The position numbers and the translations under genes are program-made. Positions 1 through 46,094 of a stretch of 46,094 nt of DNA are shown in pieces (position 1 is the first letter of the stretch; the number at the start of each line of letters is the position of its first letter). Source of the stretch: Nitrosomonas sp. (GTDB taxonomy: Bacteria > Pseudomonadota > Gammaproteobacteria > Burkholderiales > Nitrosomonadaceae). Below the pieces are notes generated by a model. The model made no database searches, was not told where the DNA came from, and worked only from the letters and a program-made list of their open reading frames with translations. The stretch lies in NCBI RefSeq assembly GCF_024282095.1, contig NZ_JAMWZS010000024.1:1-46094 (forward strand), in the 5' to 3' direction.

Positions 1-70
1 ATGGCAGAGCTTAATTCTACCTTCAGGTTGTACAGTTGTAGGGGACCACTTCAGTGATTTGTATCATAAG

Positions 71-238
71 CTAATGCATGAAAGGATGTAAATTTCGTGA
101 TAATGGAGTCTCTAAGATTTCAGGAGCTGGTGGTTTATAACCTAATGAGCTATGGGGTCTGATAGTGTTATTCTCGTGAACCCATTGATTTTGTTGTGGT
201 TCAATAAAGCCGGATATCTTGTTAAGGTAGTAGGACAA
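71..238 (-). pseudogene. C-terminal remnant of an IS3/rve-type transposase
   Basis: A 55-codon open stretch on the minus strand reads, in its middle, WVHENNTIRPHSSLGYKPPA followed by PEI. The RPHSSLGYxPPAPE block is the classic C-terminal end of IS3-family integrase-core (DDE) transposases, just after the catalytic Glu. Nothing of the catalytic core remains: an in-frame stop lies just upstream, and the sequence upstream of the WVHENN block does not look like transposase. It is therefore a dead 3' scrap of an OrfB-type gene. The plus-strand sequence TGTACAGTTGTAGGGGACCA at about 35-54, just beyond the stop, could be the terminal inverted repeat of that element, but no convincing partner was found. 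It lies in opposite orientation to the IS3 orfA that follows, so two separate elements are involved. Confidence 0.75.
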
Positions 239-257
239 CTAATTAGCGAGGTGAAGG

Positions 258-548
258 ATGAAAGAATCAGGAAGGCGAAGGCTCTATTCAGAGCAATTTA
301 AAAAGGAAGCGGTATCACTGGTTACAGAGTACGGCTACACCATAGTGCAAGCGGCTCAAGTGGTTTATACCAGTGAGAAGAATCTGCAACGGTGGGTTAA
401 GCAGCAAGCGCAGGAAAGAAATGGTGAATGTCTGGATGCTGATGAGCGTGCAGAACTGCAGCGTCTCAGGCGAGAGATAAAAACACTGCGCATGGAGAAA
501 GAAATCCTAAAAAAGGCGAGCGCCTTCTTTGCGCAAGAAATGAAGTGA
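258..548 (+). CDS. IS3-family transposase OrfA (helix-turn-helix protein)
   Basis: A 96-residue protein with the layout of IS3-family OrfA. An N-terminal helix-turn-helix (about residues 9-50, RLYSEQFKKEAV through SEKNLQRWV) binds the element ends. It is followed by a leucine-zipper-like helix (about 60-90, RAELQRLRREIKTLRMEKEI) that mediates multimerisation. The gene ends in FFAQEMK, which overlaps the start of orfB in the -1 frame. A GAGGTGAAGG stretch directly before the ATG gives a reasonable ribosome binding site. OrfA itself looks intact, but the partner orfB is cut short, so the element cannot move by itself. It lies between an older transposase scrap and tRNA-Lys. Confidence 0.85.
   Translation: MKESGRRRLYSEQFKKEAVSLVTEYGYTIVQAAQVVYTSEKNLQRWVKQQAQERNGECLDADERAELQRLRREIKTLRMEKEILKKASAFFAQEMK
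509..515 (+). other. Programmed -1 frameshift site (A AAA AAG)
   Basis: The heptamer A_AAA_AAG lies in the zero frame of orfA (codons AAA at 510-512 and AAG at 513-515). This is the canonical slippery sequence used by IS3-family elements to make the OrfAB fusion transposase. After a -1 shift the frame stays open through GERLLCARNE into the orfB start at 545, which confirms the arrangement. The signal outlived the loss of most of orfB. Confidence 0.8.
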
Positions 549-685
549 AATATGGTTTCATTCAAGCTCGGAAAAGTCATTATCCAGTAGTTATGCTTTG
601 CAGGGTAATGAGCGTAAGCAGCAGCGCTTATTATGATTGGCGTAGGAAGGGCTCAGAGCTGATCGTCAATCCACATTGTGCTTAA
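545..685 (+). pseudogene. Truncated IS3-family transposase OrfB (N-terminal fragment)
   Basis: Starting at GTG 545, overlapping the orfA stop in the -1 frame, 46 codons read VKYGFIQARKSHYPVVMLCR and then VMSVSSSAYYDWRRKGSE. This is the usual N-terminal region of IS3-family OrfB (the HTH_21 part just before the integrase core). Similarity stops near residue 40 and the frame closes at TAA 683-685. The DDE catalytic core (about 240 residues) is missing, so this is a 3'-truncated gene. The break lies about 75 bp before the tRNA-Lys terminator. Confidence 0.8.
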
Positions 686-756
686 TTTCTGGAAAAAATC
701 GAAAAAAATGTCTCCCACTAACAGTATGATAAAAAAGTTTTTGTCTCGTTCAGAAA

Positions 757-788
757 TAAAAAAGGGATTAGCGTTTAAGCTAACCCCT
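757..788 (-). terminator. Rho-independent terminator of tRNA-Lys
   Basis: On the minus strand a 10-bp stem (bases 779-788 with 763-772, one G-T pair) closes a 6-base loop and is followed by a run of T (A-rich 757-763 on the plus strand). It starts about 10 bases after the encoded CCA of the tRNA-Lys gene, so it most likely ends that transcript. Confidence 0.75.
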
Positions 789-796
789 GTTCTATT

Positions 797-872
797 TGGT
801 AGGCCGTGCCAGATTCGAACTGGCGACCAACGGATTAAAAGTCCGCTGCTCTACCGGCTGAGCTAACGACCC
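797..872 (-). tRNA. tRNA-Lys (anticodon TTT)
   Basis: The minus strand folds into a full cloverleaf of 76 nt including an encoded CCA. The D arm begins TTAGCTCAGCCGGTAGAGC, the anticodon stem CGGAC/..CCG holds the loop with TTT as anticodon, and the T arm is GCCAG-TTCGAAT-CTGGC. The acceptor stem GGGTCGT pairs with ACGGCCT with two G-T wobbles. The sequence is very close to lysine tRNAs of other betaproteobacteria. It has its own -10 element upstream and a hairpin terminator downstream, so it is a single-gene unit. Insertion-sequence remnants begin just beyond its 3' end. Confidence 0.97.
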
Positions 873-882
873 AAAGCGCGAA

Positions 883-888
883 ATTATA
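883..888 (-). promoter_or_regulatory. -10 element of the tRNA-Lys promoter
   Basis: A perfect TATAAT on the minus strand lies 10 bases upstream of the tRNA 5' end, as expected for a tRNA promoter. No good -35 hexamer is visible at 16-18 bp; the best candidates are TTTCTA-like. A GC-rich stretch (CGCGC) lies between the -10 and the gene, which resembles the discriminator of stringently controlled promoters. Confidence 0.6.
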
Positions 889-1290
889 CCTGATTTAATT
901 AGTGATAGAAATGGCTTTGTTGGATTAGAAACTCAAATTTATAGAATGATCAAATAAATGTTTAGAAATGATCGATTTCTTGTTTTATCCTAGAAGATAG
1001 CGTGGCTAGTCATGCTTGAAGAAGCGTCTATCCCACATTTATTGGAGAAGGAATTCGAAAAGATAATTATCTGTAAGCATATAATAATGCTATAAAATTT
1101 AATCTCGTCGAATTCAATTCTTCGTCCCTTGGCTACACAGTGCACTGGGAAGAGCATGCAAGGAATAAATTGTGCCCGCTCAAACTGTATCATTTGACAA
1201 GCACATATTTTTATACTATGAGCTGATCAGATTAAGTTTGAGCGAGCATTTTAAGGCATCAATGAATAATGCAATGGGAAAAGAAAGCAA
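889..1290. other. Intergenic region with an imperfect inverted repeat
   Basis: About 400 AT-rich bases with no convincing gene. The one notable structure is an inverted repeat: TGCCCGCTCAAACT at 1173-1186 and AGTTTGAGCGAGCA at 1235-1248, 13 of 14 positions matching, 48 bases apart. Between them on the plus strand are TTGACA (1194-1199) and, 17 bp further, TATGAG (1217-1222), a possible sigma-70 promoter pointing away from the nearest genes. It could drive an untranslated RNA, or the repeat could be the footprint of a lost mobile element. Neither reading is proven. Confidence 0.35.
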
Positions 1291-1653
1291 TTAACGCATG
1301 TGTGCTTCGACGAAGGTTGTTTCGCGATTAAAATCATCCCAGATATAGCTCGGTTTGACAAAGGGTGTGGTGGGTATGAGGAATGTTGCAATATCGAAAG
1401 CACCACTTAATGAGCGTCCGACAGCATTGGCAATGCCGGTGAGGAATCCGATGGTCATGCCATGGATAACGCCGTCCCTGTTACCAATGATCGTTATTGT
1501 TTTGGGTATTTCAACGACACCGGTCACGGCGTTCGCAAGACCGTTGCCAAGCTTTTCGACAACTTTATCAGGATACTGATCGGCAAATACTACATTGGGC
1601 GCTGCCAGAAACATGATGGCTATGATCAGTAATGCTTGCATCATTTTTTTCAT
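1291..1653 (-). CDS. Exosortase system-associated protein, TIGR04073 family
   Basis: A 120-residue exported protein. Residues 1-24 form a signal peptide (MKKMM, hydrophobic core, AxA-like site at VFA/DQ). The mature part carries the family pattern KLGNGLANAVTGVVEIPKTI followed by a Gly/Ala-rich segment (GMTIGFLTGIANAVGRSLSG) and a FLIPTTPFVKPSYIWD tail. That matches the TIGR04073 family, whose members occur mainly in genomes with an exosortase/PEP-CTERM sorting system; its biochemical role is not known. CAAGGACT 8 bases before the ATG supports this start. The gene is the most downstream of four minus-strand genes for small envelope proteins. No exosortase gene is visible in the window. Confidence 0.8.
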   Translation of the reverse strand: MKKMMQALLIIAIMFLAAPNVVFADQYPDKVVEKLGNGLANAVTGVVEIPKTITIIGNRDGVIHGMTIGFLTGIANAVGRSLSGAFDIATFLIPTTPFVKPSYIWDDFNRETTFVEAHMR

Positions 1654-1722
1654 AAAAAGTCCTTGAGTGATTAATAAACCAATTAATTCTACAGAAATAT
1701 CAGATGGTTCTTCTATTGATGA

Positions 1723-2244
1723 TTATTTGTTTTCTTGTTTGATAGATTGCTTCAGAATGCCGGTAATTCTCTCCACTTCACGTTCCACTTGGTTTTCCGG
1801 ATAGCTTCGATTCTGTAGTTCGGTTCTAATGCGGTAAGCGATTTCCAGAACAAGCAAGTCCATTGTATTTTTGTCACTATTTTGTGATGCTTTCTGATAT
1901 TCCACTTGAAATCTGCTGATAGCGTTCATCATTGCATCGTCATTCAGACGCATGCTGGATAGGATCGAGTCCAATTCATATTTCAAATTGCTGGATATCA
2001 ACGGTTGTGATGATTGCTGAGTTGATTCAGGTTGGTAAGGTACATACTTGGGTATTAAAACCGATAGCATGATCAATGCCACGCCTGATCCCACAGTGAC
2101 AACTACAAAGTGCCAGAGCTTATATTCTTTTCCGCGTAGTTTTATACTGTTGATTCGTTGTACGCCAAGCCGGGCTTGGACGCCTATTCCTACGAAGAAC
2201 AGAATGGCACCAAGTGCCATAATGATGGGTACAATCGGGTGCAC
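1723..2244 (-). CDS. Two-helix inner-membrane protein of unknown function
   Basis: A 173-residue protein that I do not recognise. It has two likely transmembrane helices: residues about 3-23 (IVPIIMALGAILFFVGIGV) and about 44-65 (LWHFVVVTVGSGVALIMLSV). A basic loop between them (RLGVQRINSIKLRGKEYK) suggests a cytoplasmic loop and periplasmic C-terminus. The C-terminal 100 residues are polar, mostly helical and rich in Glu, Gln and Arg. The start is a GTG preceded by AGGAG at a good distance. It lies between the TIGR04073 gene and the Gly-zipper lipoprotein gene, same strand, with 69- and 177-base gaps, so co-transcription is possible but not shown. Confidence 0.65.
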   Translation of the reverse strand: MHPIVPIIMALGAILFFVGIGVQARLGVQRINSIKLRGKEYKLWHFVVVTVGSGVALIMLSVLIPKYVPYQPESTQQSSQPLISSNLKYELDSILSSMRLNDDAMMNAISRFQVEYQKASQNSDKNTMDLLVLEIAYRIRTELQNRSYPENQVEREVERITGILKQSIKQENK

Positions 2245-2421
2245 AGTTTTTACTCCTATGTTCTTATCTTAAAGTCCAGTTGCAGTTTACAATCCTAAAT
2301 AGCGGTGATTATCGATCATACCGATGAATCACCGCTTTATTTGTGTGCATATTCTAGCGCAATATGATACTGAGTTATTATCTGTTTGATAAGTCGGTCG
2401 ATGATGGCGATACCGGAAAAA

Positions 2422-2961
2422 TTACCGAGGCGGCGGTGGTGGCGGATTGCCGGGTGGCGGCGGTGGCGGATTAAAATTGGCAGGCGGCGGCGCGATGTTT
2501 CTATTGCTGCTTGCTGGCGCATCATCGGTAATTCTGCCCGATATCGGGACGCGATGACCCTTGGCATACATGCATTGAATATAACTGATGTCATAACGTT
2601 GCTGATTGACATACGCGGAAGTGCTGGCAGTGCCCGATCCTACCAACCCACCGCCTAATAAGCCGACACCGGCACCGACTGCAGCACCTCCGCCACCGGC
2701 AATCGCCGCACCTGTAGCAGCGCCGAGTCCGGCGCCGATAGCAGCACTTTCGATGCCGCTCGATTGCGCTGCTTGACGGGGCGTTTGACCGCCTACTTGC
2801 TCGTATGCATAACGTTTACAGTCGTAATCGTCATAACGGAATTGCTCGAAACTTTTGCCGGAACCCGGCAAAGTCATGACGCTGGGGCCGGTTGGCAAAT
2901 TGACACATGCCGTCAGTGTGCAGATCAGCGCGGGTATTACTAATTGTCGGGTTTTTTTCAT
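2422..2961 (-). CDS. Glycine-zipper lipoprotein with proline-rich tail
   Basis: A 179-residue protein. The ATG at 2961 was chosen over an upstream one because it places a lipoprotein signal at the N-terminus (MKKTRQ, hydrophobic core, lipobox LTAC with Cys18 or so). The mature part has a domain around FRYDDYDCKRYAYEQVGG, then a long Gly/Ala-rich glycine-zipper segment (AAIGAGLGAATGAAIAGGGG onward) like that of SmpA-neighbour/YMGG-type outer-membrane lipoproteins. Next is YDISYIQCMYAKGHRVPISG, and the tail ends with two runs of six prolines. Two Cys flank the zipper and could form a disulfide. Role unknown; probably attached to the outer membrane. Its start lies 14 bases after the stop of the upstream His-rich gene, suggesting an operon. 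Confidence 0.8.
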   Translation of the reverse strand: MKKTRQLVIPALICTLTACVNLPTGPSVMTLPGSGKSFEQFRYDDYDCKRYAYEQVGGQTPRQAAQSSGIESAAIGAGLGAATGAAIAGGGGAAVGAGVGLLGGGLVGSGTASTSAYVNQQRYDISYIQCMYAKGHRVPISGRITDDAPASSNRNIAPPPANFNPPPPPPGNPPPPPPR

Positions 2962-2975
2962 GGTACTGTTCTCAC

Positions 2976-3509
2976 TTATTGAGTATTGGGTTGGGGGGCG
3001 ATTTGTAGCCAGCCGCCCGGACATTCCCGGATATAGGGATAATATCCTTGCGGATCTTGGCAATAGTGCCAATAATCGATCTTCGGTTGAACGCGTTTAG
3101 GTTCTTGCTGTTGAATGTAAACAGGCGGTTGTGAGGGAACTGCAACAGCAGGCGGGTAGGTATAATAAGGCCTGAAAAAAGGATCGGCATAACCATAGCC
3201 GCGGTAGCCGTAAGGTCCCCAAAAACCGGGACCATAGTAACTTCTCCACATTCCAGGACCGTAGTAACCGCCCCACAACCAAGGGTCATAAAAACCGCCG
3301 ATACCGAGAATAAAATTATTGTGATGATGGCCATGATCATGATGATGCCCATCGCCATCGTGGTGACCGCTACCATCATAATCGCCACTGCCGTCTCCGC
3401 CGCTATCGCCACCACCATCGCCGCCACCGCCATCCCCTTCAGCGAATACCAAGGTATTTAGCGTGAATGCCAGGAATGAAATGGTGAATAGATATTGTAT
3501 ATTTTTCAT
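2976..3509 (-). CDS. Exported Gly/Asp/His-rich protein
   Basis: A 177-residue secreted protein. Signal peptide residues 1-23 (cleavage after VFA). The mature N-terminus is a low-complexity segment of Gly, Asp and Ser, followed by a His-rich stretch (HHDGDGHHHDHGHHHN). A Tyr/Gly/Trp/Pro-rich segment follows (YYGPGMW, YYGPGFWGPYGYRGYGY). The C-terminus (YWHYCQDPQGYYPYIRECPG, GWLQIAPQP) is a short two-cysteine motif seen at the end of many small proteobacterial exported proteins. The His/Asp run suggests metal binding in the periplasm or outer membrane, but that is inference. First gene of a likely two-gene unit with the lipoprotein downstream; a sigma-70-like promoter lies upstream. Confidence 0.75.
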   Translation of the reverse strand: MKNIQYLFTISFLAFTLNTLVFAEGDGGGGDGGGDSGGDGSGDYDGSGHHDGDGHHHDHGHHHNNFILGIGGFYDPWLWGGYYGPGMWRSYYGPGFWGPYGYRGYGYADPFFRPYYTYPPAVAVPSQPPVYIQQQEPKRVQPKIDYWHYCQDPQGYYPYIRECPGGWLQIAPQPNTQ

Positions 3510-3604
3510 ACGAACTCAACCTTGGATCAATCAAGCAACAACAAGAAATTTTTTACTTTCGTGCCGACTTGGGCGGCTATCGACGACAATTTGCGTGTAT
3601 TCTT

Positions 3605-3633
3605 GATATACAATACGCATGTTATTTAAGCAA
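3605..3633 (-). promoter_or_regulatory. Candidate sigma-70 promoter for the His-rich/lipoprotein genes
   Basis: On the minus strand TTGCTT (3628-3633) and TATATC (3605-3610) are separated by 17 bp, about 95 bases upstream of the ATG at 3509. It lies inside the 303-base gap to prk (3510-3812), which otherwise shows no gene. Confidence 0.4.
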
Positions 3634-3756
3634 TCACTGTGACCTGGATTAAGCTTTGTAAGTTCCGGAAAAGTCCCGCTGTAGTGTTGCGCAAAATTTT
3701 GAGCGGCGGTGCCGGATACAAGTCAATCACCTGCGCCAAAGCTGAGTAGAAAAAAG

Positions 3757-3771
3757 GTATCATACGGATAC
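3757..3771 (+). promoter_or_regulatory. Inverted repeat in the prk upstream region
   Basis: GTATC-N5-GATAC lies 42 bases before the prk start codon and contains the T-N11-A pattern typical of LysR-type binding sites. Calvin-cycle genes of chemoautotrophs are usually controlled by the LysR-type regulator CbbR, so this is a candidate CbbR half-site. The match is short and no cbbR gene is in the window. Confidence 0.25.
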
Positions 3772-3812
3772 AGAATTTTAATAGTCATATTTTATTTTAG
3801 GAGAAAATCAGA

Positions 3813-4682
3813 ATGTCGCAAAAACACCCGGTTATCGCCGTTACCGGATCCTCAGGTGCAGGTACCTCAACGGTAAAGACCAGCTTTGAACATATTTTTC
3901 GTCGCGAACATTTGAAAGCTGTGATTGTGGAAGGCGATAGTTTTCATCGTTACGATCGCGAAGCAATGAAACAAGCAGTGGCAAAATCAGAAGAAAACGG
4001 TGGGCGTGCAATCAGCCATTTCGGTCCGGAAGCCAATGAATTCGAGAAACTGGAAGCCTTATTCAAGGAATACGGTGAAAAGGGCAGCGGTCAGACACGT
4101 TTGTATCTGCATAACGATGAAGAAGCACAACCGTGGCAGCAAAAAGCGGGCACTTTTACGCCCTGGTCGCCGATTCCAGCCGGCTCCGATTTGCTGTTTT
4201 ATGAAGGGCTGCACGGTGGTGCAAAAAGCGATACGGCCGATGTGGCCAAGTATGTGGATTTGTTGGTTGGTGTTGTGCCTATCGTTAATCTGGAATGGAT
4301 TCAGAAAATATTTCGTGATACCAATGCACGCGGTTACTCAGCAGAAGCAGTAACGCACACTATTTTGCGTCGCATGCATGATTATGTACATTACATCACA
4401 CCACAGTTTTCGCGCACCCACATCAACTTCCAGCGTGTGCCTACGGTCGATACCTCCAATCCATTTATCGCACGTGAAATTCCAACACTGGATGAAAGTC
4501 TTGTAGTGATCCGTTTCAGGAATCCTGAAAAAATAGATTTTCCTTTCTTGTTGAATATGATTCATGACTCATTCATGTCTCGCCCGAATACCATTGTGGT
4601 TCCAGGCGGAAAAATGGGTATGGCGATCGAGTTGATATTGACTCCACTGATTCTGGACATTGTCGCGAGAACCAAAGCGTAG
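3813..4682 (+). CDS. prkB: Phosphoribulokinase
   Basis: A 289-residue proteobacterial (class I) phosphoribulokinase. It phosphorylates ribulose 5-phosphate with ATP to ribulose 1,5-bisphosphate, the substrate of RuBisCO, and so marks autotrophic CO2 fixation. Visible motifs are the P-loop GSSGAGTS (residues 12-19), EGDSFHRYDREAM (about 40-52) with catalytic and sugar-phosphate-binding residues, and LFYEGLHGG (about 130-138). Length fits the octameric, NADH-activated bacterial class. AGGAG lies 9 bases before the ATG. The gene stands alone: RuBisCO and other cbb genes are not next to it, so they must be elsewhere; rpe and gph lie about 26 kb away. Confidence 0.95.
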   Translation: MSQKHPVIAVTGSSGAGTSTVKTSFEHIFRREHLKAVIVEGDSFHRYDREAMKQAVAKSEENGGRAISHFGPEANEFEKLEALFKEYGEKGSGQTRLYLHNDEEAQPWQQKAGTFTPWSPIPAGSDLLFYEGLHGGAKSDTADVAKYVDLLVGVVPIVNLEWIQKIFRDTNARGYSAEAVTHTILRRMHDYVHYITPQFSRTHINFQRVPTVDTSNPFIAREIPTLDESLVVIRFRNPEKIDFPFLLNMIHDSFMSRPNTIVVPGGKMGMAIELILTPLILDIVARTKA

Positions 4683-4771
4683 CAACATCTGGCTAATCTT
4701 CGGTTGACAGCCTGTTAATTCATGAATCATGATAAATGTCCATACGCATTGATCTGATTCGGAATTAATCG

Positions 4772-4788
4772 GCAAGTTAGCAACTTGC
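4772..4788. promoter_or_regulatory. Palindrome in the prk-uvrD gap
   Basis: GCAAGTT-AGC-AACTTGC is a perfect 7-bp inverted repeat in the 180-base gap before uvrD. It has no T-run after it, so it is not a classical terminator; an operator is possible. It does not match a LexA box. Confidence 0.3.
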
Positions 4789-4862
4789 ATCACACGCTTT
4801 GTGGCTCCTGCTCGGCCTGAGCGCGCAACAATTCTATACGGTATCCATTCCATATTGGTTAC

Positions 4863-7064
4863 ATGACTTCGCTACTATCCGACCTGAATCCACAGCAACT
4901 TGAAGCCATTACATTGCCGCATCAATCCGTATTGGTATTGGCCGGTGCCGGGAGCGGTAAAACCCGAGTATTGACGTCGCGAATCGCCTATTTGATTCAA
5001 TCGGGACAGGTAAGTCCGCACGGTATTCTGGCGGTGACGTTTACCAATAAAGCCGCCAAAGAAATGCTGACACGCATTACTGCGATGTTGCCGATCAATC
5101 CGCGTGGTATGTGGATCGGCACATTTCATGGATTGTGTCATCGCATGTTGCGTACGCATTATCAGGATGCAGGGTTATTACAAACTTTCCAGATTCTGGA
5201 TTCTGCTGATCAACTGGCCTTGATCAAACGTATTCTGAAAGATTTATCGGTTGACGAGAAAAAATTCCCGCCGCGTCAGGTGCAGTGGTTTATCAATAGC
5301 GCCAAGGAAGCGGGGCTACGGGCTGCCTATGTTACGGTGGAAGATGCCTTTTCGCGTCGCATGCTGGAGTTTTATCAGGCTTATGAGCAGCAATGTTACA
5401 AGGAAAGTGTTGTTGATTTCGCTGAATTGCTATTGCGTAGTTATGAATTGCTGAGTCGCAATGAAATTCTGTGCCAGCATTATCGTGAACGTTTTAGCCA
5501 TATTCTGGTGGATGAGTTCCAGGACACGAATCGATTGCAGTATCAGTGGCTCAAATTACTGGCTGGCGTAGGCACTGAGCGTGCCGCGGCAGTATTTGCG
5601 GTTGGCGATGATGATCAAAGCATTTACGCATTCCGTGGTGCGAATACCGGCAATATGAAAGATTTTGAGCGTGATTTTGGCATCTCCAAGGTGATTAAAC
5701 TGGAGCAAAATTACCGTTCACACGGCAATATTCTGGATGCGGCCAATGCGCTGATTGAAAACAACAGCGAACGTTTAGGGAAGAATCTCTGGACTGCCGA
5801 AGGGAAGGGCGAGCCAATACGTGTTTACAATGCGCCGAACGATTTCGATGAAGCTGCGTTTATTGCCGGTGAAGTCAAAACTTTGCATGCTGAAGGCATC
5901 GCCTTATCGGAAATCGCACTGCTTTATCGCTCCAATGCACAATCGCGGGTGCTCGAACACAGTTTGTTTAATGCCGCGATACCGTATCGCGTTTATGGTG
6001 GTATGCGTTTCTTTGATCGCCAGGAAATCAAGCATGCATTGGCTTACCTGCGCTTGATCGCCAATCCGGACGATAACAGCGCGCTATTGCGCGTCATTAA
6101 TTTCCCGGCGCGCGGCATTGGCGCACGCGGTTTGGAACAATTGCAGGATGATGCCAAAGTACAAGGCGCAAGTTTATGGGCGGCCGCACTGCAGAAATGC
6201 GGTGGTGAAGCAGCCATTGCACAGCAACCGGAGAAACCCTTAAAAGGCATTTGCGCATTTGTGCATTTGATCATGACGATGCGGCAAGGCTGTAGCACGT
6301 TGCCATTACCTCAAATTGTTGAACACATGCTGACGCACAGTGAGCTATTCGCGCACTATGCCAAAGAACGTGAAAGTGCAGACAGGCTGGAGAATCTGAA
6401 CGAACTGATTAATGCGGCAACCAGTTTTGTACATGAAGCAGAAAATGACAGTCTGGCGGAATTTCTTGCGCATGCTTCGCTGGAAGCCGGCGAGCATCAA
6501 GCCGGCAACGGTCAGGATGCGTTGCAGCTGATGACAGTCCATGCGGCCAAAGGACTGGAATTTCATAGTGTATTCTTAAGCGGATTGGAAGAAGGGCTTT
6601 TTCCACATGAAAACAGCTTAAATGAAGCCAATGGCATTGCGGAGGAAAGGCGATTGATGTATGTGGCCATGACACGCGCCCGCCGCCGGTTATATGTAAG
6701 CTTTGCGCAAAGCCGCATGTTGCATGGCCAAACCCGCTATAACATCGCATCGCGTTTTCTCGATGAAATTCCGGAAAGCTGTTTGAAATGGCTGCAATCG
6801 GTGCCTAGAATGGATCTGAATCCCTACTATGCAAATACCGCCAATCAAGCCACAGCAGCCACGCTAAGAACAACAACCGATAGCCAGAAGAGATCAGTCG
6901 GCGGTGCATGGAGAATCGGACAAGCTGTGCTGCATGCCAAGTTTGGCACGGGCGTCATCATCAATTATGAAGGCAGCGGCAGCGAAGCGCGCGTACAAGT
7001 CAATTTTAATGATGCCGGAACGAAGTGGTTGCTGCTTGAGTATGCGAAATTGACCGCGGTTTAG
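4863..7064 (+). CDS. uvrD: DNA helicase II (UvrD/Rep superfamily 1)
   Basis: A 733-residue SF1A 3'-5' helicase that acts in nucleotide excision and mismatch repair by removing cut strands. All core motifs are visible: Walker A AGAGSGKT (residues 27-34), motif II LVDEFQDTN, motif III VGDDDQSIYAFRGA, motif IV LEQNYRS, motif V LMTVHAAKGLEF and motif VI EERRLMYVAMTRA. The C-terminus (VGGAWRIGQAVLHAKFGTG to the end) is the small Tudor-like domain of UvrD that contacts RNA polymerase, which supports UvrD over Rep. No clear ribosome binding site precedes the ATG, so the start is less sure, but MTSLLSDLNPQQLEAI is the normal UvrD N-terminus. It converges on the next gene with a 21-base gap. Confidence 0.95.
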   Translation: MTSLLSDLNPQQLEAITLPHQSVLVLAGAGSGKTRVLTSRIAYLIQSGQVSPHGILAVTFTNKAAKEMLTRITAMLPINPRGMWIGTFHGLCHRMLRTHYQDAGLLQTFQILDSADQLALIKRILKDLSVDEKKFPPRQVQWFINSAKEAGLRAAYVTVEDAFSRRMLEFYQAYEQQCYKESVVDFAELLLRSYELLSRNEILCQHYRERFSHILVDEFQDTNRLQYQWLKLLAGVGTERAAAVFAVGDDDQSIYAFRGANTGNMKDFERDFGISKVIKLEQNYRSHGNILDAANALIENNSERLGKNLWTAEGKGEPIRVYNAPNDFDEAAFIAGEVKTLHAEGIALSEIALLYRSNAQSRVLEHSLFNAAIPYRVYGGMRFFDRQEIKHALAYLRLIANPDDNSALLRVINFPARGIGARGLEQLQDDAKVQGASLWAAALQKCGGEAAIAQQPEKPLKGICAFVHLIMTMRQGCSTLPLPQIVEHMLTHSELFAHYAKERESADRLENLNELINAATSFVHEAENDSLAEFLAHASLEAGEHQAGNGQDALQLMTVHAAKGLEFHSVFLSGLEEGLFPHENSLNEANGIAEERRLMYVAMTRARRRLYVSFAQSRMLHGQTRYNIASRFLDEIPESCLKWLQSVPRMDLNPYYANTANQATAATLRTTTDSQKRSVGGAWRIGQAVLHAKFGTGVIINYEGSGSEARVQVNFNDAGTKWLLLEYAKLTAV

Positions 7065-7085
7065 CAGGGCCCCGTTAAACAGATT

Positions 7086-8063
7086 TTATTGGGTTGATTG
7101 ATCGGCATCTTGATAGCGCTGGCGGTGTTCCTCGCTGCAAAAGAATCGTCCTTTATCTTCGATGGACTCATTTTTCGGGATGAGCAAATTACATTGCGCG
7201 CATTGAACGCGTTCGCTTGCGTCTTTTGGTTTATTTTCTGTGGTGACAGCATCCGGTTTTGTTTCGTTTTCATTCTCCATAGATGTTTCGTCGCCATTAC
7301 TCCAGTTGGCTTTTTGATAATTCTGATCAGTCTGGCTGTATTTGAACTGAAGTCGCTCAGCGAGAAAAATATCTTTGTAACTGACATAAATGGAAGCGAA
7401 CATGACGGGAATCAGAACGATCAACCCAATGCCATAGGGCATCAGGCAAAGAATCGTCAGCACGATGAGCGTAATGCCATAGACTTGGAACGGGATGAAG
7501 TTCTTCAAACAAGCAAAAAAGCTTCTTTGCATGGCAACGATCGGCGGAACGTTATGAAATACCACGAGTAAGGGAGAAAACCAGGAGGCCATCATCAACG
7601 GAATGGAAAGTGTCAGTGCAATCAATGAGGATGTCAGCATGTTGCTCATTACGCCCATCAGTTCACTTTCGTCGACCCTTTTTCCATATAACAACATGTC
7701 AGTCATCTGCGAACCGCCGATCAGCATGACCAGTCCGATGATTAAAATTTGTCCGATCAGATAGACGCCACCAATGGTAATGAGCGGCGCCGAGTTGGTT
7801 CTGAAAGCAGCCAGTAAATGCGCAATCTCAAGCGACTTACCTTGTTCCATATCTTTGCAGCCCAGCATGATTCCGGCCAAGAATACTGGAGAGATCAAAG
7901 TAAAAATAAATTTCCCAAGTAATGGTATGAACGACATGCTCATAGCGATCAATACCAAGGTAAAGCAAACCATTATCCAAGCCAGTGGTGCTTTACGGAA
8001 CAGGTAGAAGCCGCTTAAGATCCATTGTAATCCCTGTTTGGCGTTGACTTGATGAATTTCCAT
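7086..8063 (-). CDS. BPSS1780-type membrane protein fused to a PP0621-like zinc-ribbon domain
   Basis: A 325-residue protein. Residues 1-235 form a polytopic membrane domain with about six hydrophobic helices (for example APLAWIMVCFTLVLIAMSMS, LTIGGV.., LIALTLSIPLMM, IPFQVYGITLIVLTILCLMP). It starts with the MEIHQVNAKQGLQWILSGFY pattern of the betaproteobacterial BPSS1780 family. An acidic linker (about 235-280) leads to a C-terminal domain VQCAQCNLLIPKNESIE and RFFCSEEHRQRY. The spacing C-x2-C ... C-x3-H is that of the PP0621 family of small zinc-ribbon-like proteins, normally stand-alone. The function of both parts is unknown. Start supported by GAGAAAC before the ATG. Confidence 0.75.
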   Translation of the reverse strand: MEIHQVNAKQGLQWILSGFYLFRKAPLAWIMVCFTLVLIAMSMSFIPLLGKFIFTLISPVFLAGIMLGCKDMEQGKSLEIAHLLAAFRTNSAPLITIGGVYLIGQILIIGLVMLIGGSQMTDMLLYGKRVDESELMGVMSNMLTSSLIALTLSIPLMMASWFSPLLVVFHNVPPIVAMQRSFFACLKNFIPFQVYGITLIVLTILCLMPYGIGLIVLIPVMFASIYVSYKDIFLAERLQFKYSQTDQNYQKANWSNGDETSMENENETKPDAVTTENKPKDASERVQCAQCNLLIPKNESIEDKGRFFCSEEHRQRYQDADQSTQ

Positions 8064-8108
8064 GAGTGTTTCTCCAATTAAATCGGTATATCAGCTTCTA
8101 ATGATGAT

Positions 8109-9059
8109 TCAAATCCACAGCTTTTCTATGTTGGCTATGTCTGTAGCATGATTCTTTAATACTTCTCTGAAATGCGTTGGATCCTTGGCATGTGTCAGTT
8201 CTCCCGGACGCGGCAAATGATAGTCATATAATCGGGAAATCCAGAAGCGTAATGCGCCGGCACGCAACATGGCCGACCATGCGCCGTGTTCACTCGAGGA
8301 TAGCGGTCGAATGGCATGATACGCCTCAATCAGTGAAAGTGTACATGTCTCATCCAGTGTTTTGCCTTCAGTCATGCACCAGTCATTCACAGTAATCGCC
8401 AGATCGTATAAGAAAGTGTCATTACAGGCAAAATAAAAATCGATGACGCCACCGATTGTGTTGCCTGTGAACAAGATATTGTCACGGAATAAGTCGGCAT
8501 GGATAACGCCATGAGGTAACACAATGGATTGTTGCGTTGCCTGAAAATTCAATTCGGCGGTCAGTAACGATTTCTCATCGGCTGACAGGAAAGGAATGAT
8601 TTCCGGTGCTTTAGCTTGCCACCATGTTAAGCCGCGCGGATTATTCATTGTATCGTGATAGGAACTGCCTGCTAAGTGCATTTTTGCCAATACTGTGCCG
8701 ACTTCCGCACATTGTGCTGCGGTTGGGTGTGTGACTGATTGTCCGGGTAAACAGGTGACGATCGTGGCCGGCTTATTGTTCAGTGTACCCAGCAATTTGT
8801 GATCGACTCTGGGGATCGGCGCAGGGCAAGGAATACCATGCCCGGATAAATGCGCCATCAGATTCAGATAATAAGGCAATTCGCGGCTGGTCAATTTTTC
8901 AAACAGCGTCAATACAAACTTGCCTTGCGTCGTCGTGACAAAATAGTTGGTATTTTCAATACCCGAGGAGATGCCCTGTAAATTGACCAATTGGCCCAGT
9001 GCGTAATCTGTTAGCCAAGCTGCGAGCTGGCTATCGGTAACGGGTGTAAAAACAGACAT
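8109..9059 (-). CDS. thrB: Homoserine kinase (APH-fold type)
   Basis: A 316-residue homoserine kinase of the Pseudomonas/betaproteobacterial type, which has the aminoglycoside-phosphotransferase fold and is unrelated to the GHMP-type ThrB of E. coli. It phosphorylates homoserine to O-phosphohomoserine in threonine synthesis. Visible are the N-terminal pattern [29 protein letters not shown] (nucleotide loop), the catalytic loop [13 protein letters not shown] (H-x-D-x4-N) and GVIDFYFAC (the DFG-like metal-binding Asp). Length is normal. It is followed on the same strand by the upstream-lying DUF2782 and LOG genes, a neighbourhood with polA that recurs in betaproteobacteria. No strong ribosome binding site is visible. 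Confidence 0.93.
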
Positions 9060-9139
9060 GTATTAGCAGGATAAGCAAGCGTAAAAATGGAAACAGGGAG
9101 ATTTCATTGCGTAGTGTGTTCTTGTGCGCTTTATTAACG

Positions 9140-9526
9140 TTAGAATTTGAAGAATTGCCACATCGGCGGACTGACATCGATGCCGGCCTCGGGATGCGTG
9201 TGATACTCTCTGGTGGTATTTTTCTTCAGATAATAAGGCGGACCAATACGTGGAATGACTTTGATCATCAGTAATTCGCCGTTGATGCGGTGTTCTTCAA
9301 TCGTGTCTTCTCCGCGTTTTATAATGGTAACTTGTGTTTCCAGTTCAGGGTCAGGTTGAATATCCGGCGGAAGCGGTTGATCGGGATCCGGCGGTAATTC
9401 AGGTATTTCGGGTAATGGTATCAAATTATCCGGCCGCGAAGACTTTTTCGACTGTTTGGGAGGGTCGGATTGCGCCATAACAGGGATCGCAGCGCTGAGG
9501 AACAGTATAAGAATAAGTTGGTACAT
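9140..9526 (-). CDS. DUF2782 family exported protein
   Basis: A 128-residue protein with a signal peptide (residues 1-18, cleavage after VMA), then a proline-rich spacer (PLPEIPELPPDPDQPLPPDI). The C-terminal domain ETQVTIIKRGEDTIEEHRIN, LLMIKVIPRIGPPYYL, ending with MWQFFKF, is the signature of the DUF2782 family. Members are periplasmic, of unknown function, and usually sit next to the APH-type homoserine kinase and polA, exactly as here. GGGAACC before the ATG gives a weak ribosome binding site. Confidence 0.8.
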   Translation of the reverse strand: MYQLILILFLSAAIPVMAQSDPPKQSKKSSRPDNLIPLPEIPELPPDPDQPLPPDIQPDPELETQVTIIKRGEDTIEEHRINGELLMIKVIPRIGPPYYLKKNTTREYHTHPEAGIDVSPPMWQFFKF

Positions 9527-9583
9527 GTTGGTTCCCGGTGGGTCAGGATTATTTTGTATTCTACCTAAAATCGTAGGTGACGG

Positions 9584-10303
9584 TTAAAGATTGAGCTGAA
9601 CTTCTTTTTCAGCGGCAGTGGGTTCAAACCCGCTGGTTTCATAATACTGAAAGATTGCACTGACTACTTGATTCGGTTCATCAATGACTTGGATGAGGTT
9701 CATGTCTGCACGTGAGATACAGCCTTCGGAAATTAATGTTTTCTGGAACCAGTCGAGCAATCCCCGCCAGAATTCCGAGTAGACCAGGATGATGGGCATT
9801 TTGCGGGTTTTTCCGGTTTGTACCAATGTCAATGCTTCCATCAATTCGTCCAATGTGCCGAAACCGCCTGGTAATACCACGTAAGCAGTAGCAAATTTAA
9901 CAAACATGTATTTGCGTGCAAAAAAATGACGGAACGTCTGACTGATGTCCTGATAAGCGTTACGATGCTGCTCGTGGGGCAGTTGAATATTTAAACCGAT
10001 GCTGGGTGATTTACCAAAGTAAGCACCTTTATTAGCAGCTTCCATGATGCCGGGGCCACCGCCGGAAATCACCGCAAATCCGGCATCAGAGAGTTGCTTG
10101 GCAATCTGCTCGGCTAATTGATAGTGTGGACTATCCGGCGTGGTGCGTGCGCTGCCGAAAATACTCACGGCGGGTTGAATGGCATCAAGACGCTCCGTTC
10201 CTTCGACAAACTCTGCCATAATTCCAAATAAGCGCCATGACTCTTTTGCTGACCAGGATTTATCTACAGATAAGTGAGTGGCTGGTTTATCTTGTAGACT
10301 CAT
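9584..10303 (-). CDS. LOG family protein (TIGR00730; nucleotide phosphoribohydrolase-like)
   Basis: A 239-residue member of the lysine-decarboxylase-like LOG family, enzymes that cleave cytokinin or purine nucleoside 5'-monophosphates to base and ribose 5-phosphate. The diagnostic motifs are present: SGGGPGIMEAANKGA (about residue 80) and PGGFGTLDELMEALT (about 144). The N-terminal pattern SWRLFGIMAEFVEGTERL is that of the longer betaproteobacterial subgroup. True substrate unknown; a purine or cyclic nucleotide monophosphate is the best guess. The start lies only 15 bp from the divergent polA start. Confidence 0.88.
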   Translation of the reverse strand: MSLQDKPATHLSVDKSWSAKESWRLFGIMAEFVEGTERLDAIQPAVSIFGSARTTPDSPHYQLAEQIAKQLSDAGFAVISGGGPGIMEAANKGAYFGKSPSIGLNIQLPHEQHRNAYQDISQTFRHFFARKYMFVKFATAYVVLPGGFGTLDELMEALTLVQTGKTRKMPIILVYSEFWRGLLDWFQKTLISEGCISRADMNLIQVIDEPNQVVSAIFQYYETSGFEPTAAEKEVQLNL

Positions 10304-10318
10304 AGGAATATCTTATAA

Positions 10319-13045
10319 ATGAAAACATTGTTGTTGGTTGATGGTTCGTCCTATTTATATCGCGCTTTTCATGCATTGCCTGATTTGCGTAATCGCAACA
10401 ACGAACCGACGGGTGCAATTCATGGCGTGCTCAATATGCTACGACGTTTGCACAAGGATTACCACGCTGATTATAGCGCGTGTGTGTTTGATGCAAAAGG
10501 TAAAACTTTCCGCGATGCGCTATATCCTGAATATAAAGCGCACAGACCTGCCATGCCACATGATCTGGCTGTACAGATTGAACCCTTGCACGCTTGTATT
10601 CGCGCACTGGGTTGGCCGATGCTGATTATTGACGGCGTGGAAGCGGATGATGTCATCGGCACCTTGGCGCAACAAGCAGTCGAAGCGGATATGCGCTGCA
10701 TCATTTCAACCGGTGATAAAGATATTGCGCAATTGGTAAACGCAAATATTACGCTGGTAAATACCATGAGCAATGAGATGCTGGACGAGGCGAATGTACT
10801 TGCCAAGTTTGGCGTGCCGCCGGCCCGCATGCTGGATTACCTGATGCTGGTTGGTGATACGGCTGACAATGTTCCGGGTGTGCAGAAAGTGGGACCTAAA
10901 ACAGCCGTCAAGTGGCTTACACAGTATGGATCACTGGATAATCTCATTGCGCATGCCAATGAGATTAAAGGAACTGTGGGTGAGCATTTGCGCGCCGCGT
11001 TGGATTGGTTTGATACAGCGCGCCAGTTGATCACGATTAAATGTGATGTGAATCTGCCGGTTAAAATAACCGATCTTGCGTATCAACCTCAGGATACCGA
11101 GCAACTTATCCGGCTATACGAACAACTCGATATGAAAGCATCGTTACGTGAACTGCGCCAGCAGATAACTGCGGATCAATCCGCAGCAATGATCGCGAAC
11201 GACAGTCAAACGACGGTGACGAATAACGAAAGCGCCCATGCAGGTACTTATCAAACGATCCTTACAGAAGCCGAACTGAATGATTGGTTAGTCCGGCTGG
11301 ATGCGGCGCAACTGGTATCAGTGGATACTGAAACAACCAGTCTAAATCCGATGCAGGCAAAACTGGTGGGCATTTCATTGTGTATTGAAAGCCACCATGC
11401 GGCATATCTGCCGCTGATGCACAGCTATGCCGGTGTGCCGCAGCAACTTCCGTTGGAGATGGTATTAAGCAAACTTAAGCCATGGATGGAGGATGCGACG
11501 AAACCTAAACTGGGGCAGAATTTAAAATACGATAAGCATGTATTTGCCAATCATGGCATTCAATTGAATGGCATTGTGCATGATACGTTGCTTCAATCCT
11601 ACGTGTTGGAATCCCATCGCCCGCACAATATGGACAGTATGGCGCTGCGTCATCTGGATATTAAAACGATCAGCTATGATGAGGTCACGGGGAAAGGCGT
11701 TAACCGCATCGGTTTTGACGAAGTGGCGATTGATACCGCGACCCGGTATGCCGCGGAGGATGCGGACATCACATTGCAATTGCATCAGGTCTTATATCCC
11801 GGTATCCAAAGTGATGATCGGTTGCATTACATCTACCGTGAAATAGAAATGCCGATTCTGGATGTGCTGTTTGAAATTGAACGTAACGGCGTTTTGTTGG
11901 ACTACAAGTTGTTGCAAAAGCAGAGTCACGAGTTGGGTGAGAAATTATACATATTGGAACAACAAGCTTATGTCATCGCCGAACAACCATTCAATCTGAA
12001 TTCGCCCAAACAGATACAGGAAATTCTGTTTAACCGGCTCAAATTGCCGGTCATCAAAAAAACACCCACCGGTGTTCCTTCTACCGATGAAGATGTGTTG
12101 CAGCAGCTGGCGCTGGATTATCCATTGCCCAAGCTACTGCTTGATTATCGTAGCCTCGCCAAGTTGAAGTCGACGTATACCGACAAATTGCCATTAATGA
12201 TGGACCGCAATACCGGACGGGTACATACCAATTATGCGCAAGCGGTGGCGGTAACAGGACGCTTAGCCAGCTCGGATCCGAATTTGCAGAACATTCCGGT
12301 GCGCACCAGTGAAGGCCGGAGAATCCGGGAAGCTTTTATTGCACCGCCGGGTTACAGGATTATTTCAGCCGACTATTCGCAAATTGAGTTACGAATCATG
12401 GCGCATATTTCTCAGGATGACGGTCTTCTGAAAGCTTTCGCAGCCGGTGAGGATATCCATCGGGCGACTGCTGCGGAAGTATTTGGGATTCCGTTGGATC
12501 AAGTGGACCAAGAACAGCGTCGCTACGCCAAAGTGATTAATTTTGGCTTGATCTACGGTATGTCGGAGTTTGGTCTGGCGGCACAATTGGGCATTGAACG
12601 CAGTGCTGCCCGTGCTTATATGGAGCGGTACTTTGCGCGTTATCCGGGGGTGGAAAAATATATGCAGCAAACCCGGGAAAAAGCCAGACAACTGGGGTAT
12701 GTTGAAACCGTTTTGGGGCGCAGACTATGGTTGCCTGAGATCAATAACGCCAATGGAAATCGTCGGCAAGGCGCGGAGCGGGCTGCCATTAATGCCCCCA
12801 TGCAGGGAACGGCGGCGGATATTATCAAGCTGGCGATGATCGCCGTACGTGATTGGTTGCATAAGGAGCAATTGCACAGCAAGTTGATCATGCAGGTTCA
12901 TGATGAGTTGGTGCTGGAGGTGCCCGATGATGAAGTTGTGTTAATGAAAAATGCATTGCCTGACTATATGAGTCAGGTAATGCAGTTGGATGTGCCGCTA
13001 TTGATACAGGTTGGTGTCGGAGATAATTGGGAACAGGCACATTGA
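10319..13045 (+). CDS. polA: DNA polymerase I
   Basis: A 908-residue PolA with three domains. The N-terminal 5'-3' exonuclease (about 1-290; MKTLLLVDGSSYLYRAFHAL, STGDKDIAQLV, LVGDTADNVPGV) removes RNA primers. The 3'-5' proofreading domain (about 300-500) keeps its catalytic acids: VDTETTSLNP (DxE), LGQNLKYDKHV, and YAAEDADIT (YxxxD). The polymerase domain (about 510-908) shows motif A SADYSQIELRIMAH, motif B KVINFGLIYGMSEFGL and motif C MQVHDELVLEVP. All activities therefore look intact. It acts in Okazaki fragment maturation and repair. The divergent LOG gene begins 15 bp upstream, so the promoter must overlap it. It ends 51 bases from the convergent rne. Confidence 0.97.
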   Translation: MKTLLLVDGSSYLYRAFHALPDLRNRNNEPTGAIHGVLNMLRRLHKDYHADYSACVFDAKGKTFRDALYPEYKAHRPAMPHDLAVQIEPLHACIRALGWPMLIIDGVEADDVIGTLAQQAVEADMRCIISTGDKDIAQLVNANITLVNTMSNEMLDEANVLAKFGVPPARMLDYLMLVGDTADNVPGVQKVGPKTAVKWLTQYGSLDNLIAHANEIKGTVGEHLRAALDWFDTARQLITIKCDVNLPVKITDLAYQPQDTEQLIRLYEQLDMKASLRELRQQITADQSAAMIANDSQTTVTNNESAHAGTYQTILTEAELNDWLVRLDAAQLVSVDTETTSLNPMQAKLVGISLCIESHHAAYLPLMHSYAGVPQQLPLEMVLSKLKPWMEDATKPKLGQNLKYDKHVFANHGIQLNGIVHDTLLQSYVLESHRPHNMDSMALRHLDIKTISYDEVTGKGVNRIGFDEVAIDTATRYAAEDADITLQLHQVLYPGIQSDDRLHYIYREIEMPILDVLFEIERNGVLLDYKLLQKQSHELGEKLYILEQQAYVIAEQPFNLNSPKQIQEILFNRLKLPVIKKTPTGVPSTDEDVLQQLALDYPLPKLLLDYRSLAKLKSTYTDKLPLMMDRNTGRVHTNYAQAVAVTGRLASSDPNLQNIPVRTSEGRRIREAFIAPPGYRIISADYSQIELRIMAHISQDDGLLKAFAAGEDIHRATAAEVFGIPLDQVDQEQRRYAKVINFGLIYGMSEFGLAAQLGIERSAARAYMERYFARYPGVEKYMQQTREKARQLGYVETVLGRRLWLPEINNANGNRRQGAERAAINAPMQGTAADIIKLAMIAVRDWLHKEQLHSKLIMQVHDELVLEVPDDEVVLMKNALPDYMSQVMQLDVPLLIQVGVGDNWEQAH

Positions 13046-13096
13046 GATGACATGCGCCTGACGATATCGTGTATTCCGTGGTAGTGTTCGAGCAAA

Positions 13097-15661
13097 TTAT
13101 TCGCGTGTTTCGACTTGCATTAAAGGTTCGGCTTCGGCCGCAACAGCTTCTTTGGTTTTTCTTCTGGGTCGTTTAGGGGTGATGATATCTTCTGTAGCCA
13201 TTTCAACCTTCTCAGGTGGCGTTTCTATCATCACGAGTCCACTTTTCTGCAGATCCGGAAGCTCTTGAATAAGACTGGGTTTAGGTATTGACGGTGTGGA
13301 GACAATAGCGATCGGTTGCTCAGCGGTATCTGAATGATGATCAATCGATGGCGTTTCGGTTTTGGTTCTCTTATTGTGATGTTTTTTAGTGGTAATTTCT
13401 GTTGAATCATCATGCGCAGCAGTTTGTTCGGAAATATTATCAATCCCTGCCACATTACCAGATAGTGGTTTTTCTGTGCTTGGTTGAGAACTGAGCGAAT
13501 CATTGTCACGATCAGCAGTACTGCTTGATACGTGCTCAAATTCTGCATCCTGAGTTTCAGTAGCGCTTTTATCGCGGGCAGATTGTTCCCTGTTTTTATT
13601 ACCACCACGATGTCTACGCACACGTCTTTGTCCATCTGGTCTTGATAAACTACTTTGAGAAGTCGGATTGTCTTTTTCTATTACTGGCAAATCTTCTGTC
13701 AGTGCGGTATCCAGGCGGTTCGAATCGGATTGTTGAACAGGTTTTCTTGCCGCGCTTATCTGCTCTGTAGCGCCCATTGGGTGAGAAGGTTGTTCAGAAG
13801 TGGCGTTATTGTGAGCATCCGCGGAGTTGCTTTGCTTGGCTTGCTTACTAGCGGAAGTATCTTTAGGACGTTCATTCCGATTGCGTCCGCGACGGCTGCG
13901 TACACGCCCGCGATCTTGCGATGCCTTGGGTTTGTCGCTGGATTGTTTGGCCTCCGCATCGGTTTTTGTTTCTTCTGTGCTGGCAGGTTTAAACCAGCTA
14001 AAAAACTTATCCAATAAAGATGTGTCGCGTAGTTTATCATCTCGGTTAGGTGCCGGCTGAGCGGGTGTTATACCTTGAACTGCAGCTTGAGGGCGCACAG
14101 GCTTAGCTTTTTGTTCGGTAAATACTAAATTATTTTCTTCTGTATTTCGCTCAACCATTTTATAGCTGGCTACTGATTCATTGGGTCTTATATCATCATG
14201 ACGTAAGCGTGTGATGCTGTAATTAGGCGTTTCTATATGAATATTAGGTATAAGAATGATATTTATTCTTTGCCGCATTTCAATATCATAGATTTCCGCG
14301 CGTTTCTCATTGAGCAGGTAGGTCGCTACATCAACCGGAAGCTGAACATGCAATGCGCTGGTATTTTCTTTCATGGCTTCTTCTTGGATGATTCTTAACA
14401 CATGCAGTGCCGAAGAATCGGTTCCTCGAATAAATCCTGTGCCGCTGCAACGCGTACATGAGATATAGTTACTTTCACCCAGCGAAGGGCGCAATCGTTG
14501 ACGTGATAATTCGAGCAGACCAAAGCGCGAAATTTTTCCTACTTGAATACGGGCGCGATCCTGGCGTAATGCTTCGTGTAATCTGGCTTCGACTTCGCGT
14601 TGATTACGCTGTACATCCATGTCAATGAAATCAATGACGATGAGTCCGCCTAAGTCACGTAATCTCAATTGACGCGCGATTTCATCCGCTGCTTCAAGAT
14701 TGGTATTCAGTGCGGTGTGCTCAATATCCAATCCCCGGATGGCGCGTGCTGAGTTGACATCAACCGATACTAACGCTTCTGTATGATCAATAACAATCGC
14801 GCCACCTGATGGTAGCGAAACTTGCCTTGAGTAAGCGGTTTCTATTTGATGTTCGATCTGAAAGCGTGAAAATAACGGCACATCATCGTGATAGAATTTG
14901 AGGCGATCCACATTTGCAGGCATGACATGGGCCATAAACTGGCTGGCCTGTTCATAGATGTCACGGCTGTCGATCAGAATTTCGCCGATTTCCTGGTTAA
15001 AGTAATCGCGAATGGCACGGATAACTAAGCTACTTTCTTGATAGATTAGAAAAACGCCATCCTGATTATTGGCCGCTTCTTCAATGGCATACCACAGCTG
15101 TGTCAGGTAATTCAAATCCCACTGCAATTCCTCGGTGCTGCGGCCAATTCCCGCAGTCCTGGCGATAATACTCATGCCTTCCGGAATTTCAAGTTTTGCA
15201 ATCACTTCGCGCAGGTCATTGCGCTCTTCACCGGTTATGCGACGTGATACACCGCCGCTATTGGGATTATTGGGTATTAAAACCAGATATCGGCCCGCGA
15301 GTGAGATATAAGTTGTAAGTGCAGCGCCTTTATTGCCACGTTCATCTTTATCAACCTGAACAATGAGTTCTTGACCTTCTTGGATCAGGTCCTGAATACG
15401 GCTGTTTGTAGAATTGGCATTTTCGCCAAAGCATGACGTGGATATTTCTTTAAATGGCAAGAAACCATGGCGCTCACAACCGTAATCTATAAATGCAGCT
15501 TCCAGACTAGGTTCTATGCGTGTGATGACAGCTTTATAGATATTGCTTTTACGTTGCTCTTTACTGATAGATTCTATGTCGAGATCAACCAGTGTTTGAC
15601 CGTTGACTATGGCGACTCGTAGCTCTTCTGGCTGTGTCGCATTAAATAACATTCGTTTCAT
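13097..15661 (-). CDS. rne: Ribonuclease E
   Basis: An 854-residue RNase E, the main endonuclease of mRNA decay and of rRNA/tRNA processing. The catalytic half (1-about 510) has the S1 domain ([29 protein letters not shown]), the 5'-phosphate sensor region, the DNase-I-like domain with the Mg-binding SVDVNSARA and VIDFIDMD, and the Zn-link CTRC (CTRCSGTGF). The C-terminal 340 residues are low-complexity and charged, with Arg-rich RNA-binding patches ([37 protein letters not shown]) and acidic stretches, as expected of the disordered degradosome scaffold. Its length separates it from RNase G (about 490). A long leader of over 400 bases precedes it, as is usual for autoregulated rne. rluC is divergent, as in many proteobacteria. 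Confidence 0.96.
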
Positions 15662-16096
15662 TTACAAACCTTACGTGTTCTATTTATAAATACACTATCC
15701 ATAAAATTATCGGATAGATTTTTGTGGTATACGTAGTTGTAATGACGAGGTTTGGGCTTGGTGGTTTTATTGTAATATTTGTTTGTCAATTATATATTTC
15801 TTTTTGTTAGTATATTGTTTTGCTTTTATTTCTGTATAGAATTTTTATTTTGTAATGCCTGAACTGGGAAACCTTCTATGCTTGCTTTATTTATTCGTTT
15901 AAGGTACCAGATTTTACATAAAGTTCCAAATAGAACTTTGCGTTATGTCAATCTTCATTGGTATCAAAGAATTTTAAAATAAAAACAAGCTACTTGTTTA
16001 CTAACAGATGAATTCTACAGTATGGATTCTAAAAAGAAATAAGCAGAATACATTTTTAACGAAAATTAATGCACGATTATAACTAAAACAGAAATT
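15662..16096. other. AT-rich rne-rluC divergent intergenic region
   Basis: 435 bases, strongly AT-rich, holding the leaders of rne (minus) and rluC (plus). A small inverted repeat AAAGTTC-N6-GAACTTT-like lies at 15920-15939. In other proteobacteria the long rne leader folds into hairpins through which RNase E represses its own expression; whether such structures exist here cannot be read by eye. A 34-codon ORF on the plus strand is listed separately. Confidence 0.4.
15878..15982 (+). CDS. Possible 34-residue basic small protein
   Basis: An ATG-started frame of 34 codons between rne and rluC encodes MLALFIRLRYQILHKVPNRT and then LRYVNLHWYQRILK. It is basic (several Arg/Lys/His), with a hydrophobic start, and ends 114 bases before rluC. 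There is no good ribosome binding site (only GGGAAAC upstream) and no family I recognise. It could be a leader peptide, a small membrane-associated protein, or chance in AT-rich DNA. Confidence 0.2.
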   Translation: MLALFIRLRYQILHKVPNRTLRYVNLHWYQRILK

Positions 16097-17092
16097 ATGC
16101 ACACAAAAGACTTCTCTGCTCCCTCGGTGGAAAAATTATACATTGAAGAAGAGGTATGGGATCAGCGGGTTGATAATTTTTTGTTTAAACGTTACAGAAA
16201 TGTACCGAAAAGCCACATATATCAATTGCTGAGAAGTGGCCAGGTACGTATTAACGGTAAGCGAATAAATGCCAGTTATCGTTTGCGATTGGGTGATATC
16301 GTACGAATTCCGCCGATTAAAATTGCTGAAAAAAGCGTTTCTTATAAACCCTCCGTTGTCCCCGCAAATTTTTTTACATTCAAGAAAATATTTGAAGATG
16401 ATGCATTGCTGGTAATTGATAAGCCCGGTGGCATGGCAGTTCATGGCGGAAGCGGCATCAGTTTTGGTGTCATTGAGCAATTGCGCGCACAAAATCCATC
16501 CTGGAAATTTCTTGAATTGGTGCATCGTCTTGACAGAGAAACATCCGGTGTCCTGTTACTTGCAAAAAAACGCAGTGCACTCGTTGAGCTGCATCGGCAA
16601 ATTCGCGAAGGCTTAACGGAAAAACATTACTGGGTGATGGTTCAAGGTGAATGGCGCAACGCCAAGCAACATGTCACACTGGCTTTAAATAAATATGTAA
16701 CTGCTACAGGTGAACGGCGTGTTGCGATATCAAACGGTGAGAATACGGGTACAAAAGCAATGCCGGCGCACACCATATTTAAGCTGCAGAAATCATGGAA
16801 AAACTTCAGTCTACTCGACGCCGAATTGAAAACCGGTCGCACACATCAGATTCGTGTGCATCTTGCGCATCTTGGATTTCCTATCATTGGTGATGATAAA
16901 TATGGCAATTTCGAGATGAACAAGCAACTTGCGAAAGCAAATGGCCGAAATCATTTAACGCGAATGTTTCTACATGCGCATGCGCTGCAAATAACGCATC
17001 CGGTTTCGATGGAACGCATGGCACTACAATCCCCTTTATCGAAAGATTTGCAGAAATTTGTGGATCAATTGGATCATCCATTGCAAGCTTAA
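16097..17092 (+). CDS. rluC: 23S rRNA pseudouridine synthase RluC
   Basis: A 331-residue RluA-family pseudouridine synthase. The N-terminal S4 RNA-binding domain (about 20-75: QRVDNFLFKRYRNVPKSHIY, GQVRINGKR, LRLGDIVRIPP) is followed by the catalytic domain with the invariant HRLDRETSGVLLLAKK motif (catalytic Asp near residue 144) and KTGRTHQIRVHLAHLGFPII. RluC modifies positions 955, 2504 and 2580 of 23S rRNA in E. coli. The divergent pairing with rne supports RluC over RluD. The ATG at 16097 gives the usual N-terminus. Confidence 0.93.
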   Translation: MHTKDFSAPSVEKLYIEEEVWDQRVDNFLFKRYRNVPKSHIYQLLRSGQVRINGKRINASYRLRLGDIVRIPPIKIAEKSVSYKPSVVPANFFTFKKIFEDDALLVIDKPGGMAVHGGSGISFGVIEQLRAQNPSWKFLELVHRLDRETSGVLLLAKKRSALVELHRQIREGLTEKHYWVMVQGEWRNAKQHVTLALNKYVTATGERRVAISNGENTGTKAMPAHTIFKLQKSWKNFSLLDAELKTGRTHQIRVHLAHLGFPIIGDDKYGNFEMNKQLAKANGRNHLTRMFLHAHALQITHPVSMERMALQSPLSKDLQKFVDQLDHPLQA

Positions 17093-17134
17093 TCGGGTTA
17101 GCCTTAATAGAATGAAGTGATATAATACTGCGTG

Positions 17135-17782
17135 TCAAATATCGGGTGTGGCAGCGACCTGTTCATTTTTAAACATAGTTTGCAAAACTTCCCAAACATT
17201 TTCTGCAATTTTTTTCTGAGCGATTTCATTCGGGTGAATACCATCAGATTGAAAAAAATCATTCTTGTCACCGAAACCAGCGAGTAGAAATGGTATTAAT
17301 TTGATGTGATAATTTTCAGCTAGCTGCGGAAAAATTGCTTGGAACTTTTGTGTGTAGGTAATACCATAATTGGGAGGTAGCTGCATACCGGCAAGTAAAA
17401 CCAACGCATTGTTTTTTTGACATGTTTTTATAATAGCTTCCAGATTCTCGTAAATGGATTTTATAGATGCGCCGCGCAAGCCATCATTAGCGCCAAGCTC
17501 GAGAATAACAATCTCAGGGCGATGTTTTTCAAGCGCTTGTTCAATTCGCTTGCGTCCTCCAAGCGTCGTTTCACCGCTGATACTTGCATTGATGATTTGA
17601 TAATCAGCGAATTCAGGCTGAAGTCGCTGCGTCAGCAATGCAACCCAGCCAGCTTCGATTGGTATGCCATAGTTGGCAGATAGGCTATCACCAAAAACCA
17701 TAACGGTTTTTGTCGTCGTTGCTGCGACAGGGGTAGTGAAAGTAAAAAAGAAAATCAGAATAATAAGGAAATTTTTTTTCAT
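17135..17782 (-). CDS. tesA: Periplasmic arylesterase/lysophospholipase (SGNH hydrolase, TesA-like)
   Basis: A 215-residue SGNH hydrolase. ATG 17782 was chosen over an upstream one because it gives a clean signal peptide ([21 protein letters not shown]). Catalytic blocks: I VFGDSLSANYG (Ser), II (SGETTLGG, Gly oxyanion), III ELGANDGLRG (Asn), V DGIHPNEIAQ (Asp and His). TesA of E. coli hydrolyses acyl-CoA, lysophospholipids and aryl esters in the periplasm. It is divergent from ybbA, the same arrangement as tesA-ybbA-ybbP in E. coli. Its start codon overlaps that of ybbA (shared CATG at 17780-17783). It converges on rluC with a 42-base gap. Confidence 0.92.
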   Translation of the reverse strand: MKKNFLIILIFFFTFTTPVAATTTKTVMVFGDSLSANYGIPIEAGWVALLTQRLQPEFADYQIINASISGETTLGGRKRIEQALEKHRPEIVILELGANDGLRGASIKSIYENLEAIIKTCQKNNALVLLAGMQLPPNYGITYTQKFQAIFPQLAENYHIKLIPFLLAGFGDKNDFFQSDGIHPNEIAQKKIAENVWEVLQTMFKNEQVAATPDI

Positions 17783-18467
17783 GTTAGACCATCTTGTTAA
17801 ACAACCGATTCTCTGGACCCAGGCACTTACCAAACAAGTCAATACGGGCGACAAACAGTTAACGATATTACAGGATATCGATTTACAGGTGAACGCGGGT
17901 GAAGCAGTTGCGATTATCGGTGCATCGGGCTCAGGTAAATCAACTTTATTGGGACTACTTGCCGGGTTGGATTTGCCGACATCGGGGAAAGTTCAGTTGG
18001 ATGATATCGATATTTTTACCTTGGATGAGGATAGTCGGGCTGCTCTACGAGGCAAGATTCTGGGATTTGTATTCCAATCGTTTCAATTGCTTCCTGCGCT
18101 GACAGCCATTGAGAATGTGATGTTACCGCTGGAACTCACTGCTGCCGGCAATGCGGAAGCGACAGCACGGCGATTGCTGGACCGTGTTGGATTGGCAATG
18201 CGTTTGCATCATTACCCCAAACAGTTATCCGGTGGTGAACAGCAGCGGGTTGCGATTGCACGGGCTTTTGCGACAGATCCGAAATTATTGCTGGCGGATG
18301 AACCGACGGGAAATCTTGATTCGGCAACCGGTATTCAAATTATCGAACTGATGTTCGAACTCAATCGTGAACATGGCACGACATTGGTTCTGGTTACCCA
18401 TGATGAAGCATTGTCGCAGCGATGTTCGCGGCAAATTCGGTTGGCGGATGGTAAGCTGGTGAAATAG
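17781..18467 (+). CDS. ybbA: ABC transporter ATP-binding protein YbbA
   Basis: A 228-residue ABC ATPase of the LolD/MacB class. Walker [10 protein letters not shown] (about residue 47), Q-loop [13 protein letters not shown], signature [14 protein letters not shown], Walker [13 protein letters not shown] and the H-loop VTHDE are all present. It pairs with the YbbP permease encoded next (102-base gap). The pair resembles MacB/LolCDE mechanotransmission systems; a link to lipid or lysophospholipid handling is suggested by the conserved tesA neighbourhood. The ATG at 17781 is the only plausible start: AAGGAA lies 10 bases upstream, and the frame further upstream reads antisense to the tesA signal peptide. 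Confidence 0.92.
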
Positions 18468-18569
18468 GCAATCGTTGTGGGCAATCGGGATCGCATCGGG
18501 AGTGGCACAGAATTACAGCATCTATAATAAATAGCATCATATATCCTCAACAAGGCAGCGTTTTTGTTC

Positions 18570-21080
18570 ATGAGTTATTTTAAACTTTCATTTCGTATGC
18601 TGCGTCGTGATTGGCGCGCAGGTGAACTCAATGTTTTGGTTTTTGCATTGGTCATCGCAATTAGTGGGTTGACGACGGTAGGATTTTTTGCGGATCGCGT
18701 AGAAATGGCACTTGCGCGCGAGAGCAATCAACTGTTGGGAGCAGATCTGCTGGTTATTTCAAGCCAGCCTCTCCCTGAGCATTATGCTGATAAAGCCCGT
18801 CAACTTGGATTGACTGTTTCATCCGTGACCAAATTTCCCAGCATGATTTCCAATGGAGATAACAATCTGCTGACTGAGATTAAAGCAGTCACGGAAGGCT
18901 ATCCATTGCGTGGGCGCGTTCACCTGGCCAGCAGATCATCAAAAAACCTGATGTCGCAACCGCAAATTCAGGCGGCGACCGGGATTCCACAACCGGGCAC
19001 TATCTGGGTGGATGAGAAAGTCATGACACGACTGGATCTTAAAGGCGGTGACGTAGTTGATGTCGGTGCCACGCAATTGACCGTGGCCGAATTAGTTGTG
19101 CGTGAACCGGACCACTCGGTGGGATTCATCAATATGGGGCCGCGCGTCATGATGAATGCAGTCGACTTGCCGGAAACTGAATTGATACAACAGGGCAGTC
19201 GCATTTCTTATAATTTACTGGTAGCCGGCGACGTTAAAGGGGTGCAGCAATTTCGTGACTGGGCAAAAACCCAACTGACCAAAGCGCAGAGAACCGAAGG
19301 TATTCGGGATGCGCGTCCTGAGATTAAAGCCGCATTGGAGCGTGCGGAAAAATTCTTGAGTCTGGCGGCGCTGGCCAGTGTTGTCTTGGCAGCGGCGGCG
19401 ATTGCATTGGCGGTGCGTCGGTTTACCCAGCGTCATCTGGATGGGTGCGCAGTGATGCGTAGTCTGGGAGCCAGCCAACAACAGTTGTTTCGTCTGTATT
19501 TATATTATTTTATTGCACTGGGTGTTATCGCCAGCAGTATCGGCTGCTTGATCGGTTTTGCAGCGCAGGAGATTCTGACGCATTGGTTAACGGGTCTTGT
19601 CGACACCGCTCTGCCTTGGCCCACATGGTTGCCAGCGTTGCACGGCCTGCTGGTCGGCTTGGTGTTATTGGTAGGTTTTGCATTGCCGCCGGTGCTCAAT
19701 TTACGCAGTGTTCCCGCGTTACGGGTATTGCGCAGAGATATCGGCTTATCTAACGCGCATAGCATGGCGGGCTACTTGTTGGGGCTGGCAGCTTTGTCGC
19801 TGTTGTTCATCTGGAAAGCGCAAGATCTGAAATTGGGGCTGTATATCGTTGCTGGATTTATATCGGCCATTGCCATTTTTAGCGGCCTGGGCTGGTTACT
19901 GATCAAAATCTTATCGAGCCTGCGTCATCAGGCCGGCGGTGCGTGGCGATACGGCCTGGCCAGCATCCGGCGCCGCGCAGCTTCAAGTGTATTGCAAGCG
20001 GTGGCACTGGGATTGGGGTTGATGGCATTGCTGGTGCTGACGCTGATTCAGGATGATCTGATTGAGGATTGGCATGCCAGCTTACCACCCAATGCACCGA
20101 ATCATTTTCTGGTGAATATCCAGGCAGACCAATTGGAGCCGCTGGAAGAATTTTTTCAGCAATATGCCATTGAACATCCGCCCATGTTTCCAATGATCAG
20201 AGGTCGTTTGATCAAGATCAACGGCAAGAATGTGTCGCCGGAAGATTACGCAAATGATCCGCATGCCGAAAGGCATATCCGGCGCGAGTTCAACTTGTCA
20301 TGGGCGGACCGGTTGGCATTGGATAATCAGGTTGTTCAGGGTTCCTGGTGGAAAGAAGATACGCGCGAAGCGGTGTTGTCGATTGAAGAGGGTATTGCCA
20401 AAACGATTGGTGTCAAGCTGGGCGATGAATTGACTTACGATATTGCAGGCAGTCATTTTTCGGCCAGAATCACCAACGTGAGAAAAGTGGACTGGGATAC
20501 TTTCCGGGTTAATTTTTTTGTTGTGGTGCCGCCCGGCTTGTTGGAGAATTATCCGGTCAGTTATATCACCAGTTTTTATGTGCCGCCGACAGAAGTCGCC
20601 ATGATTCATGAGCTTGTCAGGACTTTTCCGAATATTCTGGTGGTTGATGTGGCCGTGGTCATCAATCAGGTGCAGCAAATGATTCGACAAGTTTCCCAAG
20701 CGATTGAATTTGTTTTTCTGTTTACCATGCTGGCTGGTTTTGCCGTGTTGTATGCGGCGATTGCTTCCACGCAGGATGAGCGCATTTATGAAGCAGCTAT
20801 TTTCAGAGCGCTGGGTGCCAGACGCGAGCAATTGTCGCGCGCCTGGGCGGCTGAATTTGTGATATTGGGCGGACTGTCCGGATTATTTGCTTCGGCCGGT
20901 GCCAGCGCGCTCGGTTATGTGATCGGTAAACATGTTCTGCATCTCGATTACACGTTTAATCCCTGGATCTGGCTGGTTGGTACGGCCGCCGGCGTGATCG
21001 GTGTTTTGGTGGCCGGCTTGCTGGGCACGCGTTCGGCACTGTCAAGCCCGCCGTTATTGACCTTACGTAAGATTGGATAA
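18570..21080 (+). CDS. ybbP: FtsX-like permease YbbP
   Basis: An 836-residue inner-membrane permease with two FtsX/MacB-type units. It starts with MSYFKLSFRMLRRDWRAGEL and a first transmembrane helix (LVFALVIAISGLTTVGFF), then a large periplasmic part. A block of helices follows (SLAALASVVLAAAAIALAV; YFIALGVIASSIGCLIGFAA; GLLVGLVLLVGFALPP; AGYLLGLAALSLLF; LYIVAGFISAIAIFSGLGW), then a second periplasmic part and a C-terminal three-helix unit (FLFTMLAGFAVLYAAIAS; FVILGGLSGLFASAGASALG; IWLVGTAAGVIGVLVAGLLG). This is the YbbP topology, partner of YbbA. ATG 18570 is preferred over the TTG six bases earlier. Its end overlaps hemW by 8 bases. Confidence 0.92.
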   Translation: MSYFKLSFRMLRRDWRAGELNVLVFALVIAISGLTTVGFFADRVEMALARESNQLLGADLLVISSQPLPEHYADKARQLGLTVSSVTKFPSMISNGDNNLLTEIKAVTEGYPLRGRVHLASRSSKNLMSQPQIQAATGIPQPGTIWVDEKVMTRLDLKGGDVVDVGATQLTVAELVVREPDHSVGFINMGPRVMMNAVDLPETELIQQGSRISYNLLVAGDVKGVQQFRDWAKTQLTKAQRTEGIRDARPEIKAALERAEKFLSLAALASVVLAAAAIALAVRRFTQRHLDGCAVMRSLGASQQQLFRLYLYYFIALGVIASSIGCLIGFAAQEILTHWLTGLVDTALPWPTWLPALHGLLVGLVLLVGFALPPVLNLRSVPALRVLRRDIGLSNAHSMAGYLLGLAALSLLFIWKAQDLKLGLYIVAGFISAIAIFSGLGWLLIKILSSLRHQAGGAWRYGLASIRRRAASSVLQAVALGLGLMALLVLTLIQDDLIEDWHASLPPNAPNHFLVNIQADQLEPLEEFFQQYAIEHPPMFPMIRGRLIKINGKNVSPEDYANDPHAERHIRREFNLSWADRLALDNQVVQGSWWKEDTREAVLSIEEGIAKTIGVKLGDELTYDIAGSHFSARITNVRKVDWDTFRVNFFVVVPPGLLENYPVSYITSFYVPPTEVAMIHELVRTFPNILVVDVAVVINQVQQMIRQVSQAIEFVFLFTMLAGFAVLYAAIASTQDERIYEAAIFRALGARREQLSRAWAAEFVILGGLSGLFASAGASALGYVIGKHVLHLDYTFNPWIWLVGTAAGVIGVLVAGLLGTRSALSSPPLLTLRKIG

Positions 21081-22290
21081 GCCATTTCCGGCCGCGATAT
21101 CATTGGACTCACAATCACCTAAGCTCAAATCACTGCCGCCACTGAGCCTGTATATTCATATTCCGTGGTGCTTAAAAAAATGTCCTTATTGTGATTTTAA
21201 TTCGCATGAAATTCGCGGGGAGAGCAGTCAGGCACCCGAGGACGAATATGTTGCCGCACTGATACGCGATCTCGAATTCGCGCTGGCAGATGTCTGGGGG
21301 CGGCGCTTGAGCAGCGTGTTTTTTGGCGGCGGCACACCCAGTTTATTCGGTGCCAAGGCGATTGATACGATCTTGACGGCTGTGCGCACATTGTTGCCGC
21401 TGGAACATTTTGCCGAAGTCACGATGGAAGCCAACCCCGGCACCTTTGAAGCGCAAAAATTTGCCGATTTCCGTGCCGCAGGCATCAATCGCTTGTCGAT
21501 CGGCATACAAAGTTTTAATCCGCAACACCTGAAGGCATTGGGCCGTGTGCATGATGATCAGGAAGCGCATCGTGCAGTGGAAATCGCGCGCAAGAATTTC
21601 GACAATATCAATCTCGACCTGATGTACGCATTGCCCGGGCAAACACTGACGGCAGCACGGGCGGATATTGAAACCGCGTGCAGTCTGGGGGTTACGCATA
21701 TTTCCGCCTATCATTTAACGCTGGAACCCAATACGCTGTTTCATCGCTTTCCACCCAATTTGCCCGATGACGAGCAGGCGGCGGCAATGCAGGACATGAT
21801 CGAGCAAACCACCGCGCGTCATCAGTACCGCAACTACGAAACGTCAGCGTTTGCGCAGGCAGGAAAGGAATCACGCCATAACCTGAATTATTGGTTGTTT
21901 GGGGATTACCTGGGTATTGGCGCGGGTGCACACAGCAAAATCAGCTTTGCCGATAAAATCGTGCGCCAGATGCGCTACAAGCAACCCAAAGAATATCTGG
22001 CCAAAGCGAATGCGCACCAATCATTGACCCAGACGCAGCATGAATTGACCCCGAATGATCGTAGTTTTGAATTTATGATGAATGCATTGCGACTCAATGG
22101 CGGGTTTGATGCGGCGCTGTTTCAGGAACGCACGGGCTTGCCCATCACTGCCGTACAGCAACAACTGGACGAGGCCGAACACCGCGGACTACTGGTGCAT
22201 GATCATCACCGCATCAAACCCACTGTGCTGGGCAGGCGCTTTCTCAATGATCTGCTGCAAATTTTCTTACTTGAAACAGGTTCGAAATAA
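21073..22290 (+). CDS. hemW: Radical SAM heme chaperone HemW
   Basis: A 405-residue HemW (formerly called HemN-like coproporphyrinogen oxidase). It binds haem and delivers it to respiratory enzymes. LYIHIPWCLKKCPYCDFNSH holds the 4Fe-4S Cys cluster (C-x3-C-x2-C), and FFGGGTPSL, EANPGT, RLSIGIQSF, and DLMYALPGQT are the SAM-binding and core blocks. There is no ATG upstream of the cluster motif; the TTG at 21073, overlapping the ybbP stop, is the best start, with another TTG about 30 bases later as an alternative. In many proteobacteria hemW follows rdgB; here rdgB is 18 kb away. Confidence 0.93.
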   Translation: MDKPFPAAISLDSQSPKLKSLPPLSLYIHIPWCLKKCPYCDFNSHEIRGESSQAPEDEYVAALIRDLEFALADVWGRRLSSVFFGGGTPSLFGAKAIDTILTAVRTLLPLEHFAEVTMEANPGTFEAQKFADFRAAGINRLSIGIQSFNPQHLKALGRVHDDQEAHRAVEIARKNFDNINLDLMYALPGQTLTAARADIETACSLGVTHISAYHLTLEPNTLFHRFPPNLPDDEQAAAMQDMIEQTTARHQYRNYETSAFAQAGKESRHNLNYWLFGDYLGIGAGAHSKISFADKIVRQMRYKQPKEYLAKANAHQSLTQTQHELTPNDRSFEFMMNALRLNGGFDAALFQERTGLPITAVQQQLDEAEHRGLLVHDHHRIKPTVLGRRFLNDLLQIFLLETGSK

Positions 22291-22387
22291 CACCACTTTC
22301 CATACATTCAAAAGCAAATTCGGCCTGATTATGCGCTAGAATCGCATACCTCGGATTTGAGAATGGCTGACCCAAGGAGTGCATAAC

Positions 22388-23191
22388 GTGGCGTACGTGA
22401 AACCGGAAGAAATCGTCGAAAATATGTTGCAGGCGGGTGCCAAGAAAGCGAGTTTGCCGGTCAAACAGCTACTGATCCGTGGCTTTCTGGCGGGTGCTTT
22501 TCTCGGTTATGCCACCACGTTGGCTATTCTGACGGCAACACAAACCGGCTGGGGTATCGCCGGTGCGCTGGTGTTTCCAGTCGGCTTTGTCATGATCGTG
22601 CTGCTCGGACTGGAGCTTGCAACCGGCAATTTCGCGCTGATTCCGATCGCAGTCAAAGATAAAAGAATTCCATTCAACCGCTTACTCGTCAACTGGACCT
22701 GGGTACTGATCGGTAACCTGATCGGCAGCGTCACGTATGCCTATTTATATTGCGTTGTGGCAACCAAAATGGGAACGATCGATCCGGCTACCATTCCCGC
22801 ACTGCAACGAACCATCAACATTGCAGAGATCAAAACGCTCGAATATATGAAACTTGGCTGGGACGGCACGATTACCGCTTTCACCAGCGCTGTGCTGTGC
22901 AACTGGATGGTGACCCTGGGTGCCGTCATGGCGTTCACCTCCACTACAACCATGGGCAAGATCGCCGCCATGTGGTTGCCGATCATGACGTTTTTTGGCC
23001 TAGGTTATGAACACGCCATCGTCAATATGTTCGTGATCCCGGCCGGCATGTGGCTGGGTGCGAATATCACCTTCGCCGATTGGTGGTTATGGAATGGATT
23101 GCCGGTGATTGCAGGTAATCTGTTTGGCGGGATGATGTTTACCGGATTTATGTTGTATTGGGCTTATAGCAAAGCAAATCATCCATCTTAA
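22388..23191 (+). CDS. nirC: Formate/nitrite transporter (FNT) family channel
   Basis: A 267-residue FNT-family channel with the usual six transmembrane helices (RGFLAGAFLGYATTLAILTA; AGALVFPVGFVMIVLLGLEL; VNWTWVLIGNLIGSVTYAYL; TAFTSAVLCNWMVTLGAVMA; FFGLGYEHAIVNMFVIPAGM; NGLPVIAGNLFGGMMFTGFM). The family patterns LELATGNFALIP, NW/GN.IG and GYEHAIVNM fit. It carries monovalent anions such as nitrite or formate; in an ammonia oxidiser nitrite export would be the natural role, but this is inferred from the likely organism. The GTG at 22388 is chosen because AAGGAG at 22374-22379 is well spaced; an earlier GTG overlaps that site. The nirC name is provisional. Confidence 0.88.
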   Translation: MAYVKPEEIVENMLQAGAKKASLPVKQLLIRGFLAGAFLGYATTLAILTATQTGWGIAGALVFPVGFVMIVLLGLELATGNFALIPIAVKDKRIPFNRLLVNWTWVLIGNLIGSVTYAYLYCVVATKMGTIDPATIPALQRTINIAEIKTLEYMKLGWDGTITAFTSAVLCNWMVTLGAVMAFTSTTTMGKIAAMWLPIMTFFGLGYEHAIVNMFVIPAGMWLGANITFADWWLWNGLPVIAGNLFGGMMFTGFMLYWAYSKANHPS

Positions 23192-23267
23192 TATTTTTGG
23201 CATGCATGAATCGATTAGAAACCTTGGGGCGATCAACAGGCAAACCTGCTGATAGCTTGGGTGCCAA

Positions 23268-23311
23268 TATAATCAGGATAAATGATTAGGATATACTGTT
23301 AATATTAGGAT
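23268..23311 (+). promoter_or_regulatory. sucC upstream region: -10 element with three AT(C/T)AGGAT repeats
   Basis: A perfect TATAAT lies at 23268-23273 with a poor -35. Directly over and after it are three direct repeats, ATCAGGAT (23272), ATTAGGAT (23285) and ATTAGGAT (23304), 13 and 19 bases apart. They end 29 bases before the sucC ATG, where a repressor would block transcription. No known regulator motif is recognised. Confidence 0.35.
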
Positions 23312-23340
23312 CTGACCGCCATATTGATGAGGACGTACCT

Positions 23341-24507
23341 ATGAAAATTCACGAGTATCAGGCAAAAGAGATTTTGCAAAAATATGAGGTTGTGACACCG
23401 AGAGGCATCGCCTGCTTCAGCGTTGACGATGCGGTAAATGCTGCGCAGCAACTGGGCGGCGAGGTGTGGGTGGTCAAGGCGCAGATTTATGCCGGCGGGC
23501 GCGGCAAGGGTGGCGGGGTGAAAGTAGCCAAGTCATTGGATGAAGTGCGGCAGCGTGCGAGCGAGATTTTAAATATGCGCTTGGTGACGCATCAGACCGG
23601 CCCGGAAGGCCAGGTGGTGCATCGGCTTTTTATCGAGCAGGGCGTGCGTATTGAGAAGGAATTTTACGTTGGCATGGTGGTGGACCGGCGTCAACAGCGC
23701 GTGTGTTTGATGGCGAGTTCGGAAGGCGGCATGGAAATCGAACAAGTGGCAGCTGCAACGCCGGAGAAGATCCATAAAGTGTTTATTGATCCGGTTGCGG
23801 GACTGCGCGCACAGGAAGCGCAAGACATTGCCATAAAAATTGGCATACCTGAACAAAGTCTGCCGCAAGCCATCAAACTATTGCAAGGGCTATATCAGGC
23901 TTTTGATGAATCCGATGCGTCGTTGTTGGAAATCAATCCGTTGGCATTGACCGCTGAGAAACAGGTGATCGCGCTTGACGCCAAAATGAATTTTGACGAT
24001 AACGCATTATTCCGCCATCCCGAGATTATCGCGCTGCGTGATCTGGATGAGGAAGATCCGGTTGAAATTGAGGCATCCAAGCATGAGTTATCGTATATTC
24101 CATTGGACGGCAACATTGGTTGCCTGGTCAATGGCGCGGGTTTGGCGATGGCGACCATGGACATCATCAAATTGTATGGCGGTAACCCAGCCAATTTTCT
24201 CGATGTCGGCGGTGGCGCGACCGCTGAGAAAGTCACCGAAGCGTTTAAATTGATGTTACGTAACCCCAAATTGCAAGCCATTCTGGTGAATATTTTCGGC
24301 GGTATCATGAAGTGCGATGTCATTGCGCAAGGCGTGGTGGCGGCGGCCCGTGATGTGAAACTCGCAGTACCGTTAGTAGTGAGACTGGAAGGCACCAATG
24401 TGGACCTGGGCAAAAAAATTCTGGCAGACTCTGGTTTGACCATCATCTCGGCGGATAACATGGCCGATGCGGCACAAAAAGCGGTCAATGCCGCCAAAGT
24501 TCAATAA
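23341..24507 (+). CDS. sucC: Succinate--CoA ligase (ADP-forming) subunit beta
   Basis: A 388-residue beta subunit. [17 protein letters not shown] is the standard N-terminus; an ATP-grasp domain ([29 protein letters not shown], metal binding) is followed by the CoA-ligase domain ([40 protein letters not shown]). With SucD it converts succinyl-CoA, ADP and phosphate to succinate, CoA and ATP in the TCA cycle. Length equals that of typical SucC. sucD follows after 36 bases. The malate-CoA ligase MtkA is related but belongs to serine-cycle loci, of which there is no sign here. Confidence 0.93.
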
Positions 24508-24543
24508 TTTTCGCGTGATTATCCATTGAAGGAGTAGTCAGTC

Positions 24544-25419
24544 ATGTCCATCCTGATCAATCGCAACAGCCGTGTCATGACGCAAGGCATTACCGGTAAA
24601 ACCGGGCAATTTCATACCCGTATGTGCCGTGAATATGCAAATGGCCAAGCGTGTTTTGTCGCCGGCGTCAATCCGCGCAAACCGGGCGAGGATTTTGAGG
24701 GCATTCCGGTGTATGCGTCGGTCAAGGAAGCTAAACAACAAACCGGTGCGAATGTTTCGGTCATTTATGTGCCGCCGCCGTTTGCTGCTGCGGCCATTGA
24801 TGAAGCGGTCGAGGCCGAACTGGACTTGGTGATTTGTATCACTGAAGGCATTCCGGTGCGGGATATGATCCGCACGCGCTATAAAATGCAGGGCAAGAAA
24901 ACTCGCTTGATTGGCCCGAATTGCCCTGGAATCATTACGCCGGACGAAATCAAGATCGGCATTATGCCGGGATACATCCATAAAAAAGGCCGCATCGGTG
25001 TGGTTTCACGTTCCGGCACGTTGACTTATGAAGCTGTGGCGCAGTTGATGGAACTCGGATTGGGACAATCCACGTGTATCGGGATCGGTGGCGATCCGGT
25101 CAACGGGCTCAAGCACCTTGATGTGATGCAGTTATTCAATGCTGATGATGAAACCGATGCCGTGCTGATGGTGGGCGAGATCGGCGGTACCGATGAAGAG
25201 GACTGCGCGCGCTGGATAAAAGATCACATGCAAAAACCGGTAGTCGGATTCATTGCCGGCGTAACAGCACCACCCGGTAAACGTATGGGGCATGCCGGCG
25301 CGATTATTTCCGGCGGCAAGGGCACAGCGCAGGAAAAACTGGAGGTGCTGGCGTCATGCGGTATCAAGGTCACACGCAATCCCGCTGAAATGGGCAAGTT
25401 ATTGCAGTCGGTTTTATAG
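24544..25419 (+). CDS. sucD: Succinate--CoA ligase (ADP-forming) subunit alpha
   Basis: A 291-residue alpha subunit. The N-terminal CoA-binding Rossmann domain ([52 protein letters not shown]) is followed by the ligase domain with the active-site His250 in [15 protein letters not shown], which is phosphorylated during catalysis. GAGE-like specificity part: [11 protein letters not shown]. It forms the heterodimer or tetramer with SucC, whose gene ends 36 bases before. GAAGGAG lies before the ATG. Confidence 0.94.
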
Positions 25420-25453
25420 TCTGGTTTCCGGGTAATTTTTGAGGGTATCGAAT

Positions 25454-25762
25454 ATGCGTTGTCGTTTATCGTTTTTTATCATTCTGATCGTGTTAATCGT
25501 TTCTGCGTGTAGCGGAATACCAACCAAACAACCGCTTCCCGCCAAGAAACCCGAACGCCAGACTGGCCCGCTACCTGAAAGTGCAAAACCGAAATACAAT
25601 CTGACCGGCTATCCGGTGAGCACCCAGCAAGGCTATATCGATGGCTGTGAAACCGCCAAAAGAACGAGTTGGGCCTTTAAAGACCTCAATCGCTATGACA
25701 AGGACGATCAATACCGCATGGGGTGGGATGACGGGTTTGCGATGTGCAAGCTGAAGAAATGA
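25454..25762 (+). CDS. Small lipoprotein of unknown function
   Basis: A 102-residue lipoprotein: MRCRLSFFIILIVLIVSAC gives a signal with lipobox VSAC (Cys19), then a Pro/Lys-rich spacer. The C-terminal domain (YPVSTQQGYIDGCETAKRTS and YRMGWDDGFAMCK) has two Cys that could pair; the GYxxGC..A and YRxGWDDGFxxCK pattern recurs in short proteobacterial lipoproteins of unknown role. ATG 25454 is preceded by GAGGG. Its stop overlaps the dacB start (ATGA), so the two are probably translated together, which hints at a role in the cell envelope near peptidoglycan. Confidence 0.75.
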   Translation: MRCRLSFFIILIVLIVSACSGIPTKQPLPAKKPERQTGPLPESAKPKYNLTGYPVSTQQGYIDGCETAKRTSWAFKDLNRYDKDDQYRMGWDDGFAMCKLKK

Positions 25763-27228
25763 TGCGCACGGAGGTATTGTTTAGCGTGCCTCGGATTTAT
25801 CAACATCTCGGTTCATTAATTCTATTGCTTGGATTCACGGCTACCCTATGTGCCGGTGAATTGCCGTTCATCGTCAAACAAAAACTGCACCAACTGGCCA
25901 TTCCGGAAACCGCAATGGGTGTGTATGTTCAGGAAATCGGTGCAAGCGAGCCGACGGTGGCGGTCAATGCGGATGCGGCCATGAATCCTGCGTCGGTGAT
26001 GAAATTGCTGACAACGTATGCCGGGCTGGAGTTACTGGGGCCGGCGTATACCTGGCCGACCATGCTGTATGGCAACGGCAAGCTGGCTGACGGTGTTTTA
26101 CACGGCGATCTGGTCATCAAAGGGTATGGCGATCCCAAGCTGGATCTGGAAAATTTCTGGTTGCTGATGCATCGTTTGCGTCAAACCGGACTGCACGAAA
26201 TCAGAGGTAATCTGATTCTGGATCCTACGCATTATGATATTCCCAATGATGATCCGGGCGAGTTTGACGGACAACCTTACCGCACCTATAACATCCTTCC
26301 GGAAGCACTGCTGGTCAATTACCGTGCATCCACTATCCATCTGTTTCCACAACCTGAAAAGAATGCAGTGCGTGTTGTGATTGATCCGCTGCCGGATTCT
26401 TTACACGTACAGAATCATTTAAAGCTTACGCAAGGCGCGTGTGGCGATTGGCGCAATTTGTTGGCGATTGACGTCATAGCCGATAAAGACGACAAAAATA
26501 ATGTTACGGTTGTTCTGAGTGGAAATTTTTCCAGGCAGTGCGCAGAGCAGTCGGTCATGCTGAGCCTGCAAGACAGCGCGATCTATACCCGTGATTTGTT
26601 TAAACGGCTATGGGCGCAGCAGGGCGGTTTGTTTCACGGCGATGTGGTCGTGGGCCAGGCACCGCAAGGTCTGACGCCGCTGAAAATGTATCAATCCCCG
26701 CCGCTGGCGGATATCATCCGCGGCATTAATAAATTCAGTAATAATATTGCGGCACGCCAATTGTATTTAACGTTGGGAACGGGTGATGCGGTCGTTAATA
26801 ATTCTCCGGCGACGTTGGCCAAGTCTGATGCGGCAATCCGACGATGGTTGGCAGGTAAGCAATTAAATTTCCCGGAATTGGTGGTGGAAAACGGCTCCGG
26901 ACTATCGCGCAAGGAACGAATCAGCGCGCGCCACATGGGGCAACTGTTGCTGGCCGCTTTTAACAGTCCGGTGATGCCGGAATTTATTTCGTCATTGCCG
27001 ATCGCCGCCGTCGATGGAACTTTGAAAAATCGCTTTGCCGATACGCCGGTCAAAGGGCTGGCACATATGAAAACAGGCGCTTTGAATAATGTGCGTGCAT
27101 TAGCAGGCTATCTGCTGGATAAAAAGGGGCGACGTGTTGTTGTGGTGTTTTTTGTCAATCACGATCAAGCCGGACAATCCCGTGCTGCGATGGATACCCT
27201 GGTGCACTGGGTTTATGATCGGCCATGA
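25759..27228 (+). CDS. dacB: D-alanyl-D-alanine carboxypeptidase/endopeptidase (PBP4, S13 family)
   Basis: A 489-residue penicillin-binding protein 4. A signal peptide (LGSLILLLGFTATLCAG) sends it to the periplasm. The three active-site motifs are intact: SxxK as SVMK (Ser79), SxN as SNN in KFSNNIAARQ, and KTG in HMKTGALNNVRALAGY. The large insert between SxxK and SxN is typical of the S13 family. It trims the D-Ala-D-Ala end of peptidoglycan stems and cuts cross-links. The start is taken at ATG 25759, overlapping the lipoprotein stop as ATGA; the next codon is also ATG (25762). Confidence 0.93.
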   Translation: MMRTEVLFSVPRIYQHLGSLILLLGFTATLCAGELPFIVKQKLHQLAIPETAMGVYVQEIGASEPTVAVNADAAMNPASVMKLLTTYAGLELLGPAYTWPTMLYGNGKLADGVLHGDLVIKGYGDPKLDLENFWLLMHRLRQTGLHEIRGNLILDPTHYDIPNDDPGEFDGQPYRTYNILPEALLVNYRASTIHLFPQPEKNAVRVVIDPLPDSLHVQNHLKLTQGACGDWRNLLAIDVIADKDDKNNVTVVLSGNFSRQCAEQSVMLSLQDSAIYTRDLFKRLWAQQGGLFHGDVVVGQAPQGLTPLKMYQSPPLADIIRGINKFSNNIAARQLYLTLGTGDAVVNNSPATLAKSDAAIRRWLAGKQLNFPELVVENGSGLSRKERISARHMGQLLLAAFNSPVMPEFISSLPIAAVDGTLKNRFADTPVKGLAHMKTGALNNVRALAGYLLDKKGRRVVVVFFVNHDQAGQSRAAMDTLVHWVYDRP

Positions 27229-27358
27229 TTACTTCCCTATCGATACTGTGGGGCCTATTGATTCAAAATTCTTTTCAGCGTAGAGTGCCAACTCAAGGTA
27301 GATGATCTATTTTGAAGTCAGGCGATTTCCTTCAACTCTAAATTGAGGAGTGCATAAC

Positions 27359-27949
27359 ATGATGAATGAATATAAATCTCTTGCTGTACAGTATTTGGCG
27401 GGTACCGTACAGATTTCCAAACCTGCATCGCCAAATCCGGTGACATTTGATTCACCCGCTTCTGAAGTGATGACTGATTTGCGTAAAATACAGGCAGCGG
27501 TCATCGCACCAAGTATCACAATGGAAATTGCCAATACCTACATGATGCAACGTGGTGTGCGCACATTGCTGGTGATGAATGACGACAATTCTTTGGCTGG
27601 AATTATCACGGCAACCGATATCCTGGGCGAGAAACCCATGCGCTTTATTCAAGAAAGGGGCGTCAAGCACAACGAGATTCTGGTGATGGATATGATGACA
27701 CCGTTGGATAAGTTGGAAGCCATTCCTCTGGAAGAAGTGATGCATGCCAGAGTCGGTAATATTGTGGCCAGTTTGCGTGAAAGCGACCGTTTGCATGCGC
27801 TGGTGATAGACGATATTGCCATCGGGCTGCCCAGGATATGCGGTATTTTCTCCTGGACGCAAATCGAGAAGCAGCTCGGCACCGTCATTACACCGACGAA
27901 TGTCGCCAAGAGCTTTGCGGAAATTGAATCCACATTAATCGCAAGTTAG
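27359..27949 (+). CDS. CBS domain protein
   Basis: A 196-residue protein with two CBS repeats. The first spans about residues 35-95 (TMEIANTYMMQRGVRTLLVM, LAGIITATDILGEKPMRF) and the second about 105-170 (ILVMDMMTPLDKLEAIPLEE, VVIDDI..., RICGIFSWTQIEKQLG). CBS pairs bind adenine nucleotides and sense cellular energy; no attached effector domain is present, so it probably acts on a partner protein. GAGGAG is placed 10 bases before the ATG at 27359. It stands alone, convergent with trpE. Confidence 0.85.
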   Translation: MMNEYKSLAVQYLAGTVQISKPASPNPVTFDSPASEVMTDLRKIQAAVIAPSITMEIANTYMMQRGVRTLLVMNDDNSLAGIITATDILGEKPMRFIQERGVKHNEILVMDMMTPLDKLEAIPLEEVMHARVGNIVASLRESDRLHALVIDDIAIGLPRICGIFSWTQIEKQLGTVITPTNVAKSFAEIESTLIAS

Positions 27950-28003
27950 CAGTGAAGCAAACAAGCCAGTTCGTGAATTCAATCACGGCTGGCGGCGTGT
28001 ACG

Positions 28004-29476
28004 CTAGATCTTACTATCCAATCCATTCTCGGCAATTTCTGCGGCACGCAGTAATGCTTTGGCTTTATTCTGCGTTTCAATCCATTCGTTCTGTGGGATC
28101 GAATCGGCGACGATTCCCGCGCCTGCCTGGACATGTAACTGGTCATCCTTGATTACCCCGGTACGAATTGCAATCGCCAGATCCATGTCGCCATTAAAAC
28201 CGAGATAACCGACTGCGCCGGCATAAACGCCACGTTTGGAAACTTCGAGTTCATCAATGATTTCCATGGCGCGAACTTTGGGGGCGCCACTGACGGTTCC
28301 TGCCGGAAACGTGGCGCGCAGCACGTCAATCGCACTGAGTTCGGGTTTTAACTTACCTTCCACATTGGAAACGATGTGCATGACATGCGAATAATTTTCT
28401 ATCTGCATTTTTTCCGTTACTTTCACAGTTCCGGTCTGTGCGACGCGGCCAATGTCATTACGACCCAAGTCCATGAGCATGACGTGTTCGGCAATTTCTT
28501 TCGGATCGGCTAACAGATCCGCAGCCAGTTCGGCATCTTGCTGAGGGTTTTTGCCACGGGGGCGCGTACCCGCAATCGGGCGAACAGTAACCGTATCACC
28601 TTCAAGACGTACCAATATTTCCGGCGAAGCGCCCACGATATGAAAATCATCGAAGTGATAGAAGAACATATAGGGTGACGGATTGAGGCTGCGCAACGCG
28701 CGATACAGTGCCAGTGGAGATGCGTTAAAGGGCTTGCTGGTGCGCTGAGACAGCACGACTTGCATGATGTCGCCATCAAATATATAGCGCTTCGCCCGCT
28801 CAACCGCGGCTTTGAAATCCGCTTCCGGGAACTCGGAAACTGCGGCACTGGAAGCAACGGCCTGTTCTGTTGGAATCGCTATGGATTGGCGCAACTTTGA
28901 CAATAAAGTTTTTAAGCGATTGCGTCCGGATTGATAGGCATCTTTATCTTGCGGATTCACATAAACAATCAGATACAACTTGCTGGAAAGGTTATCCACT
29001 ACTGCCAATTCTTCCGACAGTAACAGCAAGACATCCGGTGTGTTCAAGGTATCGGGCTTTGCATGGCCTTTGAGCTTATGCTCGATATACCGTACGGTAT
29101 CGTATGAAAAATAACCCACCAATCCGCCACAAAAACGCGATATTCCTGCGGGGCAGGGCGCTACCTTGAATTGCGACAAATAAGATTCGATAAAAGACAA
29201 AGTGTCGTCAACGATGATTGTTTCCGATTTATCGTGATTTACCGTGGTCACTGTGTTGCCGCGCGCTTCGATGCGCGTTGTTGCAGGTAAGCCAATGAAT
29301 GAAAATCGACCGAAACGTTCCCCGCCTTGTACCGATTCCAATAAGTAGGAATAGGGCTGATTAGCCAGTTTTAGATAAATGGACAGGGGCGTGTCGAGAT
29401 CGGCAAAAGTTTCCAGTACGACCGGAATGCGATTGTATCCTTGTTGCGCGAGCTGGTTGAATTCCGCTTCGGTCAT
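28004..29476 (-). CDS. trpE: Anthranilate synthase component I
   Basis: A 490-residue TrpE. With the TrpG glutaminase it makes anthranilate from chorismate, the first step of tryptophan synthesis. The N-terminus holds the LLES tryptophan-feedback element (residues 45-48) followed by [10 protein letters not shown]. The chorismate-binding domain shows [40 protein letters not shown]-like [33 protein letters not shown] and [11 protein letters not shown]. Last gene of the rpe-gph-trpE operon, 12 bases after gph. trpG does not follow; the next gene converges from the other strand, so it must be elsewhere. Confidence 0.95.
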
Positions 29477-29488
29477 TTTGGGCGGTTG

Positions 29489-30217
29489 CTAGGATAATCT
29501 TTGAATCAGCTTGGATGCATCCAGCAAGGATTCTACGATCGCATCGCAGTCAAGCTCGTACACATTGCGTCCCTCGTTATAGCCATAGGGCACACAGAAT
29601 ACGTGGCAACCGGCGGCTCTGGCGGCGATGGCGTCATTCAGTGAATCGCCGATTAATAACGCTTCATGCGGTTGTGCATCAAAGTGTTTGCAGATATGCG
29701 TCAGTGGCATGGGATCCGGCTTTTTCTTCGGCAGACTGTCACCGGATAGTACAATTTCGAATTGGTCATACAGTCCGGTTGCATGCAGCAACGGTAGCGT
29801 GAATGCTGCCGCTTTGTTGGTGATGCAGGCCAGCTTGAAACCTGCCTGCTGCATGGCTTTGATGCCTTCCACCACACCTGGATACGGGCGCGTATTGACA
29901 CTTAAATGGTCGGCGTAATGTTTCTCGTAAATGGGCAATGCCTTGGCGAATAACGCAGCATCGGGCTCACCGTCGAGTTGGCCGGTTAATGTGCGTTTTA
30001 CCAGCTTGTGGATGCCTTTGCCGATATAGGAGCGGATCGTCGACGTTGATTGTTCCGGCATGCCTAAATCTTTTAACATCAGGTTTGCGGCTAATGCCAA
30101 ATCTTCGGCTGTATCCAGCAGTGTGCCGTCCAGATCGATCATGATCACTTTGACGGACAACGGCAATTCAATTTTTTTTACCGAGGCATTTGCGTTGCTA
30201 AAAAGACTATGGTTCAT
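29489..30217 (-). CDS. gph: Phosphoglycolate phosphatase
   Basis: A 242-residue HAD-superfamily hydrolase. Motif I DLDGTLLDTAEDL (nucleophile Asp), motif II ITNKAAAF, motif III KKKPDPMPL and motif IV GDSLNDAIAARAAG are all present. Phosphoglycolate arises when RuBisCO reacts with oxygen, so the gene fits an autotroph with prk. The first 20 residues (MNHSLFSNANASVKKIELPL) look like an extension before the usual start; a downstream start near VKVIMIDLDG is possible, but this ATG is the best placed. Middle gene of rpe-gph-trpE. Confidence 0.93.
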   Translation of the reverse strand: MNHSLFSNANASVKKIELPLSVKVIMIDLDGTLLDTAEDLALAANLMLKDLGMPEQSTSTIRSYIGKGIHKLVKRTLTGQLDGEPDAALFAKALPIYEKHYADHLSVNTRPYPGVVEGIKAMQQAGFKLACITNKAAAFTLPLLHATGLYDQFEIVLSGDSLPKKKPDPMPLTHICKHFDAQPHEALLIGDSLNDAIAARAAGCHVFCVPYGYNEGRNVYELDCDAIVESLLDASKLIQRLS

Positions 30218-30262
30218 TTGAATAATGGGAAATAGCGATCAGCCTAAAGGTTTGTCGGTGGA

Positions 30263-30940
30263 TTATACTTTTGCTAATTCAGCGCGAAATGCTGCCAGTA
30301 CGGTGTCATAACGATGCGGGTCAGTATCTTTGCCGGCTTGGTAAATGGCTGATCCTGCGACAAACGTATCGGCGCCGGCGCGAGCGATTTCAGCAATATT
30401 ATCTACTTTAACACCGCCATCAATTTCCAGCAGGATGTCTTTACCGCTGGCGTCGATGCGTTTTCTCACTGCACGCAGTTTGTTGAATGCTTCAGGGATA
30501 AATTTTTGCCCGCCAAAACCAGGGTTAACCGACATAATCAGAATCAGATCCAGTTTGTCGAGCACGTGATCCAGATAATGCAGCGGTGTGGCTGGGTTAA
30601 ATACCAGACCTGCTTTGCAACCTTGTTCCTTGATCAATCCGATGGTGCGATCAATATGATTGGATGCTTCCGGATGAAATGAAATGATATTGGCGCCGGC
30701 TTTGGCAAAATCCGGAATAATGCGATCAACAGGTTCAACCATCAAATGCACATCGATCATTGCATCCGTGACAGGGCGAATAGCTTCGCATACCAAGGGA
30801 CCGATGGTGAGATTCGGAACGTAATGATTATCCATGACATCAAAATGAATGATGTCTGCGCCTGAATCAATAACGGCGGTGATTTCATCGCCAAGTTTGG
30901 CGAAATTAGCGGAAAGAATACTGGGTGCGATGCGATACAT
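30263..30940 (-). CDS. rpe: Ribulose-phosphate 3-epimerase
   Basis: A 225-residue TIM-barrel epimerase interconverting ribulose 5-phosphate and xylulose 5-phosphate in the pentose phosphate and Calvin cycles. Motifs: [17 protein letters not shown] (N-terminus), [19 protein letters not shown] (metal-binding His and Asp), DVHLMVEP (second His), [15 protein letters not shown] (loop 6), and [11 protein letters not shown] with [12 protein letters not shown] for phosphate binding. It heads the rpe-gph-trpE operon and is divergent from apaG. Confidence 0.96.
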
Positions 30941-31055
30941 GACAGCCTCTCAATAAGCAAAGCTGTTATTTTAACCGCAAATGGCGGATTGCGCGTAAAA
31001 GAGATAAAGATTTATCAGTAAATTAATCTTAAAGTACGCTTTTTCACTTTTTCTT

Positions 31056-31066
31056 GGTACAGTACC
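31056..31066. promoter_or_regulatory. Palindrome in the rpe-apaG divergent gap
   Basis: GGTAC-A-GTACC, flanked by TT and AA so that the symmetry almost extends to TTGGTACAGTACCCAA, lies 23 bases before the apaG start. It could be an operator for apaG, rpe or both. No known regulator is matched. Confidence 0.3.
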
Positions 31067-31089
31067 CAAAAATAGCGTGAAATTAAAGA

Positions 31090-31473
31090 ATGACTGAAAA
31101 TAAAAAATACGACATTAATATCAGTATCCGCACGGTATATTTACCTGACCAGTCCGATGAAGAGGCTGATCGGCATGTGTTTGCGTACACCATAACCATT
31201 GCAAATACAGGTACGGTGGCATCTCAACTAATCAGCAGGCATTGGATTATCAATAACGGTGATGGCACCATTCAGGAAGTGCGTGGATTAGGCGTTGTCG
31301 GTGAGCAACCATTGCTTAAACCGGGCGATAGCTTTGAGTACACCAGTGGAACAGTGATCTCAACGCCGGTGGGATCTATGAAAGGAAGCTATCAGATGGC
31401 AGCAGAGGATGGCGTTCATTTTGATGTCGCCATACCGGAGTTTATTCTGAGTGTACCCAGAATTCTGCACTAA
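31090..31473 (+). CDS. apaG: ApaG protein (DUF525)
   Basis: A 127-residue ApaG: a single immunoglobulin-like beta-sandwich domain (YLPDQSDEEADRHVFAYTIT, NTGTVASQLISRHWIINNGD, VRGLGVVGEQPLLKPGDSFE, YTSGTVISTPVGSMKGSYQM). Length is normal. ApaG domains are found alone in bacteria, often next to apaH and ksgA, and linked to Co2+ resistance and Mg2+ homeostasis in Salmonella; the molecular role is not settled. Here it stands next to rpe (divergent) and a methyltransferase gene, without apaH or ksgA. Confidence 0.95.
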   Translation: MTENKKYDINISIRTVYLPDQSDEEADRHVFAYTITIANTGTVASQLISRHWIINNGDGTIQEVRGLGVVGEQPLLKPGDSFEYTSGTVISTPVGSMKGSYQMAAEDGVHFDVAIPEFILSVPRILH

Positions 31474-31530
31474 TGTACTTGGGGTTCGACGGGTTGTTAT
31501 GCGCGCTGCCTTAGAATTGCAGGTATTGCG

Positions 31531-32235
31531 ATGACAGGCAAACTGTATCTGATTCCGGCACCCATCAGCTCAGAAGATATCGCGTGGGTATTGCCGCCGG
31601 CAGTACAGCAGCGTATTGCGGAAATTGCTTATTTCATTGTTGAGCATCCTAAAACTGCCAGGCAATTTCTTAAGCAGATCAATTCCAAGTATGCACTACA
31701 AGAATTAAACATGCAGACTTTGAACGAGCATACACTCGCTCAGGATTTGTTGGCCTTGCTGGATCCGTTATTGGCTGGACACGATGTAGGTTTATTATCT
31801 GAAGCGGGTTGTCCGGCAGTGGCAGATCCCGGTGCCGGGTTAATCCGGTTGGCGCACAAGAACAATATTACGGTGGTGCCGCTGGTCGGACCTTCATCGA
31901 TATTGCTGGCCTTGATGGCATCGGGTTTGAATGGCCAATGCTTTGCCTTTCATGGCTATTTGCCCATTGAGAGTGCGGCGCGTACAAGCAAAATACTGGA
32001 ACTCGAGAAATTATCGATAAGCCGAGATCAAACACAAATATTTATTGAAACACCGTATCGCAATCAAAAATTGTTAGGGCAGTTGATGTCAGTGTGTTCC
32101 GATAATACCGATTTGTGTATTGCAAGCCACTTAACATTCTCCAGTGAACTGATTGCTACCAAGCCCATTCAACAATGGCGCCGTTCTTTACCGGATATCA
32201 ATAAAATACCAACCATTTTCTTACTGCATGGATAG
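31531..32235 (+). CDS. RsmI-like SAM-dependent methyltransferase (tetrapyrrole methylase fold)
   Basis: A 234-residue protein of the tetrapyrrole methylase/RsmI superfamily. It opens with GKLYLIPAPIS (like the N-terminal P-loop-like strand of RsmI), then VEHPKTARQFLKQ, LLSEAGCPAVADPGAGLIRL and VPLVGPSSILLALMASGLNG, which are close to the RsmI SAM-binding blocks, and FIETPYRNQKLL. It is shorter than RsmI (about 280-290) and its N-terminal part differs (no GTIYVVATPIGNLGDIT), so it is the known RsmI-related paralog group, not RsmI itself. Substrate unknown; methylation of rRNA is possible. 57 bases after apaG. Confidence 0.82.
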   Translation: MTGKLYLIPAPISSEDIAWVLPPAVQQRIAEIAYFIVEHPKTARQFLKQINSKYALQELNMQTLNEHTLAQDLLALLDPLLAGHDVGLLSEAGCPAVADPGAGLIRLAHKNNITVVPLVGPSSILLALMASGLNGQCFAFHGYLPIESAARTSKILELEKLSISRDQTQIFIETPYRNQKLLGQLMSVCSDNTDLCIASHLTFSSELIATKPIQQWRRSLPDINKIPTIFLLHG

Positions 32236-32244
32236 CTTGAGAAA

Positions 32245-32276
32245 GTGTGTCACCGAGCTGTGATGCGCACCTTTTT
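32245..32276 (+). terminator. Candidate terminator between the methyltransferase and gloA
   Basis: GTGTGTCAC and GTGATGCGCAC can pair into a stem with a two-base bulge and a 6-base loop, followed by CTTTTT. It lies 10 bases after the methyltransferase stop codon. On the other strand it is just past the gloA stop, so it might serve both. Confidence 0.45.
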
Positions 32277-32280
32277 GAGA

Positions 32281-32670
32281 TCAAACGGTTTTTTTCTGGA
32301 TAAATTCTATCTTATAGCCATCGGGATCTTCTATAAACGCGATAACCGTTGCGCCGTGCTTCATCGGGCCCGCTTCGCGCGTCACTTTTCCACCGAGCTT
32401 TTTGGTATTTTCACACGCCTGATAGGCATCATCCACTTCAATGGCAATGTGCCCAAATCCTTCGCCAAGGTGATAGGAGGGAGTATCCCAATTGTGCGTT
32501 AATTCCAGAACAGTACCGCTCGCTTCGTCCTGGTAGCCCACAAAAGCAAGGGTAAATTTGCCATCGGGATAATCTTTGCGGCGTAGTAGTTTCATACCCA
32601 ATACTTGCGTATAAAACGCCAGGGATTTTTCGAGATCGCCAACTCGAAGCATCGTGTGCAATATCCGCAT
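32281..32670 (-). CDS. gloA: Lactoylglutathione lyase (glyoxalase I)
   Basis: A 129-residue glyoxalase I that isomerises the methylglyoxal-glutathione adduct to S-lactoylglutathione. The four metal ligands fall exactly where they do in the E. coli nickel-type enzyme: His5, Glu56, His74 and Glu122. The short length also marks the Ni/Co class, not the longer Zn class. Its ATG directly follows the rubredoxin stop codon (TAA then ATG), so the two are translationally linked. Confidence 0.96.
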
Positions 32671-32859
32671 TTATATTTTTACCATTTCGAAATCTTCTTT
32701 ACGAGCGCCGCATTCCGGGCAAGTCCAATTGATCGGCACATCTTCCCAACGCGTGCCCGGTGCAATGCCTTCGTCAGGAGATCCCAAGGCTTCATCATAG
32801 ATGTAGCCGCAAATTAAACACATATAACGATTGTATTCGCGATTCTCTTCGGTAGGCAT
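32671..32859 (-). CDS. Rubredoxin
   Basis: A 62-residue one-iron electron carrier. The two knuckles are MCLICGYIYDEA and CPECGARKEDFEMV (C-x2-C each), with the conserved GIAPGTRWEDVPINWTCPEC between. Such rubredoxins are common in betaproteobacteria, often in thiamine gene neighbourhoods (thiD lies divergent here). The ATG at 32859 gives a normal N-terminus; an upstream TTG is too close to the AAGGA site. Partner unknown. Confidence 0.93.
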   Translation of the reverse strand: MPTEENREYNRYMCLICGYIYDEALGSPDEGIAPGTRWEDVPINWTCPECGARKEDFEMVKI

Positions 32860-32911
32860 GATAGATAGCAATTTCCTTTTAGGTTAAAATGACATTTTAC
32901 GGTATTAATGC

Positions 32912-33778
32912 ATGTTACAGCCACCCCCAATTGTACTTTCTTTTGCAGCCAATGATCCCAGCGGTGGAGCCGGTCTTCAGGCCGATATGCTTACTATTGC
33001 CAGTATGGGGTGCCATCCGTTATCCATCGTGACAGCGATTACCGTTCAGGATACGGCTGGAGTGGATGATGTGATGCCGTTGGATGCCGAATGGGTTGTC
33101 GATCAGGCGCGGGCGGTATTGGAAGATATGCCCGTTCATGCATTTAAAATCGGCTTATTAGGCAGCGTTGAAATTATCGCCGCTATTGCAGAAATTATTT
33201 CTGATTACCCGCATATTCCTTTAGTGATGGATCCCGTGCTGACTTCGGGGCGAGGAGATGAGCTGGCTGACGAAGAAATGATCGATGCGATGCGCGAATT
33301 ATTATTACCGCAAGTCACGATATTAACGCCCAATAGCCTGGAAGCCAGGCATCTCGCCCAGCAGGAAAATGACAGTCACGGCACTCAACTGAATTTGAGT
33401 CTGTGCGCGCAGCGATTACTGAGCATGGGATGCGAATATGTGTTGATAACAGGCACGCATGAGAATACTGCGCACGTGACCAACACACTGTTTGCTGCAG
33501 ATGGTGTTGTGCGTGCCGATGAATGGGAGCGCCTTGAGCATACTTATCATGGTTCGGGTTGTACATTAGCCTCGGCGATAGCCGCTTCACTAGCCAATGG
33601 ATTATCGATCAGCGAAAGCGTCATTGAAGCGCAGGATTACACCTGGCACACTTTGCAAGCAGGATTTCGCCCCGGCATGGGACAATATATCCCTAACAGA
33701 CTTTTCTGGACTAAGGAAAGTGAAGATGTCGCAAACGAAAATGCAGGGGTAGTCATTGCAAAACCCAACGATGAATAG
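32912..33778 (+). CDS. thiD: Hydroxymethylpyrimidine/phosphomethylpyrimidine kinase
   Basis: A 288-residue ribokinase-fold enzyme that phosphorylates HMP and HMP-phosphate to HMP-PP, the pyrimidine part of thiamine. Motifs: ANDPSGGAGLQADMLTIASM (substrate loop), KIGLLGSVE, PVLTSGRGD and the anion hole HGSGCTLASAIAASLA. It ends with a tail (TKESEDVANENAGVVI to the stop) about 20 residues beyond the usual end at NRLFW. Its stop codon TAG is formed at the edge of a repeat element that continues into thiE. No TPP riboswitch fits into the 40 bases upstream. Overlaps thiE by 8 bases. Confidence 0.94.
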   Translation: MLQPPPIVLSFAANDPSGGAGLQADMLTIASMGCHPLSIVTAITVQDTAGVDDVMPLDAEWVVDQARAVLEDMPVHAFKIGLLGSVEIIAAIAEIISDYPHIPLVMDPVLTSGRGDELADEEMIDAMRELLLPQVTILTPNSLEARHLAQQENDSHGTQLNLSLCAQRLLSMGCEYVLITGTHENTAHVTNTLFAADGVVRADEWERLEHTYHGSGCTLASAIAASLANGLSISESVIEAQDYTWHTLQAGFRPGMGQYIPNRLFWTKESEDVANENAGVVIAKPNDE

Positions 33779-34532
33779 GCCGTTGAAAAACGTTTTCGAG
33801 GCAGCCGATACCAGGCGAAAACAGGCGAGAAAGCGCAGTTTATGCGTAATCAATGAGCATTCTGAGCCTGCTTTTAACACCGCAGCGGCAACGCAGATAG
33901 TTTTTCAGCGACCTGTTAGCGGGTTGTATGCGATTACCCCGGATTTTGAAAGTACGGACGATCTGCTGGATAAAACGCGGCAAGTGCTGGAAGGAGGAGC
34001 GCAGCTCGTGCAATATCGCAATAAATCAGCGAACAAGGTTTTGCTGAGAGAACAAGCCGAATCATTGCTGCAGTTGTGCAGAAAGCATCAAGTCCCTTTG
34101 ATTATCAATGATCATGTTGATTTGGCAATGGAAATTGACGCGGATGGCGTGCATGTGGGGCAGAACGACGCGGCCGTTACTCATGCGCGGAAACAGCTGG
34201 GGCGCGATAAAATTGTGGGTGCGTCGTGCTATAACAATGGCGATCTGGCGCTCCGGGCTGAAAAACAAGGCGCTGATTATGTTGCTTTCGGTGCCTTTTT
34301 CCCTTCGCTAACCAAACCGGACGCACTATCTGTTACGGCGGATTTGGTGGCCAGCGTCAGAAAGAAAATAGCGATTCCCATCGTGGGGATCGGCGGCATT
34401 CGCTTGACCAATGCCGCAGCGGTTATTCAAAGCGAATGTGCTGCAATCGCCGTTTGCAATGATTTGTTTCATACTGAGAATAGCAAAGTAAAGGCGGCAC
34501 AATTTGCACAATTATTCGCAGTGACTATTTAA
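33771..34532 (+). CDS. thiE: Thiamine-phosphate synthase with repeat-derived N-terminal extension
   Basis: A 253-residue ThiE that couples HMP-PP with thiazole phosphate to thiamine phosphate. The TIM-barrel core begins at SGLYAITPDF (about residue 50) and shows QVLEGGAQLVQYRNK, LIINDHVDLAMEIDADGVHV, VGASCYN, YVAFGAFFPSLTKPDA and IPIVGIGGIR. The usual protein is about 205-215 residues. The extra 46 N-terminal residues (MNRPLKNVFEAADTRRKQAR onward, very basic) are encoded by a repeat element. No start codon exists in frame between the element and the core except a TTG inside the element, so ATG 33771, inside the end of thiD, is the likely start. Confidence 0.9.
   Translation: MNRPLKNVFEAADTRRKQARKRSLCVINEHSEPAFNTAAATQIVFQRPVSGLYAITPDFESTDDLLDKTRQVLEGGAQLVQYRNKSANKVLLREQAESLLQLCRKHQVPLIINDHVDLAMEIDADGVHVGQNDAAVTHARKQLGRDKIVGASCYNNGDLALRAEKQGADYVAFGAFFPSLTKPDALSVTADLVASVRKKIAIPIVGIGGIRLTNAAAVIQSECAAIAVCNDLFHTENSKVKAAQFAQLFAVTI
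33777..33915 (+). repeat. Palindromic repeat element, copy A (139 bp)
   Basis: This stretch is clearly homologous to 39599-39717 (read on the minus strand). Shared blocks are AGGCCGTTGAAAAACGTTTT, GAGGC, AAAACAGG, GCGCAGTTTATG, ATCAATGA, TGAGCCTG, TTTTAACACCG, AGCGGCAACGCAGATAGTTT and CGACCTG. The ends are inverted repeats (AGGCCGTTGAAAAAC and, reversed, AGGTCGCTGAAAAAC), and inner parts also pair, so the whole unit can fold into a long imperfect hairpin. That is the build of ERIC- or MITE-like elements. Copy A is 20 bp longer than copy B, mainly by a 14-base insert after GAGGC. It is read through as thiE codons. Confidence 0.85.
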
Positions 34533-34567
34533 CGTGTATACATCCTGTATTTTTATAAATTCTTATC

Positions 34568-35860
34568 ATGAGTAATGCAATGACTTCACGCAATCATCAA
34601 TTATTTGAACAGTCTCAACACTATATTCCCGGCGGAGTTAATTCTCCTGTGCGCGCTTTTAAATCGGTGGGCGGTGACCCCATTTTTTTTCAACGCGGGG
34701 AAGGCGCCTATTTTTGGGATGCGGATGGAAAGTCGTACATCGACTATGTGGGGTCGTGGGGTCCTTTGATTCTGGGGCATGCGCATCCGGATGTGGTTAA
34801 AGCGGTTCAGACAGCCGCACAAAATGGTTTGACTTTCGGTGCACCGACTGAGGCGGAGTTGGAAATCGCAAAATTGATTTGTCAGTTGCTGCCATCCATT
34901 GAGCAAGTCAGATTAGTCAGTTCCGGTACGGAAGCGGGCATGAGTGTGATTCGGCTGGCGCGTGGTTTTACCGGCAGAAGCAAGATCATCAAATTTGAAG
35001 GTTGCTATCATGGCCACGATGATTCCTTGCTGGTTAAAGCGGGTTCCGGCGCATTAACGTTCGGTAATCCGAGTTCTGCCGGTGTGCCGGCGGAAACAGC
35101 CGGTCATACGATTGTCTTGGATTACAACGACATAGCGGGTATTGAAGACGCATTTAATAAATGGGGACAGGAAATCGCTGCGGTGATTGTTGAGCCGGTC
35201 GCGGGGAATATGAATCTGATCGCTCCCAAGGCGGATTTTCTCACCAGGCTGCGGACATTGTGTACGCAGCACGGCAGTGTGCTGATATTTGATGAAGTCA
35301 TGACAGGATTTCGCGTGGATCTTGGATGCGCGCAGGGTCTGTACCAAATCAAACCTGATTTGACCGCATTAGGTAAAGTGATCGGTGGTGGCATGCCGAT
35401 GGCTGCATTCGGCGGACGACGCGATATCATGCAATGTCTGGCGCCGTTGGGGCCGGTTTATCAAGCAGGTACGCTTTCAGGCAATCCGGTGGCGGTTGCA
35501 GCGGGGCTGGCTACGCTGAAGCAAGTACAAGCGCCCGGTTTTTATGAAAAATTAGGCAACAGGACGCAGCAATTAGTCGATGGTATTACGGCTATCGCAA
35601 AAAAACACGGTATTGATTTTTGTGCGCAATCAATCGGTGGTATGTTCGGGTTGTATTTTAGCAAGGATATTCCCACCAGCTTTGCTGAAGTGATGCAATG
35701 CGACAAGACAGCTTTCAACCGATTCTTTCATGCAATGTTGAAAGAGGGGGTATATTTTGCGCCATCGGCATTTGAAGCCGGTTTTGTATCGTCCATGCAT
35801 GGTGACAATGAATTGGATAAGACATTGTCTGCGGCAGAAAAAATATTTAAGAGTTGGTAA
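34568..35860 (+). CDS. hemL: Glutamate-1-semialdehyde 2,1-aminomutase
   Basis: A 430-residue PLP enzyme that makes 5-aminolevulinate, the first haem precursor of the C5 pathway. Visible: [18 protein letters not shown] (N-terminus), [66 protein letters not shown] and [20 protein letters not shown] with the PLP-binding Lys (near residue 270), then [12 protein letters not shown]. An ATG lies 12 bases downstream of the chosen one and could equally serve. Stands after thiE and shares a bidirectional terminator with the cytochrome c4 gene. Confidence 0.96.
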
Positions 35861-35874
35861 AAACTGAGAGTAAT

Positions 35875-35902
35875 AAAAAAGGCGGCACCTGCCGCCTTTT
35901 TT
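35875..35902. terminator. Bidirectional terminator between hemL and cytochrome c4
   Basis: Six A, then GGCGGC, loop ACCT, GCCGCC, then six T: a perfect symmetric hairpin whose flanking A and T runs act as the T-tail on either strand. It lies 14 bases after hemL and 28 bases after the convergent cytochrome gene. Confidence 0.92.
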
Positions 35903-35930
35903 ACTGTTTACTGGAACAAATTTTGATAAC

Positions 35931-36578
35931 TTAGCGCATAGTGGAAATATACGCTGCAACTGCACGTTTTTCTGCCCCGCTCATGCGAGTCAGCACTTTG
36001 TGCATGACATCATTATCGTTTGCACGATCACCCGTGTTAAACAGATTCAATTGTGTCATTGTATATTCTGCGTGCTGACCAGCCAACGCAGGATAACGCG
36101 GTGGAATACCGGATCCCGTAGGACCATGGCAGCTTGCGCAGGCGGGAACGCCATGCCCAATATTTCCACCATGATAGAGAATTTTTCCGGTTGCAACCAA
36201 TTTCTCATCATCAACAGCTACTTGACTGGGAATAGTTTTTTGTTTGGAGTAATACTCGCCAAGTTTTTTCATATCTTCCGCTGAAAGCGTCGCGACCATC
36301 GAAGACATGACAGGACTGTTACGTTTGGGTGGGGCACTGTCAGTTGCCTTGAAATCAAGCAACTGCTTGGTGATATACTCAGCGCGCTGTCCAGCCAAGA
36401 TAGGATTCATAGGAATGACGCTGTTACCATCCGCATTGTGACAACCAGCACACACACCGGATGCGATTTCTCCAGCTGTCGCAGGAGCAGGGGCAGGTGC
36501 ATCGCTTGTCGTTTCAGCTGCAATGGGTGCAGACAGCACCAGCGCCATCAGCATGATCGTATTCTTAATCATTTTCAT
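35931..36578 (-). CDS. Cytochrome c4 (diheme, periplasmic)
   Basis: A 215-residue exported diheme cytochrome. Signal peptide residues 1-21 (cleavage after IAA), then an Ala/Pro-rich spacer. Haem motifs are CAGCH (43-47) and CASCH (147-151), each in the c4-type setting (GVCAGCHNADGN with PILAGQ; ACASCHGPTGSGIPPRYPAL, AGQHAEYT). The two-fold repeat is that of cytochrome c4, which passes electrons to terminal oxidases. It fits the haem-rich electron transport of ammonia oxidisers. The codon at 36572 is an alternative ATG. Confidence 0.9.
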   Translation of the reverse strand: MKMIKNTIMLMALVLSAPIAAETTSDAPAPAPATAGEIASGVCAGCHNADGNSVIPMNPILAGQRAEYITKQLLDFKATDSAPPKRNSPVMSSMVATLSAEDMKKLGEYYSKQKTIPSQVAVDDEKLVATGKILYHGGNIGHGVPACASCHGPTGSGIPPRYPALAGQHAEYTMTQLNLFNTGDRANDNDVMHKVLTRMSGAEKRAVAAYISTMR

Positions 36579-36723
36579 ATTTCGTATTCCGTATTTTAAA
36601 AAAGCATTTAAATGTTGGTAGGGTAGATGTATTTGACAATTAGTACTTATTATATTTTAGCAAGGCAAAAGCACGTTAACAACAAAATTAAGCTAATATC
36701 AAAATTTAGAATTTTATTTTTCA

Positions 36724-37323
36724 ATGAAAATAATCTTTATTCTTTTGCTGATTGCTAATATGGTTGCTTACGTAACTGGCACGACATTGCATCCCGACCA
36801 GGGAAGTATGGTGCAAGCACCGGTAGTATTGAATCCTGAGAAAATTGTTTTATTGCCGATTGATGAAAATTGTTTGGAGTGGGTTGGTTTGGATGAAGAA
36901 CAGCTGCAGTATGGTGAAACAGTGCTGTCGGAGATCGTTCCTGAACAATCCTATCGCCTGGAAGAAGCTGCTAACACGACAATGTATTGGGTATATATTC
37001 CTCCTTTGCCAAATAAGGAAGCTGCGAATCGTATGATCAATAAGTTACGCAATCTCGGTATTGTCAGTTTTCGTGTACGGGAGGATAGTCAATGGAAAAA
37101 TGCTGTTTCCCTAGGTAAGTTTCATGATAACGATGAAGCATTGAGGCAACTGAAAGAAATAGAAAGAAAGGGGATTACAGGTGCTACGATTGAGGGTCGC
37201 GACGTTACACTGATGAAAATTGTAATTTATAATCCAACTCCAACGATGAAAGAGCAGGTACAAAAATTAGTCGAACAATTTGAAGGTACCCGTTTGATTC
37301 AAAGCCAGTGTGAACGCTTATAA
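36724..37323 (+). CDS. SPOR domain protein
   Basis: A 199-residue protein with an N-terminal hydrophobic helix (MKIIFILLLIANMVAYVTGT), an anchor or signal. The middle part (about 25-75) is acidic and unassigned. Residues about 85-160 form a SPOR-like fold: MYWVYIPPLPNKEAANRMIN, LRNLGIVSFRVREDSQWKNA, VSLGKFHDNDEALRQLKEIE. SPOR domains bind denuded peptidoglycan glycan strands, often at the septum. It starts directly after an AT-rich promoter region and lies about 110 bases before map; no division genes are nearby. Confidence 0.75.
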   Translation: MKIIFILLLIANMVAYVTGTTLHPDQGSMVQAPVVLNPEKIVLLPIDENCLEWVGLDEEQLQYGETVLSEIVPEQSYRLEEAANTTMYWVYIPPLPNKEAANRMINKLRNLGIVSFRVREDSQWKNAVSLGKFHDNDEALRQLKEIERKGITGATIEGRDVTLMKIVIYNPTPTMKEQVQKLVEQFEGTRLIQSQCERL

Positions 37324-37434
37324 TGCACAGTTAAAAAATGGAATGATTGGATGGCATGGCTTGGGATATTTGTTGCAACATTGCCCATGCATTGTGAAAA
37401 TCTCAAATTAATCAAACAAGCAAGCAAGATAATA

Positions 37435-38241
37435 ATGACGGTATCGATAAAAACACCGCAAGAAATTGAAAAGATGCGTATTGCCGGACGGTTGGCGTCT
37501 GAAGTATTGGATTACATAACGCCATTTGTTGTCGCTGGGATTACTACCGAAGAGCTGGATGTACTCTGCCATAATTACATGGTGGATGTACAGAAGACGA
37601 TACCCGCACCGCTCAATTATGCGCCTTCGGGACATTCTCCCTATCCCAAATCGATTTGCACCTCGGTAAACAATCAGATTTGTCATGGCGTCCCCGGCAA
37701 GAAGACATTAAAAAATGGCGATATCATCAATATCGATATTACAGTCATTTATGAGAAATATCATGGTGATACCAGTCGCATGTTTTATGTTGGCGAGCCA
37801 TCCATACAAGCAAGGCGTCTATGCGAAGTCACTTTTGAAGCAATGTGGCGCGGCATCGATGAAATAAAACCCGGTAAGCACTTAGGGGATATCGGACATG
37901 CGATTCAAAGACTGGCTGAAGGTGTGGGCTATAGTGTGGTCAGGGAATTTTGCGGGCACGGTATCGGTGCAAAGTTTCATGAAGATCCGCAAGTACTTCA
38001 TTATGGACGCCCCAAAACGGGTCTGGAGCTGAAGCCGGGTATGATATTCACCGTGGAGCCCATGATTAATGCCGGTAAAGCGGCTATCCGCCATCTGCCG
38101 GACGGTTGGACCGTTACCACTAAGGATGGCAGTCTGTCCGCACAGTGGGAGCACACCATTCTGGTGACCGAAGACGGCCATGACGTGCTGACGGTATCGG
38201 CAGGTGCGCCCGCCAAGCCGATTTATCGCTTTGCAAGTTAA
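37435..38241 (+). CDS. map: Methionine aminopeptidase type I
   Basis: A 268-residue Map that removes the initiator Met. ATG 37435 gives the usual N-terminus MTVSIKTPQEIEKMRIAGRL; the earlier in-frame ATG adds a stretch unlike the family. The five metal ligands are in INIDITVIYEKYHGDTSRMF (two Asp), GHGIGAKFHEDPQVLHYG (His), FTVEPMIN (Glu) and QWEHTILVTEDG (Glu). It is followed by rph-rdgB with a 24-base gap. Map often follows glnD or precedes rpsB divergently; neither is here. Confidence 0.94.
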   Translation: MTVSIKTPQEIEKMRIAGRLASEVLDYITPFVVAGITTEELDVLCHNYMVDVQKTIPAPLNYAPSGHSPYPKSICTSVNNQICHGVPGKKTLKNGDIINIDITVIYEKYHGDTSRMFYVGEPSIQARRLCEVTFEAMWRGIDEIKPGKHLGDIGHAIQRLAEGVGYSVVREFCGHGIGAKFHEDPQVLHYGRPKTGLELKPGMIFTVEPMINAGKAAIRHLPDGWTVTTKDGSLSAQWEHTILVTEDGHDVLTVSAGAPAKPIYRFAS

Positions 38242-38265
38242 TTTTATACCCGGAAATTATTAATC

Positions 38266-39003
38266 ATGATACGCAGCCATCAACGCATCCCCGCGCAAAT
38301 CCGCCCCGTCAGAATCACTCGTCATTACACCAAGCATGCCGACGGTTCGGTGCTGATCGAATGCGGTGACACCAAAGTGATCTGCACAGCCAGCATCAGT
38401 GAACAAATCCCGCCGTTTTTGAAAGGCCAGGGACAAGGCTGGTTGACTGCCGAATACGGTATGTTGCCTGGTTCAACACATTCGCGTATGCAGCGCGAAG
38501 CTGCCAAAGGCAAGCAATCAGGGCGCACCATGGAGATTCAGCGCTTGATCGGGCGCGCTTTACGCGCTGTTGTTGATTTAAAGAAACTGGGAGAGCGCAC
38601 CATTCAAATTGATTGCGATGTGATTCAAGCGGATGGCGGTACGCGCACTGCCAGTATTACGGGAGCGTTCGTGGCGCTGCACGACGCTGTCGAGAAGTTG
38701 ATTTATCAACAATTGATTGAAACCACGCCGATCATCGATCATGTAGCGGCGATTTCAGTAGGCGTTTATCAAGGCATTCCGATGCTGGACCTGGATTATG
38801 TTGAAGATTCTTCTTGTGATACGGACATGAATGTGGTGATGACCGGGAACCTGGGAATCGTCGAAGTACAGGGAACGGCGGAAGGCAATGCATTCAACCG
38901 GAAAGAACTGGATATCATGCTGGATATGGCGCAGCACGGCATTCAGGAACTGATTGCAATTCAGAAAGAAGCTCTGGCACAGGAAGCAGCCAGTCATGGA
39001 TAA
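38266..39003 (+). CDS. rph: Ribonuclease PH
   Basis: A 245-residue phosphorolytic 3'-5' exoribonuclease that trims tRNA 3' ends. Motifs: [38 protein letters not shown] (phosphate site), [40 protein letters not shown] and [19 protein letters not shown]. Length is normal and no frameshift is seen. Overlaps rdgB by 8 bases, a pairing common in proteobacteria. Confidence 0.96.
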
Positions 39004-39598
39004 GCTGAAAAAATTGGTGATTGCAAGTAATAATCAGGGCAAGTTGCGTGAAATTAATGCGCTGCTGGCTCCTTTGGCGATCGAGGTAGTGCCCCAATCT
39101 GATTTTAATGCCGGTGAAATTGACGAGCCGCATAGCACCTTTGTTGAAAATGCTCTGGCTAAGGCGCGTCATGCCAGTCATTGTTCAGGGTTGCCGGCAC
39201 TGGCGGATGATTCTGGAATTTGTGTTAATGCGCTGAATGGTGTGCCGGGTGTTTCTTCAGCGCGCTATGCCGGAGAACCGAGATCCGATGAGCGCAATAA
39301 CCTGAAATTGATCGAAGCGCTTAAAAATAAATCAGACCGGCATGCTTATTATTATTGTGTGATTGTTTTGGTACGTTCTGTTGATGATCCACAACCCATT
39401 ATTGTCGATGGATCCTGGCATGGCGAAATTATCGAGCATCCGCAAGGTACAGGCGGATTCGGTTACGATCCGTATTTTTTTGTGCCCGAGTTTGGTAAAA
39501 CTGCGGCGGAGTTGTCGGCGGAACAAAAGAATTTAATCAGCCATCGCGGCAAAGCGTTGGCGCAATTATCGGCGATCTTGCAGTCTGGAAAATTCTGA
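38996..39598 (+). CDS. rdgB: XTP/dITP diphosphatase
   Basis: A 200-residue Ham1/RdgB pyrophosphatase that hydrolyses non-canonical purine nucleotides (dITP, XTP). Motifs: [75 protein letters not shown] and [16 protein letters not shown] 38996 sits inside the end of rph, which gives the normal N-terminus. The stop codon TGA (39596-39598) is directly followed by repeat element copy B. Confidence 0.95.
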
Positions 39599-39717
39599 CA
39601 GGTCGTTAAAACTATCTGCGTTGCCGCTACGGTGTTAAAAACAGGCTCAAATCATTGATCATACATAAACTGCGCGTTTTCACCTGTTTTTGCCTCAAAA
39701 CGTTTTTCAACGGCCTG
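39599..39717 (-). repeat. Palindromic repeat element, copy B (119 bp)
   Basis: This fills the gap between the convergent rdgB and fghA genes: its first base follows the rdgB stop and it ends 4 bases before the fghA stop. Read on the minus strand it aligns along its full length with 33777-33915 at high identity in the blocks. The ends CAGGTCGTTAAAAC and (inverse) CAGGCCGTTGAAAAACG are inverted repeats. Between two convergent genes, the hairpin it forms could serve as a terminator for both, in the way ERIC elements sit in transcribed spacers. Confidence 0.85.
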
Positions 39718-39721
39718 CTGA

Positions 39722-40561
39722 TCACAGCAGCGCAGTGTGATGATGTTTCAGGTGATCATCGATAAATGTGCTGATGAAGTAATAACTATGATCGTATCCA
39801 CTGTGAAAACGCAATGTGAGCTTCTGATCCGCTTCGCGGCATGCTTTTTCCAAAGCTTCCGGAGATAGCTGTTGCGCCAGAAACTGATCGTCCAGACCCT
39901 GATCGATCAATAAATCGGGTGCACGGCGACCGTCTTCGATCAACGCAATGGCATCGTATTGGCGCCAGTTTTGTTGATCTTCACCCAAATAGTTGCGAAA
40001 TGCTTTCTGTCCCCATGGGCACTGCATCGGCGCGCAAATTGGTGCGAATGCTGATACCGAGTGGTAAATTTCCGGATAGCGCAGCGCTAACGTCAACGCG
40101 CCATGACCTCCCATGGAGTGACCAAAAATGCCCGTGCGATTTTTATCAACAGGAAAATGCTCGATAATGATTTCACGCAACTCCTGCGTGATGTAGCTTT
40201 CCATACGATAATACTGCGACCAAGGCGCTTGCGTCGCGTCCAAGTAAAATCCCGCGCCGGCACCGAAATCCCAAGCATCGGTTTCACCCGCAATACCGGT
40301 CTGGCGCGGACTGGTATCCATCGACACCAGCATTAATCCATATTCAGCGGCATAGCGCTGCGCACCGGCTTTGATCATGAAAGTTTCTTCGGTACAGGTC
40401 AGTCCGGCCAGGAAAAATAGTGCCGGAACGCGCTGCTGCTCCGCTTGCGGCGGTTGATAGACTGAGAATCGCATCGGCAGGCCGATGGTCTTGGATGGAT
40501 GCTGGTAAAAGCCCTGGATGCCGCCAAAGCAGCGATGCTGGCTGCGGGTTTCGAGTGCCAT
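39722..40561 (-). CDS. fghA: S-formylglutathione hydrolase
   Basis: A 279-residue alpha/beta hydrolase (esterase D family) that splits S-formylglutathione into formate and glutathione, the second step of glutathione-dependent formaldehyde removal. Motifs: CFGGIQGFYQHPS (N-terminus), PALFFLAGLTCTEETF (oxyanion loop), GHSMGGHGALTLAL with the nucleophile Ser149, an Asp in LLIDQGLDDQFLAQQL and the His in HSGYDHSYYFI. Six bases or so after adhC in one operon. Its 3' end abuts repeat copy B. Confidence 0.95.
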   Translation of the reverse strand: MALETRSQHRCFGGIQGFYQHPSKTIGLPMRFSVYQPPQAEQQRVPALFFLAGLTCTEETFMIKAGAQRYAAEYGLMLVSMDTSPRQTGIAGETDAWDFGAGAGFYLDATQAPWSQYYRMESYITQELREIIIEHFPVDKNRTGIFGHSMGGHGALTLALRYPEIYHSVSAFAPICAPMQCPWGQKAFRNYLGEDQQNWRQYDAIALIEDGRRAPDLLIDQGLDDQFLAQQLSPEALEKACREADQKLTLRFHSGYDHSYYFISTFIDDHLKHHHTALL

Positions 40562-40566
40562 TACGA

Positions 40567-41673
40567 TCAGTAAATCACCACGGAACGGATCGATTCGCCG
40601 GTTTTCATCAAGTGGAAGCCGTCATTGATGTTATCCAGCGATAATGTGTGCGTGATGAGCGAATCGATATCAATTTTCCCTTCCATATACCAATCGACAA
40701 TTTTAGGCACATCGGTGCGGCCGCGTGCGCCGCCGAAAGCGGAGCCTTCCCATTTTCTACCGGTAACCAACTGAAAGGGGCGCGTGCTGATTTCAGCACC
40801 GGCTTCAGCGACGCCGATGATGATGCTGCGCCCCCAGCCTTTATGTGTACATTCCAGTGCTTGGCGCATGACCTTGGTATTGCCGATGCATTCAAAGCTG
40901 TAATCCGCGCCGCCATCGGTCAGTTGTACCACGGCATCCACGATGTTCGGAACGTCGTTCGGATTAATGAAATGCGTCATGCCGAATTTGCGCGCCATGG
41001 CTTCGCGTTGCGGATTGATATCGATGCCGATGATTTTGTCGGCACCGACCATTCGGGCACCTTGGATGACATTCAGGCCGATCCCGCCCAGACCGAAAAT
41101 TGCGACATTGCTGCCGGCTTCAACTTTGGCGGTGTAGAGCACAGCACCGATGCCTGTGGTCACGCCACAGCCGATATAGCAGACTTTGTCAAAAGGCGCG
41201 TCTTCGCGTATTTTCGCCAACGCAATTTCCGGCACAACGGTGTAATTTGCGAAGGTCGATGTGCCCATATAATGAAATAGCGGTTTCCCATCGATTGAGA
41301 AGCGCGACGTGCTATCCGGCATCAGGCCTTTGCCTTGTGTGCTGCGGATGGCCTGGCACAGATTGGTTTTTTTGGATAAACAGAATTTGCATTCACGGCA
41401 TTCCGGCGTGTAGAGCGGAATCACATGATCGCCCTTACGCAAGGATTTTACGCTGGGGCCGACATCAACCACGACGCCAGCGCCTTCATGACCGAGAATG
41501 GCTGGAAACAAGCCTTCCGGGTCGGCGCCCGAAAGCGTGTAATAATCGGTATGGCAAATGCCGGTGGCTTTGACTTCGACCAAGACTTCACCGGACTTCG
41601 GACCTTCCAGATCAACCTGTTCGATCGTTAATGGTTGGCCGGCTTTCCAGGCAACAGCGGCTCTTGTTTTCAT
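40567..41673 (-). CDS. frmA: S-(hydroxymethyl)glutathione dehydrogenase (class III alcohol dehydrogenase)
   Basis: A 368-residue zinc alcohol dehydrogenase of class III. It oxidises the formaldehyde-glutathione adduct to S-formylglutathione with NAD+, and can reduce S-nitrosoglutathione. Catalytic zinc ligands: Cys40 in GICHTD, His62-Glu63 in GHEGAGVV, and Cys in [13 protein letters not shown]. Structural zinc: [18 protein letters not shown] fold: [20 protein letters not shown] and [10 protein letters not shown]. Middle of the phosphatase-frmA-fghA operon (6- and 5-base gaps). Ammonia oxidisers can meet formaldehyde by co-oxidising C1 compounds with ammonia monooxygenase; this link is inference. 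Confidence 0.96.
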
Positions 41674-41679
41674 TGAAAT

Positions 41680-42177
41680 TTATCCTTTATTGTTTTGGGA
41701 TTGCAGATGTGTCAGTAAACCTTGGCTGGCTTCTTCAACCATATCCAGCACCAGTTCAAAACCTTGGTGCCCGCCGAAGTAAGGGTCGGGCACTTCAACA
41801 TGCGCATCAGCATTTTTGCCATACTGCATGAATAATTGAATCTTGTTGATATGCTGCTGAGGGCTGCGTTGTTGCAGTAATGTGAGATTTTCCTTATCCA
41901 TCGCAAGAATATAGTCAAATTCTTCGAAATCGCTGGATTGTACTGCACGGGCACGCAGATCGTGCATTTTGTATCCACGCTGTAGTGCTGTGTTCTGAGC
42001 GCGGTGATCCGGTGGATCGCCGATATGATAAGCGTGTGTACCGGCGGAATCCACTTCAATGATGTGATCAACGCCAGCTGCTTTGACAAGGTGTCTGAAT
42101 ACAGCATCGGCTGTGGGTGATCGGCAAATGTTGCCCATACAGACAAATAATACTTTTATTTTTTTATTCTTGTTCAT
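41680..42177 (-). CDS. Low-molecular-weight protein-tyrosine phosphatase
   Basis: A 165-residue LMW-PTP. Signature C-x5-R-S as CMGNICRSP with nucleophile Cys13 and Arg19; the general acid Asp is in VPDPYFGG. ATG 42177 was chosen because the upstream start would add a hydrophobic stretch unlike the family. Targets in bacteria include tyrosine kinases of polysaccharide export; here it heads an operon with frmA and fghA (6-base gap), so its job may lie elsewhere or be linked to stress. No partner kinase is in the window. Confidence 0.92.
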   Translation of the reverse strand: MNKNKKIKVLFVCMGNICRSPTADAVFRHLVKAAGVDHIIEVDSAGTHAYHIGDPPDHRAQNTALQRGYKMHDLRARAVQSSDFEEFDYILAMDKENLTLLQQRSPQQHINKIQLFMQYGKNADAHVEVPDPYFGGHQGFELVLDMVEEASQGLLTHLQSQNNKG

Positions 42178-42529
42178 GGCAAATCTATGAGTGTAATCGG
42201 ATTTCAGAAATAGCAAGTTTAAAAATAGAAAAATTTGAATCATACAAGGTAAAGATTAACACGACATCCGCTAAAACGAAATTCAGTTCTGGGTATGGTA
42301 GGTTCTTTAGCAGGGAATTACGTGCTTCATATCACGGTATCTCTCAATGAAAATAGCTAACCATATTCCCATCGTCACACAAAATTAAACGCAATAAATC
42401 TTGAGTTGAAATTTGTTGAATTTTATAAAAATAAATCCGTAGTCCAGAAATGGTCATGGATGATCAGATTATTTTTTCTAATATAAACGCCAATCCGATT
42501 TGGCTTAAATGCATGGAAGGAATGGATAT
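42178..42529. other. AT-rich divergent intergenic region
   Basis: 352 bases between the phosphatase gene (minus) and the next small gene (plus). Apart from the promoter at 42401-42429 described separately, I see no gene or strong repeat. Confidence 0.5.
42401..42429 (+). promoter_or_regulatory. Sigma-70 promoter of the 104-residue unknown gene
   Basis: TTGAGT (42401-42406), a 17-bp spacer and TATAAA (42424-42429). The expected start of transcription lies about 95 bases before the ATG at 42530. Confidence 0.55.
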
Positions 42530-42844
42530 ATGTCATTAAAAAATTCAATTAAGGAATTTAAAGCTTATCTAGGTGATCGGGAATCGCTGCTGGATACGAA
42601 TTATCAGAGAATCGCTGAAATGATCAAATTACATTGGGGTTATAAAGAAATTCATTTGTATATTAATAAATTACTTGTCGTTGACAAAGACAGGAACAGA
42701 CAAGGATTTCCATTAGCAGCATTACAGGAAATTTATACCTTGCAAGAAATACATAACAAACTATTTCCTGGAGCGACAATGCTATCAAATAACAAGCCGC
42801 AGAGTATTCCTGATGGACGTAAGAACAAAGATATATTGTTTTGA
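42530..42844 (+). CDS. Small soluble protein of unknown function
   Basis: A 104-residue protein with no signal peptide or membrane helix. It is basic at the C-terminus and has a central segment (IAEMIKLHWGYKEIHLYINK, DRNRQGFPLAALQEIYTLQE, IHNKLFPGA). Segments like RQGFPxxxxxEI..L..lH recur in short proteins of betaproteobacteria, but I know of no assigned function. ATG 42530 is preceded by GGAAGGA; an earlier in-frame ATG (42509) overlaps that site. It has its own promoter and stands alone. Confidence 0.65.
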   Translation: MSLKNSIKEFKAYLGDRESLLDTNYQRIAEMIKLHWGYKEIHLYINKLLVVDKDRNRQGFPLAALQEIYTLQEIHNKLFPGATMLSNNKPQSIPDGRKNKDILF

Positions 42845-42894
42845 TATGAGTACCACTTTAGTTTTGTTACAGACTGAATAGTAGTCATACCCGC

Positions 42895-42957
42895 TATTTC
42901 CCTTTATTGATTCCCATTAATACGAGATAAATAATATCTCGATATTTTTGGGAAATA
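42895..42957 (+). promoter_or_regulatory. Nested or competing hairpins between the small gene and purB
   Basis: An inner hairpin CGAGATA (42923-42929) / TATCTCG (42935-42941) is enclosed by TTCCCA (42911-42916) / TGGGAA (42949-42954). A second arm, TATTTCCC (42895-42902), can pair with GGGAAATA (42950-42957) instead, so the outer pairings exclude each other. It may end the upstream transcript; an attenuator for purB is possible but unproven. The rest of 42845-43117 holds no gene. Confidence 0.4.
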
Positions 42958-43069
42958 TCAGCTTAGAATCATTCCACAGTAGGCCAATCTTCACTTTACA
43001 CCTTTCATAGTTTTAAGCAGGGGAGGGTTTTTTTATTGTATTTTTGGATGGATCATTTGGCGCGATTAA

Positions 43070-44494
<1,425 letters not shown>

Positions 44495-44573
44495 AAAACT
44501 CCATAGAATAATTTGTTGATTTAATGTCTGGATTTTTAAATTCAAACCAATATAAATAAATTTCTGTTAAATG

Positions 44574-44602
44574 CTTGAAATTCGGATAGGCGACCACCAT
44601 AT
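44574..44602 (+). promoter_or_regulatory. Sigma-32 heat-shock promoter of grpE-dnaK
   Basis: CTTGAAA (44574-44580), a 14-bp spacer and CACCATAT (44595-44602) agree with the RpoH consensus CTTGAAA-N13-15-CCCCATNT at all but one position. It lies 27 bases before the grpE ATG. No CIRCE repeat is seen. Confidence 0.85.
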
Positions 44603-44628
44603 CGCCAAGATAATTATTAGGAGGTACG

Positions 44629-45225
44629 ATGCAGAGTTCAGAAAATTCAAATAATCCAGAGTCGAATCAGGCGGAGATTCCCTATGCTGCCGATGAAAAC
44701 AAAATACCTGGCATAACCAATGATGCCACTATTCAGACTGAGCAAAAAAAAGATTCATCATCGCCTAATCTTGAGCACTTACTGAAAGAAGCTGAAATCA
44801 GAGCAGCTGAACATCATGATGCCTGGATACGGGCTAAGGCGGAAACGGAGAATATTCGTAAACGCGCTCAAACCGATGTTACTAATGCGCATAAGTATGC
44901 CATTGAGAATTTCTCTGCTGAATTGCTGACCGTGATGGATAGCCTGGAAGCAGCGCTGGCGGTTGAAAATGCAAGTTTGGAGAATTTCAAGAATGGTATG
45001 GAGCTAACGCAAAAACAACTGATTAATGTGCTTGATAAATTCAACATCAAGGCGATTGATCCCAAGGGAGAGAAGTTCGATCCTCATCAACATCAGGCAA
45101 TGTGCACTGTTGATTCCGAACTGCCTCCCAATACGGTGGTTCAGGTCATGCAAAAAGGCTACAAACTGCATGATCGTGTGATTCGCCCGGCACTTGTATC
45201 GGTTTCAAAAGCACAAGGTACTTGA
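44629..45225 (+). CDS. grpE: Nucleotide exchange factor GrpE
   Basis: A 198-residue GrpE, which releases ADP from DnaK during refolding. The first 55 residues are disordered and acidic; a long coiled-coil helix (about 55-110: LLKEAEIRAAEHHDAWIRAK, ETENIRKRAQTDVTNAHKYA) leads to the beta-wing domain (KFNIKAIDPKGEKFDPHQHQ, VVQVMQKGYKLHDRVIRPAL), the family signature. AGGAGG is placed ideally before the ATG. dnaK follows after 68 bases with no clear promoter, so both are likely made from the sigma-32 promoter upstream. hrcA is absent here. Confidence 0.97.
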   Translation: MQSSENSNNPESNQAEIPYAADENKIPGITNDATIQTEQKKDSSSPNLEHLLKEAEIRAAEHHDAWIRAKAETENIRKRAQTDVTNAHKYAIENFSAELLTVMDSLEAALAVENASLENFKNGMELTQKQLINVLDKFNIKAIDPKGEKFDPHQHQAMCTVDSELPPNTVVQVMQKGYKLHDRVIRPALVSVSKAQGT

Positions 45226-45281
45226 ATTTTTTTCAAACACCTCCACTTTCAGATCAGTTGATAGACAGAATTAATCTTTAA

Positions 45282-46094
<813 letters not shown>

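Follow-up and report, generated by a model that had tools for sequence, protein, structure and literature searches.

The window analysed here is a 46,094-nucleotide stretch of a Nitrosomonas sp. contig (NZ_JAMWZS010000024.1) in which two related short repeats lie at gene ends. Copy 1 (33776..33915, plus strand; 140 bp, delimited by profile and alignment) sits in the overlap of thiD and thiE. The hydroxymethylpyrimidine kinase gene thiD (32912..33778, plus strand) ends with a TAG at 33776–33778 that forms the first three bases of the repeat, while the thiE open reading frame (33756..34532, plus strand), read from a TTG, runs through it, so that codons ~7–54 correspond to copy 1 plus one target duplication. 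Its left terminal inverted repeat is TAGGCCGTTGAAAAAC (33776..33791, plus strand), with one mismatch to the family pattern, and its right one is CAGGTCGCTGAAAAAC on the minus strand (33900..33915). The true start is 33776, one base before the originally proposed 33777, the first base being T rather than the family C. The right target duplication reads TTAG (33916..33919); the place of the left one (33772..33775) has decayed to TGAA and differs from the right at two of four bases.

With copy 1, thiE is lengthened in frame by 48 codons net. The TIGR00693 match in the product starts only at residue 57, and residues 1–51 are modelled with pLDDT below 50. A start at TTG 33756, upstream of the repeat, is favoured because GGGG lies six bases before it and, by eye, possible TTG or GTG starts occur at the matching place in relatives; a start after the repeat could in principle serve instead. 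With the upstream start, the added residues would be translated. The in-frame position of copy 1 inside thiE was overlooked in the original prediction. Several relatives have an empty site at thiE (ATTAGC or ATTAAC), and none of the 29 other loci examined (30 loci from the 50 genomes with a match) carries the repeat there.

Copy 2 (39599..39717, minus strand; 119 bp) is internally deleted, being 21 bases shorter than copy 1 through gaps of 15, 4 and 2, and separates the convergent genes rdgB and fghA. It is flanked on both sides by CTGA (39595..39598 and 39718..39721). The left duplication holds the TGA stop of rdgB (non-canonical purine NTP pyrophosphatase; 38954..39598, plus strand), which thus ends at the repeat, and the stop of fghA (S-formylglutathione hydrolase; 39722..40561, minus strand) adjoins the right one. 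None of 29 other loci (30 examined, from 44 genomes with a match) has an element at the rdgB stop, one of them, L222, being misplaced at a contig edge. At locus L225 a weak, partial match lies 54 bases beyond that stop, and L221 has a sequence resembling an element end 214 bases past rdgB, where the profile finds no element.

As originally proposed, the two window copies (33777–33915, plus strand, and 39599–39717, minus strand) align end to end, with a mean column identity of 83% when 20-nt flanks are included. In the pairwise alignment their similarity ends at the element boundaries and the relatives' sites are empty, which disposes of the possibility that the resemblance reflects homology of a larger coding region. 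The description as a two-copy family proved wrong, whereas the accompanying guess of many genomic copies was borne out: a profile search of fetched stretches of the organism's own genome (G000) returned at least 73 family matches, 56 of them full length. This count is a lower bound, the stretches having been fetched from the matches listed, and some of the 17 partial matches may be pieces of one element. Two own-genome searches yielded 105 and 100 candidates, of which 40 were scored each time and all 40 proved to be copies. The end pattern matched 161 places, against 16 in a reversed control, and the first listed of these were among the places supplied to the profile search. The family consensus is a multi-copy sequence of 140 bp lacking a transposase. 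Its terminal inverted repeats, CAGGCCGTTGAAAAAC, are 16 bp long and complementary at 16 of 16 bases, and 76 of 140 positions equal their reverse complement, a level reached by none of 20000 base shuffles; the inverted-repeat ends first noticed in the window are thus confirmed. Copies in the own genome average 89.8% identity to the consensus, compared with 95.7% in the complete relative genome G020.

The flanks identify a 4-bp target duplication of type YTAR. Identical flanking 4-mers were found in 44 of 91 full-length copies, compared with 0, 1 and 0 of 91 in shifted controls; 131 of the 182 flanking 4-mers are YTAR, and in 26 of the 91 copies the two flanks differ at two or more bases. In 19 of 91 copies the element lies exactly on the stop codon of a called gene. 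Of 1821 background YTAR sites located outside the interiors of genes, 103 do so, which gives an odds ratio of 4.4 (p 1.9e-6). The gene calls come from a simple script based on codon usage and the background from the stretches around elements; the enrichment holds at other gene-length thresholds. Copy 1 is not one of the 19, being counted among four own-genome copies within called genes.

G020 contains a candidate autonomous partner, an insertion sequence (IS) found three times, at 1345, 1345 and 1341 bp; it has the same 16-bp ends as the short element and is flanked by YTAR. One copy encodes an intact 362-residue transposase that matches NF033581 (IS5 family) at 273.7 bits (cut-off 140) and also exceeds the cut-offs of PF05598 and PF01609. 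The IS and the short element have these ends in common and not the interior, so the likeness between them concerns the ends only. A cousin IS in G006 occurs as two 1313-bp copies whose ends read CAGGCTGCTGAAAAAC and whose duplications are TTAG or CTAG, and its transposase is 53% identical to that of the G020 partner. In the own genome, the partner transposase had no counterpart at an E-value of 1e-20.

The window repeats very probably belong to a family of non-autonomous mini-transposons (MITEs), 140 bp long, that are moved in trans by an IS5-type transposase and target YTAR; this reading draws on the number of copies, their terminal repeats and target duplications, the empty sites and an autonomous IS whose ends are identical. 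In the proposed mechanism, a transposase of this family would recognize the 16-bp ends, the G020-type IS being the putative mobilizer, and the element would insert into a 4-bp YTAR site that is then duplicated. Because YTAR contains TAA or TAG (or TGA in the rarer CTGA), an insertion on a stop codon rebuilds the stop and would presumably do little harm and persist. Duplication of a target that contains a stop codon thus offers a simple explanation for repeats on gene ends, and would account for the location of both window copies, correctly predicted at the outset (TGA of rdgB, TAG of thiD). At the thiamine locus, copy 1 would have extended thiE in frame, leaving thiD with a stop at the element edge.

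Alternatively, the transposase itself may favour stop contexts, in which case the enrichment at stop codons would not stem from harmless insertions having survived. The odds ratio relative to the remaining YTAR sites not inside genes is compatible with such a preference, but filtering by survival would shift the counts the same way and 72 of the 91 copies lie off any called stop; we consider this explanation unlikely. Insertions within genes need not be disruptive either. The element plus its target duplication amounts to 144 nt, or 48 codons, and one consensus frame is free of stops; as this concerns one strand of two and one frame of three, about one sixth of intragenic insertions can leave a gene open with 48 added residues. 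In the own genome, the LysM/FecR gene L237 carries an in-frame insertion, and its N-terminus minus 48 residues agrees, by eye, in length and register with L391 and L392 (29 of 30 loci readable, its own included). For two other copies called inside own-genome genes, L259 and L261, a start after the element is the better explanation. In relatives, cobQ, a heparinase-like gene and a secretin gene carry in-frame insertions, as others probably do. The cobQ product of G027 harbours an internal one and still gives a single alignment over profile positions 2–479 of 480 (656.9 bits).

Twelve open frames, mostly the longest, were taken from among the matches listed. Three have the insertion inside the gene (L450, L451 and L454), two have it at the N-terminus of the same gene in two genomes (L455 and L456) and one probably at the N-terminus (L457); in four, the gene is likely to start after the element (L452, L453, L460 and L461), and two (L458 and L459) are short and contain no known gene. 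L451 has 244 residues for 237 profile positions, and its Pfam alignment alone does not reveal the insertion; the flanking 4-mers of L454, TTTG and CTAG, mismatch. ThiE and similar proteins of these genomes would contain transposon-derived segments that annotation may mistake for native ones. With ends, target site, empty sites and a candidate transposase in hand, the spread of the element and the uptake of its 48 residues into proteins become testable.

The conserved interior occurs in Nitrosomonas and some Pseudomonas and is found under different ends: elements of G017 and G038 with the common interior have GGAACCTCTGAAAAACG as terminal repeats, and one G068 copy combines the same interior with a third end pair. 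A tentative and rather doubtful extension of the MITE reading is that a size of about 48 codons and an open frame were favoured because the element then survives inside genes and on stop codons, with an interior function, for example as a site for a host factor or as a transposase enhancer, swapped between IS5-type ends.

It appears improbable that the element owes its retention to a useful peptide encoded in the 48-codon frame, on the model of Rickettsia palindromic elements (RPEs). No stop interrupts this frame in the Nitrosomonas and G017 consensus sequences or in two Pseudomonas copies, and several in-frame insertions lie within conserved genes, yet the G026 consensus contains a stop, four of the six Pseudomonas copies that could be read have a shifted frame or a stop, and the frame remains open in 42 of 91 copies. 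The G073 copies measure 139–143 bp; four were read along the element strand, of which two keep the frame open and two contain stops, and a further two were read on the opposite strand. Ratios of pN/pS ranged from 0.41 to 1.14 over ten pairs and were not consistently below those of other frames, in a comparison of five subfamily sequences (G073 and G068 left out) whose Pseudomonas rows are the two open copies of the six readable, a choice that favours openness. An insert common to G037 and G002 gave 0.66, compared with 0.11 in the next 340 codons, and the low pLDDT of the modelled ThiE extension points the same way. Selection on the encoded peptide is therefore unsupported.

A structured, terminator-like RNA retained at gene 3' ends as a REP- or ERIC-style hairpin acting in stability or termination is barely credible. 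In its favour, the element is palindromic, abuts a called stop in those 19 copies and, as single copies, folds with a modest advantage over shuffles (z −1.5 to −3.1 for the four strands). Against it, 40 aligned own-genome copies (of 56 full length, the 16 left out being mostly lower-scoring) yield a consensus structure of −5.14 kcal/mol to which covariation contributes only −0.3, on which conserved structure was rejected; sites in relatives are empty, most copies lie off called stops, and the window copies have no Rfam match at the gathering score, the sole match in the whole window being a tRNA at 800–872. As neither the codon nor the RNA tests revealed selection, the residues added by the MITE are best regarded as tolerated, not demonstrably useful.

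No published description of this family was found in the literature searched, mostly without subscription papers. No paper containing the terminal-repeat 14-mers was found; among the matches listed for an 11-base end motif, none was about repeats by title; Nitrosomonas combined with MITE returned an integron paper only, and combined with palindrome or repeat returned none. To our knowledge, how protein-coding palindromes such as RPEs move is not settled. By their published descriptions, RPEs resemble the present element in habit, being 105–146 bp long with terminal inverted repeats and fusing in frame within conserved genes (PMC2229807, PMC10969869); their target duplication is marked '?' in a table of one account (PMC2229807), whereas the present family has 4-bp duplications of YTAR and a candidate partner of the IS5 type. 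ERIC (IRU) sequences, to which the repeats were originally likened along with MITEs, are similar in size and shape (127 bp, palindromic, with some in-frame fusions). By the ERIC values given in that account, however, they have a 7-bp terminal repeat and TA ends instead of a 16-bp repeat and a YTAR duplication (PMC2229807), so membership was rejected and the likeness is one of size and shape only. Coxiella QMITEs, as described, are likewise bacterial MITEs that add in frame to genes, in another host (PMC5896051). MITEPsy1 of Pseudomonas syringae pv. phaseolicola, a non-autonomous element attributed to the IS5-family ISPsy2 and reported to transpose, is also short, with a 4-nt duplication (CTAG or YTAA) and TGAAAAA in its terminal repeat; according to the same description, it differs in its length of 100 nt and its outer terminal repeat, shifts the frame because each insertion adds 104 nt, and has six copies in its genome, compared with the 56 full-length copies found here (PMC3189936).

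End-to-end alignment confirmed that the two stretches are alike over their full length, with corrected bounds at 33776-33915 (plus strand, copy 1) and 39599-39717 (minus strand, copy 2). The original prediction of a two-copy family did not hold, as candidate scoring, an end-pattern count and a profile search each revealed many copies in the source genome (2.80 Mb, 81 contigs). With either copy as the query, all 40 candidates scored (from 105 and 100, respectively) were copies, and the 16-base end pattern occurred 161 times at up to two mismatches versus 16 times for its reversed control. A profile from 68 seeds was run over fetched stretches, that is, places listed by earlier searches, giving lower bounds for both genomes: at least 73 matches in the source genome (at least 56 full length) and, in G020, the complete genome of a relative, at least 41 (at least 35 full length).

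The consensus of this miniature element (MITE) measures 140 bp with 16 complementary bases per end; its interior is a less marked palindrome (42 of its 100 positions, equalled in 75 of 20000 shuffles). Among the 91 full-length copies of the two genomes, 47 are exactly 140 bp long. The 4-mers directly outside the ends are identical in 44 copies, differ by one base in 21 and by two or more in 26; at control offsets of 4, 8 and 12 bases, identical 4-mers occurred in 0, 1 and 0 of 91. YTAR accounts for 131 of the 182 flanking 4-mers. These flanking 4-bp duplications are the signature of transposition.

The YTAR target contains TAA and TAG, and the duplication lies exactly on a gene stop codon in 19 of the 91 copies, the other 72 being elsewhere. 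Genes for this and the background count were called by a script based on codon usage; of the YTAR sites that these stretches hold outside gene interiors, 103 of 1821 fall on stops (odds ratio 4.4, p 1.9e-6), and a repeat analysis gave a similar enrichment. On insertion into a stop, the duplication would rebuild that stop and should leave the gene unharmed, and the excess may reflect survival of such harmless insertions; a transposase preference for stop contexts would yield the same excess, and we consider it unlikely. At copy 2, the rdgB stop TGA lies within the duplication CTGA, directly followed by the stop of the convergent fghA. None of 29 other rdgB loci, one of them misplaced (L222), carries an element at the rdgB stop; in L225, a weak and partial match of 15.9 bits lies 54 bases beyond it.

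Copy 1 occupies a thiD/thiE site at which three near relatives (L173, L175, L176) read, by eye, ATTAAC, where one frame ends thiD (TAA) and the other codes for thiE; in the window, the first bases of the element make the TAG stop of thiD. The element is absent from the 29 other thiE loci examined, where the protein reads ...I-x-G-L-Y-A-I-(T/L)-P. The window ORF runs from a TTG at 33756 in frame through the element, encoding MQNPT, then 49 residues versus one in relatives, then SGLYAITP. This TTG lies within thiD, the two reading frames overlapping by 23 bases (33756-33778). In the predicted structure (alignment of 13 sequences, mean pLDDT 80.7), the catalytic barrel has high confidence and residues 1-51 have pLDDT <50.

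Element and duplication together span 144 nt (140 + 4), or 48 codons, and frame +1 alone is stop-free in the consensus. In the source genome, a second gene, for a LysM/FecR-domain protein (L237), also runs through the element in this frame; once the 48 residues are taken out, its N-terminus extends, by eye, 33 residues to an EEW motif, as in L391 and L392. Searching the 48-residue consensus in 20 chosen element-rich genomes gave matches in all 20. Insertions were found inside cobQ of G027 (at residues 409-457 of the 567, with TTAA duplicated; a single NCBIfam alignment covers nearly the whole profile at 656.9 bits), inside an epimerase-like gene of G048, between the two Pfam domains of a heparinase-like gene of G008, in frame where a secretin gene begins, the same insertion in both G037 and G002, and probably in a DUF192 gene of G016; six other fetched frames showed no insertion within a gene. 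Separately, G020 (L460) and G022 (L461) share one MITE insertion site just upstream of a small gene.

The simplest reading of the open frame is tolerance: about one-sixth of intragenic insertions would leave the gene open, and those would persist. Within frame +1, pN/pS ranged from 0.41 to 1.14 over ten pairs and was not consistently below that of other frames; in the secretin insert that G037 and G002 have in common it was 0.66 versus 0.11 over the next 340 codons. This insert (L455, L456) has kept its frame open and evolves at a relaxed rate. A design in which size and open frame are favoured for letting the element survive inside genes or on stops appears improbable. The frame is open in the G017 consensus and in L348 and L370 from Pseudomonas; a stop interrupts it in the G026 consensus, and we rate this design lower because most readable Pseudomonas copies (four of six) are not open.

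A candidate partner emerged from an exact search for YTAR plus end across 50 congeneric genomes, with matches in 22. End pairs ~1.34 kb apart in G020 delimit three IS copies (two of 1345 bp, one of 1341 bp) that carry the 16-bp MITE ends unchanged, one encoding an intact 362-residue transposase with DUF772 and DDE domains, assigned by NCBIfam to the IS5 family (273.7 bits, cut-off 140). A cousin IS in G006 (1313 bp) has ends CAGGCTGCTGAAAAAC and YTAG duplications. Relatives of the IS5-family transposase (E 1e-20) occur in six of the 50 genomes, with none in the source genome at that threshold; the MITE is present in 43 of the 49 genus members searched, the source genome included. Because the interiors of MITE and IS are unlike by inspection, the evidence for their partnership lies in the ends and target that they have in common.

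An exact 29-base interior pattern matched 62 stretches of named genome contigs: 48 from Nitrosomonas, two from other Nitrosomonadaceae, seven from Pseudomonas, two from unnamed Proteobacteria, and one each from an unnamed gammaproteobacterium, Cycloclasticus and a Saccharibacteria bin. The last, a contig binned as Candidatus Saccharibacteria (L359), carries most of the MITE and is perhaps a binning error. Judged by these named relatives, the source genome is probably itself a Nitrosomonas. Likeness is confined to the interior in some non-Nitrosomonas stretches, weaker matches occur in four of 32 genomes from other families of the order, and a Pseudomonas veronii plasmid record holds a full-length copy (82%).

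Our literature search, with most subscription journals outside it, found no description of this family. The closest described element is MITEPsy1, an IS5-type element with CTAG/YTAA duplications (PMC3189936); it is 100 nt long and frame-shifting, whereas the present MITE adds 140 bp + 4, or 48 codons. The habit of in-frame insertion is common to Rickettsia palindromic elements, RPEs (PMC2229807, PMC10969869), and this MITE.

In G017 (L488-L507) and G038 (L522-L526), the MITE interior is framed by other ends, GGAACCTCTGAAAAACG; the G017 interior differs from the Nitrosomonas consensus at 21 of 124 bases. Of these 25 copies, 22 are measurable, and 13 are 142 bp long including an outer G/C pair, which can be counted with the duplication to leave 140 bp; 11 of the 22 are flanked by YTA (left) and TAR (right). 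Different terminal repeats on one interior suggest end exchange between IS5-type mini-elements. A further insertion, ~0.9 kb long and bounded by ends GGCTATGTCACCGTTAA, interrupts one G020 copy (L152, bases 387-1458).
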